A program made the position numbers and the translations under genes. A stretch of 64,000 nt of DNA, taken from contig JAJYVT010000010.1 of the NCBI GenBank assembly GCA_021791845.1, positions 1 through 64,000 of the forward strand, written 5' to 3'. A model generated the notes under the pieces. That model saw only the letters and a program-made list of their open reading frames with translations. It was not told where the DNA came from and ran no database searches. The number at the start of each line of letters is the position of its first letter. Positions within the stretch are counted from its first letter, which is position 1. Origin of the DNA: Actinomycetes bacterium. GTDB taxonomy: Bacteria > Actinomycetota > Acidimicrobiia > Acidimicrobiales > RAAP-2. Of the stretch, positions 1-64,000 are shown in pieces.

Positions 1-2
1 AG

Positions 3-68
3 CTCGTCGCCCGCCTCGAGTCCGTCGGGCTCGAGGTGCTAGAGGCCGACCCCCGCTTCGAGCGCTGA
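3..68 (+). CDS. 3' end of an unidentified gene (partial)
   Basis: The frame starting at base 3 stays open from the window edge to a TGA at 66-68. It gives a 21-residue tail containing ARLESVGLEVLEADPRFER. Strong third-position G/C and a charged C-terminus suggest a real coding end, but no family can be named from so short a piece. The gene begins left of the window. Confidence 0.5.
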   Translation, partial: LVARLESVGLEVLEADPRFER

Positions 69-258
69 ACGGCCTGCACCGGGGCCATGTGGGCTCCGCG
101 TCCCTCTTCCGCCGGCTCGGCGACCCCGGTTCGCGTCCTCCCTGCTCAGGGTGATCCCGGTGTGGGCTGGCGTCGCTTATCGCGTGGGCGGAAGCTCCAT
201 CATGGAGCGTCGCGCCTGCTCAGACCCTTCTGTGAAGACCTCACCGCGTAAATCTGCC

Positions 259-264
259 TATACT
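259..264 (+). promoter_or_regulatory. -10 hexamer TATACT of the toxin-antitoxin operon
   Basis: TATACT matches the actinobacterial -10 consensus and ends 7 bases before the ATG at 272. The transcript would start at or next to the start codon, so the mRNA is probably leaderless. No clear -35 is visible. This is the reason for choosing ATG 272 over the in-frame GTG 266. Confidence 0.5.
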
Positions 265-271
265 TGTGGCT

Positions 272-565
272 ATGGAAGAGTTACCTCTTGCGGACGCCCG
301 GAACCGGCTCTCGGAGCTGGTTGCCGATGTGGAGAAGACTCACGCCCGCGTCACGATCACCAAGCACGGCCACCCGGCCGCGGTGCTGGTCTCACCTGAT
401 GACCTTGCCTCGCTGGAGGAGACCGTAGACATCCTCTCGGACCCCGAGGCCTTAGCTGACATACGCGGGGCGGAGGCGGAGTATGCCCGTGGGGACTTCA
501 CGACCGGCGAGGAGATGCGCCACCTGATCGAGGAGCGTCGGCGCCGCCAGAACGGCGCTGCGTGA
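272..565 (+). CDS. Phd/YefM-type antitoxin
   Basis: This 97-residue protein has the Phd/YefM layout. An N-terminal DNA-binding half (LADARNRLSELVADVEKTHA, then VTITKHGHPAAVLVSPDD) is followed by an acidic/basic C-terminal tail that would wrap the toxin. In this family the antitoxin neutralises its partner and represses the operon. The RelE-like gene follows directly with a 4-base overlap (GTGA), so the two are translationally coupled. ATG 272 is chosen because a TATACT hexamer sits 7 bases upstream; GTG 266 is the alternative. Assignment to the superfamily is secure; the specific subfamily is not. Confidence 0.88.
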   Translation: MEELPLADARNRLSELVADVEKTHARVTITKHGHPAAVLVSPDDLASLEETVDILSDPEALADIRGAEAEYARGDFTTGEEMRHLIEERRRRQNGAA

Positions 566-837
566 GTGGCCGCTACAAGCTGCTTCTGTCCAGTGCCGCT
601 CGGCGTGCCCTCGAGCGAGAGCTGCCGGTGGCGATCGCCCTCGCAGTGTGGGAGTTCTGCGACGGGCCGCTGCATGAGAACCCACGTCGGGTCGGCAAGC
701 CGCTCGGTCGCGAGCTGGCCGGCTACTTCTCGGCGCGACGTGGCGCCTACCGGGTCATCTACCGATTGATCGAAGACGACTCTGTCATCCACGTGGTCCG
801 GATCGAGCACCGAGCCGACGTTTACCGCCGCCGTTGA
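562..837 (+). CDS. RelE/ParE-superfamily toxin
   Basis: A 91-residue basic protein with the RelE fold signature: an N-terminal LLLSSAARRALEREL helix, the central KPLGRELAGYFSARRGAYRVIY strand region and the C-terminal VIHVVRIEHRADVYRR. RelE members cleave mRNA on the ribosome and ParE members poison gyrase. The conserved R-x-G-x-YRVIY pattern and Arg/Tyr-rich end favour a RelE-like ribonuclease. The GTG start overlaps the antitoxin stop by four bases, the usual order and coupling of type II modules. The assignment rests on motifs and context. Confidence 0.87.
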   Translation: MSGRYKLLLSSAARRALERELPVAIALAVWEFCDGPLHENPRRVGKPLGRELAGYFSARRGAYRVIYRLIEDDSVIHVVRIEHRADVYRRR

Positions 838-1132
838 TTCCTGCCGACCGGAAGACGAGGGAGCCCAGCAAGCCGTTCCCGCAGCTCAGGGAAGTTTGAA
901 TAAGAGACCGTCTTCTCCACCACAGAGGTCTTCACCTTTCGGTGGGGACCAAGTTCACGTTTCGAGCCGTCGGCATCCTGCCATCGGGGTGGTGCACGCC
1001 CAGGTGTGCCCGCCTTGGGCGCCGGATGGCGAACGGCCTGATGTGCGTCGGCGCAGGAGGCTCTGGAACATGGGCACACGACGTTCCCGCGGAAACGCTC
1101 CCGACGACGTGGCCCGAGGGGAAGGTCCCGGG
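838..1132. other. Intergenic stretch with one parS-like palindrome
   Basis: About 295 bases between the convergent toxin gene and the minus-strand gene ending at 1133. I see no gene with coding signal here. It holds short inverted repeats near 904-930 and a 16-bp near-palindrome at 1082-1097 that recurs twice near 38 kb. Confidence 0.5.
1082..1097. repeat. Dispersed palindrome, copy 1 (CGTTCCCGCGGAAACG)
   Basis: A 16-bp palindrome with one mismatch. It shares the core GTTyCCGCGGrAAC with two copies at 37974-37989 and 38024-38039. All three copies are intergenic. The arms GTTTC/GAAAC equal those of bacterial parS sites, but the centre is CGCG instead of ACGT. Confidence 0.6.
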
Positions 1133-1708
1133 TCAGCAGCCGCTCGCTGCGTGGCTGATCGGCGGCGCTGTGACGACGAATGTCCACGGCCCGTTCCGAC
1201 CGCCTGCGGAGGTCAGAACCGCGTGCGCCGTGGCACCGCTCGTCAGCGTCTTCTTCCACATGTGCTCTGTGTCCGTCGAGCGGACGTCAGGCAGGCGCGT
1301 CCACCCGAGCGCCCTGAGCCGAGCCCCGACCTCGTTGACCAAGGCGGCGCGTGTGCCTGCAGAGAAGACCCGGGCCTGCACGACGACCGACGACCAGCCA
1401 GCGGTCCCTGGGCGGCCGTCGCAGCTCGTCTGGTGCGGCTCGGACTCGATCAGGTACGGCTCTGTGGGTGCCAGTGTCGACGACCTCAACGGGAGGGCCG
1501 ACGTGCCGTAGCCGGGCAGGGCGGACGCCGCAGGGACGATCTGCGCGAGGATCCGACCCCCCGGATCGCCCGACGTTGTGCGGGTGGACCACCCCACGCC
1601 CACACCAACGGCAACGGCAACGGCACCGAGCACCACGAAGCCCCGGGTTCGGCCGAGGCGCCGCGGTCTCGGCGCCCCGCTCACGCGGCCCGGCTCACGA
1701 CGTGGCAC
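1133..1708 (-). CDS. Membrane-anchored or secreted hypothetical protein
   Basis: A 191-residue protein with a basic N-terminus (RPRRLGRTRG), then one hydrophobic helix (about residues 24-40, FVVLGAVAVAVGVGVGW), then an extracytoplasmic domain. That domain contains TSCDGRPGTAGWSSVVVQ and an ALVNEVGARLRALGWTRL segment, as in lipoprotein-like domains that score a z-transformed amphipathic helix. There is no lipobox cysteine near the helix, so it is probably a membrane anchor or uncleaved signal. Start is GTG at 1708; GTG at 1684 is equally possible. I do not recognise the family, and the neighbours give no functional hint. Confidence 0.6.
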   Translation of the reverse strand: MPRREPGRVSGAPRPRRLGRTRGFVVLGAVAVAVGVGVGWSTRTTSGDPGGRILAQIVPAASALPGYGTSALPLRSSTLAPTEPYLIESEPHQTSCDGRPGTAGWSSVVVQARVFSAGTRAALVNEVGARLRALGWTRLPDVRSTDTEHMWKKTLTSGATAHAVLTSAGGRNGPWTFVVTAPPISHAASGC

Positions 1709-1732
1709 CTCGGCGCTGCCGACGGATCGACG

Positions 1733-2260
1733 TCACCACTGCGCTGGATGGATGAACGCGGCAGCAGGCCGTCCGAGCCATTGCGTGGTCCGCATCGTCA
1801 GGTCCATGTCTGCGAAGCGAGCCTTGCGGAGATTGGTCAACCGGCTCGGCGTGCAGACGAGCTCCTGCGCCAGCTCCGTCCAGGCGAGGGCCTGCTGCCT
1901 TCGCCCGTCGTCGAGTGCTGCGTGCAGCTGGTGCAAGTCCCATCGGAGCCGACGGTCCGCACCCGCCCGTGGCAGGTTGGCGTCACCGACGGGGACGAGC
2001 GGGCCGACCAGGAAGTCCTCGGGTGGCCGACCGAGCCAGCGGAGCATGAACAGCGCGTACTGGCACGAGACAGCACCACGGATGGGCAGTCGCTGGATCG
2101 CCCCTCCGCAGAGCGGGTGGTCCCCGCGCTGCGCGTTGAGGCCCGACGACTGCTGCCAGAGCACGTCGGCGAGCTCGTACCAACCCAGCCCGTGCTCGCG
2201 GCGCTGGGCATCCAGCGCGTCGAACAGTGCGCCGCAATCGAACGTCGGCAGTTCCGGCAC
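1733..2260 (-). CDS. Protein with two HTH-like repeats, function unknown
   Basis: A 175-residue protein made of two similar halves. The first (about residues 8-90) begins ALFDALDAQRREHGLGWYEL and ends with MLRWLGRPPEDFL. The second (about 105-172) begins LHQLHAALDDGRRQQALAWT and ends TQWLGRPAAAFI. The pattern (long helix, a W-x-ELA-like turn, a recognition-like segment, then W-L-G-R-P) resembles duplicated Xre-type DNA-binding domains. The GTG start at 2260 lies 6 bases behind TACGCT, consistent with a leaderless start. A regulatory role is inferred from shape only. Confidence 0.6.
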   Translation of the reverse strand: MPELPTFDCGALFDALDAQRREHGLGWYELADVLWQQSSGLNAQRGDHPLCGGAIQRLPIRGAVSCQYALFMLRWLGRPPEDFLVGPLVPVGDANLPRAGADRRLRWDLHQLHAALDDGRRQQALAWTELAQELVCTPSRLTNLRKARFADMDLTMRTTQWLGRPAAAFIHPAQW

Positions 2261-2377
2261 ACGCCGAGCGTACCCGTGACGGTGCTCGCACCTCTTTCCA
2301 CGTGCCGCTCTCGGACACGGGAGCCGGCGGCGCGGATCGCAGGTGCCGCCGGCGCTCCGGGCGTCAGCCCGTCGGCG

Positions 2378-3952
2378 TCAGCCCACGAGCCGGTCCGTGC
2401 CGCCCCAGTACGGGGCGCGCAGCTCACGCTTGAGGAGCTTCCCCGATGGGTTGCGAGGCAGCGTCGCAGCGAAGTCGATCGACTTGGGGCACTTGTAGCC
2501 GGCGATCCGCTCCCGGCAGAAGGCGATCAGCGCTTCGGCCGGCGGCGGTTCTCCGACCGCCACGACGACCGCCTTCACCGCCTCGCCCCACTGCTCGTCG
2601 GGGATGCCGAAGACGGCCGCGTCGGCGACCGCGGGATGGGCCATCAAGGCGTTCTCCACCTCCGCCGGGTAGACGTTCTCGCCGCCGGTCACGATCATGT
2701 CCTTCACCCGGTCGTAGAGGTACAGGTAGCCGTCTGGGTCCCGGTAGCCGGCATCGCCGGTCCTGAACCAGCCGTCGGCCGTGATGGCATCGGCGGTCGC
2801 TTCCCGGTTCCGCCAGTATCCCGACATCACCTGTGGGCTTCGCACCCAGAGCTCGCCCACCTCGCCCTCGGCCGCCTCCGACCCGTCGGGCAGGACGATT
2901 CGGACCGCCACCCACGGGTAGGGCCGACCGCAGGACCGGAGCAGCTCCGGCCGGAGGACGGGGTCGTGGTCGTGGGCGTCCAGCTGGACGATCGCGCCGG
3001 TGGTCTCGGTCAGGCCGTAGACCTGGATCAGCTCGCACCCCATGGTCTCGATGGCCCGCGTGAGCACCGACTCCGAGATCGGCGACGCTCCGTAGACGAC
3101 CTTCCGCAGCGATCGGAAGTCCGATCGGTCCACCCCGGGCGCCGCCAGCAGGAGCTGGATGACGGCGGGGACCATGAAGGCGTGCGTGACGCCCCGGCGC
3201 AGGGCGGCCAGCACCTTGGCCGGTTCGACGTCGGGGACGACGACGGTCCGGCAACCGAACGCCAGCCCGCACACGCTCCACCCCAGCCCGGCGATGTGGA
3301 ACATCGGCATCAGCGCCAGGTTCACCGAGTCTGCCGCTCGGAGCTCCCAGGACCGGTTCACGCCGGACATGAGCGAGAGGACGTTGGCGGTGGTGAGCAT
3401 GGCCCCCTTGGGGAGCCCGGTCGTGCCCGACGTGTAGAGCTGCATGGCCACCTGGTCGGCATCGGCGGTGGCTCCCGGATCGGCCGGCGGCTGGGCGCCC
3501 AGCCAGGCCTCGTAGGTCGTCCACCGATCGTGCGGTCCGAGGGAGACCAGACGCCGAACCTGGTCGAGCTCGGGCTCGATCCGCTCGACGACCGCCACCA
3601 GCTCGCCACCGACGACGAGGATCTCCGCCTCGGCGTCGTTGACGATCTCGAGCACCTCAGGTGGAGCGAGACGCCAGTTGACCGGGACCGCGACCGCTCC
3701 GACCAGGGCGGCGCCGAACGTGAGCTCGAACAGGGCCAGGCTGTTCCGGGCGAGGACGGCGATGCGAGCGTTTGGCCCGACGCCGTCGGCGACGAGAGCG
3801 GCGGCAACCGCCGCAGCGCGCTCGTACCATTCGGCGAAGGTGAGCGACTCGCCATCGCACTCGAGGGCGATGGCGTCCGGCCGCAGCCGGGCGTGCACCC
3901 GCACGATGTCAGCCAGGCACCGGATGTCCGGCTCGAGGTCCGTCCCGGTCAT
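2378..3952 (-). CDS. Acyl-CoA synthetase / AMP-dependent ligase
   Basis: A 524-residue ANL-superfamily enzyme that would activate a carboxylic acid as acyl-AMP and transfer it to CoA. Motifs in order: the P-loop LYTSGTTGLPKGAM, the YGLTETTGA motif, the GWFRTGDAG hinge region, the DRVKDMIVTGGENVYPAEVE core and the C-terminal catalytic Lys in NPSGKLLKREL. The acid-binding pocket cannot be read, so chain length is unknown. The ATG at 3952 is chosen because upstream in-frame residues are Arg-rich and non-homologous. It is the last gene of the minus-strand run behind dtd and an MBL hydrolase, 46 bases after the latter. Confidence 0.9.
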   Translation of the reverse strand: MTGTDLEPDIRCLADIVRVHARLRPDAIALECDGESLTFAEWYERAAAVAAALVADGVGPNARIAVLARNSLALFELTFGAALVGAVAVPVNWRLAPPEVLEIVNDAEAEILVVGGELVAVVERIEPELDQVRRLVSLGPHDRWTTYEAWLGAQPPADPGATADADQVAMQLYTSGTTGLPKGAMLTTANVLSLMSGVNRSWELRAADSVNLALMPMFHIAGLGWSVCGLAFGCRTVVVPDVEPAKVLAALRRGVTHAFMVPAVIQLLLAAPGVDRSDFRSLRKVVYGASPISESVLTRAIETMGCELIQVYGLTETTGAIVQLDAHDHDPVLRPELLRSCGRPYPWVAVRIVLPDGSEAAEGEVGELWVRSPQVMSGYWRNREATADAITADGWFRTGDAGYRDPDGYLYLYDRVKDMIVTGGENVYPAEVENALMAHPAVADAAVFGIPDEQWGEAVKAVVVAVGEPPPAEALIAFCRERIAGYKCPKSIDFAATLPRNPSGKLLKRELRAPYWGGTDRLVG

Positions 3953-3998
3953 GGCTCGCCTCCCCTGCCCGCGTGGCCGCACTCGTCCCGGCCGCCGG

Positions 3999-4835
3999 CT
4001 ACCGGCCAGCAGGAGGAGCGGAGCTCGGTCGATCGCCGCGCAGGCGCTCGACATAGCGATCCGCCGAACGACGGACCGCGGCGGCGCCGTCGTCGACGAT
4101 CACCCGCCCCCACCAGCCGCCGTACACGCGGTCGAAGCGGAAGCGGCCGACCCGCTCGGCGATCTCCCGCACCGTTCGCTCGTCCAGCGGGATCAGGTTG
4201 GGGTAGCTCCACATGAAGCTCGCCCAGCCGCGATCGGGGACGACCTGCACGGTGTCGCCGGTGAGGAGCACGCCCCGACCTTCGGAGCCGGCCGGCCAGT
4301 GCAGCACGGCGGCGCCGTCGAAGTGCCCGCCGATGCGCGCCACGCTCAATCCGGGCACCGGCTCCGTCTCGTCATCGAAGAGCTCGACGTGCGCCGAGGG
4401 GCGCCGGACCCATCCCGCGTCCGCTCTCGGGATGAGCACCCTCGCGTCGAACGCGTCGGCAAAGGCAACGTACGCGCCGTAGAAGTGAGGATGCGACATG
4501 CAGATGGCCGAGATGCCCCCGAGCTCCGCCACGCGGTCGCGCGCCGGGGCATCCAGCAGCGGGACGCAGTCCCACAGCACGTTGCCGGACGGAGTGCGGA
4601 CGAGGAGCGCACGCTGGCCGATGCCGACCTGCGGCTCGACCCCGATCCCGAACAGGTCGCGCTCCTCCTCTCGCACGACCACGTGGTGCGTCTCGGCGAG
4701 CTCGGCCATGGTCGTCCAGCGCTGGCCGTCCTGACCGACGTACTGGCGCTCGTCGTCGCAGATGGCGCATCGGTCGGGCGGTCGGGGTGCGTCGGCGTGC
4801 TGGACGCCGCAGGTCGAGCAGATCCAAGCAGGCAT
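3999..4835 (-). CDS. MBL-fold hydrolase with an N-terminal zinc-ribbon
   Basis: A 278-residue protein. It opens with a rubredoxin-like four-cysteine knuckle (CSTCG, 13 residues, CAIC), then a metallo-beta-lactamase domain. In place of the usual HxHxDH there is SHPHFYGA at about residue 114, followed by GGHFDG and LLTGDTVQ. Two histidines of the first metal motif are kept but the D-H pair is lost, as in a known MBL subfamily with SHPHFY. The substrate is unknown. It sits 9 bases behind dtd and ahead of an acyl-CoA ligase on the same strand. Confidence 0.8.
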   Translation of the reverse strand: MPAWICSTCGVQHADAPRPPDRCAICDDERQYVGQDGQRWTTMAELAETHHVVVREEERDLFGIGVEPQVGIGQRALLVRTPSGNVLWDCVPLLDAPARDRVAELGGISAICMSHPHFYGAYVAFADAFDARVLIPRADAGWVRRPSAHVELFDDETEPVPGLSVARIGGHFDGAAVLHWPAGSEGRGVLLTGDTVQVVPDRGWASFMWSYPNLIPLDERTVREIAERVGRFRFDRVYGGWWGRVIVDDGAAAVRRSADRYVERLRGDRPSSAPPAGR

Positions 4836-4844
4836 GCGCGCTCC

Positions 4845-5342
4845 TCACTCTCGTGCCGGCAGATCGGGGAAGCGCCCCTGACGCGAACCGGTCTGCGGGC
4901 GGGGGCCGGTCTCGAGGAGCATGGTGAAGGGGCCGTCGTTCACCAGCTCCACTCGCATGGACGCCCGGAAGCGGCCGGTGGCGACGCTCGCGCCAAGCTT
5001 CCCGAGGGCGACGGCGAGCGCGTCAACGAGCGGTTCGGCGTGCTCCGGTGGGGCGGCGCGCGCGAACGACGGCCGCCTTCCCTTGGCCGTGTCGGCGTAG
5101 AGGGTGAACTGGCTCACCACCAGGATCTCGCGTCCGAGATCGCTGGCGGAGAGGTTGGTGAGACCGTGGGCATCCTCGAACAGACGGACGTGCCACAACC
5201 GTCCGGCCAGCCGTTCGGCGTCGGCGACCACGTCCGAGTGCGTCACCCCCACGAACGCGCACAGGCCCGGCCCGATGGCGCCGACGGTCTCCTCGCCGAC
5301 GTGGACGGACGCGGACGTGACCCGCTGGACCAGCGCGCGCAC
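4845..5342 (-). CDS. dtd: D-aminoacyl-tRNA deacylase
   Basis: A 165-residue homodimeric cytoplasmic editing enzyme that removes D-amino acids (and glycine mischarged on tRNA-Ala) from tRNA. It shows the family start [13 protein letters not shown], the core SQFTLYAD followed by KGRRPSF, and the C-terminal NDGPFT motif lining the active site. The length matches bacterial Dtd (about 145-180), with a slightly extended Arg/Gly-rich tail. GTG at 5342 fits the conserved N-terminus. It lies 23 bases behind the DMFase-like gene and 9 bases ahead of the MBL gene, so it is probably co-transcribed. Confidence 0.93.
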
Positions 5343-5365
5343 GGCTCGGGCCTCCCCTTCCGGCC

Positions 5366-7060
5366 TCAGGACCCTGCCGGGGTCACCTGGGCCCAGTTGG
5401 CGACCGACGGCTGGGATGCTCCGGCGGGGCCCTGCCCGAAGAGCCTGAGGAGGTTCCCGGTGATGCGCGCGACGGCGTGGGCCGGGCACGGTCCAGGCGC
5501 CGGTGTGCAGATTGTGAGCCGGGAGATCCAGCTGACCGTGCCGCTCTCGAAAACACCGGCGTGGCTGGTCGGGTCGGTGTAGTAGGTCATGTCGGAGTAG
5601 GTGTCGCCGCCCCATTGACCCTGGTTCGTGTACGCGCTCGTGAGCGGCACGGGCGAGTGCCCGAGGACCTGGAGGTCTGTGGGCGCCGCTGTGGGGTTGA
5701 CGTGCTCGATGTCGGAGCGGATCACGTCGGGGATCTGCGACCCGTTCTGCAGGCCGGTGCCCTTGAAGATCCACGAGGAGGCGTCGTAGACGACGAAGGG
5801 AAGCGGCGCGGCGCTTGTGGCGACGTAGCCGCTGTACTCGCCGCCGATCAAGCTTGTGGGCGCGGCGCTCACCGGCGGTGTGGCGAACGTGTTGCCCGTG
5901 ACTGTGCTTGTGTGCCCCGTCCCGTTCAGCGGGTCCTCTGTGGATGTGCGGTAGTCGACCTCCTCCCGGTCGGGGCCGATCGGCGACGATTGGAGCCGTG
6001 CGTGACGCACCAACGGCGCCGCGCCCATGAAGGCGAGGTTGACGCCGTGCGCCAGCCCCGTCTGGACGGCGTCCCGCTCGCTGGTCGTCCACGTCTCGTC
6101 ATGCCCGAGGGAGAGGACCACCTTGTGGTGCAAGACGATCGACGGGTGCTGGGAGACCGTCACGTCCGTGACGTACGCGGCGTCGAGCCCGTGCTGCTCC
6201 ATGAACCGGACGAGCGGGTACTCGTCGCCGAGGAAGTCCGACGCGCCGAGACCTGTGGCCATCGGCCGGTCGAACGAGACGATCCGGGCCCGATTGCAGG
6301 GCGGGTACGAGCTCGTCTGCCCGAGCGTGCATGTCCCCTGGCCCTGGTAGTAGGAGTAGCCGCCGTAGGTGTTCCACCCCTCCTCGGTCAGGCTGCGCGC
6401 CACCACGAGATAGGTGGCCGTGCTCGCCGGGTCCCAAACGGTGAGCAGCACGTAGCTCTGCTGGCCTCCGCTCCCCACGAGCTTCAAGAGATAGTCGCCC
6501 TGCACGAACGCCTTCGTGACGTGCATGGTGAGCGAGCGGTGCCAGTTGTCGCAGCTCACCATGTTCACCCCGGGCGTGACCGGGCAAGGGGGCTGCACCT
6601 GCCCGGGGACCGGGCTCGACTCCCAGATCTGCCGGGCACCTTTCCCCTGGTAGTAGCCCATACGGTAGGCAAGGACGCGGAACGTCGGCGCTGTCGTGGT
6701 GACGTAGAGCCCGACTGTCTGACCCGCGGCGGCGGCCGTCGTGCTGGCCCACCCTTGGATCGAGCCGGACGCCGGCTCGTGGGTGATCTTCCACGCCGTG
6801 GTACCGGGCTTTCGGTTCTCCGCCACGATGGCCGGCGACACCACTCCGTCGGGTCCCAGGAAGTTCTTGGCGTCGGCCGCTGCGTGGTGGGCTGCATGGT
6901 GGGCGGTGTGCGAGTGCGTCGCTGCCGGAGGGCTCGCGCTCCCCGTCCGGGTCAGGGCGAACCCCACTCCGGCAGCCACGAGCGCGAGCACCAGGACAGC
7001 CGCCCCCCGACGACGGGCTCGCTGGCGCCGGCGTCGGCGCCGTTCCGCTCCGGGGCTCAC
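5366..7060 (-). CDS. Exported protein of the N,N-dimethylformamidase large-subunit-like family
   Basis: A protein of about 564 residues. An Arg-rich N-terminus and one hydrophobic helix ([17 protein letters not shown]) are followed by a His/Ala linker and a large extracytoplasmic domain. Features such as [25 protein letters not shown] and [10 protein letters not shown] match the actinobacterial family annotated as DMFase beta-subunit-like C-terminal domain. No enzymatic activity is established for these exported versions. The start is uncertain: GTG 7060 precedes the basic stretch and is preferred; an ATG at 7198 would overlap the preceding gene by 35 bases. It probably belongs to the same operon as dtd. 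Confidence 0.75.
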
Positions 7061-7163
7061 CTCCCGATGATGGCACCCCCGCCGGCCCGGGGGTATGCGG
7101 CTCTCGCCCTGGTCGCACGCCGGGCCACCGCAGATTGCGAGGTGCCTGGCGCCGCGACGTGGC

Positions 7164-7592
7164 TCAGTGCTCGAGCGCGGTGAGCGCCGCCCTGGCAACC
7201 TCCATGTCCTGGCTGTAGTGGCCGCCGCTCACGCCGACGCCCCCCACGACGCGCCCGTCAACGGTGATCGGGTAGCCGCCGCCGAACACGACGAGCCGGT
7301 CGATCCCGGTTGGCGCCCCGGCGGCGAGCGGCGGGTCGTCCTTGATGAAGTCGTGCCACGCGTCGGTGGACATCCCGAACCCAGCGGCCGTGTACGCCTT
7401 GTCCTGGGCCACCTGGACCGAGAGGAGGGGTGCCCCGTCCATCCGGCTGAACGCCTTCAGCACGCCGCTCTCGTCCACGACGGCGACGACAAGGCCGTGT
7501 CCCATGGCCGCCGCCTTCTCCTCTGCGGCGGCGATCATGCGACGGGCGACTTCCGATGACACACTCTGCTTCTCGAACGTCTCTGCCATCAT
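7164..7592 (-). CDS. GlcG/HbpS family (DUF336) protein
   Basis: A 142-residue single-domain protein of the GlcG/HbpS family. It has GHGLVVAVVDESGVLKAFSR, then DKAYTAAGFGM, then the glycine-rich VFGGGYPI and VVGGVGVSGG segments. Members bind small ligands (haem in HbpS) or accompany catabolic operons (GlcG in glycolate use). Here its start overlaps the stop of an isocitrate-lyase-family enzyme by four bases (ATGA), so a role in the same catabolic step is likely. The ligand cannot be told from sequence. Confidence 0.88.
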   Translation of the reverse strand: MMAETFEKQSVSSEVARRMIAAAEEKAAAMGHGLVVAVVDESGVLKAFSRMDGAPLLSVQVAQDKAYTAAGFGMSTDAWHDFIKDDPPLAAGAPTGIDRLVVFGGGYPITVDGRVVGGVGVSGGHYSQDMEVARAALTALEH

Positions 7593-8506
7593 CCCTCCTG
7601 TGGGTGCTCGGCTGCCTGCACTGCGAAGCGCTGCTCCAGGCGTCGGATCTCGGGCAACCCGATCATCTCCAGGAAGTCCCCGAAGCCGACGATCCCGCCC
7701 ATCGCCTGGGCCGGCGTGCCGGTGGCGCGGATCGACGCCAGGAGACCACGAACGGCGTGTGCGGCGGCGAGGAGCGCTCCCACGGGGAAGATCACGATGC
7801 GAAACCCCAGCTCGCCGAGCCGCTCACGGCTCACCGGCGGCGTCCTTCCCCCTTCGGCCCAGTTGAAGAGGAGCGGAACGTCCGACAGGGCCCTGGCGAC
7901 GGCCTCGATCTCGGGCTCCGTCTGCGGCGCCTCGACGAACAGGACGTCGGCACCGGCGTCACGGTAACGGCGGGCACGTTCGAGGGCGGACTGCATGCCT
8001 TCGACCGCCCGGGCATCGGTCCGGGCGATGAGCACGAAGTCGGGGTCGGTCCGCGCCTCGACCGCTGCCTCGATCTTCGCCACCATGTCGGCCGCGGGGA
8101 TGAGGCGCTTGCCCTCGATGTGGCCGCACTTCTTGGGTGCCTCCTGGTCCTCCATGTGGAGGGCGGCAACACCGCATCGCTCGTACTCGTGGACGGTACG
8201 AATGACGTTGATCGGGTTGCCGTACCCGGTGTCGGCATCCGCGATCACCGGGATGTCGACGGCGGCGGCGATGCGCCGCGCCTGGTCGACCATCTCGGTC
8301 ATGGTGAGCAGGCCCACGTCGGGCCGGCCGAGATGGGAGGCGGCCGTGCCGAACCCGGTCATGTAGACGGCCGGGAAGCCGGCCTCCTCGATGAGCCGGG
8401 CGCTCAGCGCGTCGTAGGCGCCGGGGGCGAGGACGGGATCCTCCTCCGCCAGCAGTCGGCGCAGCCGGGCGGCGGCGCCGGGGGCGGCCCTGAGAAAGCT
8501 GCTCAT
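7589..8506 (-). CDS. Isocitrate lyase / PEP mutase superfamily enzyme
   Basis: A 305-residue TIM-barrel C-C bond lyase of the ICL/PEPM superfamily. Visible hallmarks are PGAYDALSARL, VIADADTGYGNP (Mg-binding aspartates), HMEDQ and the flexible-loop motif KKCGHIEGK with its catalytic Cys. The length matches methylisocitrate lyase, oxaloacetate decarboxylase and dimethylmalate lyase rather than true isocitrate lyase, and the exact substrate is open. The ATG at 8506 has a GGGAG ribosome site 8 bases upstream. It is head-to-head with the MFS gene (95-base gap) and coupled to the GlcG-like gene downstream. Confidence 0.88.
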   Translation of the reverse strand: MSSFLRAAPGAAARLRRLLAEEDPVLAPGAYDALSARLIEEAGFPAVYMTGFGTAASHLGRPDVGLLTMTEMVDQARRIAAAVDIPVIADADTGYGNPINVIRTVHEYERCGVAALHMEDQEAPKKCGHIEGKRLIPAADMVAKIEAAVEARTDPDFVLIARTDARAVEGMQSALERARRYRDAGADVLFVEAPQTEPEIEAVARALSDVPLLFNWAEGGRTPPVSRERLGELGFRIVIFPVGALLAAAHAVRGLLASIRATGTPAQAMGGIVGFGDFLEMIGLPEIRRLEQRFAVQAAEHPQEG

Positions 8507-8601
8507 GTCGTCACTCCCTTCCTCCCCATCTTGCCTGCCTCGTGCGGTGGCACGCCACGCTCGACATGGCCCCTCCGCACCTGTCGGTAGGCTCGCCCGG
8601 C

Positions 8602-9933
8602 ATGGCCAGCCCCGCTCCCTCGATGGGCGCGCGCCCCCGCCTGCTCCGGTGGGGCTGGGCACGGTCGCCGTACCTCGGCATGGCGCCCTTCCTGGTGGCC
8701 GTCACCGTGCTCGGGCGGGCGGCGCAGAACATCGGCCAGACGACGTACCCGCTCGAGGGGCGGGCGCTCCTCGGGGTCGGCAACGGCGTCCTCGGGATCA
8801 TGACGGCCGTGGGCGGGCTCGCCGGCGTCGCCGTGGCCGCCACCGTCGGCGCGCGGGTGACGCCCGCCAACGCCCTGCGGATGCTCGCCATCGGCCAGGC
8901 GATGGTCCTCGCCGCCTTCGTGTCGCTCGCCATCCCCGGTGGCGGGACGCCCTGCCTGTGGCTGGGGGCGGTGCTCGTGTGGGCGGGCGGCGGCCTCGTG
9001 TTCCCGGCCACGATGACCGCGGTCGGCACCGGAGGGGCGAGGAACCCGTCGCGGGCCATGGCCGTGTACGCCGTCGGGTTGGCGATCGGCCTGACCGGAG
9101 GGCCACTCCTGGAGGCGGGCGTGCTCCGCCTGCTGTCGGAGTCGCTCCGCGGCACCTTCGCCGCCCTGCTCCCCCTACCCGTCGCCGCCACGGGACTATC
9201 GGTCCTCGGTGCGGTCCGGCGCGACAGCGGTCCACCGCCACCCACCGTCGACCACAGCGAGCTGGCCCTCCTCATGGCCGACGGGTCGGCGGGCGAGCTG
9301 CTGCCCACCGGAGGCGGACGGAAGCGGCTCCGCCCGGACCGCCGCCCGGCGCTCCTACGGCTTCCGCCGTACCGCCTGGCACTGGCCGTGCTCTTGACGT
9401 ACGAAGGTCCGTACGCGGCGCTGGTCGCCTTCGGGGGCCTCCTCGCCACGCGGGCGGACGGGGCTTCCTCGTCGGGCGCCGAGCTCGGCTTCGCAGCCTT
9501 CTACACGGTCTCGCTCCTGGTGCGCCTGCTGGTCGTCCGGCTGTCCCCCATCCGCCACCTGCGCACCGCGCTGGCGGCGTCGCTCCTCGCCACCGCCGGT
9601 GGCCTCGCGGTGCTCGGGACGGCGCACCAGCTCGGCGTGCTCCTGGTCGGCATGGCGCTCCTCGGCGCGCCGCACGGGCTCACCTTCCCGCTGGCGGGAT
9701 CGATCCTGGCCGAGCACGTCGACCACGACACGCTGGGACGGGCCAATGCCAGGCTCATGGCGTCCACCGAGTCGGCCGCCGTCGTGATGCCCCTCCTGTG
9801 CGGCTGGCTCGCGACCGCCGTCGGCTACCGCCACACCTTCCTCGTCGTGGAGCTCCCGGTGGCCGTGTTCGGAGCCCTCCTCCTCGTCGAGCTGGCGGCA
9901 GTTCCCCGTTGGGCGGTGCCTGCCCGGCGCTGA
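8602..9933 (+). CDS. Major facilitator superfamily transporter
   Basis: A 443-residue integral membrane protein with about 12 hydrophobic segments, split by a loop of about 50 residues that includes GGGRKRLRPDRRP. The first helices (MAPFLVAVTVLGRAAQNIG, TAVGGLAGVAVAATVG) and later LLVGMALLGAPHGLTF match MFS transporters of drug-efflux type. No substrate can be read. ATG 8602 lies 8 bases behind TAGGCT (8588-8593), supporting a leaderless start; ATG 8566 is an alternative. It is divergent from the lyase gene. Confidence 0.83.
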   Translation: MASPAPSMGARPRLLRWGWARSPYLGMAPFLVAVTVLGRAAQNIGQTTYPLEGRALLGVGNGVLGIMTAVGGLAGVAVAATVGARVTPANALRMLAIGQAMVLAAFVSLAIPGGGTPCLWLGAVLVWAGGGLVFPATMTAVGTGGARNPSRAMAVYAVGLAIGLTGGPLLEAGVLRLLSESLRGTFAALLPLPVAATGLSVLGAVRRDSGPPPPTVDHSELALLMADGSAGELLPTGGGRKRLRPDRRPALLRLPPYRLALAVLLTYEGPYAALVAFGGLLATRADGASSSGAELGFAAFYTVSLLVRLLVVRLSPIRHLRTALAASLLATAGGLAVLGTAHQLGVLLVGMALLGAPHGLTFPLAGSILAEHVDHDTLGRANARLMASTESAAVVMPLLCGWLATAVGYRHTFLVVELPVAVFGALLLVELAAVPRWAVPARR

Positions 9934-9979
9934 CCGGCGGCTCCGGGCGGACCTCGTCGACGTCCGCGACGGTGCTCCC

Positions 9980-10498
9980 TCAGCGTGGTCGCGGCGGGCG
10001 CTCCGCGCCGAGCGCGGCGGCAACCTGCTCGGCCGCCGACCGCAGCGCCTCGTCGGGGACGCTGGGGAGCACGTCCTCCCAGAGCGGCAGCATCATGTTG
10101 CGGGCCTCGAGCATCCCGAGAGGCCGGGGCAAGAGCCACACGTGGAAGTGGGCGCCTCCGTCCCCCCACCGGTAGAGATGGACGCGGCCGACGTCGCCGA
10201 GCGTGTAGATCGCCCGCTCGACGGCGGCGATGATCGAGCCGAAGTCCTTCGCCGCGGCGTCGGGCAGGTCGCGGAACGAGTCCACGTGGTCTCGGCTCGC
10301 CAGCCACACCGCCCCCGGGAGGCTGCCTCCCACGGGAGGATGGAGCGACCAGAGGTCGTCCGACCAGACGGCGGCGGACGCTTGACCGGTGCAGATCCCA
10401 CACGGCTCGCCACCGGGCTCGCCGCGCCGGGGCGGTTCGGGGACGACGCGCGGTCCGGGCTGGCGCACGGCCAGCGGTTCCTCGTACGGAAGGGTCAT
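9980..10498 (-). CDS. HIT-superfamily nucleotide-binding protein
   Basis: A 172-residue protein with the HIT core GAHFHVWLLPRP at about residues 116-127. Two of the three histidines of the HxHxHxx motif are present, but the third is Trp (HFHVW). It also has CGIC near residue 33 as in zinc-bearing HIT proteins, and VWLASRDHVDSFRDLP typical of the HIT strand-helix. Members hydrolyse or transfer nucleoside monophosphates; the missing His makes the activity uncertain and is closer to GalT-like HxHxQ. Its ATG overlaps the stop of the upstream methyltransferase (ATGA). Confidence 0.82.
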   Translation of the reverse strand: MTLPYEEPLAVRQPGPRVVPEPPRRGEPGGEPCGICTGQASAAVWSDDLWSLHPPVGGSLPGAVWLASRDHVDSFRDLPDAAAKDFGSIIAAVERAIYTLGDVGRVHLYRWGDGGAHFHVWLLPRPLGMLEARNMMLPLWEDVLPSVPDEALRSAAEQVAAALGAERPPRPR

Positions 10499-11115
10499 GC
10501 GGTGCTCCCTCTCTCGGCGGCGCGCGGCTCGTGGCAATGCTGCGGGTCGGCGTCCGCCGTGGGCTTGTGGGCTATGAACTTGAGGATGTCGTCGACGACG
10601 ACGGTGATGCGATCGAAGCCGACCGTCTGCAACCGCGCGATCAGCGAGCCGGGGTCGATCGCATTGCACGTGTCGTCGGCATGGAAGGCGTGCAGCCCGT
10701 CGCTCGGCAGGCTGTCGGACGCGAGGAGGACGCCACCGGGTCGGAGCACTCGCAGCACTTCGCCGAGGATGGCGTTCTGCAGCCGCGACGTCGGCACATG
10801 GTGGAGCATCGTGAAGCAACCGACGGAGTCGAAGCTCCCCGCCGGGAACTCGATGCGCGTGGCGTCGCCGGTCACCACGTCGACGTTCGTCCCTCCATAG
10901 CGGGAGGAGAGCGCAGCTGCTGCTGTCTCGTCGCGCTCGAGCGCGACGAGGCGCACCACTTCGTGACGGAGCCATTCGGTCGCAGCCCCAGGTCCGGGCC
11001 CGATCTCCAACATCGAGGTGCCAAGGTCGGCGTGGGTCGTCATGTAGGTCACGACGTCGTCGCGCATGTGCTCGGACCACGCCGTCGTCGCGCAGAGCGC
11101 GTGGTTCTCGTTCAT
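10495..11115 (-). CDS. Class I SAM-dependent methyltransferase
   Basis: A 206-residue protein with the Rossmann methyltransferase motifs: motif I MLEIGPGPGAATEWL (about 35-49), an acidic end of strand 2 (LVALERD), GDATRIEFPAGSFDSVGC, and LRVLRPGGVLLASD. The fold and SAM site are clear; the methyl acceptor is not. It is translationally coupled to the HIT gene that follows and divergent from the AraC gene. Confidence 0.87.
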   Translation of the reverse strand: MNENHALCATTAWSEHMRDDVVTYMTTHADLGTSMLEIGPGPGAATEWLRHEVVRLVALERDETAAAALSSRYGGTNVDVVTGDATRIEFPAGSFDSVGCFTMLHHVPTSRLQNAILGEVLRVLRPGGVLLASDSLPSDGLHAFHADDTCNAIDPGSLIARLQTVGFDRITVVVDDILKFIAHKPTADADPQHCHEPRAAERGSTA

Positions 11116-11169
11116 GCAGACACGGTAGGGAGCGCTGCGCGGAGGCGAAAGGCCGTAGCCTGACGTTCG

Positions 11170-11937
11170 GTGTCGCAGGACGGACAATGCTCGCTTGGGG
11201 ACCAGGCGCTGGCGGTCGTGAGCTTTCCGATGCCGCGGGGCTCGGTGTTCGACTGGCATGCCCACGAGGACCACCAGGTGGCGTGGGCGCCGACGGGGGT
11301 GCTCATGGTGCGGACGGACTCGACCGCCTGGGTGCTCCCGCCGACCAGGGCCTTGTGGATCCCCGCCGGCGTCCGCCACGAGACGCTGTCGACGTCCGCG
11401 GCAACCATGCAGGCCGTCTACGTGCGGCCGCACCGGTGCCCGATCGGATGGACCGACTGCACCCCGATCGCCGCCGGCCGGCTGCTGGGGGAGCTCATCG
11501 GGTACCTCGCCGACCCCGGGCTCGACCCCGAGGCGCGCACCCGGGGCGAGGCCGTCGTGGTCGACCTGCTGCGCCCGGTCAGGATGGCGACCATCGACGT
11601 GCCCATGCCGTCCGAGGAGCGGGCGCGGGCGGTGGCCGAGGCGCTGCACGCCATCCCGAACGACACCAGGACCCTCCAGGCCTGGGGACACGAGGTGGGG
11701 GCGAGCGAGCGCACGCTCGCCCGGGCGTTCCTCGGCGACACCGGCCTCTCCTTCGGCCGGTGGCGGACCCGGCTCCGGCTGAGCGCCGCCCTTGCCGACC
11801 TCGGCGCCGGGGTCCCGGTGAGCACGGTGGCCCGTACCGTGGGGTACGAGTCCACCAGCGCCTTCGTGGCGGCGTTCCGCAAGGAGACCGGCGTCACCCC
11901 CGCCGCGTACTTCCAGGCGACGTCCGGGGGCCCGTGA
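11170..11937 (+). CDS. AraC-family transcriptional regulator with a cupin sensor
   Basis: A 255-residue regulator. The N-terminal cupin (about 8-100) contains FDWHAHEDHQVAWAPTGVL and WIPAGVRHE. The C-terminal double helix-turn-helix (about 160-250) contains ASERTLARAFLGDTGLSFGR and PVSTVARTVGYESTSAFVAA followed by FRKETGVTPAAYF. GTG 11170 lies 8 bases behind TAGCCT (11156-11161), supporting a leaderless start. The target may be the divergent methyltransferase/HIT pair or itself. The effector is unknown. Confidence 0.9.
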   Translation: MSQDGQCSLGDQALAVVSFPMPRGSVFDWHAHEDHQVAWAPTGVLMVRTDSTAWVLPPTRALWIPAGVRHETLSTSAATMQAVYVRPHRCPIGWTDCTPIAAGRLLGELIGYLADPGLDPEARTRGEAVVVDLLRPVRMATIDVPMPSEERARAVAEALHAIPNDTRTLQAWGHEVGASERTLARAFLGDTGLSFGRWRTRLRLSAALADLGAGVPVSTVARTVGYESTSAFVAAFRKETGVTPAAYFQATSGGP

Positions 11938-12060
11938 CCGAGGCCGCCCCCGCCGGGCGGCTCCAGCGGTGGTTCGCCCACGTGGACGGCGAGCTCCGCC
12001 AGGGCGGGGACTACGTCGACCTCACCGGCGGTGAGGGTCGGGGGACCCGATGGAGCGAGC
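11934..12060 (+). pseudogene. Remnant of an SRPBCC/AHSA1-domain gene
   Basis: A GTG overlapping the AraC stop (GTGA) opens a frame that reads, after seven or eight residues, LQRWFAHVDGELRQGGDYVD. This is close to the central strand-turn of SRPBCC (AHSA1-like) proteins, usually found 30-40 residues into a domain of about 140. The N-terminal third is missing. After about residue 35 the frame loses family character in a repetitive GAGCGAGC stretch. It looks like a deletion remnant that kept the coupled start. The right boundary is approximate. Confidence 0.45.
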
Positions 12061-12165
12061 GTAGCGAGCGCTGGTCGGAGCTCCTGCCCGGCTACCAGGA
12101 GCGGCTCGCATCGGTCACGTCGTGGGCCGACCGCCCCGCACGCCGCCTCGTGCGGTGCGCCGGTC

Positions 12166-12975
12166 TCACTCGGCGGATCCCGGCTCCTGCTCGCCGGCGT
12201 CCACCGCCGGCAGGTCGTGGGCGACCGAGAGCCGCAGCCCCGGCCCCTCGTCGGTCTCGACCGAGCTGAGGTGCACACGGCTGGCCTCGAGGTCCGCGAG
12301 ACCGAGCCGCGCCGCCAGCGCACCGAGCTCGTCGTAGGCGGTAGCGAAGTCCTCCGGTCGCCGACCCCTGACCACGACCTCCGCCACCCACCGCCGGCCG
12401 GTCGCCACCACCTGCGTGTGCTCGGCCCCGGGGTGGACCCCGGGGCGGCCCCCGGGGTGGACCCCGGCTGGGATGCCCCCGCCAGGGGCCGACAGAACCG
12501 GCCGATGGTGGGCGCCACCGGCCCCGGGCTCGGCGTCGCTCACGGCGAGGAGGCCGATCACGGCCCAGCGCACCCGGGGCGGGTCGGCGCCCAGCATCGC
12601 GAGCACCTGGACTGCCACACCCTCACCCTCACGCACGAGCCCGAGCAGCAGATGCTCGGTCCCGACGAAGTCGTGCCCGAGCTGCAGCGACTCGCGCAGC
12701 GCCAGCTCGAGCACCTTCTTCGCCCGCGGCGTGAACGGCGGCGACCCGCTCGGCTCGGCGCTCCCGGGCTCGCCGAGCGTCTCCGCCACCTTCTGCCGGA
12801 CCGCCTCGAGGGTGACGCCGAGCGATTCGAGCGCCCGGGCGGCGACGCCCTCGCCCTCGTGGATCAAGCCCAAGAGGAGGTGCTCGGTCCCGATGAAGCT
12901 GTGGCCGAGCAGCCGTGCTTCCTCCTGCGCCAGCACGAGCACCCGCCTCGACCGGTCCGTGAAGCGCTGGAACAC
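12166..12975 (-). CDS. Clp N-terminal-domain protein without ATPase modules
   Basis: A 269-residue protein whose first half is the double Clp-N repeat of ClpC: FTDRSRRVLVLAQEEARLLG with IGTEHLLLGLIHEGEG, then FTPRAKKVLELALRESLQLG with VGTEHLLLGLVREGEG. No Walker A or B motif follows, so it is not an unfoldase. After a Gly/Pro/His linker (about residues 150-182, encoded by an 18-bp direct repeat at 12426-12468) comes a small C-terminal domain. Such proteins may act as adaptors or decoys for ClpC substrates; that is inference. GTG 12975 sits 6 bases behind CAGGCT. Confidence 0.85.
   Translation of the reverse strand: MFQRFTDRSRRVLVLAQEEARLLGHSFIGTEHLLLGLIHEGEGVAARALESLGVTLEAVRQKVAETLGEPGSAEPSGSPPFTPRAKKVLELALRESLQLGHDFVGTEHLLLGLVREGEGVAVQVLAMLGADPPRVRWAVIGLLAVSDAEPGAGGAHHRPVLSAPGGGIPAGVHPGGRPGVHPGAEHTQVVATGRRWVAEVVVRGRRPEDFATAYDELGALAARLGLADLEASRVHLSSVETDEGPGLRLSVAHDLPAVDAGEQEPGSAE
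12426..12468. repeat. 18-bp direct repeat in the linker of the Clp-N protein
   Basis: The 18-mer CCCCGGGGTGGACCCCGG occurs at 12426-12443 and 12451-12468, and each copy is nearly palindromic. In the minus-strand gene it encodes the repeated GVHPG element of the interdomain linker. It probably arose by slippage. Confidence 0.7.
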
Positions 12976-13023
12976 GCAACCAGCCTGCCACGGTCGACCG
13001 CTGCGGACGGCCGGGACCGCGGG

Positions 13024-13848
13024 TCACCCGCGGGTGATGGGCTGCTGGAGCTCCATGACGTTTCGGGACGGGTTGTCGTCGTCCCACTCGTGGTAGAGCT
13101 CCCGGCAGTTGCCGACGAGCTGGTAGCCGCTGGTGTCGATCCAGCGGACGAGGGCCTCCCAGGCCGCCATGATGCCGTCGGCGCCCCCGCGGTACACGGC
13201 GGCAGCCACCTCGACGACGGGGAGGTCCACCACCTCGACGCCGTCACCGTCGGGTACGTCCTGGTCCCCGACGTCGAAGCCGGCGTGCAACACGAGCTCG
13301 CCCTCGGCGGCCGTGCCGCCGTCGTCCTCGTAGATGCCGACCGAGATCCCCGGCTTGGCGCCGGTCGCCTCGAGGTGGGCGACAACTCGGGGGAGCAACC
13401 GGCCGAAGGCGGCCGCGATGTCGGCATGGGTGAGGCCACCGGCCGACGCCTGCGCCACCCGGACCGGTTGCGTGCGCTTGATGACGATGTCCTGCAATTC
13501 CACGGTGTCGCTCCATTCCAGTGCCCGGAGGTGCGCCTCGACCCGGCGGAGCCGCTCCTTCTCCTCGCCCACGGCGCTTTCGATCTGGGCGTGGCGAAGT
13601 CGCAGCATCCCCTTGAGCTCCTCGACGGAGACGTCGTCGACGATGACCTTCCGGATCTGCTCCAGACCGAAGCCGACGTCGCGGAGGGCCACGATGCGAT
13701 GCAGCGTCCCGAGCTGGTGGACGCCGTAGCGGCGGTAGCCGCTGCCGGCGTCGACGTGCTGCGGCACGAGCAGGCCGAGCTCGTCGTAGTGGCGCAGCAT
13801 CCGCGGGGAGACCTGGCCGAGCCGGGCGAACGCTCCGATGGTCAACAT
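13024..13848 (-). CDS. MerR-family regulator with GyrI-like effector domain
   Basis: A 274-residue regulator. The N-terminal winged HTH is MLTIGAFARLGQVSPRMLRH then YDELGLLVP with SGYRRYGVHQL. A dimerisation coiled coil (about 80-115) follows, then a C-terminal GyrI-like ligand-binding domain (about 125-270), as in BmrR/TipA-type regulators that bind small hydrophobic compounds. The ATG at 13848 starts at the conserved MLTIG. The upstream promoter has a 19-bp spacer with a CTTGAC-N11-GTCAAG palindrome inside, so autoregulation by DNA distortion is likely. Confidence 0.9.
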   Translation of the reverse strand: MLTIGAFARLGQVSPRMLRHYDELGLLVPQHVDAGSGYRRYGVHQLGTLHRIVALRDVGFGLEQIRKVIVDDVSVEELKGMLRLRHAQIESAVGEEKERLRRVEAHLRALEWSDTVELQDIVIKRTQPVRVAQASAGGLTHADIAAAFGRLLPRVVAHLEATGAKPGISVGIYEDDGGTAAEGELVLHAGFDVGDQDVPDGDGVEVVDLPVVEVAAAVYRGGADGIMAAWEALVRWIDTSGYQLVGNCRELYHEWDDDNPSRNVMELQQPITRG

Positions 13849-13858
13849 GACGTCCCAA

Positions 13859-13890
13859 TTACGAAGGCTTGACACCGTGTGAAGGTCAAG
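13859..13890 (-). promoter_or_regulatory. MerR-type promoter/operator (19-bp spacer)
   Basis: On the minus strand, TTGACC (13884-13889) and TCGTAA (13859-13864) are separated by 19 bp. The spacer region carries the inverted repeat CTTGAC-N11-GTCAAG (13868-13890). An over-long 19-bp spacer with a palindrome between the two boxes is the hallmark of promoters controlled by MerR-family activators. The -10 ends 10 bases before the MerR start codon. Confidence 0.65.
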
Positions 13891-13923
13891 GGCCCGGGCC
13901 CGAACCCGTCTGGGGCAGGGCGC

Positions 13924-15969
13924 TCAACCGGCGTCGCCGGCAGGGCGCTCGACCGGCTGGTCGACCAGGTGATGGCGGAACCAGTCGAGGATGATCTCCA
14001 TGCGCTCGACCCGGTGCCTCGGGGCACCGGCACGAGAGAGATCGTGGTTCTCGCCCGGGAAGCGGACGAAGAGCGGCTCCCTGCCGAGCAGGCGGAGCGC
14101 CACGAAGAGCTCCTCGGCCTGGCTGATCGGGCAGCGCAGGTCGTCCTCGGAGTGGAGGATGAGCACGGGCGTCGTCATCTCCCGCACGTGCGCCACGGGC
14201 GAGCGCGCGGCGTACGCCGCCGGGTCCTCCACGACGCTCCTGCCGATGTAGGCGCGGAACGACGGCGACGTGTCCGAGTGGTACGCGAGCATGAGGAGGT
14301 TGTTGCAGGCCCGTTCCGAGCACGCGGCCTTGAACCGGTCGGTGTGCCCGATGATCCACGAGGTCATGTAGCCGCCGTAGGAGCCGCCGAGCACGCCGAG
14401 GCGGTCGGGGTCGACCCAGTCGAAGCGCCGCGCCCCCTCCTCGGCGCACGCCAGGACGTCGTCGTAGTCGACGCCGCCCCAGCCCGACCCCGGGTCGCTC
14501 TGGCAACCGGGCCAGCGGATGGCTCGCCCCCAGGCCTCCGAGTAGCCCGAGCTGCCGCGGGGGTTGCAGTACAGCACGCCGAAGCCGGCGCCCGCCTGCA
14601 GCTGGAACTCGTCGAAGAGGCGGTTGCCGTACGAGGAGAAGGGGCCGCCGTGGACGTTGAGGAGCGTCGGGTGGTGCTGCCCGGGCTCGGTCCCGACAGG
14701 GGGGACGGCCCAGCACGGCACCTCGGTCCCGTCGGCGGAACGCGCCGTGAACGCCACCGGCTCCACCAGCTGCGCCCGGCGCCGGAGCGGCGCGGTGAGG
14801 TCGGTCACCGGCCGCTCGGCCGTCGGACCCGGATCGTCGGCGAGGGTCCCGAGGACCACGTCGGGGACGGTGGTCGGCGAGGCCACGGCAAGGGCGAGGG
14901 TGTCGCCTGCCACGTCGAAGCCGTGGACCCAGCGGTCACCGTCGACCACGCGGACGGGCTCGCTCCGGCCGTCGGCGGAGAAGCTGTAGACGTGGACGTT
15001 GCCCGAGTCCTCCACTTGGCACAGGAGCCGCTCGCCCCGCCACGCCGGCGGCCGCGAGCACCCGTACGGCCGGCAGTTGCGATCGAGCCGGCCGATGACG
15101 TCGACACCCGTCCGGGTGGCCAGGTCGAGAACCCCGATGCGCTCGTGGCGAGGCGAGTCGAGCGGCGTGGGGTCGACGAGGTAGGCGATCCGCGTCCCGT
15201 CGGGCGACCAGGAGGGGGAGGAGTAGGAGCCGACGGTGTCGGTCAGCCGCTCGGGATCGCCCGAGCCGTCGGCGGCGACGAGGAAGAGGTCGACGGCCAG
15301 GTCCACGTCCCAGGTGTCGTGGCGCCCGGAGGCGAAGGCGATCGCACGTCCGTCGGGCGACCAGGAGACGCCGCTCGCCTCGAACGGACCGGGAGTGAGA
15401 GGAAGCGGGGTCGTCGATCCGTCGACGGGGACCGCCAGCAACCGGTTCGGCCGGTCGACGACGAAGCCCTCCCCGTTGAGCCGGGAGAAGAACCTGGTGA
15501 CCCGCCGGGCCGGCATGTCCTTCGGCTTCAGCGTCTCCCCCACCTTGCCGTACTGGGCCGGGTCCGGGTCCCGGGCGACGAACGCCAGGCGCCCGCCGTC
15601 CGGTGACCACTCGAGCTCGGACGGGCCCTCGGCGAGGCGGGCGACGACCACGCGCTCTCCCCCGCGGTGCACCGGCAGGACGCAGAGCTCCGCCGGGCCA
15701 TCTTCGTGGTCCGTCACGAAAGCCAGCAGGGTGCCGTCGGGCGACCAGCGGGGCAGCCGGTCGGCCGGGCCGGTCGTGAACGGGCGTGCCCCGGCCGGGT
15801 CCCCGGCGGCGTCGGCAAGGAAGATGCGTCGCCGGTACCGGTTCTCGTCCAGATCGACGTCGCGCACCACGAAGGCGACGAGCGAGCCGTCGGGCGAGAC
15901 CCGGGGGTCCTCGGCCTGGTGGAGGGCGCCGATGTCCTCGGGCCGCATCCCCCGCCGTCGTGTCGTCAC
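13924..15969 (-). CDS. S9-family serine peptidase (acylaminoacyl-peptidase/DPP-like)
   Basis: A 681-residue peptidase. The N-terminal beta-propeller (about 1-410) shows repeated WSPDG motifs (RWSPDGTLLAF, EWSPDGGRLAF, SWSPDGRAIAF, SWSPDGTRIAY). The C-terminal alpha/beta-hydrolase has the nucleophile in GGSYGGY, the acid in HSEDD and the base in GENHD. The length and propeller fit cytoplasmic acylaminoacyl-peptidase-like S9C enzymes; there is no signal peptide. The GTG at 15969 has GGTGGGA upstream; ATG 15948 is an alternative. It lies 65 bases downstream of dprE2 on the same strand. Confidence 0.9.
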   Translation of the reverse strand: MTTRRRGMRPEDIGALHQAEDPRVSPDGSLVAFVVRDVDLDENRYRRRIFLADAAGDPAGARPFTTGPADRLPRWSPDGTLLAFVTDHEDGPAELCVLPVHRGGERVVVARLAEGPSELEWSPDGGRLAFVARDPDPAQYGKVGETLKPKDMPARRVTRFFSRLNGEGFVVDRPNRLLAVPVDGSTTPLPLTPGPFEASGVSWSPDGRAIAFASGRHDTWDVDLAVDLFLVAADGSGDPERLTDTVGSYSSPSWSPDGTRIAYLVDPTPLDSPRHERIGVLDLATRTGVDVIGRLDRNCRPYGCSRPPAWRGERLLCQVEDSGNVHVYSFSADGRSEPVRVVDGDRWVHGFDVAGDTLALAVASPTTVPDVVLGTLADDPGPTAERPVTDLTAPLRRRAQLVEPVAFTARSADGTEVPCWAVPPVGTEPGQHHPTLLNVHGGPFSSYGNRLFDEFQLQAGAGFGVLYCNPRGSSGYSEAWGRAIRWPGCQSDPGSGWGGVDYDDVLACAEEGARRFDWVDPDRLGVLGGSYGGYMTSWIIGHTDRFKAACSERACNNLLMLAYHSDTSPSFRAYIGRSVVEDPAAYAARSPVAHVREMTTPVLILHSEDDLRCPISQAEELFVALRLLGREPLFVRFPGENHDLSRAGAPRHRVERMEIILDWFRHHLVDQPVERPAGDAG

Positions 15970-16034
15970 CGTCCCACCCCCTCGTCGGCCTGGCGCCACC
16001 CTACGCCGCTCGCCCGGCGCCGGACGCCCCGCCG

Positions 16035-16817
16035 TCAGCCGGGGAGCCGTCTCCAGATGGCCGCGGGCAGACGGCTGAGGACGGCAAAGACCGCCCGCAG
16101 CACCGGAGGAGCCCACAGCACCGAGGCGGGCGTCCCGAGCCCGGCCACCACCACGTCGGCCACCGCGTCGGCGGTGGTGGCGAACGGCGCGGCGGGCATG
16201 CCCTCCGTCATCTTCGTCCGCACGAAGCCCGGACGGACCACCTGGACGCTCACGCCGGTTCCCTGCAGGGCGTCGCCCAGGCCGCGCGCGAAGGCGTCGA
16301 GCCCCGCCTTGGCCGAGCCGTACACGAAGTTGGCCCGTCGGACGCGGACGCCGGCGACCGACGAGAGGACGACGATCCGGCCGTACCCCTGCTCGGCCAG
16401 CAGCGCGGCGGCGCGCGTGATCGCGGCCACGGGCCACGCGTAGGTGACGGCGGCGACCCGGGCGGCGTGGGCGGCGTCCAGCTCGTCCTCGCGACCGGAG
16501 AGGACGCCGACGGCGACGAGCACCACGTCGACGTTGCCGTCGCCGCCGGCGCCGACGTCTCCGGCGGCGGCGAAGCACCGCTCGACGCTCGCGGCGGCGC
16601 CCGGCACGTCGGTGGCGTCGACGACCACCTGGGCCACGCGCTCCGCCCCGGCCTCCTCCGCACGGGCCGCCGACTCCGCCAGGCGTTCGGCATCGCGGCC
16701 GGCCAGCACCACCGTCCGGCAGCGGCGGGCACAGAGCCGGTCCACGACGGCGCCGGCGATGTCGGAGGTGCCCCCGAGCACGACGATCGATTGCGGCTGC
16801 CCGAATGCGTCCAGCAC
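16035..16817 (-). CDS. dprE2: Decaprenylphospho-2-keto-D-erythro-pentose reductase (DprE2)
   Basis: A 260-residue short-chain dehydrogenase. The start VLDAFGQPQSIVVLGGTSDI is characteristic of DprE2, with the NAD(P)-binding Gly-rich turn GGTSDIAG. The SDR catalytic Ser and Y-x3-K are in VLSSVAG and YGSAKAG. It would reduce the DprE1 product to decaprenylphosphoryl-D-arabinose on the periplasmic side of the membrane. A C-terminal hydrophobic/basic segment (VLRAVFAVLSRLPAAIWRRL) fits membrane association. The GTG at 16817 has AAAGGA upstream. It is 73 bases downstream of dprE1. Confidence 0.92.
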   Translation of the reverse strand: MLDAFGQPQSIVVLGGTSDIAGAVVDRLCARRCRTVVLAGRDAERLAESAARAEEAGAERVAQVVVDATDVPGAAASVERCFAAAGDVGAGGDGNVDVVLVAVGVLSGREDELDAAHAARVAAVTYAWPVAAITRAAALLAEQGYGRIVVLSSVAGVRVRRANFVYGSAKAGLDAFARGLGDALQGTGVSVQVVRPGFVRTKMTEGMPAAPFATTADAVADVVVAGLGTPASVLWAPPVLRAVFAVLSRLPAAIWRRLPG

Positions 16818-16890
16818 CGTCCGTCCTTTCCTCTGCTGCGTGCCGCCCCGACCCTGCACCCACCGCCGCCCGTGGGCGGCTCGGGCCCGA

Positions 16891-18252
16891 CTAGTCGATC
16901 CCGAGCCGGCGCGACAGATCCGAGCGGAGCATCCCGGCGGGATCGACCCGCCGGCGCACGGCCGCGAGCTCGGGGAGCCGAGGGTACATGGTGGCGAGGA
17001 GCTCGGGACGCAATCTGGCGTCCTTGGCCAGGTAGACGCGTCCGCCGGCCGCCGCCACCACGCCGTCGAGCTCGTCCAGGCTGGCCGGGAGCGTCGGGGG
17101 CCCGACCGGCAGGTCGAGCGCCAGCGTCCATCCCGCCATCGGGAAGGACAGCGGCCCTGGGTCCCCCGGACCGAAGCGCTTCAGCACCGCCAGGAACGAC
17201 GGCAGGCGGCGGGCAGAGAGGAGGTCGACCGCCTGGCGCACCACCTCGCCGTGCGCCGGTCCGACGGCGAACTGGTACTGGACGAAGCCCCTGGGGCCGT
17301 ACAGCCGGTTCCAGTCGGCCACGCCGTCCAGGGGGTGGAAGAACCGCCCGAGCGGCTGGAGCTCTCCGTGGCGGCGACGCGGAGCGCGGCGGTACCAGGC
17401 CTCGTTGAACGCACGGATGGTGAGCCCGTTGAGCAGGTGGGCCGGCAGCCCTTCGGGCACGCGCAGGTGCCCGTCCTGGATGCCGGGCGGTCGGCGACCG
17501 CCCCGGCGAAGCGGGACGTCCTCCCTGCGGGCATGGTCGCCGCGGGTGAGCACGGCCCGGCCGGCCCGGCGGCCCCCGGCGGTGCAGTCCACCCACGCAA
17601 CCGAGTACCGGTAGCGGTGGTCACCTTCCTCCATCGCCGCCATCACCGCGTCGAGGTCCTCGAAACGGTCGGTGTCGACCACCATCTGGTCGGTCTCCAC
17701 GGGCAGCAATCGCAGCGTCGCCCGGGTGATGACGCCGGTGAGCCCCATCCCGCCGGCGGTCGCCCAGAACAGCTCGGCGTCCCGGTCCGGGGCGACCACG
17801 TGCGTGCCGCCCGGCGCCTCCAGCGTGAGCTCGGTGACGTGGCGGCAGATGCTCCCGTCCCGGTGGTGGTTCTTCCCGTGGACGTCGGCCGCCAGCGCAC
17901 CCCCGATCGTCACCTGCCGCGTTCCCGGGGTCACCGGTGGGAACCACCCGCGGCCCAGGGTGTGGCGCATGACGGCGTCCAGGGAGGCGCCGGCCTCCAC
18001 CTCGATCGCTCCGGCGTCCTCGTCGAGCTCCCGGATCCGGGAAAGGTGGGGAAGCTCCACCACCGTGCCGCCACCGCACTGCGCGGCGTCCCCGTAGCTT
18101 CGCCCCAGCCCGCGAGGGATGAGCCCGTGCCCGCCGGCGTCGAGGAGCGCTCGAAGGGCGGCTCCGTCCCGGGGTTGCGCCACGGTCGACCGGCTCGGCG
18201 CGGTCCGTCCCCAGCCCGAGAGGAGCGAGGGGTCAGGCACGGGTCTCGGCAC
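16891..18252 (-). CDS. dprE1: Decaprenylphosphoryl-beta-D-ribose oxidase (DprE1)
   Basis: A flavoprotein of about 453 residues that oxidises decaprenylphosphoryl-ribose at C2'. Landmarks are SGWGRTAPS, IPRGLGRSYGD, the FAD region TIGGALAADVHGKNHH (the His corresponding to Mtb His132) and the catalytic Lys in VYLAKDAR (Mtb Lys418). At the benzothiazinone-target position (Mtb Cys387, in PGWNxCVD) this protein reads AGWTLALD, so the Cys is Ala. The start is uncertain between GTG 18252 (12 residues before SGWGRT, as in Mtb) and GTG 18240. It follows the UbiA gene closely. Confidence 0.92.
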   Translation of the reverse strand: MPRPVPDPSLLSGWGRTAPSRSTVAQPRDGAALRALLDAGGHGLIPRGLGRSYGDAAQCGGGTVVELPHLSRIRELDEDAGAIEVEAGASLDAVMRHTLGRGWFPPVTPGTRQVTIGGALAADVHGKNHHRDGSICRHVTELTLEAPGGTHVVAPDRDAELFWATAGGMGLTGVITRATLRLLPVETDQMVVDTDRFEDLDAVMAAMEEGDHRYRYSVAWVDCTAGGRRAGRAVLTRGDHARREDVPLRRGGRRPPGIQDGHLRVPEGLPAHLLNGLTIRAFNEAWYRRAPRRRHGELQPLGRFFHPLDGVADWNRLYGPRGFVQYQFAVGPAHGEVVRQAVDLLSARRLPSFLAVLKRFGPGDPGPLSFPMAGWTLALDLPVGPPTLPASLDELDGVVAAAGGRVYLAKDARLRPELLATMYPRLPELAAVRRRVDPAGMLRSDLSRRLGID

Positions 18253-18269
18253 CGCCGACGGCGGGCGCC

Positions 18270-19208
18270 TCAGGCGTAGACCCCGATGCCGACGAGGATC
18301 GCCCACACGAGGCCGATCACCTGCAGGGTGCGGTCGTGGAGGGCCAGGTCGGTCGGGGCCTCGCCGTGGCCGTCGCCGAGCAGCCGCAGCACGTAGAGGA
18401 CGCCGGTGACGACGGGGGCGATGGAGAGCTCGATCCAGACGAGGTGGTCGCCCCGGTGCGAGAGGCCGGTCCGGTCGAACGCCCAGAGGCAGTACGTGGT
18501 CACCGCGCCGGCGGCGGTGAGCGTGAGCGCCGACCGCAGGAACTCGGGCGAGTACAGCGACAGGGTGTGGCGGTGCAGCGCCCGCTCGGGACCGAGGGTC
18601 TCACGCTCCCCCGTTCGCTTCCCGATCACGAGGAAGAGAGCGCCGAAGGACGTGACCAAAAGGAACCACTTCGAGAGCGGGACGTTGACCGCCACGCCGC
18701 CGGCGATCGCCCGCAGCACGAACCCTGCCGCCACGGCGGCGAGCTCGATCACGGCGAGCCGCTTGAGCCACAGGGAGTACGACAGCGTGACGACAACGTA
18801 GAGTGCCACCACCACCGTGAGCCGCCATCCGGCGAGGTACCACGCGCCGAGAAGGGCGGCCGCCGTCAGGGGCACCGCCACCCCGACGGCGAGCGCCGGG
18901 CTGACCCGCCCGGCGGCCACGGGACGATGGCGCTTCGAGGGGTGGACCCGGTCGGTCGCGGCGTCCATCACGTCGTTCAGGCAGTAGGTGGCCGAGGCGG
19001 CGGCGCAAAAGATGGCGAAGGCGCCCACCGCCTTCAGCACCAGCGACGCGTGCACGAGGGAGCCCGCGGCGCCGGGGGCGATGAACACGAGCACGTTCTT
19101 CGTCCACTGGGTGGGGCGCAACAGGCGGAAGACGTCACCGGCCCGGGACGGCGACCGGACGGCCAGCGGCTCCGGGGGCGCCACGGGCCCGGCGGCCGGC
19201 TCGGTCAC
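18270..19208 (-). CDS. ubiA: Decaprenyl-phosphate phosphoribosyltransferase (UbiA family)
   Basis: A 312-residue polytopic prenyltransferase with 8-9 membrane helices. It carries the first Asp motif NDVMDAATDRVHPSKRHRP and a second region around SYSLWLKR, as in Rv3806c-type DPPR synthases. It would join phosphoribosyl pyrophosphate to decaprenyl phosphate, giving the DprE1 substrate precursor. A Pro/Ala-rich N-terminal tail precedes LRPTQWTKNVLVF, a signature of this branch. The GTG overlaps the stop of the preceding phosphodiester-glycosidase-like gene (GTGA). The genes dprE1 and dprE2 follow. Confidence 0.93.
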   Translation of the reverse strand: MTEPAAGPVAPPEPLAVRSPSRAGDVFRLLRPTQWTKNVLVFIAPGAAGSLVHASLVLKAVGAFAIFCAAASATYCLNDVMDAATDRVHPSKRHRPVAAGRVSPALAVGVAVPLTAAALLGAWYLAGWRLTVVVALYVVVTLSYSLWLKRLAVIELAAVAAGFVLRAIAGGVAVNVPLSKWFLLVTSFGALFLVIGKRTGERETLGPERALHRHTLSLYSPEFLRSALTLTAAGAVTTYCLWAFDRTGLSHRGDHLVWIELSIAPVVTGVLYVLRLLGDGHGEAPTDLALHDRTLQVIGLVWAILVGIGVYA

Positions 19209-20527
19209 CGGGCCGACATGGTGAAGAAGTCGCGTGCCCACCAGGTCTGGAAGTAGCGAGCCGTCGTGCCTGCCATCTGGGGCACGAGCAGGCTGCCGTT
19301 TGTGCCGTTCGCCAGCCCTGTCGGCGTCGACGGCTTGAAGCTCGTGAAGTTCACCCATGTGGTGTTGATGTCGAGCTCCATGGCCCGCACGCAGCCGGCG
19401 CGGGCCAGGATGTTGGCAAGGTCCGTGATGTTGAGCCCGGGACCACCCACGTAGACCAGTGCGCCGTCGGCGGTCACCCCGGCGCCGGAGCGCCAGACGT
19501 AGACGGCGTTGCCCAGCGTCGCACCCCACCGCGTGGTTGTTGTGGCTGTGAGGCCCGCCACCGGCTTGCCGTTGTTCACGAGGAGGCTGAGGTTCTGACG
19601 CACGCTGACGACGTTCGGTGACATGGTGAGCCCGTTCTGTCCCCACGCGCCGATGGTGATCGAGCCGTTCTTGTAGACGACGGCCGAGGCGGCGCCCGGG
19701 CGCAACGGGATCACCGTGCGGCCGTCGGTGTAGTAGCCGCCGTTGGCTGTGGACATGAGGAAGCCGGCGTTGAAGGCGGCGACGAGGCTCTGCGCCGCCG
19801 CGGGTTGGATCGGCGCCGTGTTCGGGTACGGGCCGCCACCAGGGATCTGGCTGCCCGAGTAGAGGGTGGCCTTGAGCAGCTTCGTGTCCATCCACGCCAC
19901 GCCGACCACGTAGCTGGTGTGCACCGCGTCGGGACGCAGGGTCGTCTCGTACAAGGCGGGGATGCCCCCGACGAGGCGGCCCGCCGGCGACCAGTCACCC
20001 TCTCCGGGTAGCGGGGGCGAGGCGAACGGGGTGATGGGCGCCGGCGCGGGGAGGTGGGGGGGGCCCACGTTGACCGGGACGGTGGTGGAGCTGACCGGCT
20101 TGCGGATCGCGCCGGGGGGCGGCGCCCCGCCGACCTTGGGGGCGTGGTGCGAGTACCAGATGTTCTCGGCCCACCGGACGACGCTCGCCCCGCCGTTCTG
20201 GCGGACCCACTCCGCGGCGCGGGCGGGCAGGCTCACGCCGAGGGTGGGATTGGTCAGCGCCAGGCCGAACGAGGTCCCCGCCCAGATCAGGAAGCCGACC
20301 AGGACCAGGAGGATCGCGGCCCGGACGCGGCGGCGGAGGAGCGAGGTCTTCTTGTGCCGCCCTCGGCCACGGGAGCGCCGGTGGGTGCGGGGCAGGGTCT
20401 GCAGCGATCGCACCTGGTCGGGGCCGCCCTGGTCGGGGCCGCCTCGTGACGCGTCGCGGGACCGGTCGGGGGGTCGCTGACCGGGGGGGCGCTCGCGGGC
20501 GACCTGCCGTGCCGCGTCCGAACCCAC
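19205..20527 (-). CDS. Phosphodiester glycosidase (NAGPA/DUF2233) family membrane-anchored protein
   Basis: About 440 residues. A long Arg/Gln-rich cytoplasmic start is followed by one membrane helix (about 70-90, AILLVLVGFLIWAGTSFGL) and an exported NAGPA-like domain. Family features include AAFNAGFLMSTANGGYYTDG, NGSITIGAWG and the acidic VRAMELDINTTWVNF. NAGPA enzymes cleave sugar phosphodiesters. Position as first gene of the DPA operon suggests a wall-glycan role, which is inference. GTG 20527 lies 6 bases behind TATCGT (20534-20539); the in-frame GTG 20533 abuts that hexamer. Confidence 0.83.
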   Translation of the reverse strand: MGSDAARQVARERPPGQRPPDRSRDASRGGPDQGGPDQVRSLQTLPRTHRRSRGRGRHKKTSLLRRRVRAAILLVLVGFLIWAGTSFGLALTNPTLGVSLPARAAEWVRQNGGASVVRWAENIWYSHHAPKVGGAPPPGAIRKPVSSTTVPVNVGPPHLPAPAPITPFASPPLPGEGDWSPAGRLVGGIPALYETTLRPDAVHTSYVVGVAWMDTKLLKATLYSGSQIPGGGPYPNTAPIQPAAAQSLVAAFNAGFLMSTANGGYYTDGRTVIPLRPGAASAVVYKNGSITIGAWGQNGLTMSPNVVSVRQNLSLLVNNGKPVAGLTATTTTRWGATLGNAVYVWRSGAGVTADGALVYVGGPGLNITDLANILARAGCVRAMELDINTTWVNFTSFKPSTPTGLANGTNGSLLVPQMAGTTARYFQTWWARDFFTMSAR

Positions 20528-20602
20528 GCGCACACGATACGCAGCCCAGATGACGGTTGCATGACGCCCTTCCCGAAAGGGACCGGCGCACGTGCGCCTC
20601 GG

Positions 20603-21733
20603 TCAGCGCACGTCGATCACCACCGCCGTTGCGTTGTCGGTGGTCCCGGCGCCGACGGCGATCGCGACGAGGCCGTCGGCGCAGGCCTGGGGCTCCGCCG
20701 ACGCCGCCAGAGCGTCGCGCAGCGCGGCAGGCCCCTCGGGCTGGAGCAGCCCGTCCCCGTCGGCGTACAGCCCCGCCGCGTACAGCCCGTCGGTGCACAG
20801 GAGGAAGCGGTCACCGGCCTCGAGCCGCACGTGCACCTGGTCGAGCTCGACCGCCGGCGCGACGCCGAGGGCGCGCGTGAGCACGTGACGGTGCGGGTGC
20901 GAGCTGACGTCCTCCGCTCGCAGCGCCCCCGTGCGGACCAGGTCGGCGGTGACGGTGTGGTCCTCCGTGAGCTGTTCGAGCCGGTTCCCACGGAGCCGGT
21001 ACAGCCGGGAGTCGCCCACATGGATCACCATCGCGGCACCGTCCTCGGTGGGCACGAAGGCGGTGAGCGTCGTCCCGATCGCGACCGCGTGCTTCCCGCC
21101 GTGGCGCCAGACGGTGTCGTTCGCCTCCAGACCGGCGGCGAGCAGCTCGGCGGTCCCCGACCCGTTGCCGACGGCGGCGGCGAGGGTGTCGAGCGCCAGG
21201 CGGCTGGCGACATCGCCCATCTCGAGGCCGCCGAGGCCGTCGGCCACCGCGTACAGGTGCTCCGAGACCACCAGCGCGTCCTCGTTGCTGGCGCGACCAC
21301 CGACGTGGGTCGCCGCTCCCGCCGCGAGCATGCAGGTCATGCCGCCTCCCTTCCGTTGCTGGCCCCTTCGCTCCTGGGACCTCTCGTCCACCGCCGGGGC
21401 GGCCCCCGGGACCATCCCCAGGGCGGCGCGGGCCTCGTCCAGCGCCCGGCGACGCCCGGCCCACTCGCGGTCCAGCTGCCGGGCCCACCGGTCGAGCTGC
21501 TCCTGCTCCGGTCTCCCGATGAAGGCCGCGATGTCGCGCACCGGGACGCCGGCCTGCCGGAGGAGGGCGACAACCCGGGCGTCGTGCAGCTGGCCGGCGG
21601 CGTAGTAGCGGTACCCCGACGACGCGTCGACGGCCGCCGGCACCACCACCCCGCGCGCTGCGTACGTCCGGAGCATCTTCACCGACAGGCCGCACCGGGC
21701 CGAGAAGTCACTGATCCCGAGGAGCTCGTCCAC
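20603..21733 (-). CDS. MerR-type HTH fused to a PP2C Ser/Thr phosphatase
   Basis: A 376-residue fusion. The N-terminal MerR HTH (about 1-72) contains GISDFSARCGLSVKMLRTYA and SGYRYYAAGQL, followed by a helical linker to about 125. A PP2C domain (about 134-376) has the metal aspartates in ASNEDALVVSEHLYAVADGL, HVGDSRLYRLRG, LLCTDGLY and TTDNATAV. The two parts are in one frame, yet ATG 21340 at their junction has its own strong Shine-Dalgarno (GGGAGGCGGC just upstream), so a free phosphatase may also be made. Start GTG 21733 lies 6 bases from a -10-like CATGCT. Confidence 0.88.
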   Translation of the reverse strand: MDELLGISDFSARCGLSVKMLRTYAARGVVVPAAVDASSGYRYYAAGQLHDARVVALLRQAGVPVRDIAAFIGRPEQEQLDRWARQLDREWAGRRRALDEARAALGMVPGAAPAVDERSQERRGQQRKGGGMTCMLAAGAATHVGGRASNEDALVVSEHLYAVADGLGGLEMGDVASRLALDTLAAAVGNGSGTAELLAAGLEANDTVWRHGGKHAVAIGTTLTAFVPTEDGAAMVIHVGDSRLYRLRGNRLEQLTEDHTVTADLVRTGALRAEDVSSHPHRHVLTRALGVAPAVELDQVHVRLEAGDRFLLCTDGLYAAGLYADGDGLLQPEGPAALRDALAASAEPQACADGLVAIAVGAGTTDNATAVVIDVR

Positions 21734-21739
21734 CCCCCG

Positions 21740-21770
21740 AGCATGAACCCTGCCCGGCGGGAAGAGTCAA
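21740..21770 (-). promoter_or_regulatory. Candidate MerR-type promoter of the MerR-PP2C gene
   Basis: On the minus strand, TTGACT (21765-21770) and CATGCT (21740-21745) are exactly 19 bp apart, the long spacing used by MerR-controlled promoters. The spacer contains an imperfect CCC/GGG inverted repeat. The -10 ends 6 bases before GTG 21733, implying a leaderless mRNA. Confidence 0.5.
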
Positions 21771-21809
21771 GGGGCACCGCCGGTCTGCCGCCGCCGGTCG
21801 CCGGACCCG

Positions 21810-22583
21810 TCAGGGAAGGTCGATGCGGAGCCCCTCGTCCGCCAGCAGCACCTCGCCCCCGTACTCCGCCTGCGCGTTCGCCCGCGACCGCTCCCGGTCG
21901 TTCCCGGGCCAGAAGTGGGTGAGCAGCAGACGGCGGGCGGCGGCCGAGCGGGCGGCGCGGCCCGCCTCCGTCGAGGTGAGCTGGAGCCCGGGCTTGCGGG
22001 CGGGCGGGGTGGTGGGCCGCTGCTCCCGGTCCGTCGCCTCGACCACGAAGAGGTCGGCGTCCCTGCCGAGCTCGGCCAGTGCCGGGCTGGGGCCCGTATC
22101 ACCCGTGTAGGCGACCACGAGACCCGGGCTCGACAGCCGGACCCCCACGCTCGGGACGAAGTGGGGCAAGGCGACGCTCTCCAAGACGAACGGCCCGGCG
22201 GCGGTGGGCCCGGCGGGGAGGGGGGTGAAGTCGAAGGCAGCGTCGACGGCGGCGGCATCGCCGTCCTCGAGGGCGATCACGGCGTCCCGGACCTGCGGGG
22301 GCGCCCAGACCGCCAGCCGCTCCCACGACCGCCGGGGGTACGTCCACGCCCGGAAGAGACCGTGCAGGTCCACCGCGTGGTCCGGGTGGTGGTGCGTCAC
22401 GACCACCCCGTCGAGCGCGTCCACACCCTGCGGTCCGAGGGCGTCGAGCAGGCGGGGCAAGGTGCCGTAGCCGAGGTCGAGCACGACCCGGAAGCCATCA
22501 CGCTCGACGAGGAACCCGCTGCACGCGCGGTGCGGCTCCGGCCACGCCCCGCAGCTGCCGAGCACCGTGAGCCCGTCGGTCAC
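21810..22583 (-). CDS. MBL-fold (RNase Z-like) metallohydrolase
   Basis: A 257-residue metallo-beta-lactamase-fold protein with a complete first metal motif THHHPDHAVD (about residues 62-71). Later come VALPHFVPSVGVRL, YTGDTGPSPAL and a C-terminal LLLTHFWPGND. The N-terminal LTVLGSCGAWPEPHRACSGF is the standard opening of RNase Z/phnP-like MBL proteins in actinobacteria. The substrate is unknown (phosphodiester cleavage is typical). The GTG at 22583 is 49 bases from the divergent GNAT start. Confidence 0.88.
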   Translation of the reverse strand: MTDGLTVLGSCGAWPEPHRACSGFLVERDGFRVVLDLGYGTLPRLLDALGPQGVDALDGVVVTHHHPDHAVDLHGLFRAWTYPRRSWERLAVWAPPQVRDAVIALEDGDAAAVDAAFDFTPLPAGPTAAGPFVLESVALPHFVPSVGVRLSSPGLVVAYTGDTGPSPALAELGRDADLFVVEATDREQRPTTPPARKPGLQLTSTEAGRAARSAAARRLLLTHFWPGNDRERSRANAQAEYGGEVLLADEGLRIDLP

Positions 22584-22632
22584 CCGACTGTTCTACCCCC
22601 ACGCTGCGCCGCCCGGCCGGCAAGAATGGCGC

Positions 22633-23280
22633 ATGGCGCACCCCTACTGGCCCCTCTACGACCTGCGGGTCACCACGCCGTTGCTGGAGATCCGCCTGCC
22701 CACCGAGGACGAGCTCTACTGCTTGCTCGCCCTGGCCGACGCCGGCGTCCACGATCCGGCCACGATGCCGTTCAGCATCCCGTGGACCGACGTGGACCCG
22801 CCGAGGCGCCACCGGGAGTCGCTCCAGTGGTGGTGGTCGCAGCGGGCCCAGTGGCGGCCCGACGACTGGTCGTTCACGGGGGCCGTGTTCGTCGACGGCG
22901 AGCCGGTGGGCGTCCAGGACCTCGGAGCCTCGGACTTCGCCAGGCGGCGGGTCGTGTCGACCGGGTCGTGGCTCGGGCGGGCGCACCAGGGCAAGGGTCT
23001 GGGCAAGGAGATGCGGGCCGCCGTCCTCCACTTGGCGTTCGACGGGCTCGGGGCGCACGAGGCGCACACCTGCGCCTTTGCCGACAACGGCCCGTCGCTC
23101 GGGGTCACCCGCGCCCTCGGCTACGAGGAGAACGGGCACACGGTGGTGCTGCGGCGGGGCGAGCCGGCCCGCTCGATCGCCTTCTGCCTCGACCGTGCCC
23201 GGTGGTCCGCCGGCCGGCGCAGGGACATCTCGATCAGCGGCCTCGAGTCGTGCCGGGAGATGTTCGGCCTCGAGCCCTGA
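22633..23280 (+). CDS. GNAT-family N-acetyltransferase (RimJ-like)
   Basis: A 215-residue acetyltransferase. LLEIRLPTEDELYCL opens the domain, the acetyl-CoA loop lies around WLGRAHQGKGLGKEMR and the C-terminal CAFADNGPSLGVTRALGYEE completes the GNAT core. Acetyl-CoA-dependent N-acylation is the expected reaction; the acceptor is unknown. ATG 22633 follows AAGAAT by about 5 bases. It is divergent from the MBL gene. Confidence 0.87.
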   Translation: MAHPYWPLYDLRVTTPLLEIRLPTEDELYCLLALADAGVHDPATMPFSIPWTDVDPPRRHRESLQWWWSQRAQWRPDDWSFTGAVFVDGEPVGVQDLGASDFARRRVVSTGSWLGRAHQGKGLGKEMRAAVLHLAFDGLGAHEAHTCAFADNGPSLGVTRALGYEENGHTVVLRRGEPARSIAFCLDRARWSAGRRRDISISGLESCREMFGLEP

Positions 23281-23298
23281 CGGGGCCCGCCACCGGCG

Positions 23299-23670
23299 TC
23301 AGGCGTGCCGCTCGCCCGCGTAGGCCTCCAGCTCGTCGGCCAGCACGACGACGAACACCCGGTCGGCGTCGGTCAACGGCACGTCGCCGCGCACCACGGC
23401 GCTGAAGACCGTCGACTGGTCGTAGAGCTCCGCCAGCTCGGTGCTGCCGCAGACCACGACGAAGGCCGCCGCCAACGGGTAGAAGTCGGGCCAGTCGGCC
23501 ATCGCCAGGCCCGGGGTCATCGACCCCTCCGACATGGCGACGGCAAACCGATGGAGCCGTTGCACCGTCTCGGCCGAGAGGTCGTGCTCGTCATCGAGGT
23601 ACCCCCGCAGGGAACCGTCGACGGCGTCCAGGTAGGAGAGCAGGTCGGCCACGTCTTCCATCATGGCCAT
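23299..23670 (-). CDS. Small acidic hypothetical protein
   Basis: About 123 residues, acidic, predicted soluble and mostly helical, with EDVADLLSYLDAVDGSLRGY near the start and RVFVVVLADELEAYAGE at the end. Codon usage is typical of the window. I do not recognise the family. ATG 23670, 23664 and 23661 are all possible starts. It is convergent with the upstream GNAT gene (18-base gap). Confidence 0.6.
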   Translation of the reverse strand: MAMMEDVADLLSYLDAVDGSLRGYLDDEHDLSAETVQRLHRFAVAMSEGSMTPGLAMADWPDFYPLAAAFVVVCGSTELAELYDQSTVFSAVVRGDVPLTDADRVFVVVLADELEAYAGERHA

Positions 23671-23710
23671 TGGGGCGCGGCCGTGCACATCGGGCGAGCC
23701 GGGTCCATCT

Positions 23711-24631
23711 TCAGCGCCTGGCCCGGGCTCCGCCGGCCGTGGCCCGCCCGGGCCGCCCGGTCCGCGTCCGGCCGGCCTGCCGTTTCACCACCTTGCTGCC
23801 GCGCGACGCCCGTTCGCGTCGCAGCGCCGCCTCCCACGCCGCCGCCCGCCGTCGGCGGGCCACCGCCACGCCCCAGGGGGCGAGCTCGACCGCGGCGAGC
23901 ACCACCACCGCCACTGCGACGTAGACGAGGGTGGCGACAAGGGGGAACGACCGCACGGCCAGGCTCGGCTCGGCACCGTCCCGCAGGAGGTGCCGGAGGT
24001 GGTCGTACTCGGCGACCGCCAGCGCGTCGAGCGCCGCCGTCGCCTGGTGCTCGGTGCCTTGCGACGTGGCGACCACCACCACCCGACCCACCGAGAACAC
24101 CACGGCGTCGGTGCGCCGCGTGCTCGGGGTGGTCGTGGGCGTGGTGCCGGCCGTGTAGGTGGCCCCGGTGGCCCCGGGCACCGACGGCACCTGGAGGGTG
24201 CCGGCGTAGCCGAAGCCCACGGCTGTGAAGCTGGTCCGGCCCGCGTACGAGGAGCGGGCGTCGCGGCGTGCCGCCTCGGCCTCCTTCGTCCCGGGCAGGG
24301 CGAGGACGAACAGGGCCGCCGAGGGCGTCTTGGCCGTGCTGGTCGTCCCCGTGCCCCATGTCACCGTGTACACGGCCGTCTCGGCCGGTGCGGCGGCGGC
24401 CGCCTGCTTCACGGCAGCGAGCGGGCTGGCCGAGGCGTCGGAGTGGGTCCCGCGGGGGCGACCCTGGATCCCCGGCAGGCGGTCCGTCACGGCCAGGGCC
24501 GACACCTTGGCCGGGTCCAGGTGGTGCACCGGGATCCACAGGACGTAGCCGAGGGCGGCCAGGCCGATCACGACCGTTGCGGCCACCCAGCGCCAGAGCC
24601 TGTTCGATCGCACCCCCCGATACAACTGCAC
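23711..24631 (-). CDS. Two-helix membrane protein of unknown function
   Basis: A 306-residue protein. An N-terminal helix (about 13-33, LWRWVAATVVIGLAALGYVLW), an extracytoplasmic domain of about 190 residues rich in Thr/Ala and a second helix (about 225-250, PLVATLVYVAVAVVVLAAVEL) are followed by a very basic cytoplasmic tail. The topology suggests a sensor or envelope protein, but no motif identifies it. GTG 24631 is the only plausible start before the first helix. Confidence 0.65.
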   Translation of the reverse strand: MQLYRGVRSNRLWRWVAATVVIGLAALGYVLWIPVHHLDPAKVSALAVTDRLPGIQGRPRGTHSDASASPLAAVKQAAAAAPAETAVYTVTWGTGTTSTAKTPSAALFVLALPGTKEAEAARRDARSSYAGRTSFTAVGFGYAGTLQVPSVPGATGATYTAGTTPTTTPSTRRTDAVVFSVGRVVVVATSQGTEHQATAALDALAVAEYDHLRHLLRDGAEPSLAVRSFPLVATLVYVAVAVVVLAAVELAPWGVAVARRRRAAAWEAALRRERASRGSKVVKRQAGRTRTGRPGRATAGGARARR

Positions 24632-24818
24632 CCACTTAAAGCAGCGGTAAGAGGAGCCAGGCCTGCGGGGCGCCGGTCGGGCGATCTTTCACCGACTCCC
24701 TGGCCGCCCCTCACAGGATCCACACACAAGACGCCTTGACTGTGGGGCACCGGCCGAGCGGTCAGCGCCGGAGCAGCACGACAGCACGCAGCACGACAGC
24801 AGGAAGGGCGAGGTGATC

Positions 24819-25175
24819 ATGGGCGAGCTCAGCACAACCACGGTGCCCGGCAACGGCGCGGCCGACGTGTCGAGCGACCAGGTGACCGTCGTCCTGGACT
24901 CGTGCCACAGCGTGTGGTACTTCCAGCCCGGCCGCATGCGGTTCCGCCGGGCGCTGAAGGGGCTCGGCGAGCCCTACATCAGCACGGGGTGGCGGCCGTA
25001 CTACGGGCTCCACCTGGACCAGGACTCCGACGGCTTCGTGGTCCTCTTGAACCCCCAGGGCTCGCGGCTCCTGCGGTCGTGGCGCCACGCCCCGGGCCGC
25101 GACAGCTGCGAGTTCTGCGCCGAGGAGCTGACCGAGGAGCTGATGCTGGACGAGATCCGCAGCATGGCGGGCTGA
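24819..25175 (+). CDS. Conserved-looking small hypothetical protein with CxxC
   Basis: A 118-residue protein with an aromatic-rich core (DSCHSVWYFQPGRMRFRRAL, WRPYYGLHLD) and a C-terminal SCEFCAEELTEEL motif that could bind metal. ATG 24819 has GCGAGG about 7 bases upstream; GTG 24813 is an alternative. I do not recognise the family. The flanking genes are unrelated. Confidence 0.65.
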   Translation: MGELSTTTVPGNGAADVSSDQVTVVLDSCHSVWYFQPGRMRFRRALKGLGEPYISTGWRPYYGLHLDQDSDGFVVLLNPQGSRLLRSWRHAPGRDSCEFCAEELTEELMLDEIRSMAG

Positions 25176-25231
25176 GCCCCCGGGCGGTCGGCGTGCGGCC
25201 GGCGTGCGGCCGGCCCCCCGGGCGGCCGGCC

Positions 25232-25558
25232 TCAACCGAGGCGGTCCCCCGGCTGCGCTCCGGTTGCGGGTTGGACCAAGAGCACCGTGTCGTCGCGGTA
25301 GGTCCCGAGCGTCAGCACCTCCGAGCGGAACGGGCCGATCTGCCGCGGCGGGAAGTTGACCACCGCCAGCACCAACCGGCCCACGAGCTCCTCCCGGCGG
25401 TAGTTCGTGATCTGGGCCGACGAGCGCCTGACCCCGACCTCCGGCCCGAAGTCGATGCGCAGCTTCCACGCCGGCTTGCGCGCCTCGGGGAACGCCGTGA
25501 CCTCCACGATCCGCCCGACGCGGACGTCCACTTTGGCGAAGTCGTCCCAGGCGATCAT
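25232..25558 (-). CDS. csaA: CsaA-like tRNA-binding (EMAP II/OB-fold) protein
   Basis: A 108-residue single OB-fold protein. IAWDDFAKVDVRVGRIVEV, then KPAWKLRIDFGPEVG and the C-terminal QPATGAQPGDRLG follow the CsaA pattern closely, including length (about 110). CsaA proteins form dimers, bind tRNA-like ligands and have been linked to chaperone or export functions. ATG 25558 matches the conserved start. Confidence 0.92.
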   Translation of the reverse strand: MIAWDDFAKVDVRVGRIVEVTAFPEARKPAWKLRIDFGPEVGVRRSSAQITNYRREELVGRLVLAVVNFPPRQIGPFRSEVLTLGTYRDDTVLLVQPATGAQPGDRLG

Positions 25559-25646
25559 CCTGCCCGTCTCCCCTCGAGACTCCCCTCGCACGGGCTTCCG
25601 GGGCGGGGACGGATGCGCATGCTCCTCACGCTGCCACACTGGGTAC

Positions 25647-26211
25647 GTGGATGAGGCAACGGCAACAGGGACCAGCTTCCCGGTCGCCGAAGGCGAGATC
25701 CGGCTGGACCTGCTGGCGCCGGCCGACGAGGAGGCGTTCGTCGCCGCCGTTCGTGCCAGCCGGGACCTCCACCGATCCCTGGATCGACCTCGCCGACACG
25801 CCGGCCCGCTTCGCCTCGACGCTCGCCCGCTTCCGGGCCGAGGACCAGCACGCCTTCCTCGCTCGCCACCGCTCGTGCGACGGCCTGGTCGGGTACGTGA
25901 GCCTGAGCAACATCGTGCGGGGCGGCTTCCAGTCGGCGTACCTCGGCTACGGCGCCTTCGTGGGGCACGAGGGACGCGGCCTCATGACGTCGGCGCTGCG
26001 GGCGGCGGTGCGGGTCGCCTTCTTCGGGCTCGGCCTCCACCGGGTGGAGGCCAACATCCAGCCCGCCAACGAGCGCTCCCTCGCCCTTGCCCGGCGGGTG
26101 GGCTTCCAACGGGAGGGCTATTCGCCCCGCTACCTCATGGTGGACGGGGACTGGCGCGACCACGAGCGGTGGGCGCTCAGTGTCGAGGAGCTCACGGGCT
26201 CCGAACGCTGA
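25647..26211 (+). pseudogene. GNAT acetyltransferase with a +1 frameshift
   Basis: Two overlapping frames together make one RimJ-type acetyltransferase. From GTG 25647 the first frame reads EIRLDLLAPADEEAFVAAVR then ASRDLHR. At about 25776 the homology moves to the next frame: PWIDLADTPARFASTLARFR, the acetyl-CoA loop GHEGRGLMTSALRAAV and the end LARRVGFQREGY. The sequence CACCGATCCCTGG has one base more than a continuous CAC-CGx-CCC-TGG would need. It is either a recent inactivating insertion or an assembly error; the remainder is intact. Confidence 0.78.
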
Positions 26212-26223
26212 GCGACCGCCGGC

Positions 26224-26257
26224 GCGACGAAGCCCCCGTCCCGGGGGGCCTCGTCGC
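26224..26257 (+). terminator. Hairpin downstream of the GNAT pseudogene
   Basis: GCGACGA-a-GCCCCC pairs with GGGGGC-c-TCGTCGC across a 6-base loop, giving 13 paired bases with one A/C mismatch, 12 bases after the GNAT stop. There is no U-tract, as is common for actinobacterial terminators. Confidence 0.6.
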
Positions 26258-26839
26258 ATTGTGACTGACGTCCGGCGTTCCGGACATCCCACTTCTACCA
26301 CTCTTGCCGTCGTTCCATGCCGCGCCCCGGGCATGGCGCCGCTGGCGGGCGATGCGCCCCGATTCCCGGGGTGGCGGGCCCGCCTGCATTGGCGATTGCC
26401 AGCGGCCTCGTCGCCGGCGCCATGCGGTGGAGACCGCCTGGGATCCCCGAGGACGATCGCAGGCTCGCCCGCGGGTAGCGCCGGGGTGTCCACCGCTTTT
26501 TCCACCTCGGATAGCACTGAAATCACGGCGGGCGATGGGGCATGGTCGGAGCGTGGTGGTTGCCCGAGGACGCTCCGTCCACGGGAGTGAATGGCGCCGG
26601 TGCCGGGCGCCGGCATCCACGGCACCGCGCCGGGGGACGTGTGCGCTGGCCGCACAGCCGCCGGTCGTGTCCTCCATCTCCGGCCAGCGCACCTTCATCC
26701 CCCGCCGGACCGCTCGATCGGCCCCCGGGTCCTGCGACGTGCCGAGGGGTGCAGGAGGGGGCGAGCTCGCAAGGTGTGACGCCAAGAACGCCAACGCCGC
26801 CATGGCGGAGCCACGGGCCTGTCGCCCGCACCGCCACCC

Positions 26840-26865
26840 CCGCCCCGGTGCCGGCACCGGGGCGG
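26840..26865. repeat. 26-bp perfect palindrome
   Basis: CCGCCCCGGTGCC is followed immediately by its exact reverse complement, without a loop. It lies in the gene-free stretch 165 bases before the next start. It could be a protein-binding site or form a cruciform/terminator stem. Confidence 0.65.
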
Positions 26866-26937
26866 CCGACCGGGCAACGCCGGGAATGAAGTTGCAGATA
26901 AGAAGCGCCTACAGGATCGACACGCTGAATGCCGGTA

Positions 26938-26960
26938 GACGGAAGGGGCCGTCTTCCGTC
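26938..26960 (+). other. Hairpin GACGGAAG / CTTCCGTC
   Basis: An 8-bp perfect stem with a 7-base loop, 70 bases upstream of the start at 27031. It could lie in that gene's leader or end a small transcript. Confidence 0.4.
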
Positions 26961-27003
26961 GCTTCATCTCTGGTGTTCCCCGATAGGGGCCGGAGCGACA
27001 TGG

Positions 27004-27019
27004 GTACATCCTCGTGTAC
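27004..27019. promoter_or_regulatory. Inverted repeat GTACA-N6-TGTAC before the 27031 gene
   Basis: A perfect 5-bp inverted repeat with a 6-base spacer ends 11 bases before ATG 27031, around the expected promoter/start region. This is the size and position of a repressor operator, but the cognate regulator is unknown. Confidence 0.4.
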
Positions 27020-27030
27020 AGTTATTCGCT

Positions 27031-27468
27031 ATGGCGACTACTGCTGCAAGCAAGAGGCGTGCCCGCCGACCCGGGCCTATGTCGGACTCCCACAAGGCCG
27101 CGTTGGCAAAGGGGCGCGAAGAGGGTCGCATCGTTCGTGCCTATCTCGAGGCCCTCGAGACCACCAAACCGAGGCGTGGCCGCAAGCGGACGGTCGATTC
27201 CATCCGCAAGAAGCTGTCGGCGATCGAAAAGGAGCTGGCGTCGGCCAGCCCGCTGAACCGTCTCCATCTGGTCCAGGAGCAGCGGGACCTCGAGGCTGAG
27301 CTGGCGCACTCGGGCCAGTCCGTCGACGTGGCGACCCTCGAGAAGGAGTTCATCCGGGTGGCCAAGGACTACAGCACCCGCAAGGGGCTCTCGTACTCCG
27401 CCTGGCGGGCCGTGGGCGTGAGCGCCCAGGTGCTCGAGAAGGCCGGCATCCCGCGCACCAGGAGCTGA
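27031..27468 (+). CDS. Conserved helical hypothetical protein
   Basis: A 145-residue basic, almost wholly helical protein. The N-terminus is SKRRARRPGPMSDSHKAALA, followed by REEGRIVRAYLEALETTKPR and a central coiled-coil-like IRKKLSAIEKELASA segment. The C-terminus contains VAKDYSTRKGLSYSAWRAVG. Similar proteins recur in actinobacteria as far as I recall, without a known function; the basic ends and small size suggest nucleic-acid binding. ATG 27031 is the first start after the inverted repeat. It stands alone between a gene-free region and the convergent dnaE2. Confidence 0.72.
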   Translation: MATTAASKRRARRPGPMSDSHKAALAKGREEGRIVRAYLEALETTKPRRGRKRTVDSIRKKLSAIEKELASASPLNRLHLVQEQRDLEAELAHSGQSVDVATLEKEFIRVAKDYSTRKGLSYSAWRAVGVSAQVLEKAGIPRTRS

Positions 27469-27483
27469 CCGGCTGACGGGGTC

Positions 27484-27513
27484 GGGGCCGGGGCCGGAGC
27501 CGGGGCCGGAGCC
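27484..27513 (+). repeat. GGGGCC/GGAGCC hexamer repeat
   Basis: Five tandem hexamers (GGGGCC, GGGGCC, GGAGCC, GGGGCC, GGAGCC) lie between two convergent genes. The G-runs could form a G-quadruplex, and might act as a transcription barrier between the convergent genes. Confidence 0.6.
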
Positions 27514-27576
27514 GGCGGGAGCGACGGCGGGTACGGGGCCGGAACCGCGGGTGCGGTACGGGTACGGGTGCGGGTT

Positions 27577-30500
27577 CTATCGGAAGTCGCGGGAGCCGGG
27601 CACCGGGCCGAGGGCCAGCGGCTCGAAACGCTCAGCGGTCACGTTCACCACGCCCTGCGCCCGCTCCATCCGTCCCGTGACCACCAGGGCGGGTGACGTC
27701 CGGGCCACGGCTCGCCAGCGCACCCATGCCCCCCGGGAGCACACGACGTTGAGCATCCCGGTCTCGTCCTCCAGGTTCAAGAACACGGCGCCGCGTGCCG
27801 TCTCGGGCTGCTGGCGGTGGGTCACCACCCCGGCCACCACCACCCGGCCGGCAGGGCCGGCCACCACGTCGGCGATGGTCGACACGCCGCGGGACGCCAG
27901 CTGGGAGCGGGCGAGCTCCATGGCGGTGCGGTCGGGCGTCACCCCGAGCGACCACAGGTCGTCGCTGACCTCCTCGAGGGCCTGACGGGCGGGCAGGGGT
28001 GGGGGGACCGCCCCGGTGACGATGCCCGGCAGCCGGCCCGGCGTGGCCTGCGCCGCCGCCCCGGCCGCCCACACCAACGCTCTGCGATCCGCCGGCGCCC
28101 CACCGGCTGGTACCCCACCGGCCGGCGCCCCACCGGCCGGCCCCGACACACCCAGCCCGTCGAGCGCCCCCGCCAGGGCGAGGGCCTCCAGCTGGGGGCG
28201 GGCGAGGCCGCCCCGGCGGACCAGGTCCTCCTGGCTGGTCCACGGCTGGCCGACGGCCAGGCGCTCGGCCGTCTCCTTGCCGATCGAGCGCACCGACTCG
28301 AGCCCGAGGCGGACGGCCCGCGACCCGGCGGGGGCGGCGCCGGCCCGGCTGGCGTTGACGTGCGGCCGGTGCACGCCGATCCCGTGCCGCTTGGCGTCGG
28401 CCAGGAGGCTCTGCGGCGACCAGAACCCCATCGGCTGGGCGTTCAACAGCCCGGCGGTGAAGGCGGCCGGGTAGTGCAGCTTCATCCACGCCGAGGAGTA
28501 GACGAGCGAGGCGAACGACAGCGAGTGGCTCTCGGGGAAGCCGAAGTTGGCGAAGGCCGAGAGGCTCTCGAACACCTTCTGGGCCACCTCGTCGGGCACG
28601 CCCCGGGCGGCCATGCCGTCGAACAGGCGGTCCCGCAGCGCCCCCATCCGCTCGTCGGAGCGCTTGTGGCTCATGGCCTGGCGCAGCTCGTCGGCGTCGG
28701 CAGGGGTGAACCCGGCCACGTCGACGGCGATCTGCATCAGCTGCTCCTGGAACAGGGGGACCCCGAGCGTCCGCTCCAGGGCCGGCTCGAGCAGGGGGTG
28801 CAGGTAGGTGACGGGCTCCTCGCCCCGGCGGCGGCGGAGATAGGGGTGCACGGCGTGGCCCTGGATGGGGCCGGGCCGGATGAGGGCCACCTCGATGGCC
28901 AGGTCGTAGAAGGTGCGGGGCTCCATCCGGGGCAGGGTCCCCATCTGGGCCCTGCTCTCCACCTGGAAGACCCCGACGGTGTCGGCCCGGCACAGCAGGT
29001 CGTAGACGGCGTCCTCCTGGGGGAGGGCGGCCAGGTCCAGCTCGACCCCGTGGTGCTCGGCCACCAGGTCGACCATGTGGTGGAGCGCCTCGAGCATGCC
29101 CAGGCCCAGCAGGTCGAACTTGACCAACCCCGCCGCCGCGCAATCGTCCTTGTCCCACTGCAGGACCGTCCGCCCGGGCATCCGGGCCGGCTCGACCGGG
29201 CAGACGTCCACGACCGGCCGGTCGCAGATGACCATCCCGCCGGAGTGGATGCCGAGGTGCCGGGGGGAGTCCAGCGCGGCCGCGGCCAGGTCCCGCACGA
29301 GAGGCGGGACGTCGGCGCGCGCCGCCAACGGGTCGCCCCGGTCGGTCAGCTTGGCCCAGCGGTCGACGTCGGCGGCGTCGTGGCCCAGGGCCTTGCCCAT
29401 GTCGCGCAGGGCCGAGCGGGGGCGGTAGGTGATGACGTTCGCCACCTGGGCGGCGTGCCGGCGGCCGTAGCGCTCGTAGACGTACTGGATGATCTCCTCG
29501 CGCCGGGTGGACTCGATGTCGAGGTCGATGTCGGGCGGCCCGTCGCGCGCCGGCGAGAGGAACCGCTCGAAGAGGAGGCCGAGGGACACCGCGTCCACCA
29601 GGGTGATGCCCAGCACGTAGCAGACGGCCGAGGTGGCGGCCGACCCGCGCCCCTGGCAGAAGACCCCGGTGCGCCGGCACTGTTCGACGATGTCCCACAC
29701 GGTGAGGAAGTAGCCGGCGTAGCCGAGCCGCCCGATGACGTCCAGCTCGTGGTCGAGCCGCGCCCACGCCCCCGGCACCCGCTCGGCCGCCCGGGGGCCG
29801 TAGCGGCGGGCGGCCCCCTCCTCCACCAGGTGCCGCAGGAAGCTCTGCTCGGTGTGGCCGGGCGGCACCGGGAAGTCCGGCAGCCGCGGCGCCACCAGCC
29901 GCAGGTCGAAGGCGCACGCCTCGCCGATCGCCGCCGCCTCCTCCACCGCCCCGGGCCAGCGGGAGAAGCGCCGGGCCTGCTCGCCCGGCCCGCGCAGGCA
30001 GGCCGCGGCCGACGCCGGCAACCACCCGCAGAGCTGGTCGAGAGGTCGACGGGCCCGGACCGCGGCCAGGGCCGTCGCCAGGGGGAACCGGGCCGGGACG
30101 GCGTAGTGGACGTTGTTGGTGGCCACGAGGGCGGTGCCGGCCTGGACGGCCAGATGGGCCAGGGCGTCGTTGCGGGTGGAGTCCAGCGGGCTCCCGTGGT
30201 CCCACAGCTCCACCGCCACGTCGTCCCGGCCGAACGCCGCCACGAGCTCACCCAGCCGCCGGGCGGCCGCCCGGGGGCCCTCGTCCATCAGCGCGGCGGC
30301 CACCGTCCCCTTGCGGCACCCGGTCAGGACCAGCCACCGCCCGCCGTGGGCGCCGGCAAGGGCCTCGAGGGTCACCACCGGCCGGCCCTTCTCGCCCCCG
30401 GCCAGCTGGGCGTCGGCGATGGTGCGGCTGAGGCGGGCGTACCCCTCGGGGTCGCGGGCCAGCACCACCAGGTGGTGGCCGCCGGGGTCGGGGTCGCCCG

Positions 30501-30726
30501 TCCGGGCGGCGGCCGGGGCCAGGCTGAGCTCGGCCCCGAAGACGGTCGGCACGCCCAGCCGGCGCGCCGCCTCGCTGAAGCGGACCACGCCGTAGAGCCC
30601 GTCGTGGTCGGTGAGGGCGAGGGCGGAGAGGCCGAGCCGGGCGGCTTCGGCCACCAGCTCCTCGGGGTGCGAGGCGCCGTCGAGGAAGGAGAAGTTGGAG
30701 TGGCAGTGGAGCTCGGCGTACGGCAT
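27577..30726 (-). CDS. dnaE2: Error-prone DNA polymerase III alpha subunit (DnaE2/ImuC)
   Basis: A 1049-residue C-family polymerase. The N-terminal PHP domain starts MPYAELHCHSNFSFLDGASH. The palm aspartates are in PDIDLDIES and LVKFDLLGLGML, so the catalytic site is intact. A C-terminal OB domain is near VVVAGVVTHRQQPETARGAV. The length matches DnaE2 (about 1050-1100), shorter than replicative DnaE. It would perform translesion synthesis with ImuA/ImuB at the beta clamp. It starts one base after the imuB stop, the third gene of an SOS operon. A 15-bp repeat (28091-28135) adds a GGAPA-rich insertion near residue 875. Confidence 0.95.
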   Translation of the reverse strand: MPYAELHCHSNFSFLDGASHPEELVAEAARLGLSALALTDHDGLYGVVRFSEAARRLGVPTVFGAELSLAPAAARTGDPDPGGHHLVVLARDPEGYARLSRTIADAQLAGGEKGRPVVTLEALAGAHGGRWLVLTGCRKGTVAAALMDEGPRAAARRLGELVAAFGRDDVAVELWDHGSPLDSTRNDALAHLAVQAGTALVATNNVHYAVPARFPLATALAAVRARRPLDQLCGWLPASAAACLRGPGEQARRFSRWPGAVEEAAAIGEACAFDLRLVAPRLPDFPVPPGHTEQSFLRHLVEEGAARRYGPRAAERVPGAWARLDHELDVIGRLGYAGYFLTVWDIVEQCRRTGVFCQGRGSAATSAVCYVLGITLVDAVSLGLLFERFLSPARDGPPDIDLDIESTRREEIIQYVYERYGRRHAAQVANVITYRPRSALRDMGKALGHDAADVDRWAKLTDRGDPLAARADVPPLVRDLAAAALDSPRHLGIHSGGMVICDRPVVDVCPVEPARMPGRTVLQWDKDDCAAAGLVKFDLLGLGMLEALHHMVDLVAEHHGVELDLAALPQEDAVYDLLCRADTVGVFQVESRAQMGTLPRMEPRTFYDLAIEVALIRPGPIQGHAVHPYLRRRRGEEPVTYLHPLLEPALERTLGVPLFQEQLMQIAVDVAGFTPADADELRQAMSHKRSDERMGALRDRLFDGMAARGVPDEVAQKVFESLSAFANFGFPESHSLSFASLVYSSAWMKLHYPAAFTAGLLNAQPMGFWSPQSLLADAKRHGIGVHRPHVNASRAGAAPAGSRAVRLGLESVRSIGKETAERLAVGQPWTSQEDLVRRGGLARPQLEALALAGALDGLGVSGPAGGAPAGGVPAGGAPADRRALVWAAGAAAQATPGRLPGIVTGAVPPPLPARQALEEVSDDLWSLGVTPDRTAMELARSQLASRGVSTIADVVAGPAGRVVVAGVVTHRQQPETARGAVFLNLEDETGMLNVVCSRGAWVRWRAVARTSPALVVTGRMERAQGVVNVTAERFEPLALGPVPGSRDFR
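28091..28135. repeat. 15-bp tandem repeat inside dnaE2
   Basis: Three copies of a 15-mer (GCCGGCGCCCCACCG, with the middle copy GCTGGTACCCCACCG). In the minus-strand gene they encode repeated GGAPA/GGVPA units in a linker of DnaE2. Length variation between strains is likely. Confidence 0.7.
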
Positions 30727-30727
30727 C

Positions 30728-31996
30728 TCAGTCGTAGGCGGCCTCCACCCGCCACCGGCCACGCTCGACCACGAGGAGGTAGGCCCGGCCCTCGCTGCCG
30801 CCCGCCAGCACCTGCAGGCGGGCGGCACGGCGACGGCCCCGGGACCACCACCGTTCCTCCACCGGCCACGGGGCGCTCCACCCGGTCACCGGCATCCAGG
30901 GTCCGCCGCCGACGGAGAGCCGGGCCGGGCGGCCCGTGAGCAGCCCGCGGGCGGTCACGGCCACCGGAGCGCCGTCGCCGTCGGCCACCTCGGCCGCGCC
31001 GGCCCGCTCGCCCGTCCCCCCGGCGGCCACCCGGGCCGGCGCGGGCGGGGGGAGGCGGCCGGGCCAGGGCGGCTCGGATGCCCGCCCCCCTCTGGCCTGG
31101 GCCCGGCCGTGCAGGCCCCGGTCGTCCTCTGCCGAGGTGCCGGCCGGGCGCCAGGGGACGAGGCGGCACCGGTCGGCCGGCCCCCGACCGCCTTCCAGCA
31201 CGGGCACCACCACCGCCTCGGGGCCGAGCCTGCGCTGCAGGTCGGTCAGCACCTCGGCCGCCCGCTCGTCGGCGGCGCTCGCCCCACCCCAGAAGCCGGG
31301 CTGGTGCTCGGTGAGCGCCAGGTCGCGGCCGAGGGCGGCAAGCAGATGGCGGCTCGTGCCCGGGACCCGCCAGCCGGGAAGCTCGCCGTCGAGCCCCCGG
31401 GCCACCCGGTGGCAGCGGGCGCCGGCCGCGCCGAACCGGGCCAGCACGTCGGGAGCGGGGAGGGCGGCAAACCGGCCGAGCGTCGTCAGCCCCAGGCGGA
31501 CCAGCACGTCGGCCAGGTCCGGATCGCCCAGCACGTCCACCGGCCACGGCGCCAGGAACCGCTCCGTCTCCCCCACGGCCACGACCGTCCCCGCCCGGGC
31601 GGCCAGGGTGGCGGCAAAGAGCCCGTCGGCCACGCCGAGCCGGACCGGGGGGACGGGCGGGACCGGCGGGACCGGGGGAGCGCCGTCCCCTGCGCCCACG
31701 GCCGTCCCCTCCCCCGCGAGCGCTGGTCCGGCCGCCATCACCGTCGTCACGACCTCCGCCACCCGTGCCAGCACGGCGCCCTCGCTGCCGAAGTAGCGGG
31801 TGGGCCCCTTGATGGGCAGGGTGCAGACGCCGGGACGGACGGGGTCGATCCACGGGCACACCTCGGCCAGGGCGTCGACCACCCGGGCGAAGAGCCGCAG
31901 GCGGCGGCCGCCCTCGTCGCCGCCGGCGCCCGGCTCCACCGCCGGCACCGTGAGCGCGGGGCACTCCACGAGGAGGAGGCGCGGCAGGGCCGTCAC
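30728..31996 (-). CDS. imuB: ImuB, Y-family-like mutasome protein
   Basis: A 422-residue Y-family polymerase relative. The N-terminus LPRLLLVECPALTVPAVE lacks the DxD metal site of active Y-family enzymes, as in ImuB. IDPVRPGVCTLPIKGPTRYF, RLGVADGLFAATLAARAG and LGRFAALPAPDVLARFG follow the Y-family palm/finger order. A divergent C-terminal region carries the family's regulatory part. ImuB is the scaffold linking ImuA, DnaE2 and the beta clamp. GTG 31996 overlaps the imuA stop (GTGA), and dnaE2 follows after one base. Confidence 0.9.
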   Translation of the reverse strand: MTALPRLLLVECPALTVPAVEPGAGGDEGGRRLRLFARVVDALAEVCPWIDPVRPGVCTLPIKGPTRYFGSEGAVLARVAEVVTTVMAAGPALAGEGTAVGAGDGAPPVPPVPPVPPVRLGVADGLFAATLAARAGTVVAVGETERFLAPWPVDVLGDPDLADVLVRLGLTTLGRFAALPAPDVLARFGAAGARCHRVARGLDGELPGWRVPGTSRHLLAALGRDLALTEHQPGFWGGASAADERAAEVLTDLQRRLGPEAVVVPVLEGGRGPADRCRLVPWRPAGTSAEDDRGLHGRAQARGGRASEPPWPGRLPPPAPARVAAGGTGERAGAAEVADGDGAPVAVTARGLLTGRPARLSVGGGPWMPVTGWSAPWPVEERWWSRGRRRAARLQVLAGGSEGRAYLLVVERGRWRVEAAYD

Positions 31997-32631
31997 GCCG
32001 CCGCCACCTTCCCCGTGGCCGTCGGGAGCCACAGCTCCCGGCGCACCGGCCGGACGGCCGCGCCGCGCCCCCGGGCGACCACCGTGACCCGGCGTGCCTG
32101 GAGCCGCCCGGCACCCTCGGCCAGACCGTGCCAGCTGGAACGTTCGACCACGAGCTCGTGGTCGGCGGACCAGGGCCCCACCACCACGAGGACGGCCCCG
32201 CGGTCCCGGGCCCGTGCCGCCAGCGTCCGCACCGCCGCGGGCCGAGGATGCGGGGGCGGGGCCACCACCACCAGGTCGACGCCGTCGATCAGCACGCCGG
32301 TGGCGAGCGCCCAGTGGGCGGGGCCGGACCGGACCACCGCCAGGCGGTCCAGGTCCAGGCCGAACCCGGCGGCGGCGAGCGGCCCCACGTCGTCCATCCC
32401 CACCACCGCGCACCAGGACCCTGCGGCCGACGGGCCGGCGGCCAGGGCCAGGGCCAGGCTCAGCGCCCCGCCGTGCGGCCCGGCGCCGCACCGCACGGAC
32501 GTGCCACGCCGGAGCCCGCCGTCGGGCAGCAACGAGGCCAGGGGGGCGAGGACGGGCAACAGCCGCGTCCGGCTCGGGGCGGTCGGCCGGACCCGCTCGG
32601 CCAGCAGCTTGACCCGCTCTGTATCGAACAT
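31993..32631 (-). CDS. imuA: ImuA-like mutasome protein
   Basis: A 212-residue RecA/SulA-like protein with a degenerate P-loop region (CGAGPHGGALSLALALAAG), then VVGMDDVGPLAAAGFGLDLD and DLVVVAPPPHPRP. It is the first gene of the imuA-imuB-dnaE2 cassette, which mediates DNA-damage-induced mutagenesis. ATG 32631 lies inside a LexA-type SOS box and 9 bases behind TATCGT, so the transcript is probably leaderless and directly LexA-repressed. Confidence 0.85.
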   Translation of the reverse strand: MFDTERVKLLAERVRPTAPSRTRLLPVLAPLASLLPDGGLRRGTSVRCGAGPHGGALSLALALAAGPSAAGSWCAVVGMDDVGPLAAAGFGLDLDRLAVVRSGPAHWALATGVLIDGVDLVVVAPPPHPRPAAVRTLAARARDRGAVLVVVGPWSADHELVVERSSWHGLAEGAGRLQARRVTVVARGRGAAVRPVRRELWLPTATGKVAAA

Positions 32632-32639
32632 ACGTTCGC
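32624..32639 (-). promoter_or_regulatory. SOS box (LexA operator) of imuA-imuB-dnaE2
   Basis: TCGAACATACGTTCGC matches the actinobacterial LexA consensus TCGAAC-N4-GTTCGA at all but the last base. It overlaps the imuA start codon and lies immediately downstream of the -10-like TATCGT (32641-32646 on the minus strand), covering the likely transcription start. Confidence 0.88.
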
Positions 32640-32750
32640 CACGATAGCCCTGGGCGCCGTCGCTGTCTCCCGGCCGCGGCGGGGGCCTGGCGGGGCCCGG
32701 CGGCGGGCTTCCCCGCCCCAGCGGAGGACCCGGGCTACCGTCGCGACACG

Positions 32751-33464
32751 ATGGCGACACCGTCCCCGGCGCAGCCGCCCCCGGCCACAGCCCCCCGGCA
32801 GCCGCCCGACGACTCGGCGCCGGCCGACCACAGCCGTGCCCGGGTCAACCACGTGCCGCCCACCCTCGCCGTCCTCGCCGCCCTCGGCCTCTACCTCATC
32901 CTCCCCGACCAGTTGGCCATCGGGCCCCGCTGGCTGATCCCGGTGCTCGAGGCGTCCCTCGTCGTGCTGCTCAACCTGGTGCGCGCCTACCGCCGGCGGT
33001 TCGAAGAGCGCGACGTCCGCTTCCTGGCGATCGGCGTGGCGGCGCTCTTGAACGTGGCCAACATGGTGTCGGTCGGCCTCCTGGTCGACTCCCTGCTCTA
33101 CGGCGGCCTGGCCAAGGGACGGCCGCTCCTCTACGGCGCCGTCTCGGTGTGGTTGACCAACATCATCGTCTACGCCTTGTGGTTCTGGCAGCTCGACCGG
33201 GGCGGCCCGGTGGCGCGGGCACGAGGCCAGGAGCGGCAGCCGGACTTCCAGTTCCCCCAGATGGTGGGTGGACAGACAACCGCCGTCGGCTGGACGCCGG
33301 GGTTCGTCGACTACCTCTACGTCGCGCTCACCAACGCCGCCGCCTTCAGCCCGACCGACACCATGCCGCTCACCCAGGCGGCCAAGGCCCTCATGGGCGC
33401 GGAGTCCCTCGTGTCCATCGTGACCGTCGGGATCGTGATCGGCCGGGCCGTCAACATCCTCTGA
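32751..33464 (+). CDS. DUF1345-like integral membrane protein
   Basis: A 237-residue membrane protein with a Pro-rich N-terminal tail and about 5 helices (LAVLAALGLYLILPD, WLIPVLEASLVVLLNLV, LLNVANMVSVGLLVDSL, VSVWLTNIIVYALWFWQL, a C-terminal helix). The C-terminal YVALTNAAAFSPTDTMPLT motif is typical of the DUF1345 group, which has a channel-like signature. Function is unknown. ATG 32751 lies 9 bases behind TACCGT and shares a 119-bp divergent region with imuA. Confidence 0.8.
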   Translation: MATPSPAQPPPATAPRQPPDDSAPADHSRARVNHVPPTLAVLAALGLYLILPDQLAIGPRWLIPVLEASLVVLLNLVRAYRRRFEERDVRFLAIGVAALLNVANMVSVGLLVDSLLYGGLAKGRPLLYGAVSVWLTNIIVYALWFWQLDRGGPVARARGQERQPDFQFPQMVGGQTTAVGWTPGFVDYLYVALTNAAAFSPTDTMPLTQAAKALMGAESLVSIVTVGIVIGRAVNIL

Positions 33465-33560
33465 CCCGGGCCCGGTGACGGGCCGCCCGCGCCGGGCACT
33501 CGGACGGCGTGCCGGACGACGGATCCTCGTGCCGGCGGGCGCCCCGTAACCTTGACCGCC

Positions 33561-35552
33561 ATGGTCCGGCCGGGATCCTCGGCACCGGCGTCCGCGCCGG
33601 GCGCGCGTCCCGGGGCCGGGCTGGCCGCCTGCACGGGCGCCGGGGGTGGCCGGGGCGGCGGCGGTCCGGCCGGGGTCGTCGACGGCTCGCCCACCGCCAC
33701 GCAGCCCGCCGCCACGCAGCCGACAGCCACCCAGCCGACAGCCACGCACCCGACAGCCGCCGCCGAAGGCGGTGCGGGAGCGGGCGGGAGCCCGCCGCGC
33801 CGACGTGCCTGGCAGGTGGCGGCGGCCTACGCCCTCTACCAGGCGCTGGCCCTCGCCGCCTGGTGGCACCTGCTCGCCGCCGGGGTCGCCTCCTCGCTCC
33901 CCGCAGGCTCGGCCGACCCGGGGCAGGAAGCGTGGTTCCTCGCGTGGCTCCCCCATGCCCTGGGATCGGGCGCCGACCCCTTCCTGACCCACGCCGTCTT
34001 CGCCCCGGCCGGCGCCAACCTCCTGGCCAACACCTCGACCGACCTGATCGGCCTCCTCCTTGCGCCGGTCACGGTCACCGCCGGGCCGGTCGCCGCCCTC
34101 GGCGTGGCCGCCCTCCTCGGGCCGGCCCTGAGCGCCACCGCCGCCTTCGTGCTGTGCCGGCGGTACGTGCGCTGGCAGCCCGCCGCCTTCGTGGGCGCCC
34201 TCTGCTACGGCTTCGGTCCGTTCCTCGCCACCGACCTCCGGTACGGCCACGTGGACCTCACGTGGCTGGCCGTGCCGCCGCTCGTGCTCGCCTGCCTCGA
34301 CGAGCTGCTGGTGCGGCGCCGCCGCCGTCCCGTGCCGGTGGGCGTCGCCCTCGGCGTGCTGGTGGTCGTCCAGTTCTTCATCTCGACCGAGCTGCTGGCC
34401 ATCACCGCCCTCATGGTGCTGGCCACGGTGGTGATGGCCGGGGTGGCGCAGCCCCGGGCGGTCCGGGGTGCGCTGGCCCACGCCTGGACCGGGCTGGCGT
34501 CGGCGACGGCCGTGGCCGTCGCCGCCCTGGCGTACCCGCTGGCGGTGGTGGTCACGGGGCCGCGGCACACCACGGGCCCGGTCTGGCCGCACATCGGGGA
34601 CATCGCCACGAGCCTTGCTGCCGCGGTGCAACCACATGGCGAGCTCGCCGGCGTCTCCTTCGTCTCCGGCGGGAACGGCGGCTACCTCGGCGTGGCCCTC
34701 CTCGTCGTGCTGGCGGCCGGGGCGGTGCTCTCCTGGCGCTCGGTCGCGCTGCGCATGGCCCTCGGGCTCATGGTGGTCGCCTTTGTCGCCTCCCTCGGCT
34801 ACCGGCTCCACGTCGGGAGGTCCGGCCTCGGGGTGCCGCTCCCTGCCGCGGTGCTGGGTCACGTGCCGCTGCTCGAGTCGATCGTGCCCGAGCGCTTTGC
34901 CGCCATGGTCGACCTCTTCGCCGGCGTGGCCCTGGCGCTGGTGGTGGACCGGGTCCGGTCCGGCGCCGTCGCAGGTGCGGGCCGGGGGGGCCGGGCCCCG
35001 GTCGCCCCGCTGGCACGCCTCCCGGTGCGGAGCCGGGCGAGAGCGGCCGCCGCGGCCGCCGTCGCCGTGGTGGCGCTGGCGCCACTGGCCGTGCTCCCCC
35101 GGTGGCCCTACCCCGTGACCCGGGTCCACCAGCCGCCGGTGCTGGCCGCGGTCGCCCGGTCGGCCGTCGGGCGGGATCCCGTCGTCGTGGTCTACCCCGA
35201 CACATCCTCGGCCGTGTCCGACGAGATGGTGTGGCAGGCGGAGGACGGCTTCGCCTTCCGGCTGGCCGACGGGTACGCCATCGTGCCGGGGCCCGGCGGC
35301 CGGGCGGTGGAGGCGCCGCAGACCAACGCGCTGTGGCTCGTGCTGGCGGCCGCCAGCGTCCACCGCCTCGCCCTGCCCCTGTCGGCGAGCACCCGCGCCG
35401 CGGTGCGCCAGGACCTGCGGGCGGTGCACGCCTCGGCCGTGGTCCTCCTGCCGGGCGCCGCCAACGGCGCCGCACTGCGCCGGGCCCTCACCGCGGTGCT
35501 CGGCACCCCGGCCCACCGGGCGACAGGCTGGGTGTGGCCGCTCGGAGGGTGA
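33561..35552 (+). CDS. Large polytopic membrane protein (glycosyltransferase-like)
   Basis: A 663-residue protein. A low-complexity N-terminus, including four ATQPT-like repeats (about residues 46-65), precedes 11-13 membrane helices (from about residue 90) and an exported C-terminal domain of about 150 residues (VVVVYPDTSSAVSDEMVWQA). The layout resembles actinobacterial membrane mannosyl/arabinosyltransferase-like or YfhO-like proteins. No catalytic Asp motif is clear, so this remains a guess. ATG 33561 follows TAACCT by 8 bases. Confidence 0.7.
   Translation: MVRPGSSAPASAPGARPGAGLAACTGAGGGRGGGGPAGVVDGSPTATQPAATQPTATQPTATHPTAAAEGGAGAGGSPPRRRAWQVAAAYALYQALALAAWWHLLAAGVASSLPAGSADPGQEAWFLAWLPHALGSGADPFLTHAVFAPAGANLLANTSTDLIGLLLAPVTVTAGPVAALGVAALLGPALSATAAFVLCRRYVRWQPAAFVGALCYGFGPFLATDLRYGHVDLTWLAVPPLVLACLDELLVRRRRRPVPVGVALGVLVVVQFFISTELLAITALMVLATVVMAGVAQPRAVRGALAHAWTGLASATAVAVAALAYPLAVVVTGPRHTTGPVWPHIGDIATSLAAAVQPHGELAGVSFVSGGNGGYLGVALLVVLAAGAVLSWRSVALRMALGLMVVAFVASLGYRLHVGRSGLGVPLPAAVLGHVPLLESIVPERFAAMVDLFAGVALALVVDRVRSGAVAGAGRGGRAPVAPLARLPVRSRARAAAAAAVAVVALAPLAVLPRWPYPVTRVHQPPVLAAVARSAVGRDPVVVVYPDTSSAVSDEMVWQAEDGFAFRLADGYAIVPGPGGRAVEAPQTNALWLVLAAASVHRLALPLSASTRAAVRQDLRAVHASAVVLLPGAANGAALRRALTAVLGTPAHRATGWVWPLGG
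33696..33755 (+). repeat. 15-bp tandem repeat (4 copies)
   Basis: Four copies of GCCACGCAGCCGACA with small changes encode ATQPA/ATQPT/ATHPT in the cytoplasmic or linker N-terminus of the membrane protein. Repeat number could vary between strains. Confidence 0.75.
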
Positions 35553-35646
35553 ACGGCAGGCCGCAGGGGCCGGTGAGCAGGGAGTTCGGGCAGCGCCGGG
35601 CGACCATCCAGCACGCGCCATGCTCAGTTGCGTAGCCTGCGGGCCA

Positions 35647-35700
35647 ATGGCCGTCGAGCCGACCCACGCGGTGACCGACCGGGTGCCGGGGTCCGAGTGA
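35647..35700 (+). CDS. 17-codon upstream ORF coupled to the DNA methylase
   Basis: TAGCCT (35633-35638) is followed after 8 bases by an ATG that opens the short frame MAVEPTHAVTDRVPGSE. Its TGA (35698-35700) overlaps the methylase GTG (35697-35699) in the GTGA arrangement. A leaderless short ORF of this kind could bring ribosomes to the methylase start, which has a weak Shine-Dalgarno. Whether the peptide itself matters is unknown. Confidence 0.45.
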   Translation: MAVEPTHAVTDRVPGSE

Positions 35701-36824
35701 TCAAGTACATCGGTTCGAAGCGTCGGCTGGTGCCGGTGCTCGACGCCATCGCCACCGCCAGCGGAGCCCGCAGCGCACTGGACCTCTTCACCGGGACCAC
35801 CCGCGTGGCCCAGGCCTTCAAGCGCCGCGGGATCGCCGTCACCGCCACGGACGCCGCCCGGTACTCCCACGTGTTCGCCCGCTGCTACGTCGAGACCGAC
35901 GCCCGTGCCGTCACACCGCGCGAGCTGGGCGACGCCCTGGCCCGCCTCAACCGGCTGCCGGGCGTGGACGGCTACGTGACCGAGACGTTCTGCCAGCGCG
36001 CCCGGTTCTTCCAGCCCTTCAACGGCCGGAGGATCGACGCCGTCCGCCAGGCCATCGCCGCCGACTACGCCGGCACCCCGTTGGAGCCGATCCTCCTCAC
36101 GAGCCTCATCGAGGCGGCCGACCGGGTGGACTCCACGATCGGGGTCCAGATGGCCTACGTGAAGGAATGGGCCCAGCGCTCGTACCGCCCGCTCGAGCTG
36201 CGCTGCCCCGAGCTCCTGGCCGGGAGCGGCAGGGCGCTCCGGGGCGACGCCCCCACCCTGGCCGCGTCGCTCGGCCCGTTCGACCTCGCCTACCTGGACC
36301 CCCCGTACAACCAGCACCGCTACTTCACCAACTACCACGTCTGGGAGACGCTGGTGGCCTGGGACGCACCGGAGCACTACGGCGTGGCGTGCAAGCGGCT
36401 CGACGCCCGGGACCCCACCACGAAGAGCGCCTTCAACTCGAAGAAGACCATGCCGGCGGCCCTGGCCGCCACCGCGGCCGCCGTCGACTGCCGACTGCTC
36501 GTCCTGTCCTACAACGACGAGTCCTGGGTGAGCGTGGAGGAGCTCGAGACCATGTGCTCCCACCACGCCGAGGTGGCCACGCTCGCCTTCGACTCGACCC
36601 GCTACGTGGGGGCGCGGCTCGGCATCCACAACCCGGCGGGGGTGAAGGTCGGCTCGGTGTCGCACCTGCGAAACCGCGAGTACCTGGTGCTCGCCGGGAC
36701 CGTCACAGCCGTCCGGACCGCGGTCACGGCGGCCATGGCGGCGCACCCGGGGGCCCGCCGGGCGGCGCGGCACGAGGCCCGATCGCGGGTGCGCCGCGAG
36801 GCCGGCCCGGCCCGTCGTGCCTGA
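35697..36824 (+). CDS. Adenine-specific DNA methyltransferase (D12 class)
   Basis: A 375-residue N6-adenine DNA methylase. It has the opening VIKYIGSKRRLVPVL, the SAM-binding LDLFTGTTRVAQAFKRRGI, the catalytic motif AYLDPPYNQHRYF and a long target-recognition region between them. The order (SAM motif before DPPY) fits the Dam-like D12 family. No restriction endonuclease gene is adjacent, so it appears to be an orphan. GTG 35697 overlaps the stop of a 17-codon upstream ORF. The Arg-rich C-terminal tail (about 30 residues) is unusual. Confidence 0.9.
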   Translation: MIKYIGSKRRLVPVLDAIATASGARSALDLFTGTTRVAQAFKRRGIAVTATDAARYSHVFARCYVETDARAVTPRELGDALARLNRLPGVDGYVTETFCQRARFFQPFNGRRIDAVRQAIAADYAGTPLEPILLTSLIEAADRVDSTIGVQMAYVKEWAQRSYRPLELRCPELLAGSGRALRGDAPTLAASLGPFDLAYLDPPYNQHRYFTNYHVWETLVAWDAPEHYGVACKRLDARDPTTKSAFNSKKTMPAALAATAAAVDCRLLVLSYNDESWVSVEELETMCSHHAEVATLAFDSTRYVGARLGIHNPAGVKVGSVSHLRNREYLVLAGTVTAVRTAVTAAMAAHPGARRAARHEARSRVRREAGPARRA

Positions 36825-36892
36825 TCTGGCCCGCATGGTCACACCTGGTCGTGCGCGGTCTCGGCGACGGCACGGCGGCGCAGGAGCGGTCG

Positions 36893-37924
36893 TCAGCCCG
36901 GCGGCCGGCGAACCATCCGAGCTCGAGCGGCGCGCAGGCGGGCCATCGCGGCGCGCTTGGCCCGGATCACCTGGACTTCCCGTGCGCTGACCTCGAGCAC
37001 GTGCTTCCTCGGCCCGTCGTCCGCGTCCGGTGCGACCGGCGCGTCGAGGTTGCCGTCGGCTTCCAAGGCGGAGAGCGCCCCTCGGCGCAACGCCGCTCGC
37101 CGTTCGGCGCCGGCGTGGCGGGGCAGCCGCTGCAGGACGGCGATGAACTCGAGCTCGTCGCGTGGCGTGGGCAGCACCCGCTCGACCGCGAAGTCGCAGA
37201 GGTCGAGCTCGCTCAGGTCTCCGAGCTGTGCGACGAACTCCGCGGGAGAGAACACCCAGACGTGGCAGTCCACGTAGTCGCCTCGAAGTGCCCGCTCGCG
37301 CATCGCCACCGCGTCCTCCTTCGCGAACGCCCGAGGCAGCTCCGCCGCCTCGGCGCCAGCCCACAGCGCGGCGGCGGAAACGTGCACCACGGAGCGGTAG
37401 TGGTCGTAGACCGCCCGCTCGGAGGGAACGGTGTCGCGCGACGAATGGGCCTGGAGCACCTGGCCCACGGTGGTCGCTGGTCGCATGGCGTCAAAGGTGT
37501 AGCGGCGATCGGGAACCACCAGCATCAGCCGGCCACCGTCCTCCAGGACCGCCGCCACGTCGGCCAACCAGCCCACCAGGTCGGGAACGTGCTCGACGAC
37601 GTGCGACGCGATGACCCAGCGGTACGGGGCGGCGACGGAGACGGCCTCGGCCAACGTGCGCATCCCGTCTGCACCTTGGAGGGAGAAGTCGACGTCGACA
37701 ATCTGTTCCTGCACCACGGCGGGATCGCCGCCGTAGTGCTGGCGGAGATGCTCCGTGTCCAGGACGTCGACATAGCGCACGTCGTACGGCGGCCTCGTGC
37801 CGATGGGGGAATCGAGCGGTCCGATCTCGAGGCCGGTGCCCTCGCTGAGGTCGACCAGAGCTTCCAGCCGTTGCCGGCGAAGCGCCACATGGGGTTGCGG
37901 GGGGAGGGGCGCTCTTCCCTGCAT
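36893..37924 (-). CDS. SAM-dependent methyltransferase
   Basis: A 343-residue protein with a class I methyltransferase domain: GTGLEIGPLDSPIG near residue 30, VDVLDTEHLRQHYGG, ASHVVEHVPDLVGWL and LEDGGRLMLVVPDRRYTFD. This branch (EIGPL, then VPDRRYTFD) is common near glycan-biosynthesis genes. A charged C-terminal extension (about 280-343) is Arg-rich. ATG 37924 lies 6 bases behind TACGTT. The acceptor is unknown. Two parS-like palindromes lie in the divergent region upstream. Confidence 0.85.
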   Translation of the reverse strand: MQGRAPLPPQPHVALRRQRLEALVDLSEGTGLEIGPLDSPIGTRPPYDVRYVDVLDTEHLRQHYGGDPAVVQEQIVDVDFSLQGADGMRTLAEAVSVAAPYRWVIASHVVEHVPDLVGWLADVAAVLEDGGRLMLVVPDRRYTFDAMRPATTVGQVLQAHSSRDTVPSERAVYDHYRSVVHVSAAALWAGAEAAELPRAFAKEDAVAMRERALRGDYVDCHVWVFSPAEFVAQLGDLSELDLCDFAVERVLPTPRDELEFIAVLQRLPRHAGAERRAALRRGALSALEADGNLDAPVAPDADDGPRKHVLEVSAREVQVIRAKRAAMARLRAARARMVRRPPG

Positions 37925-37973
37925 CGCCGAAACGTATCGCAGGGAGAAGACGACAACTGGGGGGGGCGCCAGA

Positions 37974-37989
37974 CGTTTCCGCGGAAACG
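37974..37989. repeat. Dispersed palindrome, copy 2 (CGTTTCCGCGGAAACG)
   Basis: A perfect 16-bp palindrome in the divergent intergenic region, exactly 50 bp from copy 3 and 50 bp upstream of the methyltransferase start. Its arms are identical to parS arms, but the centre is CGCG. Confidence 0.7.
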
Positions 37990-38023
37990 CCTCCCGGGCC
38001 CGGCCGCCTCGCTCCTCGCGGGA

Positions 38024-38039
38024 CGTTTCCGCGGGAACG
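38024..38039. repeat. Dispersed palindrome, copy 3 (CGTTTCCGCGGGAACG)
   Basis: The same 16-bp palindrome with one mismatch, five helical turns from copy 2 and about 40 bp upstream of the LLM gene start. The pair sits between two divergent genes, as expected for a shared operator. Confidence 0.68.
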
Positions 38040-38076
38040 CCGCCGTCGCCCGCCGGCCCGTCGTAGGGTGCACCAC

Positions 38077-39135
38077 GTGGCCCGGCGACTCGGCATCACC
38101 GTCCCCTTCCCCGACGCTTCGCTGGCCGGGCACCGGCAGTGGTACGCCGACCTGGCCGCCGCCGGCTACAGCGACGTGTGGTCGGCCGAGGTGGACGGCG
38201 CCGACGGGTTCACGCCCCTTGCCCTGGCGGCGGCCTGGCAGCCCGACCTCCGACTGGGCATCGCCATCGCGCCGGCCTTCACCCGAGGGCCGGCGCTCCT
38301 GGCCCAGACGGTCGCCGCCATGGCCGAGGCCGCGCCCGGACGGTTCGCCTTCGGGCTCGGCAGCTCATCCGACGTCATCGTGGAGCGCTGGAACGGCATC
38401 GCGTTCGACCGGCCCTACGCCCGGGTCCGCGACACCCTGCGATTCCTGCGGGCGGCGCTCGCCGGGGAGAAGGTCAGGACGGCCTACGAGACCTTCTCGG
38501 TCGAGGGGTTCCGCCTGGCGCGGCCGGTCGCCGACCCGCCGCCCCTCTACCTGGCCGCCCTGCGCCCGGGGATGCTGCGGCTGGCCGGGAGGGAAGCCGA
38601 CGGCGTGATCCTCAATTGGCTGGCGGCCGACGACGTGCCCGTGTCCCTGGCCGAGGTGCACGCCGGCGCGGCGCGCCGCCGGGAGGAGTCGGCCACAGCC
38701 GCGGGGCCGGCGGGGCCGGCGGGGCTGGCGGGGCCGGCGGGACCGGCGGGGCCGGCGGGACCGGCGGGGCAGGAGGTCGTGGCCCGGATCTTCGTCGTGC
38801 CCGAGCCCGATCCCGAGGTGGCCCGGGGCGTGGCCCGGCGCATGATCGCCGCCTACCTGACCGTCCCCGCCTACGCCGCCTTCCACCGCTGGCTGGGCCG
38901 CGCCCCCCGGCTGGACGCCATGTGGCGCGCCTGGGCGGCGGGCGACCGCGCGGGCGCGCTGGCCGCGATCCCCGACGACGTGGTGGACGCGCTGGTCGTG
39001 CACGGCGACGTGGCGGCGTGCCGGGACCACGTGGCCCGCTACGTGGCCAACGGCGTCACGGTGCCCGTGCTGGCGGTGGTGACGGCCGGGGCCGGCCTCC
39101 GGGAGCCGGTCCTGAGCCTGGCCGGAGGACGCTGA
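38077..39135 (+). CDS. LLM-class flavin/F420-dependent oxidoreductase
   Basis: A 352-residue luciferase-like monooxygenase-fold enzyme: LGITVPFPDASLAGHRQWYA, YSDVWSAEVDGADGFTPLAL, FAFGLGSSSDVIVERWNG and DGVILNWLAADDVP. It lacks a flavin-binding extra domain and is of the size of F420-dependent members. The substrate is unknown. A Gly-Pro-Ala repeat of about 22 residues (near residue 215) interrupts the C-terminal part. GTG 38077 follows TAGGGT by 7 bases; GTG 38068 is an alternative. The amidase follows after 4 bases. Confidence 0.88.
   Translation: MARRLGITVPFPDASLAGHRQWYADLAAAGYSDVWSAEVDGADGFTPLALAAAWQPDLRLGIAIAPAFTRGPALLAQTVAAMAEAAPGRFAFGLGSSSDVIVERWNGIAFDRPYARVRDTLRFLRAALAGEKVRTAYETFSVEGFRLARPVADPPPLYLAALRPGMLRLAGREADGVILNWLAADDVPVSLAEVHAGAARRREESATAAGPAGPAGLAGPAGPAGPAGPAGQEVVARIFVVPEPDPEVARGVARRMIAAYLTVPAYAAFHRWLGRAPRLDAMWRAWAAGDRAGALAAIPDDVVDALVVHGDVAACRDHVARYVANGVTVPVLAVVTAGAGLREPVLSLAGGR
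38703..38765 (+). repeat. 9-bp tandem repeat (7 copies) in the LLM gene
   Basis: Seven copies of GGGGCCGGC (with GGGGCTGGC and GGGACCGGC variants) encode seven Gly-Pro-Ala/Gly-Leu-Ala triplets. All are multiples of three, so the frame is kept. This is a collagen-like loop insertion in a surface region of the TIM barrel. Confidence 0.8.
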
Positions 39136-39139
39136 CCCC

Positions 39140-40543
39140 GTGACCACGGACTTCCGCACCGCCTCCGTCAGCGAGCTGGCGGCGGACGTCCGCCGCGGGG
39201 CGACCTCGGCCCGGGAGCTGGCGCAGCATGCGCTGGCGCGGATCGAAAGGCTCAACCCGTCGGTGAACGCCTTCGTCGCCGTCGACGGTGACCGGGCCCT
39301 CGAGCAGGCGGCGGCCGTCGACCAGCTGGTGGCCACCGGCGGCGACCCCGGCCCCCTGGCCGGCGTGCCCATCGGCGTGAAGGACGGCGAGGCGGCCGCC
39401 GGCTACCGGACCACCTACGGCTCGGCCCTCTGGTCGGACGCGCCGGCGGCAGTCCACGACTCGGTGCTCGTCGCCCGGCTGCGAGCCGCCGGGGCGGTGG
39501 TCGTGGGCAAGACCAACCTCCCCGAGCTGGCCTGGACCGGCCACACCCACAACGCGCTGTTCGGCCTCACCCGGAACCCCTGGCGCCTCGACCACTCGGC
39601 CGGCGGCTCCTCCGGCGGGTCGGCGGCTGCCGTCGCCGCCGGGATGGTGCCGCTGGCGACCGGGAGCGACGGCGGGGGCTCCATCCGCATCCCCTCCGCC
39701 TGCTGCGGGCTGTCGGGGATGAAGCCTTCGCACGGCCGGGTGCCCGCCGGCGGCTCGGAGGGAGCCGGATGGCTGGGCCTGTCGTCCAAGGGGGTGCTCG
39801 GGCGCCGGATCGCCGACATCGTGGTGGCGCTGGACGCCGTCGTCGGGCCGGACGCCACCGACCTCCGCTCCCTGCCCCGGCCCGAGGCCAACTGGCGCGA
39901 TGCGCTGACACAGCCGCACGTCCCCGCCCGCGTGGCCTGGTCCCCGGCGCTCGGCTACACCGAGGTGGACGCCGAGGTGCTGTCGGTGGCCGAGCGGGCG
40001 GTGGCCGCCCTGGACGACCTGGGCGCCGAGATCGTGGAGGTCCCCCGCGTCTTCGACGAGGACCCCCTCGACGACTGGCTGACCATCGTCGGCGCCCGGC
40101 TCCTGCACACCCTGGCCCCGTTCCGGGACCGCTGGGACCAGGTCACACCCGTGCTGGTGTCCCTGGCCAGGGGAGCCGAGGCGGTGCCCGCCACCCGCCT
40201 GGTGGCTGCGCTCGACCGCTGCCACGAGCTCAACGTGCGCCTCGTCTCGCTCTTCCGCGACGTGCGGCTCCTCGTCACGCCGACGACGGCCGGCCTGCCT
40301 CCGCCCAACGAGCTCGGAGGGCGCGGCATCGTGAACGGCGTCGTGGACCCCAACTGGGTGCGCCTCACCTACCCCTTCAACATGACCCGCTCGCCTGCCG
40401 CCACCGTCTGCGCCGGGCTCGGGCCCTCGGGGCTCCCCGTCGGGGTGCAGCTGGTCGGCCCCCAACACGCCGACCTGGTGGTGCTGCGCTCGGCGGCCGC
40501 CCTCGAGGAGGCGATCGGCTTCGACGCGCTGGCCCCGGTGTAG
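39140..40543 (+). CDS. Amidase signature family enzyme
   Basis: A 467-residue amidase. The catalytic Lys is in GVPIGVKDG (about residue 79), the cis-Ser/Ser in the signature HSAGGSSGGSAAAVAAGMVP and GSDGGGSIRIPSACCGL. The C-terminal LGPSGLPVGVQLVGPQHAD is standard for the family. It would hydrolyse an amide to acid and ammonia; it is not GatA because gatB/C are absent and the C-terminal part differs. Co-directional with the LLM gene (4-base gap) and the glycosylase (13-base gap), so probably one operon. Confidence 0.9.
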   Translation: MTTDFRTASVSELAADVRRGATSARELAQHALARIERLNPSVNAFVAVDGDRALEQAAAVDQLVATGGDPGPLAGVPIGVKDGEAAAGYRTTYGSALWSDAPAAVHDSVLVARLRAAGAVVVGKTNLPELAWTGHTHNALFGLTRNPWRLDHSAGGSSGGSAAAVAAGMVPLATGSDGGGSIRIPSACCGLSGMKPSHGRVPAGGSEGAGWLGLSSKGVLGRRIADIVVALDAVVGPDATDLRSLPRPEANWRDALTQPHVPARVAWSPALGYTEVDAEVLSVAERAVAALDDLGAEIVEVPRVFDEDPLDDWLTIVGARLLHTLAPFRDRWDQVTPVLVSLARGAEAVPATRLVAALDRCHELNVRLVSLFRDVRLLVTPTTAGLPPPNELGGRGIVNGVVDPNWVRLTYPFNMTRSPAATVCAGLGPSGLPVGVQLVGPQHADLVVLRSAAALEEAIGFDALAPV

Positions 40544-40556
40544 GGCGGGCGGCGCC

Positions 40557-41399
40557 GTGCCCGAGCTCCCCCAGATGCAGGCGCTGGCCGAGCGCCTGGC
40601 CGAGGCGCTCGGCGGCCGGACGCTCCAGCGGGCGGACCTCCTCGGCTTCGCCAGCCTGAAGACGGCGGACCCCGCCCCCGGCACGCTGCTCGGGCGCACG
40701 GTGGAGCGGGTGGACCGCCGGGGCAAGTACCTGCTCTTGGTGCTCGACAGCGGCGCCCGGGTGGCCGTCCACCTCTCCCAGGGCGGCCGGATGGACCTGG
40801 AGGACCCGCCCAAGCAGACCCGGCCCCGGGGGGCGCTGGTCCGGTTCGTCTTCGGCCCCGAGCCGGCCCGGGGCCTCCTCCTGCGCGAGCACGGCACCCA
40901 GCGCAAGGCCGGGTGGTGGGTGCTCGCCCCCGGCGACGACGGGCCGCTGGCCACGCTCGGGCCCGAGCCGTTCAGCGAGGAGTTCGCCGCGCTCGTGCGT
41001 ACCGACCGCACGTCCCGGCGCGTCTACACCTGGCTCCGGGACCAGCACGTGGTGGCCGGGATCGGCCGGGGCTACACCGACGACGCGCTGAACCGTGCCC
41101 AGCTGTCCCCGTTCGCCACGATGGCGGCGCTCGACGCCGACGGGCGCGAGCGCCTCCTCGCAGCGGTGCGGGCGGTGCTCTCCGAAGGCCTCGCGGTCGA
41201 GCGCGAGCGGACCGGCGCCCTCTCCGAGGGCAAGTTGGGCGAGCGCTTCGCCGTGCACGGAAAGGTCGGCCAGCCGTGCCCGCGCTGCGGGACGCCGCTC
41301 CGGCGCGTCTCCTTCGACTCCTACGAGCTCGTGTACTGCACCTGCCAGACGGGCGGGAAGCCCCTGGCCGACCGGCGGATGTCCCGGCTCCTGCGCTGA
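40557..41399 (+). CDS. Fpg/Nei-family DNA glycosylase
   Basis: A 280-residue base-excision enzyme. The catalytic Pro2/Glu3 are present in MPELPQ (most relatives have MPELPE). RGKYLLLVLDSG, a helix-two-turn-helix region (GIGRGYTDDALNRAQLSPF) and a C-terminal zinc ribbon CPRCG, 15 residues, then CTCQTGGKPLADRRMSRLL follow. The second zinc pair is C-x-C rather than the normal C-x2-C, as if one codon were lost. Lesion preference (8-oxoG or oxidised pyrimidine) cannot be read. Confidence 0.9.
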   Translation: MPELPQMQALAERLAEALGGRTLQRADLLGFASLKTADPAPGTLLGRTVERVDRRGKYLLLVLDSGARVAVHLSQGGRMDLEDPPKQTRPRGALVRFVFGPEPARGLLLREHGTQRKAGWWVLAPGDDGPLATLGPEPFSEEFAALVRTDRTSRRVYTWLRDQHVVAGIGRGYTDDALNRAQLSPFATMAALDADGRERLLAAVRAVLSEGLAVERERTGALSEGKLGERFAVHGKVGQPCPRCGTPLRRVSFDSYELVYCTCQTGGKPLADRRMSRLLR

Positions 41400-41436
41400 G
41401 CCCGCGAACCGGCGGCGCCGGCCGGGCGGCGCGCCG

Positions 41437-41486
41437 GCCGTCAGCGGCCGTCAGCGGCCGTCAGCGGCCGTCAGCGGCCGTCAGCG
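41437..41486. repeat. 10-bp tandem repeat (5 copies)
   Basis: Five exact copies of GCCGTCAGCG between the glycosylase stop and the end of the convergent lipoprotein gene. The last copy overlaps its stop codon (41481-41483). Each unit carries TCA, i.e. TGA on the minus strand, in rotating frames. Confidence 0.85.
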
Positions 41487-42836
41487 GCCGAGCGCCTCCA
41501 CCGCCCCGTGCGCCGTCGCCACCACCACGAGCCCGGCGGCGGAGGCGGGCGTGGCGAAGGTGGCCACCCGTCCCACCGCGGCCGACTGCTCGACGGCGCC
41601 CGAGACCGGGTCGAGGGCCTGGAGGCGGCCGCCGGGATAGGAGAGCGCCCACAGCGAGCCGGCGGCGAGGACCGGGCTGCTGTTCACCGACCCCGCCTTC
41701 CAGCCAAGCCGGTCGGTGGCGAGGTGCACCTCCTGGATGCCGCCGCCGCGGCACGGCACGTACACCGCGTCGGTGGCCGGGTCGAAGGCCAGCCGGCCGT
41801 CGGGGTTGCTACCGCACACGCCGGGGACCCGCGCCACGAGGCGGAGGCCGGACTGGTCGAGCAGGTACCCGATGTCGGTCTTGCCCACCACAAAGAGCCT
41901 GCCGCCGGGGAGGAGCAGCGGACCGCCCGTGCCGAAGTCCTCGTCGCCCACCGCCGCCCGGTCCCGGAAGGACGCCAGGGGGCGCAGGCTCGGCGACAGC
42001 TTCACGACGCTCTCGTAGTACCCCGCCGCGCCCTGGGCGTTCTGGTTGCCCGTGGCGACGTAGACGTCGCCGGCCGCGCTCACCGACGGGGGGGCGCCGC
42101 CCTGCCAGACCGCGCCGCCGCTCCCGCCCGGGGTGGTGTCGAACTGCACGTTGGCGACGCCGGCGGCGGTGGACACCCCGACCACCCACCCGTGGTAGAA
42201 GCCGCAGTCCCCGTCCTGGCCGCCGAACCCCACCACCACGCGGCTCCCGTCGAGCGCCAGGCCGGCCCGCTGGAGGAGGTGCACCTGGGAGATGCCGGCA
42301 CCCACCGGGTCGGCGTCGGCCGTCCGGACCACCTTCCCGGTCGCCACGGCCAGGCCGACCAGCTCCCGCCGGACCGGCGGCGCACCGCCGTGGCTCACCT
42401 CCCCCACGACGTAGAGGGTGCCGGTGGCGGCGTCGACAACGGGCGTCGAGGTGATCCCGAGCGGATCGATGTCCCCGCAGCCGGCATGGCTGACGACGTG
42501 GGTGAGCGGGGTGCCGATCGACACGCGCCACTCGATCCGTCCGGTCGAGAGCGAGAGGGCGTACACCTCGTCGGCCTCGGTGGCCACGAACACCTGGTTG
42601 CCCGACACCACGGGCTGCGCGTACACGGCGCCGCGGACCGGAGCCGTCCACGCCCTCGAGGCCAGGTTGGGCACCCCGGCGGGTGGTGCGGTGGCCGACG
42701 AGGGAGCGGGCGCAGTGGTGGTCGGAGCGGTCACAAGGCCGGGGGTGGCCGAGCCCGCGGAGCACGCGGCGAGCGTCGACGCCGCCCCGACGGCCGCGGC
42801 GGCCAGGACCAGGCGTCGGCGCAGGGGGCTCGCCAT
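41481..42836 (-). CDS. PQQ-like beta-propeller lipoprotein
   Basis: A 451-residue exported lipoprotein. The signal peptide RRRLVLAAAAVGAASTLAAC ends in the lipobox LAAC (Cys25), followed by a Thr/Pro/Ala linker. A beta-propeller with repeats of the VVSGNQVFVATEADEVYALS and GDVYVATGNQ type follows. Such propellers bind partners or act as scaffolds at the cell surface, and no PQQ-binding or enzymatic motif is clear. Start ATG 42836; 25 bases downstream of the acyl-CoA dehydrogenase stop, same strand. Confidence 0.88.
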   Translation of the reverse strand: MASPLRRRLVLAAAAVGAASTLAACSAGSATPGLVTAPTTTAPAPSSATAPPAGVPNLASRAWTAPVRGAVYAQPVVSGNQVFVATEADEVYALSLSTGRIEWRVSIGTPLTHVVSHAGCGDIDPLGITSTPVVDAATGTLYVVGEVSHGGAPPVRRELVGLAVATGKVVRTADADPVGAGISQVHLLQRAGLALDGSRVVVGFGGQDGDCGFYHGWVVGVSTAAGVANVQFDTTPGGSGGAVWQGGAPPSVSAAGDVYVATGNQNAQGAAGYYESVVKLSPSLRPLASFRDRAAVGDEDFGTGGPLLLPGGRLFVVGKTDIGYLLDQSGLRLVARVPGVCGSNPDGRLAFDPATDAVYVPCRGGGIQEVHLATDRLGWKAGSVNSSPVLAAGSLWALSYPGGRLQALDPVSGAVEQSAAVGRVATFATPASAAGLVVVATAHGAVEALGR

Positions 42837-42861
42837 GGCGCAGGCCCCGCCTCCGGGCGGA

Positions 42862-44163
42862 TCAGTCGTTGGCAGTGGCGGCGGCGAGCAGGTCGGCGAA
42901 CTTGCGCTGCGCCGCCACCCGCCGGGTCGGCACGTGCTCGGTCGGCACCTCCACCGGCTGGTACCGGCGGAGCACCCGGCGCGCCACCGATTGGCGGTGG
43001 ACCTCGTCGGGGCCGTCGTAGATGCGCGCCGCGCGCGCCGCCCGGTACATCGACTCCAGCGGGAGGTCGCAGGAGAAGCCGAGCGCCCCGTGGACCTGGA
43101 TGGCCCGGTCGATCACGTTGTAGAGCACCGCGGCGCCCCAGTACTTGATCATGGCGATCTCGTCGCGGGCCGCGGCTGCGCCCTCCCGGTCGATCTTCCA
43201 GGCCGCCTGGAGCGTCATGAGGCGGGCCGCGGTCATCTCGGCCAGCGAGTCCGCCACCCAGTTCTGCACCGTCTGCTTCTCGGCCAGCGTCGAGCCGTGG
43301 GCGTAGCGGGACACCGCCCGCTCGCACAGCATGTCGAACGCCCGACGCGACTGTCCGAGCCAGCGCATGCAGTGATGGATGCGTCCCGGTCCGAGGCGCG
43401 TCTGGGCCAGCCGGAAGCCCTCGCCCTCCCGGCCCAGCAGGTTGGCGACCGGCACCCGGACGTCGCGGTACTCGATCTCGGCGTGGTTCCCGAAGGTCCC
43501 GAGCTCGGCGGTGGGGTGGTCCATGACGGGGACGTCGCGCACGATCGTGACGCCGGGCGTGCCGGCCGGCACGAGCAGCATGGAGGAGCCCTGGTACGGA
43601 TGCACGTCCGGGTTCGTCACCGCCATGACGATGAGGAAGTCGGCCACCGACCCGTTGGTGGTGAACCACTTGCGGCCGTTGATGACGTACTCGTCGCCGT
43701 CCCGCACGGCCCGGGTGGCGAGGAGCGTCGGGTCGGACCCGGCCGTCTCCGGCTCGGTCATGGAGAAGCCGCTGTGCATGGTGCCGTCCAGGAGCGGCTG
43801 CAGCCACTGTTCGCGCAGGTCCTCACGGCCGGTCTCCTCGACGGCGGTCGCCAAGAGCTCGGCGTTGCCGGAGTCGGGTGCGTTGTTGCCGAAGACGAGC
43901 GGCCCGTAAGGGGACTGACCCAGGACCTCGTGCATGAGCCCGAGCCGCACCTGGCCGAACCCGGACCCTCCGAGCGAGGGGGGCAGGTGCGCCGCCCACA
44001 GGCCGCGGCGCTTCACCTCATCCTGGAGCGGCCGCACCACCCGGCGCAGCGTCTCGTGGTCCAGCTCGACGGTCTCGAGGGGGAAGACCTCGTCCCGGAC
44101 GAAGGCCCGCATCCACTCGAGCTGTGCCTCGAACTCCGGTTCGGTCGAGAAGTCCCAGGCCAT
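42862..44163 (-). CDS. Acyl-CoA dehydrogenase
   Basis: A 433-residue flavoenzyme. The family motifs are GFSMTEPETAGSDPTLLATR (FAD/substrate), YVINGRKWFTTNG, LGPGRIHHCMRWLGQSRRAF and YDGPDEVHRQSVARRVLR. It would introduce the alpha-beta double bond in an acyl-CoA thioester, passing electrons to ETF. The longer N-terminus (LEWMRAFVRDEVFPLE) and size match the 11/10-type branched or aryl acyl-CoA dehydrogenases. ATG 44163 has AAGGAGGG 9 bases upstream. Confidence 0.93.
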   Translation of the reverse strand: MAWDFSTEPEFEAQLEWMRAFVRDEVFPLETVELDHETLRRVVRPLQDEVKRRGLWAAHLPPSLGGSGFGQVRLGLMHEVLGQSPYGPLVFGNNAPDSGNAELLATAVEETGREDLREQWLQPLLDGTMHSGFSMTEPETAGSDPTLLATRAVRDGDEYVINGRKWFTTNGSVADFLIVMAVTNPDVHPYQGSSMLLVPAGTPGVTIVRDVPVMDHPTAELGTFGNHAEIEYRDVRVPVANLLGREGEGFRLAQTRLGPGRIHHCMRWLGQSRRAFDMLCERAVSRYAHGSTLAEKQTVQNWVADSLAEMTAARLMTLQAAWKIDREGAAAARDEIAMIKYWGAAVLYNVIDRAIQVHGALGFSCDLPLESMYRAARAARIYDGPDEVHRQSVARRVLRRYQPVEVPTEHVPTRRVAAQRKFADLLAAATAND

Positions 44164-44239
44164 CGGCGCCCTCCTTGTCCGGTCCTGGTCGAGCGTAGGG
44201 CACCGGAGGGCGGGGCTCCGGGCCGGCCGCCGTGGCGCG

Positions 44240-45844
44240 CTACGGGCCCGGGTGCGGGTTCTGGACGGCCGGGGTGACGCCGGGCGTCCGCCCGGCGCGG
44301 CGTGCGGCGGGGCTCCCCGACCATGTCGCGTCCCGGAGCTCGTAGCGGCCCCGCAGGGCCAAGAGGACGGCACCGGCCACGCCCAGGACGACGAGCACGT
44401 CGGCCAGGATCCCGTCGTGGCGGAGGGACCGCAGGATCCCGAGCACCGAGGACGCCCCGATGATCGTCTCGCACACCGACAGCCAGACCACCGCCCGCCG
44501 CAGCAGGCCGGTGGCAACCGGCGCCAGCAGCACCAGGCCCCAGGTCAGGTACCACGCCCACAGCACGGGGCTGAAGAGCGCGAGCACGAGGAGGCTGAGG
44601 CCGAGCGCCCGCAGGGGCCCGAGGCGCGGCGAGTGCCACAGGAGCCAGGTGCCGACGGCCATGGCCATGGCCATGGCGCACACGGCCACCACGGCGCGGA
44701 CCGAGCCGGTGGGCGTGGTCACCCCCGCCAGGTGGAGGAGGCCGGCCAACCCGCGCGTGACGTCGTCCACCGGGGTCACGCCGGTGCTGATCTTGTCGCC
44801 GGCGGTGAGGTTGACCACCCATCCCCATCCGACACCGGAGACGGCCGACAGCGCGGCCAGGACGGCGCCGCCCAAGCCCAGTGCCAGGAGCGTGCGCGCC
44901 CCCCGGCGCACGAAGCCCGCGCCGGGCCGGGCCCAGTTCCAACCGATGAGGACGAGGCCGAGGACCGCCGGTGCCTTCACGCCGGCCGCCAGCGCGCACA
45001 GGACGATGCCGGCCGGCGGGCCCCATCGCAGCCATGCCGCCAGGCCGGCCACGAGGAGGCCCACCATCAAGCCGTCGTTGTGGGCACCGCCGACGATCGT
45101 GGCCAGCACCATCGGGCTGCCGGCGCCCAGGGCCACGGCGAAGCTCGGGTCCCTCCCGACGCTGCGGGCCAGCGTGGGGAGGCTGGCCACGATGAGCACC
45201 AGCCCGAGCACCGACAGCAGCCGGAGGAGGACGAGGTCGGCCAGGAACTGGTGGCCCGAGAGCTGCGTCACCAGGCCGTCGAGGGAGAGGAAGGTCGGGC
45301 CGTAGGGAGAGGGGGTGTTGGCCCACAGCGGGCCGGCCAGCAGGTTGAACGGCGTGGCCCCGAGCACGCCCGGGCCGTAGTGGTACGGGTTGATGTGGAA
45401 GGTGACGAGCGCCCCCTGGCCGGCGTAGCTGTACACGTCCCGGCTGAACAGCGGGGGGGCCACCGCGAACGGGACCGCCCACGCCGCCACCACCCGGACC
45501 ACCTGCCTGAGCGACGTGCCGGGGTGGGCGCGCAGGGCTCGGAGGAGCCGCCACCAGACCGCCGCCAGGGCGCCGAGGCCGCCGTACACGAAGAGGATGG
45601 CGAGAGCCGGCGCCCGGCTGGCCGACGCGGCGACGGACCCCAGAGGACCGCCCGGGGTGCCGAAGAACCACGCCCCGGGCAGGTGGGACACGAAGCTGGA
45701 CCCCCCCATGACCGCGCCGAGGACCGCCACTCCCCCGGCGGCCAGCCCGGCCAGGCCGAACCGCCGGAGCGACGGCGGGCCGTCGTCGTGCACCGGATCG
45801 TCACGCAGGACGCGACGGGCGAGGGATTCCAGCATTGCGACCAT
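44240..45844 (-). CDS. MptB-like polyprenol-dependent mannosyltransferase
   Basis: A 534-residue polytopic GT-C protein with 12-13 membrane helices. The signature SRDVYSYAGQGALVTFHINP then YHYGPGVLG lies in the first extracytoplasmic loop with the catalytic Asp. WANTPSPYGPTFL and AHNDGLMVGLLV follow. The family builds alpha-1,6-mannan chains of lipomannan-type glycans from polyprenyl-phosphate-mannose. ATG 45844 is taken; ATG 45835 and TTG 45859 are possible. A membrane role in mannan assembly fits manB near 61 kb. Confidence 0.88.
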   Translation of the reverse strand: MVAMLESLARRVLRDDPVHDDGPPSLRRFGLAGLAAGGVAVLGAVMGGSSFVSHLPGAWFFGTPGGPLGSVAASASRAPALAILFVYGGLGALAAVWWRLLRALRAHPGTSLRQVVRVVAAWAVPFAVAPPLFSRDVYSYAGQGALVTFHINPYHYGPGVLGATPFNLLAGPLWANTPSPYGPTFLSLDGLVTQLSGHQFLADLVLLRLLSVLGLVLIVASLPTLARSVGRDPSFAVALGAGSPMVLATIVGGAHNDGLMVGLLVAGLAAWLRWGPPAGIVLCALAAGVKAPAVLGLVLIGWNWARPGAGFVRRGARTLLALGLGGAVLAALSAVSGVGWGWVVNLTAGDKISTGVTPVDDVTRGLAGLLHLAGVTTPTGSVRAVVAVCAMAMAMAVGTWLLWHSPRLGPLRALGLSLLVLALFSPVLWAWYLTWGLVLLAPVATGLLRRAVVWLSVCETIIGASSVLGILRSLRHDGILADVLVVLGVAGAVLLALRGRYELRDATWSGSPAARRAGRTPGVTPAVQNPHPGP

Positions 45845-46114
45845 TCTTGCCTTGCTCAAATCGGCGTGCCAGGCATCGCCCGACGGGCGAGGTCCGGATC
45901 CAATGGCCGCCTCCGAGCGGCGGGCATCCGGACCGCACCTTCGGCAGCTGCCCGTTGCCGGCCGGCACCGGGCGGGAGACGGCGACCAGCGGCCTGGGCA
46001 GGAGCGTTGGCAGCGGCAACCACCGACCGATACGAAGATTGGAACGCCGGTGCACAGGGTACCGATTGCAGACGCACGCGGCCATGGGGTCGCTCGTTAT
46101 GTGGAGGAAACGAC

Positions 46115-46279
46115 GTGTTGCTCATACTGGCATTACTCCTCGTGTTCCTGTTCTTCGGCCTGGGGTTTGCCATCCATCTGCTCTGGATCGTGGCCGTCAT
46201 CTTTGCCGTGCTGTGGCTCATCGGCTTTGCCCTCGGGCGCGGCGAGAGCGCAGGGAGGCACCGCTTCTACCGGTGGTGA
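46115..46279 (+). CDS. Small hydrophobic membrane protein
   Basis: A 54-residue protein almost wholly made of two membrane helices (LLILALLLVFLFFGLGFAIH, LLWIVAVIFAVLWLIGFALG) ending in GRGESAGRHRFYRW. This matches a family of short actinobacterial hydrophobic proteins with the same WYRW-type tail, of unknown or stress-related function. The GTG at 46115 is preceded by GGAGG with a 7-base gap, which decides the start. Confidence 0.82.
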   Translation: MLLILALLLVFLFFGLGFAIHLLWIVAVIFAVLWLIGFALGRGESAGRHRFYRW

Positions 46280-46330
46280 TCAGGATCGTGCTCCCAGCGG
46301 TGATTGCGGGTGATCAGGACCGTGCGCTGG

Positions 46331-46370
46331 GGGTGATCAGGGCCGGCCCGGGGTGATCAGGGCCGGCCCG
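46331..46370 (+). repeat. 20-bp tandem duplication GGGTGATCAGGGCCGGCCCG
   Basis: Two exact copies (46331-46350, 46351-46370). Related GGTGATCAGG elements lie at 46275 and 46308. The units are rich in TGATCA and CCGGCC palindromes. They lie in the gap after the hydrophobic protein gene. Confidence 0.7.
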
Positions 46371-46402
46371 GTCCGGCCGCCGGAGACGACGACCACGCAG
46401 CA

Positions 46403-46438
46403 GCCCTCGGGCGCCGGCACCGGCCGGCGCCCGAGGGC
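46403..46438. terminator. 15-bp perfect hairpin
   Basis: GCCCTCGGGCGCCGG and its exact reverse complement flank a 6-base loop. It lies between the hydrophobic protein gene and the riboflavin synthase gene, and is the strongest hairpin candidate there. It could end upstream transcription; there is no U-tract. Confidence 0.55.
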
Positions 46439-46528
46439 GCGTGCCGGCCGCGACCGGGAGGCCTCGACGGCAGCCTCCCCCCACCCCGACCCGGCACGGG
46501 GCGACCGTGAGCACGCGACAATGGCGCC

Positions 46529-47044
46529 ATGGACAAGATCGGGGTGGTCGACACGATGTTCGCCCGGTACGACATGGGTGCCGAAGCAACGAACGAGCTG
46601 GCGTCGTGCCCCGGGTACGGCCAACGCTTCGAGGTCGTGCGGCGGACCGTTCCGGGCTTCAAGGACCTGGCCGTCGCGGCCAAGCGGATGATCGAGCTGG
46701 ATGGCTGCCGGGTCGTGGTCGCGCTGGGGATGCCCGGCCGGGCGCCGATCGACAAGCAGTGCGCCCACGAGGCGTCGACCGGGATCATGATGGCCCAGCT
46801 CATGACCAGCACCCCGATCCTCGAGGTCTTCGTCCACGAGGACGAGGAGGAGGACCCCGAGGACCTGGTGCCCGTCTTCCGGGACCGCTCGCGCAAGCAC
46901 GCCCGGAACGCGTACTGGATGCTCTACGAGCCCGATCAGCTCGTCCGCCGCGCCGGTCAGGGGGTGCGGCAGGGCTACGCCGACGCCGGACCGGTCGGCG
47001 CCCCGGACCGCGGTGCCGGCGGGCCGGCCGGCGCCGGCGAGTAG
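46529..47044 (+). CDS. ribC: Archaeal-type riboflavin synthase (RibC-like)
   Basis: A 171-residue protein that matches the archaeal riboflavin synthase family, not the bacterial RibE. It opens KIGVVDTMFARYDM, then VRRTVPGFKDLAVAAKRMIE, VVALGMPGRAPIDKQCAHEA, GIMMAQLMTSTPILEVFVHE and VRQGYADAGPV. Archaeal members convert two 6,7-dimethyl-8-ribityllumazines to riboflavin plus a pyrimidinedione, and resemble lumazine synthase in fold. Start ATG 46529. The Gly/Ala tail after about residue 154 is extra. No other rib gene and no FMN riboswitch is visible nearby. The match is by memory of the archaeal sequence. Confidence 0.88.
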   Translation: MDKIGVVDTMFARYDMGAEATNELASCPGYGQRFEVVRRTVPGFKDLAVAAKRMIELDGCRVVVALGMPGRAPIDKQCAHEASTGIMMAQLMTSTPILEVFVHEDEEEDPEDLVPVFRDRSRKHARNAYWMLYEPDQLVRRAGQGVRQGYADAGPVGAPDRGAGGPAGAGE

Positions 47045-47141
47045 CGAAGGCCGCCGGCGGCGGCGAGGAGCCGCCCGGGCCCGCCGCCTCGGGGAGCGGG
47101 CCGGAGGAACCTGGCCCTCGGAGCCCGGAGGGACCTCGCCG

Positions 47142-48389
47142 TCAGAGCGCGGCCACGTAGTGGCCGACGTTGACCACCCAGGCCACCGCCACCAGCGCGG
47201 CGACGATCCACAGCCGGCGGCGGGACCCGAGGAGCACGATGGTCGACAACAGGTAGAGGTCCTCGAAGCCTCGGAAGTTCGCCCGTCCGTACCAGATGCC
47301 CGCCGACAGCGAGAGCGCGACCACCACGGCGATGCCCCAGGCCAGCTTCTCCCACAGCGGGACGCGCGAGCCGCGGATGCACCATGCGGCAAAGAGGGTG
47401 ACCACCGCGAGGACGAAGAACTCGCCCAGCCAGACGAGCGAGCCGAGCTGGGTCAGCCGCTCGAGGTAGTGGACGGTGGCGCCGACCATGTGGACGACGG
47501 GCACGGCCAGGTTGTCCCCGCCGTCGGCCCGCATGGGAAGCGTGCCGGTGGCGGCGAGGCCGAACAGCTGCCAGCCCACGAAGGCGCCGCCCGGGATGAC
47601 CCATGCCAGGTCCCGCAGGCCGGGCCGCCGCCGGCGCAGCACCAGTTCGACCAGGCAGACGAGCCCCACGGCGATCACCACGTCGAGCGTCGTCTCCAGC
47701 GTGAGGGCCGCCCCGGCGAAGAGGAACCCGGCCGCCACCGGACGATCCCGCCGCATGGCCAGCAGGCCGGCCACGAGGAAGCAGCTGGCGACAACCTCGG
47801 GCAGGTCGCGTCCGATGCTGAAGACGAAGCCCCAGAAGCCGGGCACGAGGAGGCCCCACATGGCATGGCGGCCGGCGTCCCGGGCGAGGAGGGCGCCCAG
47901 CCAGGCCAGGACGACCAGGGCCGCCAGGTTGACCGCGACCTCGCTCTCGGGGATCAGGGAGCGCTGCCCACCGGCGGCCAGCCAGGAGAGCACCGACAGC
48001 CCGATGCGCTGCACGCGGAAGCCCGCGTCCAGGGTGATGCCGTAGGCGGTGCGCGCCAGGTTCACGGGGTCGAGGGCGAGGCGGTAGTAGAACTGCCCGT
48101 CGTACCCGGTCCCGGGGAAGACGTGCAGGCCGCGGGGAGCCGTGGCCGGGTTGACGAAATCCCGCCCGGCCATGACGAACCGGGTGATGTCGCCCTTGGC
48201 CACGACCAACAGGCGGGCCACCACGTACGCGGTGCCGGCGACGGCGGCCACGACCGCCGCCGCGGCCGGGCTGTCCAGCCGTTGCCACCTGCCGGCCCGC
48301 ACGTGCCTGCCCGCCACCGGGGCAGGCAGCGTCGTCAGGTCCTGCTCCTGTGCGCGCACGTGATCCGTCCTTGACTCTCCGGAGAGCAC
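47142..48389 (-). CDS. Polytopic membrane protein with GT-C-like loop
   Basis: A 415-residue membrane protein with about 9-10 helices. The first extracytoplasmic loop contains FPGTGYDGQFYYRLALDP, a motif with the Y-D-G-Q-F-Y-Y pattern seen in putative actinobacterial membrane glycosyltransferases. No donor or acceptor can be assigned. GTG 48389 starts a basic soluble lead before the first helix; GTG 48359 is an alternative. It is divergent from the acyl-CoA synthetase. Confidence 0.7.
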   Translation of the reverse strand: MLSGESRTDHVRAQEQDLTTLPAPVAGRHVRAGRWQRLDSPAAAAVVAAVAGTAYVVARLLVVAKGDITRFVMAGRDFVNPATAPRGLHVFPGTGYDGQFYYRLALDPVNLARTAYGITLDAGFRVQRIGLSVLSWLAAGGQRSLIPESEVAVNLAALVVLAWLGALLARDAGRHAMWGLLVPGFWGFVFSIGRDLPEVVASCFLVAGLLAMRRDRPVAAGFLFAGAALTLETTLDVVIAVGLVCLVELVLRRRRPGLRDLAWVIPGGAFVGWQLFGLAATGTLPMRADGGDNLAVPVVHMVGATVHYLERLTQLGSLVWLGEFFVLAVVTLFAAWCIRGSRVPLWEKLAWGIAVVVALSLSAGIWYGRANFRGFEDLYLLSTIVLLGSRRRLWIVAALVAVAWVVNVGHYVAAL

Positions 48390-48520
48390 CCGGATGCTAC
48401 CGGCGCATTCAGGCTACGCACAGGTGCGACGGGTACGAAGGCGGCGGCCACCCCCCTCCCGGCTGGTTGCCGCAACTGCCGGGTCGGGACATAGGCTCCC
48501 GCCGGACAAGGGCACGAGCG

Positions 48521-50161
48521 ATGACTGTGACGAACTGGAACTACGCCGACGTGTGGGAAGCGGTGGCCGACGAGCAACCCGATGCCGTCGCCCTCGTGCA
48601 CGGTGACCGGCGGGTCACCTGGGGCGAGCTCGACCGCCGGGCGGACGGCCTCGGGCGCTGGCTGCTGGCCCAGGGGATCGCCCACCAGGACGCCGTCGCC
48701 CTCTACCTGTACAACAGCCCCGAGTACCTCGAAACGGCGTTCGCCACGGCCAAGGTGGCGGCCGTGCCCGTCAACACCAACTACCGCTACGCCGACGACG
48801 AGCTCGTCTACCTCTGGGACAACGCCGACGCCGCCGCCGTGGTGTTCCACGGCTCCTTCGCCGGTCGGGTCGAGCGGGTGCGCGAGCGGGTGCCGCGGGT
48901 CAGGTCGTGGCTGTGGGTCGACGACGGGTCCGGGCCGTGCCCGCCGTGGGCCACGCGCTACGAAGAGGCGGCCAAGTCCGCCACCGGCCGCACGCGCGGT
49001 CCATGGGGCCGCAGCGGCGACGACCTGGTGATGCTCTACACCGGCGGGACCACGGGGATGCCGAAGGGCGTCATGTGGCGCCAGGACGACCTGTTCGCCC
49101 GGATGAACGGCTCGGGGTTCCGCCACTACGACGAGTCGGCCGGGATCGACGGCGTCCGGGCCACACTGCGCGCCAACGGCCCGGGCCTGGTGGTCCTGGC
49201 GGCGTGCCCGCTCATGCACGGGACGGGCGGCTTCATCGCCATGGAGTGCCTGAGCGAGGGCGGGCGCGTGGTCCTCCTCGAGTCCCGGCACTTCGACCCG
49301 GTCGAGCTGTTCGACACCATCGAGCGCGAGCAGGTGAACGGAGTGGTCATCGTGGGCGACCCGTTCGCCCGCCCGATGCTGGCCGCGCTCGACGCGGAGC
49401 CGGACCGCTGGAGCCTTTCCTCCCTGCTCGGCATCCTCTCGTCGGGCGCCATGTGGAGCGAGGAGGTGAAGGAGGGCCTGCTCCGCCACAAGCCCGACAT
49501 GGTCCTGTTCGACTTCTTCTCCTCCTCGGAGGCCGTCGGCATGGGTGCCTCCATGTCGTCGGGCGCCAGCGCGACCAGGACCGCCGAGTTCGTCCTCGGG
49601 CCCGACGTGACGGTCCTCGACCCCGACGGCGCCCCGGTGGCGCCGGGTTCGGAGACCATCGGTGTGCTGGCGCTCGCCGGCCGCAACCCCGTCGGCTACT
49701 ACAAGGACGAGGAGAAGTCGAAGGCGACGTTCCGGGTCGTCGACGGCGTGCGGTACTCGATCCCCGGGGACTTCGCCCAGGTGCGGGCCGACGGGTCGAT
49801 CCACGTGCTCGGCCGGGGCTCGAGCTCGATCAACACCGCAGGCGAGAAGGTCTTCCCCGAGGAGGTGGAAGAGGCCCTCAAGACGCATCCGGCCGTGCAC
49901 GACGCCGCCGTGGTCGGGGTTCCCGACGACACGTTCGGGGAGGCCGTGGTGGCCGTGGTCGAGCCCGAGGCCGGCGCCGCACCCAGCGAGGCGGAGCTCA
50001 TCGCCTACGTGAAGGAGCGGCTGGCCAGCTTCAAGGCGCCGCGGCGGGTCCGGCTCGTGCCGTCGGTCGGCCGGGCCCCCAACGGCAAGCTGGACTACCG
50101 GCGCCACCGGGAGGAAGCTGTGGCGTGGACCAGGTCCGAGCCCGGGCCGGCGCGACCGTAA
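48521..50161 (+). CDS. Acyl-CoA synthetase (FadD-like)
   Basis: A 546-residue ANL enzyme: the P-loop LYTGGTTGMPKGVMW, FFSSSEAVGMGASMSSG, a hinge DFAQVRADGSIHVLGRGSSS, NTAGEKVFPEEVEEAL and the C-terminal Lys in PNGKLDYRRHREE. The hinge shows I-P-G-D-F rather than the usual TGD, as in mycobacterial FadD types. Carboxylate specificity is unknown. ATG 48521 is chosen as the first start in the conserved TNWNYADVWEAVAD opening. Confidence 0.9.
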   Translation: MTVTNWNYADVWEAVADEQPDAVALVHGDRRVTWGELDRRADGLGRWLLAQGIAHQDAVALYLYNSPEYLETAFATAKVAAVPVNTNYRYADDELVYLWDNADAAAVVFHGSFAGRVERVRERVPRVRSWLWVDDGSGPCPPWATRYEEAAKSATGRTRGPWGRSGDDLVMLYTGGTTGMPKGVMWRQDDLFARMNGSGFRHYDESAGIDGVRATLRANGPGLVVLAACPLMHGTGGFIAMECLSEGGRVVLLESRHFDPVELFDTIEREQVNGVVIVGDPFARPMLAALDAEPDRWSLSSLLGILSSGAMWSEEVKEGLLRHKPDMVLFDFFSSSEAVGMGASMSSGASATRTAEFVLGPDVTVLDPDGAPVAPGSETIGVLALAGRNPVGYYKDEEKSKATFRVVDGVRYSIPGDFAQVRADGSIHVLGRGSSSINTAGEKVFPEEVEEALKTHPAVHDAAVVGVPDDTFGEAVVAVVEPEAGAAPSEAELIAYVKERLASFKAPRRVRLVPSVGRAPNGKLDYRRHREEAVAWTRSEPGPARP

Positions 50162-50270
50162 GGAGGAGCGTCGAGGCGAGGGCGAGCGGGGTCCGAGATC
50201 GGCCCACGGCCGTCCCGTGGGCCACCGCCGTGCCGTATGCGGGCGGGGGACCGTGGGTAGTGACGAAGGC

Positions 50271-50594
50271 ATGGCCACCACCCTCTCCCCCACGCCAGAG
50301 CGCCTCTCCGACTGGCCGGTCGACGGCGGCCGGGACGAGCCGGCGCCGGCGGCGCTGGCCGGCCGGGAGCCGACGGCTGCGACGCCAGCGACCCACCGGC
50401 GGCGCAGCCGGTGGTTCGAGCTCAATCCGGGATGCTTCGGGCACGCCGCCCTGCTGGCCGCCGTCACGGCCGGGGCACTGGCCGCCGGCGGCACCACCCT
50501 GTGGACCCTGCGGTGGCGGCGCCGCGGTCGGCGGGCGCTGCGGGTCGTCCGCTCGGTGCGCGACGCCGACCGGGGACGTCGCGCCGAGCGCTGA
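50271..50594 (+). CDS. Single-helix hypothetical protein
   Basis: A 107-residue protein. The N-terminal half is Pro/Ala-rich and presumably cytoplasmic, one membrane helix (CFGHAALLAAVTAGALAAGG) follows, then a basic tail. I see no similarity to a named family. Coding evidence is moderate; start ATG 50271. Confidence 0.5.
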   Translation: MATTLSPTPERLSDWPVDGGRDEPAPAALAGREPTAATPATHRRRSRWFELNPGCFGHAALLAAVTAGALAAGGTTLWTLRWRRRGRRALRVVRSVRDADRGRRAER

Positions 50595-50619
50595 CGAGCA
50601 ACAGCCGGGCGGCACCGGC

Positions 50620-52194
50620 TCAGCGATCGCCCCCCGCGACGGGCCCGGCCCTTGCCGGATCGACGATGGCGTCGGGCACCTCGAGTGGCTCGAGCTCCTC
50701 CTTCATGGCGCCGTTCGACGGGCCGTCCAGCGCCGGGACGAAGGCGCCGCTGTCGGTCAGGTCCACACGCACCGGGAGGAGGAGCTCCTTGCGGCCGGGG
50801 ACCTTCTGGAGGTCCTTGCAGACGCCGTAGGCGAGCAGGAACACGATGCAGGGCACGGCAAAGATGCCGATGCGGAACGCCCAGACCAGCTGGTTCAGCG
50901 AGACTGTGAAGAACTTGGCGATCACGTCGTCGCCGCTGGCCATGAACAGCATGAAGTAGAAGGAGAAGAAGCTCGCCCCGATCGCCGTATGGACCGGGCG
51001 GTACCGCGGGGACACCACCAGGTGGTGGTTCACCTGGTCGCGCATGAACCACCCCTCGAGCCAGGGCCAGGCGTAGAGCGCACCGAAGGTCAGGAGCGGG
51101 AACAGGACGGTCGGGAAGAACACCATCCACGGGACCGTGTGGCCGAACCCCGTCCACTCCCAGTTCGGGAACACCCGTAGGGCGCCCTCGAGCCAGGTGA
51201 TGTACCAGTCGGGCTGGGCCGCGTCGGGGCCGACCGGCGGGTTGTAGGGCCCGAGCGCCCAGACCGGCTCGATCTGGAACAAGCCGCCGAAGAGGCACAA
51301 GACGGACCCCACCATGAAGAAGAGACCCGTCGTCTTGGCCGCGAACACGGGCCACAGCGGGGATCCCACCACGTTGTCCTCGCGCCGTCCCTTCTTCGGC
51401 CATTGGGTGTGCTCCTGGCGGAAGATGAGGAGGAGGTGCACGCCAAGGAGCCCCATGATCAGGAGCGGGACGAGGAAGACGTGGGCGATGTAGAAGCGGT
51501 GGATCCAGTATTTGCCGGGGAACTGGCCGCCCCAGATGAACGTGGCGAGGTAGGAGCCGACGAAGGGAATGGACTCGCAGATCGAGTAGCCGATCCGCAC
51601 GCCCGATCCTGCCAGCGTGTCGTCGAGGATCGAGTAGCCGAGGTAGCCGTTGGCGATCGCCAATAGGAGCATGGTCACGCCGATGCACCAGTTGAGCTCA
51701 CGCGGGCGGCGGTAGGCGCTCGTGAAGAAGATCCGGCAGCAGTGGACGACGACGGCGCCGATGAACACCTCCGCCGACCAGTGGTGGACCTGGCGCATCA
51801 TGAGCCCCATCCGCACGCTGAGCGAGATGTGGAGGACGGACTCGTAGGCCTCGGACATCTTCTGGCCTCGCAGCGTGACGAAGCTGCCGTGGTAGACGAC
51901 CACGTGCTGGGAGGGGACGTAGTAGAGGGTCAGGAAGATCCCCGTGAGGACGAGCACCACGAAGGAGTACATCGCCACCTCGCCGAGGAGGAACGACCAG
52001 TGGTCGGGGAAGATGTGGTTGAGGAACTTCTCGGCCCCCTTCGCCAGGCCCAGGCGGTCGTCGAGCTCCGCCGTGGCCTTGCGGGTCAGCTCCCGAGGGC
52101 TCGGCAGCCGGGCCTTCGCCTCGTACTTCGCCCGGGCGACCGGGCGGGGGCGGTAGCGCCGGACCTCCTTCTTGAGTAGGTTGCCGATGCTCAT
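50620..52194 (-). CDS. qcrB: Cytochrome b subunit of a cytochrome bc complex (QcrB)
   Basis: A 524-residue actinobacterial-type cytochrome b with N-terminal helices and haem ligands in RQVHHWSAEVF and VVVHCCRIFFTSAY. A second pair lies in HRFYIAHVFLVPL and LLGVHLLLIF, and the quinol-site motif PDWYITWLEG is present. It would oxidise quinol at the membrane. The usual partners qcrC, qcrA and ctaE are not adjacent; instead qcrB is divergent from coxB (245-base gap). A second copy elsewhere in the genome is likely, but cannot be seen here. Confidence 0.92.
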   Translation of the reverse strand: MSIGNLLKKEVRRYRPRPVARAKYEAKARLPSPRELTRKATAELDDRLGLAKGAEKFLNHIFPDHWSFLLGEVAMYSFVVLVLTGIFLTLYYVPSQHVVVYHGSFVTLRGQKMSEAYESVLHISLSVRMGLMMRQVHHWSAEVFIGAVVVHCCRIFFTSAYRRPRELNWCIGVTMLLLAIANGYLGYSILDDTLAGSGVRIGYSICESIPFVGSYLATFIWGGQFPGKYWIHRFYIAHVFLVPLLIMGLLGVHLLLIFRQEHTQWPKKGRREDNVVGSPLWPVFAAKTTGLFFMVGSVLCLFGGLFQIEPVWALGPYNPPVGPDAAQPDWYITWLEGALRVFPNWEWTGFGHTVPWMVFFPTVLFPLLTFGALYAWPWLEGWFMRDQVNHHLVVSPRYRPVHTAIGASFFSFYFMLFMASGDDVIAKFFTVSLNQLVWAFRIGIFAVPCIVFLLAYGVCKDLQKVPGRKELLLPVRVDLTDSGAFVPALDGPSNGAMKEELEPLEVPDAIVDPARAGPVAGGDR

Positions 52195-52439
52195 GCCACG
52201 GCCCGCGCGTCGAGCCGGGGCCCAGGGAGGCAGGGCCGGACGATCGGTTGCCGGCTGCTCGAGCTTCCCGTTCCGAAGGACATTCCTCGCTCCGCGTCGG
52301 ACACATCTCCGCCGAGCTGACCGGCGCGGCGTGGTTCCTCCGGGCGGCTGTCGGCGGGGTTCCGATACCCGGGGCCGGAGCGGTCAATCCCCCCGGCTCG
52401 GAGGGTCCCGTGCCCGGCCGGAGCTGGGCGCCGGGCGCC

Positions 52440-53171
52440 ATGTCGGCCCGGCACGTTTCTCCGATGCAAGGGCGGGTACCCCTCCGACGTCTCTCAGTCG
52501 GGAACGGAAGGTCGCGGGCCCACAGCGTGCCGTACAGGAACACGTTCAACCGAGTGTTCACGATCGAGTCGGGCTTCGCGATCGTGATCTTCGTGGTCGT
52601 GCTGCTGCTGATGGGCACGGCCCTCGTCTTCTTCCGCTCCAGCCGCCGGAAGCGGGCCTCGAGGCGCTCGGAATGGACGCTGCTCGAAGGGTCCTGGGTC
52701 GTCTTCGTCTTCTGCATGGCCGTGTTCCTGGTGTGGCTCAGCCTCACCAACCTCAGCCGGGAGACGGCCTCCACCTACAAGAAGCCGGCCCTCGTGGTGA
52801 AGGTGCTCGGGTTCCAGTGGTGCTGGCGGTTCACCTACGTGGGGCACGACGCCACGGTCCAAGGGACCTGCAACTTCGGCAAGACACTGCCCACCCTCGT
52901 CCTGCCCCGGAACGAGCGGGTCCGGTTCGAGCTCGAGTCGAACGACGTCGTCCACGAGTTCTGGCTCCCCCACATCGACCGGAAGATCGAGCTCTTCCCC
53001 AACCACGTCAACACGTTCGCCGAGACCTTCAGGCACACCGGCCGCTGGGAGGGCCGCTGCGCCGAGTTCTGCGGGCTCTACCACGACTACATGGAGTTCT
53101 GGGTCCGCGTCGAGTCCAAGTCGGCCTACGCGCGATGGCTCGCGCACCACCACGGGTTCCACGTTGGCTGA
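52440..53171 (+). CDS. ctaC: Cytochrome c oxidase subunit II (CtaC/CoxB)
   Basis: A 243-residue subunit with two membrane helices (about 42-65 and 85-103) and an exported cupredoxin domain. The CuA ligands are all present: DVVHEFWLP and RCAEFCGLYHDYM (Cys, Glu, Cys, His, Met). FQWCWRF replaces the FQWxWxF of relatives. There is no fused cytochrome c. The start is uncertain: ATG 52440 is taken, and GTG 52527 would leave only a short lead before the first helix. The coxA gene follows after 57 bases. Confidence 0.9.
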   Translation: MSARHVSPMQGRVPLRRLSVGNGRSRAHSVPYRNTFNRVFTIESGFAIVIFVVVLLLMGTALVFFRSSRRKRASRRSEWTLLEGSWVVFVFCMAVFLVWLSLTNLSRETASTYKKPALVVKVLGFQWCWRFTYVGHDATVQGTCNFGKTLPTLVLPRNERVRFELESNDVVHEFWLPHIDRKIELFPNHVNTFAETFRHTGRWEGRCAEFCGLYHDYMEFWVRVESKSAYARWLAHHHGFHVG

Positions 53172-53228
53172 GAGAACCGTGTCCGGAGCCACGTCGGCCG
53201 GGACCGCGGAGTCCGGGCGGGGTCGACG

Positions 53229-54944
53229 GTGACCGAGCTCGTCGCTCCCCCCCAGCCGCTCCCCCTCGTTCCCGAGGCCATCCAGCCACGGGCCGGGATC
53301 GTCGGCTGGATCGCCAGCACGGACCACAAGCGGATCGCGCTCATGACGGTCGGGGTCTCCCTGGTGTGCTTCGTCATCTTCGGCTGCATGGCCCTGCTGA
53401 TGCGGAGCCAGCTGGCCCGTCCGGCCCAGCACCTCGTGTCGAACCAGGTCTACAACGAGCTGTTCACCTTCCACGGCTCGGGCATGATCGTCCTCTTCCT
53501 CACGCCGCTCGCCGTGGCGTTCGGGGTCTACCTCGTGCCGCTCCAGGTGGGAGCGCCGATGATCGCCGCCGCACGGACGTGCCTGTTCTCGTTCTGGCTC
53601 TACGTGTCCGGCGCCATCGTCCTGTTGCTCTCCCTGGCGACGTCCAGGCCCGCCGACGCCGGTTGGTACGCCTACACGCCGCTCTCCGACAGCCGGTACA
53701 GCCCTGGCACCGGGACGGACCTGTGGCTCCTCGGGATGATCATGGCCGTCAGCGCCATGATGATCATGTCGGGCTGCGTGGTGTGGACGGCCCTGCGCCT
53801 GCGGGCCCCCGGTGTCACCCTCACCCGGATGCCGGTCTTCACCTGGAGCGAGGTGGTCACCTGCATGATGTCGGTGGCGTCGTTCCCGGCCCTGGTCGCC
53901 GCCATGGGCATGATCGCGGTGGGGAGGGTCGACCCGAACATCTTCTCGCACGACACGTGGGACCTCGCCTACCAGTTCGTCTTCTGGTTCTACGGGCACC
54001 CGGTCGTCTACGTGATGTTCTTCCCCTTCGTGGGCTGCGTGGCCACAGTGCTGGCCGCCTTCTCACGCAAGAAGTACTTCGGCTACCACTTCACCATCGT
54101 GGCCCTCCTGGCCTTTGCCGCCGGGTCCATGGTGGTGTTCGGTCACCACCTGTTCACCACCGGCCAGTCGACGAACCCGTACTTCTCGCTCACCTCGATC
54201 ATGCTGGCCGTGCCGGCCGGGGTCGAGTACTTCGGGTTCATCGCCACCTTGATGGGCGGGAAGATCACGATCCGCACCCCGATGCTGTTCGCGCTGGCCT
54301 TCATCCCGCAGTTCCTCATCGGCGGGTTGACGGGGATCATGCTCGCCACGCCGGTCCTGGACTACGAGTTCCACGGCTCCTACTTCGTGGTCGCCCACTT
54401 CCACTACACGCTCTTTGCCGGCAGCCTGTTCGGAGCGATGGCCGGCATCTACTACTGGTTCCCCAAGGCCACGGGCGTGGTTCTGGACGAGAAGCTGGGC
54501 AAGCTCAACTTCTGGATCCTTTTGATCGGCACCAATGCCACGTTCGGGCCCATGTTCGTGCAGGGCTTCGACGGGCTGCCCCGCCGCGTGGCCAGCTACT
54601 CCTCGAACCTCGGCGTCGACGGGTTCACCCTCGCCTCGAGCATCGGGGCCGGGATCATCGCGCTCGGCGTGGGGGTGTTCCTCTTCAACGTGGCCAAGTC
54701 CCTGGTCGTACGGGTCCCGGCCGGCGTCGACCCCTGGGGCCTGGGGCAGGGTCTCGAGTGGGTGACGGCGTCGCCGCCGCCGCTGTTCAACTTCGACGAG
54801 CTCCATCCCATCCCCCGGGTGAAGAGCTACGCGCCCCTCCTGGACCTGCGTCAGGAGGTGGAGGACGCCCAAGTCGGGGAGGCGGTGGCGCAGGTGGACG
54901 GCGTCGGCGGCGGCGCGCTCCCGGCGGGCGGGGCGGGGCCGTGA
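53229..54944 (+). CDS. ctaD: Haem-copper oxidase subunit I with atypical channel residues
   Basis: A 571-residue 12-helix subunit. All metal ligands are seen: haem a His82 and His392, CuB His257, His306, His307, haem a3 His390, and the cross-linked Tyr261. Proton-pathway positions differ from classical A1 enzymes. The helix VI Glu is Val259 (FYGHPVVY versus GHPEVY). The K-channel Lys is Glu333 and its Thr is Ala330 (VPAGVEYF). The D-channel entrance Asp is Met111 (VGAPMIAAAR). Oxygen reduction should be possible; pumping is uncertain. A GTG overlap (GTGA) couples it to the next small membrane gene. Confidence 0.92.
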   Translation: MTELVAPPQPLPLVPEAIQPRAGIVGWIASTDHKRIALMTVGVSLVCFVIFGCMALLMRSQLARPAQHLVSNQVYNELFTFHGSGMIVLFLTPLAVAFGVYLVPLQVGAPMIAAARTCLFSFWLYVSGAIVLLLSLATSRPADAGWYAYTPLSDSRYSPGTGTDLWLLGMIMAVSAMMIMSGCVVWTALRLRAPGVTLTRMPVFTWSEVVTCMMSVASFPALVAAMGMIAVGRVDPNIFSHDTWDLAYQFVFWFYGHPVVYVMFFPFVGCVATVLAAFSRKKYFGYHFTIVALLAFAAGSMVVFGHHLFTTGQSTNPYFSLTSIMLAVPAGVEYFGFIATLMGGKITIRTPMLFALAFIPQFLIGGLTGIMLATPVLDYEFHGSYFVVAHFHYTLFAGSLFGAMAGIYYWFPKATGVVLDEKLGKLNFWILLIGTNATFGPMFVQGFDGLPRRVASYSSNLGVDGFTLASSIGAGIIALGVGVFLFNVAKSLVVRVPAGVDPWGLGQGLEWVTASPPPLFNFDELHPIPRVKSYAPLLDLRQEVEDAQVGEAVAQVDGVGGGALPAGGAGP

Positions 54945-55354
54945 GCGCGGTCGCCCGAGCCGTGAGCGAGGCACGCCGAAGCGGCGCCATCATCCCGGCG
55001 GGCTGGGCGCTCATGAACGCCGTCTGGCTCTGGGTCGACAGCGGCTTCGACGCCGTCCGCCCCACCGGCGTGGGCACCACCTGGCCCCTCTACCTCTCGT
55101 CCGGCGCCGTGGCCATCACGATGCTGCTCGCCGGGTGCGCCATGGTGTCGGGGTGGCGGCACCCGGCGGACCGGCGAGTCCTCGAGGTCTCGCGCCGGGG
55201 CGACATGGGCATCTACGCCGCCTTGGGCATGATGTTCACCGGGCTGACCGTGATCTACGGCCTCTGGTGGCTGCCGTTCGCCATCGTGTCGGTGGTCCTC
55301 GCGCTCTTCATCTTGGTGAGGGACGCCCGGATCCGGGCCCGTCTCCGAGGCTGA
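54941..55354 (+). CDS. Small membrane protein of the oxidase cluster
   Basis: A 137-residue protein with about four membrane helices (ALMNAVWLWVDSGF, SSGAVAITMLLAGCAMVSGW, AALGMMFTGLTVIYGLWWL, FAIVSVVLALFILV). It starts in the stop of ctaD (GTGA), so it is translationally coupled and probably an accessory oxidase subunit. It does not match subunit III, and a similarity to subunit IV is weak. Its end overlaps the convergent ctaG-like gene by 47 bases. Confidence 0.78.
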   Translation: MSAVARAVSEARRSGAIIPAGWALMNAVWLWVDSGFDAVRPTGVGTTWPLYLSSGAVAITMLLAGCAMVSGWRHPADRRVLEVSRRGDMGIYAALGMMFTGLTVIYGLWWLPFAIVSVVLALFILVRDARIRARLRG

Positions 55355-56261
55355 CCGGGACCACGGCTGCGTCGAGCACCAGGTCGAGCTCGGCCCCTCG
55401 GCGGGAGTCGTCGAGGACCCACAGCCCGAGCACGTAGGCGAGCGAGAGCCCTGACGTGAGCATGCCGCCCGCCCACAGCACCAGCCCGGCGGTGTGCGTC
55501 GTGGCCAGGGTCACCCCCGGCGCCAGCGGGTGCGGCCAGAGGAGGAGGGCCAGTCCGACGGCCGTCTCGGCCGGTGCGCCGGCGAGGATGGCCGCGAGGC
55601 GGACCCAGAACGACGGGCCGCCGGGCGCGGCGGCGCCACCCACCACGTAGAGGGCGAAGGCGAGCCCCACCGCGGCGAACCACAGCTCGCTCGCGTCGAG
55701 GAGCCCAGGGTCGTGGAGCGCGCCAGGGAACAGCGGGGTCAGGAAGAAGCCGGCCATCGAGCCGTAGTAGAGGACCCAGACGGCAAGGGCGCCGCGTCGG
55801 GCGAGGGGCGAGGTCGAGCCCTCGGCACCGTGCCCGACCGCGGCGCCGGCTCGGCGGCGCGGCTCCCCGGGTCCCCCGACTGCGGCCCGCCAGAGCGCGA
55901 CCGGCCGACCGAGGACGAGCAGCGGCGGTGCCGCCATCATGAGGAGCACGTGCTGGGCCACCACGATCGACGGCCGGGCGCTGTAGGCGGCCAGCCCGGA
56001 GCCGATGGCCACGTAGGCGAGGAGCAGGCCCGAGAGGAAGGCGGCAACGCGCCAGGGTGACCATCCGTGCCGTGGGCGGGGGCGTCGCCCGTCGGCTTCT
56101 TCGCGCCGGAGGCGCCGCGCCGAGACCACGTACACCGCGGCGGCGACCGCCAACGCGGCGTCAACGGCCAGGGCGAACGCCGTCGTCTCCGGGTGCCCGA
56201 CCACCACGGCCAGCGCCACCGGGCCGGACGGCGCCCCTCCGGAGCCCAGCGCGGCCATCAC
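55308..56261 (-). CDS. ctaG: CtaG-like cytochrome oxidase assembly factor
   Basis: A 317-residue membrane protein of the caa3_CtaG family with about seven helices. The conserved VVAQHVLLMMAAPPLLVLGR contains the metal-binding His-rich helix, and the C-terminal VTLATTHTAGLVLWAGGML carries the second His. It is needed for copper insertion into caa3/aa3 oxidases. Its position facing the oxidase genes agrees. The 3' end overlaps the small membrane protein gene convergently. Confidence 0.88.
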   Translation of the reverse strand: MMAALGSGGAPSGPVALAVVVGHPETTAFALAVDAALAVAAAVYVVSARRLRREEADGRRPRPRHGWSPWRVAAFLSGLLLAYVAIGSGLAAYSARPSIVVAQHVLLMMAAPPLLVLGRPVALWRAAVGGPGEPRRRAGAAVGHGAEGSTSPLARRGALAVWVLYYGSMAGFFLTPLFPGALHDPGLLDASELWFAAVGLAFALYVVGGAAAPGGPSFWVRLAAILAGAPAETAVGLALLLWPHPLAPGVTLATTHTAGLVLWAGGMLTSGLSLAYVLGLWVLDDSRRGAELDLVLDAAVVPVSLGDGPGSGRPSPR

Positions 56262-56366
56262 CGGGCCGGGCTACCCGCGACCCCCGGGGGCGAAACACCG
56301 CCCCGCGCCCGGCCCACCCGCTCGCCGGTGCGCGCCGGGGACCCCAAGGCGACTAGACCCCTCTCC

Positions 56367-56597
56367 ATGACGACGGCCCGCACCTGGATCGACCGGTTCG
56401 CAGAGGCGATCGGCGCCCCACCGCTCCTGGACGACGAGATCGACGCCCTGCTCGGCCTGGCCGGCGTGGCCGCCCACGCCTCGGAGCGGACCGCGGCCCC
56501 CGTCGCCACGTGGCTCGCCGGGCGTGCCGGCCTGTCGCCGGCCGAGGCCAAGGCGGCGGCCGAACGGCTGGCGGCCGAGCTCGACGCCGAGGCCTGA
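56367..56597 (+). CDS. DUF6457 protein
   Basis: A 76-residue helical protein: TWIDRFAEAIGAPPLLDDEI, LLGLAGVAAHASERTAAPVA and SPAEAKAAAERLAAELDAE match DUF6457, a small domain often next to or fused with molybdenum-cofactor genes in actinobacteria. The fdhD/moaC neighbours agree. ATG 56367 follows TAGACC by 7 bases. Confidence 0.85.
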   Translation: MTTARTWIDRFAEAIGAPPLLDDEIDALLGLAGVAAHASERTAAPVATWLAGRAGLSPAEAKAAAERLAAELDAEA

Positions 56598-56646
56598 CGG
56601 ACGGGCCCAGCAGGCCGGGCGGGGGCGCACTGCTACCGTCGGCTCG

Positions 56647-56667
56647 ATGAGGCGGCGCCTCCGGTGA
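56647..56667 (+). other. Leaderless hexapeptide ORF upstream of fdhD
   Basis: TACCGT (56634-56639) precedes by 7 bases an ATG that opens MRRRLR followed by TGA. The ORF ends 13 bases before fdhD and could act as an attenuation or coupling element. Only the sequence arrangement supports it. Confidence 0.3.
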
Positions 56668-56680
56668 CGAGGGACGGGCA

Positions 56681-57553
56681 GTGACCCGGGCGGCCGAGGG
56701 CGCCGGCCACCGCGCCGGGCCGGCGGAGGGGGTCATGGTGACCGAGCTCCGCGACGGGACGCGCCGCGAGCGGCCGGACCAGGTCGTGGGCGAGGAGCCG
56801 CTCGAGATCCGCCTCGGCGGCCCGGGCGCCGCACCGGCGCCGGTGGCGGTCACGATGCGCACGCCGGGGCACGACTTCGAGCTGGCCGTCGGGTTCCTAC
56901 TGGGCGAAGGGCTGTTGGACGGCCAGGACGCGGTGCGCGCCGTCAAGTACTGCGAGCTCCCCGAGGGCGACCCCCAGCAGTTCAACGTGGTGACGGTGAC
57001 CGCCGCCGCGCCGGTGGACGTGGAGGGCCGGCAGCGGGCGTCGACGGTCAGCGCCAGCTGCGGGGTGTGCGGCACCGCCACCCTCGACGCGCTGCGCGAC
57101 CGCTGCCCCCCGGTGCCCGAGGGCGCGACCGTCGACCAGGAGCTCCTCATGTCGCTGCCCGGCCGCCTGCGCCGCCGCCAGCGGATCTTCGAGCGCACCG
57201 GCGGGCTCCACGCCGCCGGCCTGTGGGGCGCCGACGGGCGCATGCTGGCGGTGCGCGAGGACATCGGCCGGCACAACGCCGTCGACAAGCTGGTGGGGTG
57301 GGCGGCACTCCAGCACCGGCTCCCGCTGTCGGAGGCGGTGCTCGTCGTCTCGGGACGGGTGAGCTTCGAGATCGTCCAGAAGGCGGCCGTGGCCGGCATC
57401 CCGGTGCTCGCCGCCGTCTCCGCACCCTCCAGCCTGGCCGTCGCCACGGCTCGCTCCCTCGGGATGACGCTGGCCGGCTTCGTTCGCGACGGGCGGGCGA
57501 ACCTGTACGCCGCGCCGTGGCGGGTGGCCTCAGCCGGCGGTGGTGCGTCGTGA
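56681..57553 (+). CDS. fdhD: Formate dehydrogenase accessory sulfurtransferase (FdhD)
   Basis: A 290-residue protein that passes sulfur to the molybdenum cofactor of formate dehydrogenase. It shows RTPGHDFELAVGFLLGEGLL, the CxxC motif in SASCGVCG (both cysteines kept), the central GLHAAGLWGADGRMLAVRED then IGRHNAVDKL, and VSGRVSFEIVQKAA. The length matches the family. GTG 56681 has GAGGGA upstream. It overlaps moaC by four bases (GTGA). Confidence 0.93.
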   Translation: MTRAAEGAGHRAGPAEGVMVTELRDGTRRERPDQVVGEEPLEIRLGGPGAAPAPVAVTMRTPGHDFELAVGFLLGEGLLDGQDAVRAVKYCELPEGDPQQFNVVTVTAAAPVDVEGRQRASTVSASCGVCGTATLDALRDRCPPVPEGATVDQELLMSLPGRLRRRQRIFERTGGLHAAGLWGADGRMLAVREDIGRHNAVDKLVGWAALQHRLPLSEAVLVVSGRVSFEIVQKAAVAGIPVLAAVSAPSSLAVATARSLGMTLAGFVRDGRANLYAAPWRVASAGGGAS

Positions 57554-58026
57554 GCGACGAGGGCCAGCTGACCCACGTCGACGCCCGGGGCCGGGCCCGG
57601 ATGGTCGACGTCACGGGCAAGGCGGTGACGGCCCGCCGCGCCGTCGCCCGCTGCGTCGTCCGGGCCAGCGAGGAGGCCGTGCGCTCCCTGGCCGGGCTGC
57701 CCGACACGCTCCCCTTCGCCCGCGCCGCGGGCGTCCAGGCGGCCAAGCGGACGGCGGACCTCATCCCCCTGTGCCATCCCTTGCCCATTGACGACATCGA
57801 CGTTCGCATCGAGCCCGCCGGGCCCGGCGAGCTCGCCGTCACCGCCACGGCGACCGTGGCGGACCGCACCGGGGTCGAGATGGAGGCGCTCACCGCGTGC
57901 GGCGTGGCCGGGCTGACCGTGGCCATGGCCCTGCTGCCGGTCGACCCCGAGGCGCGGGTGGACGCGCTCACGCTGTGGCACAAGTCGGGCGGGCGGTCCG
58001 GGACCTGGAGCCGGGACCGAGCCTGA
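57550..58026 (+). CDS. moaC: MoaC-like molybdenum-cofactor protein lacking two catalytic residues
   Basis: A 158-residue MoaC homologue, the enzyme that completes cyclic pyranopterin monophosphate. The family core is clear: MVDVTGKAVTARRA, AAKRTADLIPLCHPLPI and TGVEMEALTACGVAGLTV, with the C-terminal HKSGGRSGTW. In E. coli MoaC the segment after LTI reads YDMCKA, with Asp128 and Lys131 essential. Here the same positions read AMALLP, so both are absent (Met and Leu). It may be a divergent paralogue or inactive. Coupled to fdhD. Confidence 0.85.
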   Translation: MSDEGQLTHVDARGRARMVDVTGKAVTARRAVARCVVRASEEAVRSLAGLPDTLPFARAAGVQAAKRTADLIPLCHPLPIDDIDVRIEPAGPGELAVTATATVADRTGVEMEALTACGVAGLTVAMALLPVDPEARVDALTLWHKSGGRSGTWSRDRA

Positions 58027-58129
58027 CGCCGGTCGCCCGGTCGCCGGTCGCCGGGCACCGGCCGCCGACGTCAGTCGGTTCTGCCGAAGGCGACCACCGC
58101 AACGGTGCGCAACGCCACGCCGATCACGG

Positions 58130-58155
58130 CCGTGCGGTCGGACCGTGCGGTCGGA
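58130..58155 (+). repeat. 13-bp tandem duplication upstream of the thiolase
   Basis: CCGTGCGGTCGGA occurs twice in tandem, 15 bases before the promoter-like segment of the thiolase gene. It could be a doubled operator. Confidence 0.6.
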
Positions 58156-58171
58156 CCGGGACCGGCGTTAT

Positions 58172-58188
58172 TTACTCGCTGGTAACCT
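58172..58188 (+). promoter_or_regulatory. TTAC-N6-GTAA inverted repeat overlapping TAACCT
   Basis: The perfect 4-bp repeat TTAC (58172-58175) and GTAA (58182-58185) overlaps TAACCT (58183-58188), a possible -10 hexamer of the thiolase gene. TetR-type fatty-acid regulators often have such small palindromes. Confidence 0.35.
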
Positions 58189-58300
58189 GACCCCCGCTCA
58201 CTCCCGGCGTGGGAGCGCATCCCGAGTGGGTAGAGAGACGCCGGCACCCGGTCGCCGCCGTGGCGCGGCCTGGGCGCCCGAGCCCGAGAGAGGTGTGGAC

Positions 58301-59506
58301 ATGCCCGAAGCCGTCATCGTCGCCGCCGGCCGGACCCCGATCGGACGGGCGATGAAGGGATCGCTGGTCGATTGCCGACCCGACGACCTGACCGCCCACG
58401 TCGTGAAGGCGGTCCTGGACAAGGTGCCCCAGGTCGAGCCGCACATGATCGAGGACCTGATCGTCGGGTGCGCCCAGCCCGCCGGCGAGTCGGGGTACAA
58501 CATCGCCCGGGTCGTGGCGGTCATGGCCGGCCTCGACGACGTGCCGGGCGTCACCGTGAACCGGTACTGCTCGTCCTCCCTGCAGGCGATCCGTATGGCC
58601 GCCCATGCCATCAAGGCGGGCGAGGGCGACGTCTTCGTGGCCGCCGGCGTGGAGACGGTGAGCCGCTACATGCACGGCGCCGCCGACGTCGGGCCGCACA
58701 ACCCCGTCTTCGCCGAAGCCGAGGCGCGCACCGCCGAGCGGTCCCCGGCGGCCGGGGAGCCGTGGGCCCCCCATGGGGGCCTCGACGACGTCTACATCGC
58801 CATGGGCCAGACGGCGGAGAACGTGGCCGAGTACATGAAGGTGAGCCGGGAGCTGCAGGACGAATTCGCGCTCCTGTCCCAGACCCGGGCCGTGGCCTCG
58901 CAGGCGAACGGCTTCTTCGAGCGCGAGATCGTCCCGGTCACCACCCCGTCGGGGACCGTGGTGACCAAGGACGACGGCCCGCGGCCGAACACCACGATGG
59001 AGGGCCTGGCCCAGCTGAAGCCGGTGTTCCGCGAGGGCGGCACCGTCACCGCCGGCAACGCCTGCCCGCTCAACGACGGGGCGGCGGCGGTGGTGGTGAT
59101 GAGCGACCGCCGGGCCCGCGAGCTCGGCGTCACCCCGCTGGCCCGGGTGGTGGCCAGCAGCGTCTCGGCCCTCAACCCCGAGATCATGGGCCTCGGCCCC
59201 GTGGACGCCGTCAACGCCGTGCTGCGGCGGGCCGGCATGACGATCGACGACGTCGACCTCGTCGAGATCAACGAGGCCTTCGCCGCCCAGGTCGTCCCGT
59301 CGGCTGCCGAGCTCGGCATCGAGTGGGACAAGCTCAACGTCCACGGCGGCGCCATCGCGCTGGGACATCCCTTCGGCCAGACCGGCGCCCGCATCATGAC
59401 GACCCTTCTCAACGGCCTGGAGGACGCGGACGCCACCGTGGGCATCGAGTCCATGTGCGTGGGCGGCGGCCAGGGGATGGCCATGATCGTCGAGCGGCTG
59501 CACTGA
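58301..59506 (+). CDS. Acetyl-CoA acetyltransferase / 3-ketoacyl-CoA thiolase
   Basis: A 401-residue thiolase. The nucleophilic Cys is in NRYCSSSLQAI, the His in GGAIALGHPFGQTGAR and the second Cys in MCVGGGQGMAM. Family start PEAVIVAAGRTPIGRAMKG. It would condense or cleave acyl-CoAs by thiolysis; chain length cannot be told. ATG 58301 has GAGAGAGGTG upstream. The last 22 bases of the gene are followed by two near-copies that each carry a stop. Confidence 0.93.
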   Translation: MPEAVIVAAGRTPIGRAMKGSLVDCRPDDLTAHVVKAVLDKVPQVEPHMIEDLIVGCAQPAGESGYNIARVVAVMAGLDDVPGVTVNRYCSSSLQAIRMAAHAIKAGEGDVFVAAGVETVSRYMHGAADVGPHNPVFAEAEARTAERSPAAGEPWAPHGGLDDVYIAMGQTAENVAEYMKVSRELQDEFALLSQTRAVASQANGFFEREIVPVTTPSGTVVTKDDGPRPNTTMEGLAQLKPVFREGGTVTAGNACPLNDGAAAVVVMSDRRARELGVTPLARVVASSVSALNPEIMGLGPVDAVNAVLRRAGMTIDDVDLVEINEAFAAQVVPSAAELGIEWDKLNVHGGAIALGHPFGQTGARIMTTLLNGLEDADATVGIESMCVGGGQGMAMIVERLH

Positions 59507-59544
59507 GATCGTCGAGCTGCGCTGAGATGGTCGAGCTGCGCTGA
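59485..59544 (+). repeat. Three-fold repeat at the thiolase 3' end
   Basis: The 3' end of the CDS (59485-59506) is followed by GATCGTCGAGCTGCGCTGA (59507-59525) and GATGGTCGAGCTGCGCTGA (59526-59544). Each unit ends with TGA, so the stop is duplicated in the same spacing. Confidence 0.75.
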
Positions 59545-59577
59545 GGGCCGGGGGCCGGGGCGCCCCCGCCCGTCGGT

Positions 59578-60639
59578 TCAGGGCGCCGCCATGGCGCGCT
59601 TGAGGTCGCCCAGGACCGGGACGGGCCCGGGGTCCACCCCTTCGGCCGCGGCCAGGTGGAGCGAGACGAAGTCGCCCAGCAGGCACAGGTCGAACAGGGC
59701 GGCCACGTCGCTCTCTGCGTCGGTGCGGACCTCGAGGACGTTGGCCGCCACCTCCCGGACGAGCTCGCGCACGAGGCGGGACCGGCGGGACACCCGGGGG
59801 TCCTCCCCGCCGTAGCGCAGCTGGACGAGGGTGAGCGCCTGGCGGGTCACGTCGCCGTGCTGGCCCCAGCCCGCCACCTCGTTGTGGCACAGCTCGGGCT
59901 GGAGCGCCCAGAAGGCCGGCGCCTTGGCGTTCTCGTTCACCTGCGTCTTCCATCGCAAGGCAGCCACACCGGTCGGGCCCGGTGCGCCGTGGACGAGCGG
60001 GATCGTCCGGCCGATCTGCCGGGCGAGGTGCTCGGCCACGCTGCCGGGTTGGACGAGCATGTCCCGGCTCTGCTGCAGGATCTCGACCGTCTGCGCCAGC
60101 AGGTCCCGCATCCCGGGCAGCAACCCGAGCCGCTCGAGCACCACGAGCGGGGGCGCCGCCAAGGCCCCGAGCGCCGCCCGTGGCTCGGGGATGCCGGCCG
60201 GCACGGCCACGACCGGGGAGCCGGCCTCCTCGGCGGCGCGCGCCAGCGGGCCCGGTCCCGACACGGTGACGACCGTCGCCCCCCGCTCCCATGCGTCGGC
60301 CGCAGCGGCCAGCGTCTCCTCCGTCGCCCCCGAGCACGAGACGGCGACGACGAGCGCGCGCGGTCCGACGCGGACCGGGAGCCGGTAGCTCTTCACCACC
60401 GTGACCGGGAGCTGCATGCGGGTCCAGGCCAGCGCGGCCAGGACGTCCCCGGCGATCCCGCTCCCCCCCATGCCGCAGACGACCACCTCGCCCCATCCGG
60501 CGGCGGGGTCGACCCCGGAGAGGTCGGCCGCCTCGGCCCGGGCCACCGCCGACGCGAGCTGCTCGGGGAGGCCGGCCGTCGCGTCCCACATGCCCTCGGT
60601 GTCGAGCCGGCGGGGGGAAGGGAGCCCGAAGACGCTCAC
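59578..60639 (-). CDS. SIS-domain sugar-phosphate isomerase (bifunctional PGI/PMI-like)
   Basis: A 353-residue protein with two SIS subdomains: VVVCGMGGSGIAGDVLAALA, AVSCSGATEETLAAA, and in the second half KTQVNENAKAPAFWALQPEL then CHNEVAGW. This is the layout of the small archaeal/actinobacterial bifunctional phosphoglucose/phosphomannose isomerase. With manB downstream it could interconvert F6P, G6P and M6P. GTG 60639 overlaps the Trm112-like stop (GTGA). Confidence 0.87.
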   Translation of the reverse strand: MSVFGLPSPRRLDTEGMWDATAGLPEQLASAVARAEAADLSGVDPAAGWGEVVVCGMGGSGIAGDVLAALAWTRMQLPVTVVKSYRLPVRVGPRALVVAVSCSGATEETLAAAADAWERGATVVTVSGPGPLARAAEEAGSPVVAVPAGIPEPRAALGALAAPPLVVLERLGLLPGMRDLLAQTVEILQQSRDMLVQPGSVAEHLARQIGRTIPLVHGAPGPTGVAALRWKTQVNENAKAPAFWALQPELCHNEVAGWGQHGDVTRQALTLVQLRYGGEDPRVSRRSRLVRELVREVAANVLEVRTDAESDVAALFDLCLLGDFVSLHLAAAEGVDPGPVPVLGDLKRAMAAP

Positions 60640-60899
60640 CTGGTGCCCTCGCGACCGCCGGTGCCGGCCGACCCCGTCTCGGGCACGCCGCCCGCCTCCG
60701 CCTTGGCCATCAGGCGCGCGTGCTCCTCGTCGCCCACGTCGCGCGACTCGTCCACCAGCATGACGGGGATGTCGTCGCGCACCTCGTACCCCTTGCGCAG
60801 GCGAGGGTTGTACAAGAGGGCCTCGTCTTCGAACCAGAGCAGCGGTCCCTTGTCGACGGGACAGGCCAGCACTTCGATCAGCAGGGGGTCGAGCGGCAC
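60636..60899 (-). CDS. Trm112-family small protein
   Basis: An 87-residue protein with the Trm112/UPF0434 start LLIEVLACPVDKGPLLWFED and VRDDIPVMLVDESRDV. Bacterial members are small methyltransferase-associated or zinc-binding proteins; here only one Cys remains in the usual Cys pair region. It is coupled by a 4-base overlap to the isomerase gene, and 15 bases follow manB. Confidence 0.87.
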   Translation of the reverse strand: MPLDPLLIEVLACPVDKGPLLWFEDEALLYNPRLRKGYEVRDDIPVMLVDESRDVGDEEHARLMAKAEAGGVPETGSAGTGGREGTR

Positions 60900-60914
60900 G
60901 GGTCTCCTTCCGGC

Positions 60915-62270
60915 CTAGGACAGTTCGGCGATGGCGTCCAGCACCTCGCGGACGTGGCGCTGGCAGGCCTCCTCGTCGCGCGCCTCCACGTTGAGGCGCA
61001 GCAGCGGCTCGGTGTTGGAAGGACGGAGGTTGTACCACCAGTCTCCGTGGTCCACCGTGATGCCGTCGAGCCGGTCGACGGCCGAGCCCGCCGCCTCCTC
61101 CCTGCGGGCCATGGCATGGACGCCGGCCGCCGGGTCGGGGACCTCGGTGTTGATCTCGCCCGAGTCCGCGTATCGACGGTAGGGGCGGAGCAGCTCGGAG
61201 AGCGGGCGGTCGCTGGCGCTCATGAGCTCGAGCACGAGCAGCGCGGTGATGATGCCCGAGTCCGCCCTGAAGTTGTCCCGGTAGTAGTAGTGGCCCGAGT
61301 GCTCCCCACCGAAGACGGCGCCGGTCTCGGCCATCACCTGCTTGATGAACGAGTGGCCGACCCGCGTCCGCACGCCCGTGCCCCCGTGCTCGGCGATCAC
61401 CTCGGGCACCACCTTGGAGCAGATGCAGTTGTAGAGCACCGTGGAGCCCGGGTGCTTGGCGAGCATGGAGGCCGCCACCAGCGCGGTGGTGAGCGAGCCG
61501 GAGACCGGCTCGGCCCGCTCGTCCACGAGGAAGCATCGGTCCGCATCGCCGTCGAACGCCAGCCCGACGTCCGCCCCGGCGGCCAGCACCGCCGCCTTCA
61601 GGTCGGCGAGGTTCTCGGGCTGGATCGGGTCGGCGGGGTGGTTGGGAAAGCTGCCGTCCAGCTCGGGGTAGAGGATCTCCACCTCGAACGGCAGGCCACG
61701 CATCACCGCCGGGACCACCAGGCCGCCCATCCCGTTGGCGGTGTCGGCCACGACCTTCAGGGGCCGCAAGACGGAGCGGTCGACGAAGGAGCGGACGTGA
61801 TCGGCGAAGTCGTCGAGCACGTCGCGGTGCTCGATCGCGGCCAGGTCCGTAGCAGGCGGCGGCTCGTCCATCAGCTGCCGGGTGAGCTCCTGGATCTCGG
61901 CCAGGCCGGTGTCGCGCCCGACAGGCTTGGCGCCGGCCAGGCACAGCTTCACGCCGTTGTAGGTGGCCGGGTTGTGTGACGCCGTGAACATGGCGGCGGG
62001 TGCGTCGAGCCATCCCGAGGCGAAGTACACGCCGTCGGTCGAGATCATCCCGAGGTCGGTCACCGCCGTGCCCTCCGCCCGTGCGCCCTCGGCGAACGCC
62101 GCCGCGAGCTCCACCCCCGATGTCCGCATGTCGCGGCCGACGAGGATCCGCGGGGAGCGGGCGAACCGGGCCATGGCGCCGCCGATGGCCCGGCACATGC
62201 GGGCGTCGAGCTGGTCGGGCACGGTTCCCCGGATGTCGTAGGCCTTGAACACCGCGTCCGTCGCGTCCAT
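60915..62270 (-). CDS. manB: Phosphomannomutase / phosphoglucomutase (ManB)
   Basis: A 451-residue alpha-D-phosphohexomutase. The phosphoserine loop is FTASHNPATYNG, the metal loop is FDGDADRCF, the sugar-binding loop is GGEHSGHYYY and the phosphate-binding loop is LRPSNTEPLLR. All four motifs are intact, so it is active. It would make mannose-1-phosphate for GDP-mannose and polyprenyl-phosphate-mannose, the donor of the mannosyltransferase near 45 kb. ATG 62270. Confidence 0.94.
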   Translation of the reverse strand: MDATDAVFKAYDIRGTVPDQLDARMCRAIGGAMARFARSPRILVGRDMRTSGVELAAAFAEGARAEGTAVTDLGMISTDGVYFASGWLDAPAAMFTASHNPATYNGVKLCLAGAKPVGRDTGLAEIQELTRQLMDEPPPATDLAAIEHRDVLDDFADHVRSFVDRSVLRPLKVVADTANGMGGLVVPAVMRGLPFEVEILYPELDGSFPNHPADPIQPENLADLKAAVLAAGADVGLAFDGDADRCFLVDERAEPVSGSLTTALVAASMLAKHPGSTVLYNCICSKVVPEVIAEHGGTGVRTRVGHSFIKQVMAETGAVFGGEHSGHYYYRDNFRADSGIITALLVLELMSASDRPLSELLRPYRRYADSGEINTEVPDPAAGVHAMARREEAAGSAVDRLDGITVDHGDWWYNLRPSNTEPLLRLNVEARDEEACQRHVREVLDAIAELS

Positions 62271-62277
62271 GGGCCGG

Positions 62278-64000
62278 TCAGCCTATCCGCACGCGGCGAC
62301 GCCGCCACCGGCCCGCCGCCCACCACACGGCGAGAGCGAGCACGCAGGCCGCGCCGGCCAGGGTGGCCGCGTCGCCCGCTTCTGTGACGGCGGTGGTGCC
62401 GTAGGTGAGGGTCACCTGGTGCGACGTCGGGACGACGACCATGAGGTTGGGCGTCGCCCGCCACGGGCCGCGCGCCCCGCTGGCGTGCCAGTTCGGGAAG
62501 TAGGAGATCTTGACCAACACGGGCGTTCCGGTCCGGCTCACGTGGAAGCTGACGGAGTCCAAGGTCTGGTGGACGTGGCTCACCGTGGTGGACGGGACCG
62601 GGCGGACGGGGGGGTCGGTCGCCTGCGCGGCCCGGACGCGGGGCCATCCGGGCGGGCCTCCCGCCACGAGCTCGGTGTGCCAGACGGACGGGTCGGCATA
62701 CCAGCGGAGCGCTGGGCCGTCGGTCATGACGGTGCCGGTCCCTATCCGCCCGAGCCATGTTGTCTGCGCCGGGCCGACCCCGGCCAGCACCGAGGGCTGG
62801 TCGCGCAGCGGGCTGACCACGCCGGCGTGACGCACCTCGTACACCTTCCAGGTGGTCGACAGGTGCTGCCCCTGGTATGTGGTCGCCCACGGGCCGGTGG
62901 TGGCGAGCAGCGTGAGTGTCGGGTCAGCCGCCGCCTCCTCCTGGACCTGCGGGCTGGCGGCCATGAGGTAGCGGACGCCCAGGAGCTGGAGGTGCTCGAC
63001 GCCGAGGCGGACTGTGAGCGGGCCGTAGGGGAGGCCGACCATCGCCTCGGAGGGCGAGACGGACAGCTCGGCCTGGTTCAAGAAGTGGTAGGGCGTGGTG
63101 GCCGAGGACTCGAACAGCAGCCCTTCCATCGAGTCGACGCAGTATGTCGTCCAATAGGGCAGGAGCATCAGTGCCTCGGGCGTTCCGAACCGGTTCTCGT
63201 CGGCGTTGTACTCCCACATGGCCCGTCCGCAGCCGTGGGCGTGCCCGATCCGGTCCATCAACGCCATGAGGGCCCGGTACTCGGGGTAGTCGGCCTTGCC
63301 GGAGTAGCCCGTGTAGTTCCACTGGGCCCATACCCGGACCTGGTTCGGCCCGGGCTGGATCCCCATGTTCGCCAGCGTGGGCAAGAGCGTGGGGATGAAG
63401 GGGGGCACGACCGCCGCCAGCGCCGCCGCCAGGCACACGAGCGCGCCGCCCACCGCCCCCGGGGCCCAGGGCGCGACCACGGGCCGGCGCTTGGGCACCG
63501 GACCGGCAACCGGATCGGCAACCGGATCGGCAACCGCACCGCCAACCGCATCGGCAACCGGACCGCCAACCGCATCGCCAACCGTCGTTGCGTGCGGCCG
63601 GTCGGCGCGCGCCGCGCCCACGCCGAGCAACCAGCGGGTCAGGCGCTCCCGGCGGATCCACCGGGCCGCGGCGGCGACGGTCATCCCCGCCAGCCAGCCG
63701 GCCAGCAGGTAGACGAAGAGGAACCACAACGGCAGGAACCGCACGTTGTACAGGCTCCGGACGGGGTCGGCCACCACCGCCAGGGCGGAGATCCCCGCCA
63801 GGACGGCGAAGAGCACCCCCATCCGGCTGCGCCCGGCGACGGCCACGACGGCAGCCACTGCTGCGAGCACCAGCACCCACAGGTCCGCCTTGGGGAAGAA
63901 GAGGCTCGCGTACGTCGTGACCTTCGAGTAGTTCATCGACGTCGCGTACGGGAGGCGCAGGAGGAAGGGCACCAGCCACCAGGCGGCGAGGAGGATCCCG
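62278..64000 (-). CDS. Large membrane protein, 5' end outside the window (partial)
   Basis: The gene enters from the right; the visible part is 574 residues. It starts in the middle of helices (LLAAWWLVPFLLRLPYATSM) and has several membrane helices up to residue about 200, then an exported domain and a final C-terminal helix (LAGAACVLALAVWWAAG). WW-LVPFLLRLPYATSM resembles membrane proteins with 6-pyruvoyl-tetrahydropterin-synthase-related or YfhO-like domains. A tandem 12-bp repeat (63505-63588) inserts a VADPVADPVAGPV-like segment. The real N-terminus is missing. Confidence 0.7.
   Translation of the reverse strand, partial: GILLAAWWLVPFLLRLPYATSMNYSKVTTYASLFFPKADLWVLVLAAVAAVVAVAGRSRMGVLFAVLAGISALAVVADPVRSLYNVRFLPLWFLFVYLLAGWLAGMTVAAAARWIRRERLTRWLLGVGAARADRPHATTVGDAVGGPVADAVGGAVADPVADPVAGPVPKRRPVVAPWAPGAVGGALVCLAAALAAVVPPFIPTLLPTLANMGIQPGPNQVRVWAQWNYTGYSGKADYPEYRALMALMDRIGHAHGCGRAMWEYNADENRFGTPEALMLLPYWTTYCVDSMEGLLFESSATTPYHFLNQAELSVSPSEAMVGLPYGPLTVRLGVEHLQLLGVRYLMAASPQVQEEAAADPTLTLLATTGPWATTYQGQHLSTTWKVYEVRHAGVVSPLRDQPSVLAGVGPAQTTWLGRIGTGTVMTDGPALRWYADPSVWHTELVAGGPPGWPRVRAAQATDPPVRPVPSTTVSHVHQTLDSVSFHVSRTGTPVLVKISYFPNWHASGARGPWRATPNLMVVVPTSHQVTLTYGTTAVTEAGDAATLAGAACVLALAVWWAAGRWRRRRVRIG
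63505..63588 (+). repeat. 12-bp tandem repeat (7 copies) in the membrane protein gene
   Basis: Seven copies of GGCAACCGGATC-like units (variants GGCAACCGCACC, GCCAACCGCATC, GGCAACCGGACC). They encode repeated four-residue blocks (VADP, VAGP, VGDA) in a loop of the minus-strand protein. Copy number could vary. Confidence 0.8.

Follow-up and report, generated by a model that had tools for sequence, protein, structure and literature searches.

Cells that produce vitamin B2 for themselves cannot do without riboflavin synthase, an enzyme regarded as a drug target. It acts on two lumazines via a pentacyclic intermediate, one donating a four-carbon unit to the other, and its products are riboflavin and a pyrimidine that is reused by lumazine synthase (RibH). 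The bacterial and archaeal riboflavin synthases are unrelated proteins. The stretch of DNA analysed here (the window, 64 kb of a 65.3-kb contig) comes from a member of the Acidimicrobiales, in a lineage of uncultured bacteria of soil and acid habitats, and carries a reading frame with the motifs of the archaeal enzyme, RibC. Is this gene a true archaeal-type riboflavin synthase, is it the only one of the cell, and how did it come to be in a bacterium? The gene and its neighbours are as follows:

42862..44185, minus strand: acyl-CoA dehydrogenase (approximate coding part of the open reading frame 42862-44517; Pfam PF00441/PF02770/PF02771)
44240..45859, minus strand: membrane protein with no Pfam match, between the acyl-CoA dehydrogenase and ribC
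46529..47044, plus strand: ribC, archaeal-type riboflavin synthase, 171 residues (TIGR01506, 188 bits; 52% identity to RibC of Methanocaldococcus jannaschii; AlphaFold fold match 2b98)
47142..48389, minus strand: membrane protein with no Pfam match, downstream of ribC
48350..50161, plus strand: acyl-CoA synthetase (AMP-binding; Pfam PF00501/PF13193), whose true start is probably inside this reading frame

The ribC reading frame opens with an ATG at 46529 and runs uninterrupted through 171 codons to a TAG stop ending at 47044. The five archaeal RibC motifs quoted in the preliminary description are all present in its product, letter for letter. The archaeal model TIGR01506 (ribC_arch) matches far above its cut-off (188.3 bits, E 7e-56, cut-off 100.55) and over its whole length (positions 1-151 of 151), while the lumazine synthase model TIGR00114 gives 25.6 bits, i.e. 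below its cut-off of 84.6; the better match to lumazine synthase that the preliminary description had envisaged as a competing assignment is not seen. In the Pfam search the superfamily model PF00885 is the sole match (51.5 bits), with none to the Lum_binding domains of the bacterial enzyme (PF00677). A PDB search aligns residues 3-156 with the M. jannaschii riboflavin synthase (2b98/2b99, E 1e-49); this segment is the conserved core, followed by a non-conserved tail of the final ~15 residues. Both proteins have the motifs DT.FAR.DM, TVPG.KDL, GMPG, DK.CAHEAS, EVFVHE and RQG..DAGP. The AlphaFold monomer has a pLDDT of 80.6, with values below 50 confined to the last 27 residues, and its best structural match is 2b98 (TM 0.92 by target length, rmsd 1.6 A); 2b98 and 2b99 are at the top (rmsd 1.6-1.9 A) and lumazine synthases far behind. 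At least 562 relatives were confirmed in GTDB contigs, and since the best 80 of these are 67-89% identical, the family match is not due to chance. The ribC reading frame is thereby confirmed as a real and complete member of the archaeal-type riboflavin synthase family.

Its likeness to archaeal RibC thus extends to full-length homology, motifs and predicted fold; what differs, besides the C-terminal tail, is that the window protein sits in a bacterium with RibD, RibBA and RibH of bacterial type. With RibH it shares the fold superfamily, but RibH catalyses the preceding step and has its own copy on another contig. The bacterial two-barrel RibE performs the same reaction at the same place in the pathway, with an unrelated fold and as a trimer. 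Archaeal RibC forms a pentamer and has no sequence relationship to this bacterial trimer (PMC10366380), and by analogy the window protein would be a homopentamer of lumazine synthase fold.

The window genome is a metagenome-assembled genome (MAG) of 3.55 Mb in 160 contigs (90.8% complete, 3.3% contamination). The preliminary description had suggested that it may lack the bacterial ribE, and this is borne out: PF00677 has no match in this genome, while the same search was positive in 11 of 14 control genomes. A ribH gene, by contrast, is present; it lies on contig C103 in the order ribD, ribBA, ribH, then hisG:

Contig C103, 136-1245: ribD (TIGR00326, 295 bits)
Contig C103, 1245-2456: ribBA (NF006803, 645 bits)
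Contig C103, 2460-2984: ribH (TIGR00114, 147 bits)

RibH and the upstream pathway are therefore available to supply the substrate of RibC. The archaeal reductase model TIGR01508 stayed below its cut-off on the rib proteins of this genome, and as judged from these models only the last step of the pathway appears archaeal in type, RibD, RibBA and RibH being bacterial in type. The operon also keeps the trace of what is missing. In relatives carrying RibE the order is ribD-ribE-ribBA-ribH (11 of the 13 loci examined), whereas in genomes carrying RibC ribD is directly followed by ribBA and ribH at every locus with ribD on the contig (20/20, window genome included). In the window genome the ribD stop even overlaps the ribBA start. 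The ribE slot is thus closed, which indicates loss from a known position and not a failure of the search. As the MAG is 91% complete, the absence of ribE rests on the relatives and on this intact junction, not on the assembly alone. No FMN riboswitch was found at the Rfam gathering score in the rib operons of 18 loci or around ribC (in the window genome the sequence upstream of the operon ends 135 bases before ribD), so that there is no lead toward a shared riboswitch control.

The distribution of the two synthases was determined in 100 relatives, i.e. 61 genomes of the family of the window genome (f1) and 39 of other families. RibC is present in 54 genomes of f1 (52 full length, 2 split or partial), and RibE is above the cut-off in none of the 61. 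The seven f1 genomes without RibC compare with 7.1 expected from completeness; the shortfall is thus what incompleteness predicts. Three f1 genomes of the wider Acidimicrobiales set described below, G525, G684 and G716 of genus g9, lack RibC at 96-97% completeness, which is a point against RibC as the sole synthase throughout f1. They are small (1.4-1.5 Mb) and their close relatives carry RibC; a secondary loss with riboflavin auxotrophy is possible for them. In the 39 genomes of other families RibE was found in 28, RibC in four (G068, G090, G092 and G098) and neither in seven. No genome has both synthases, among the 100 relatives as well as in a sample of 296 Actinomycetota genomes. This sample has RibE in 254 genomes and RibC in six, all of them Acidimicrobiales and RibE-negative. 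When 397 Acidimicrobiales genomes were searched for RibC, 56 were positive, from about ten families plus one divergent case. Viral contigs and phages yielded no RibC.

A third kind of riboflavin synthase was considered for the genomes with neither enzyme and rejected. Six of the seven also lack lumazine synthase, and the seventh, G064, has RibH and a contig edge inside ribBA, where ribE would adjoin just upstream; two further such genomes from the phylum sample also lack RibH. Eight Acidimicrobiales genomes (G066, G075, G077, G093, G094, G096, G188 and G284) are in this way devoid of RibC, RibE and lumazine synthase. Several of them are more than 95% complete, one is a single contig, and some retain a RibA-like GTP cyclohydrolase; these organisms are probable riboflavin auxotrophs.

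In genome G046, which has RibH and no RibE, the RibC match is in two adjacent pieces with a gap between them (G046:C38:30406-30817), denoting either a frameshift or a damaged gene. In G579, of family f14, a divergent RibC (120 bits with TIGR01506, 46% identity to the window protein) immediately follows a second lumazine synthase (NF009084 type, 214 bits) at 3495-4462 on the plus strand of locus L226 (G579:C73:6500-15000). Since the other sampled f14 genome has a normal ribE operon, this pair may be a separate lumazine synthase-RibC module.

The preliminary description had placed ribC alone, with no other rib genes around it. It is indeed apart from the rib operon, and its wider acyl-CoA neighbourhood recurs in relatives: among 80 related loci compared by tblastn, the acyl-CoA dehydrogenase is near ribC in 47 and the acyl-CoA synthetase in 24, while both flanking membrane proteins are confined to the five loci nearest to that of the window (5/80). 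The acyl-CoA dehydrogenase is thus part of a conserved chromosomal setting of ribC, outside the riboflavin pathway. The GC3 of ribC (0.94) matches that of its neighbours. This recurring neighbour and the host-like GC3 argue against contamination and for a long residence of the gene.

In an RpoB tree of 40 genomes, the RibC or RibE label needs only two changes among 35 genomes. The RibE genomes G080 and G091, which have long branches, are placed among RibC genomes, so that a regain of RibE or a second displacement may have occurred. By and large, the RibC tree agrees with the family and genus groups. Together with the recurring neighbours and the GC3, both trees suggest that the gene was acquired long ago in a single event, or in very few, and was then handed down mainly vertically, and they too argue against contamination. 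The preliminary description had left the choice between transfer from archaea and an ancient displacement; the distribution favours an old displacement common to many families over a recent transfer into the window genome.

We therefore hold it very probable that ribC encodes the only riboflavin synthase of the cell and that it displaced the native ribE in an ancestor and has since been inherited mainly vertically. The ancestor of a group of Acidimicrobiales families would have acquired RibC, most likely of archaeal origin. With RibC performing the final step, the native ribE would then have been lost cleanly from between ribD and ribBA, the gain presumably preceding the loss. From then on ribC would have been passed on at a site unlinked to the rib operon. 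In the present cell the bacterial-type RibH would supply 6,7-dimethyl-8-ribityllumazine, two molecules of which RibC is predicted, from homology and pathway context, to convert into riboflavin and 5-amino-6-ribitylamino-uracil.

An archaeal-type synthase is already described in other actinobacteria: in roseoflavin producers ribE2 is an extra gene of the rosB cluster, for which horizontal transfer has been proposed (PMC11039241). RibE2 of Streptomyces davaonensis, S. cinnabarinus, S. berlinensis and S. camelliae (on a plasmid) is, like the window protein, an archaeal-type RibC in an actinobacterium. In Streptomyces, however, it is an additional synthase within an antibiotic cluster (ribE1 is present as well in S. 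berlinensis and S. davaonensis), whereas the window RibC is the only synthase found and lies outside any antibiotic cluster. The S. camelliae RibC scores 163 bits with TIGR01506, and its gene is located between a gamma-glutamyltransferase gene and ribX/rosB.

Three other readings of the window gene can be weighed against these data. The protein could be a paralogue duplicated from the cell's own RibH and merely RibC-like, as the common fold superfamily and the PF00885 match would allow; this is highly improbable in view of the scores of the two TIGRFAM models and of the rank of archaeal RibC among the nearest folds, and BLASTP against the cell's own RibH is non-significant (14 bits, E 1.2), as compared with 52% identity to archaeal RibC. 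A fragmented and incomplete MAG with some contamination also invites the idea that an archaeal or otherwise foreign contig was binned into it, the real ribE being in the missing 9%. Such an artefact can hardly be reconciled with RibC in 54 of 61 genomes of the family and RibE in none, with neighbours that recur in relatives and a GC3 like theirs, or with the closed slot of an intact operon, and we give it almost no credit. It is also very unlikely that RibC serves a special pathway, e.g. a flavin antibiotic, instead of primary riboflavin synthesis. The role of RibE2 in Streptomyces and the surroundings of the S. camelliae gene speak for such a use, but no flavin-analogue genes were identified among the immediate neighbours of the window ribC, and RibC is near universal in f1 and, in genomes with the rest of the pathway, the sole synthase found.

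The proximate source of the gene is a less settled matter. RibC could have come from another bacterium, either an unsampled lineage or one with a Streptomyces-type cluster, instead of directly from archaea, or have passed from Acidimicrobiales to Streptomyces. The S. camelliae RibC shares 58-68% identity with Acidimicrobiales RibC, as against 50% with that of M. jannaschii, and one tree places it among the Acidimicrobiales sequences. This placement is not firm: an AU test does not reject a tree in which all Acidimicrobiales are kept together (p 0.33), and with more rows the S. camelliae RibC joins a divergent sequence close to the base of the tree. Moreover, RibC is present in 3 of 4 archaeal controls and rare in Actinomycetota, which makes an archaeal source of the Acidimicrobiales RibC likely; the RibC trees contain one archaeal sequence (M. 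jannaschii), on a long branch. A bacterial intermediate or an exchange with Streptomyces is thus a possibility we rate well below direct descent from an archaeal gene. As a tentative extension of the preferred account, the archaeal enzyme, which has an unrelated structure, would have replaced an essential bacterial enzyme once, in an ancestor shared by about ten Acidimicrobiales families, and other bacteria, among them the roseoflavin producers of the genus Streptomyces, may subsequently have received this kind of RibC.

The protein family itself is known, and automatic annotation with the NCBI model would give such proteins their correct name; what deserves notice is the displacement across a whole lineage. 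A literature search of partial coverage (most subscription papers being outside it) returned no paper on RibC in Acidimicrobiia, nor any in which a bacterial lineage has RibC as its one synthase. A bacterial lineage with the archaeal protein as its only synthase would represent a clean instance of non-orthologous displacement that can be put to the test, the closed operon slot being still visible. It would correct pathway reconstructions in which such bacteria are labelled riboflavin auxotrophs from a missing ribE, and it could be an alternative source of the RibE2 of Streptomyces, hitherto credited to horizontal transfer.

One of the archaeal controls, Haloferax volcanii, was positive for the bacterial RibE (PF00677) and negative for the archaeal RibC. 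Haloarchaeal riboflavin synthases are said to resemble the M. jannaschii enzyme (PMC3403918); Haloferax volcanii is possibly a case of the reverse displacement.
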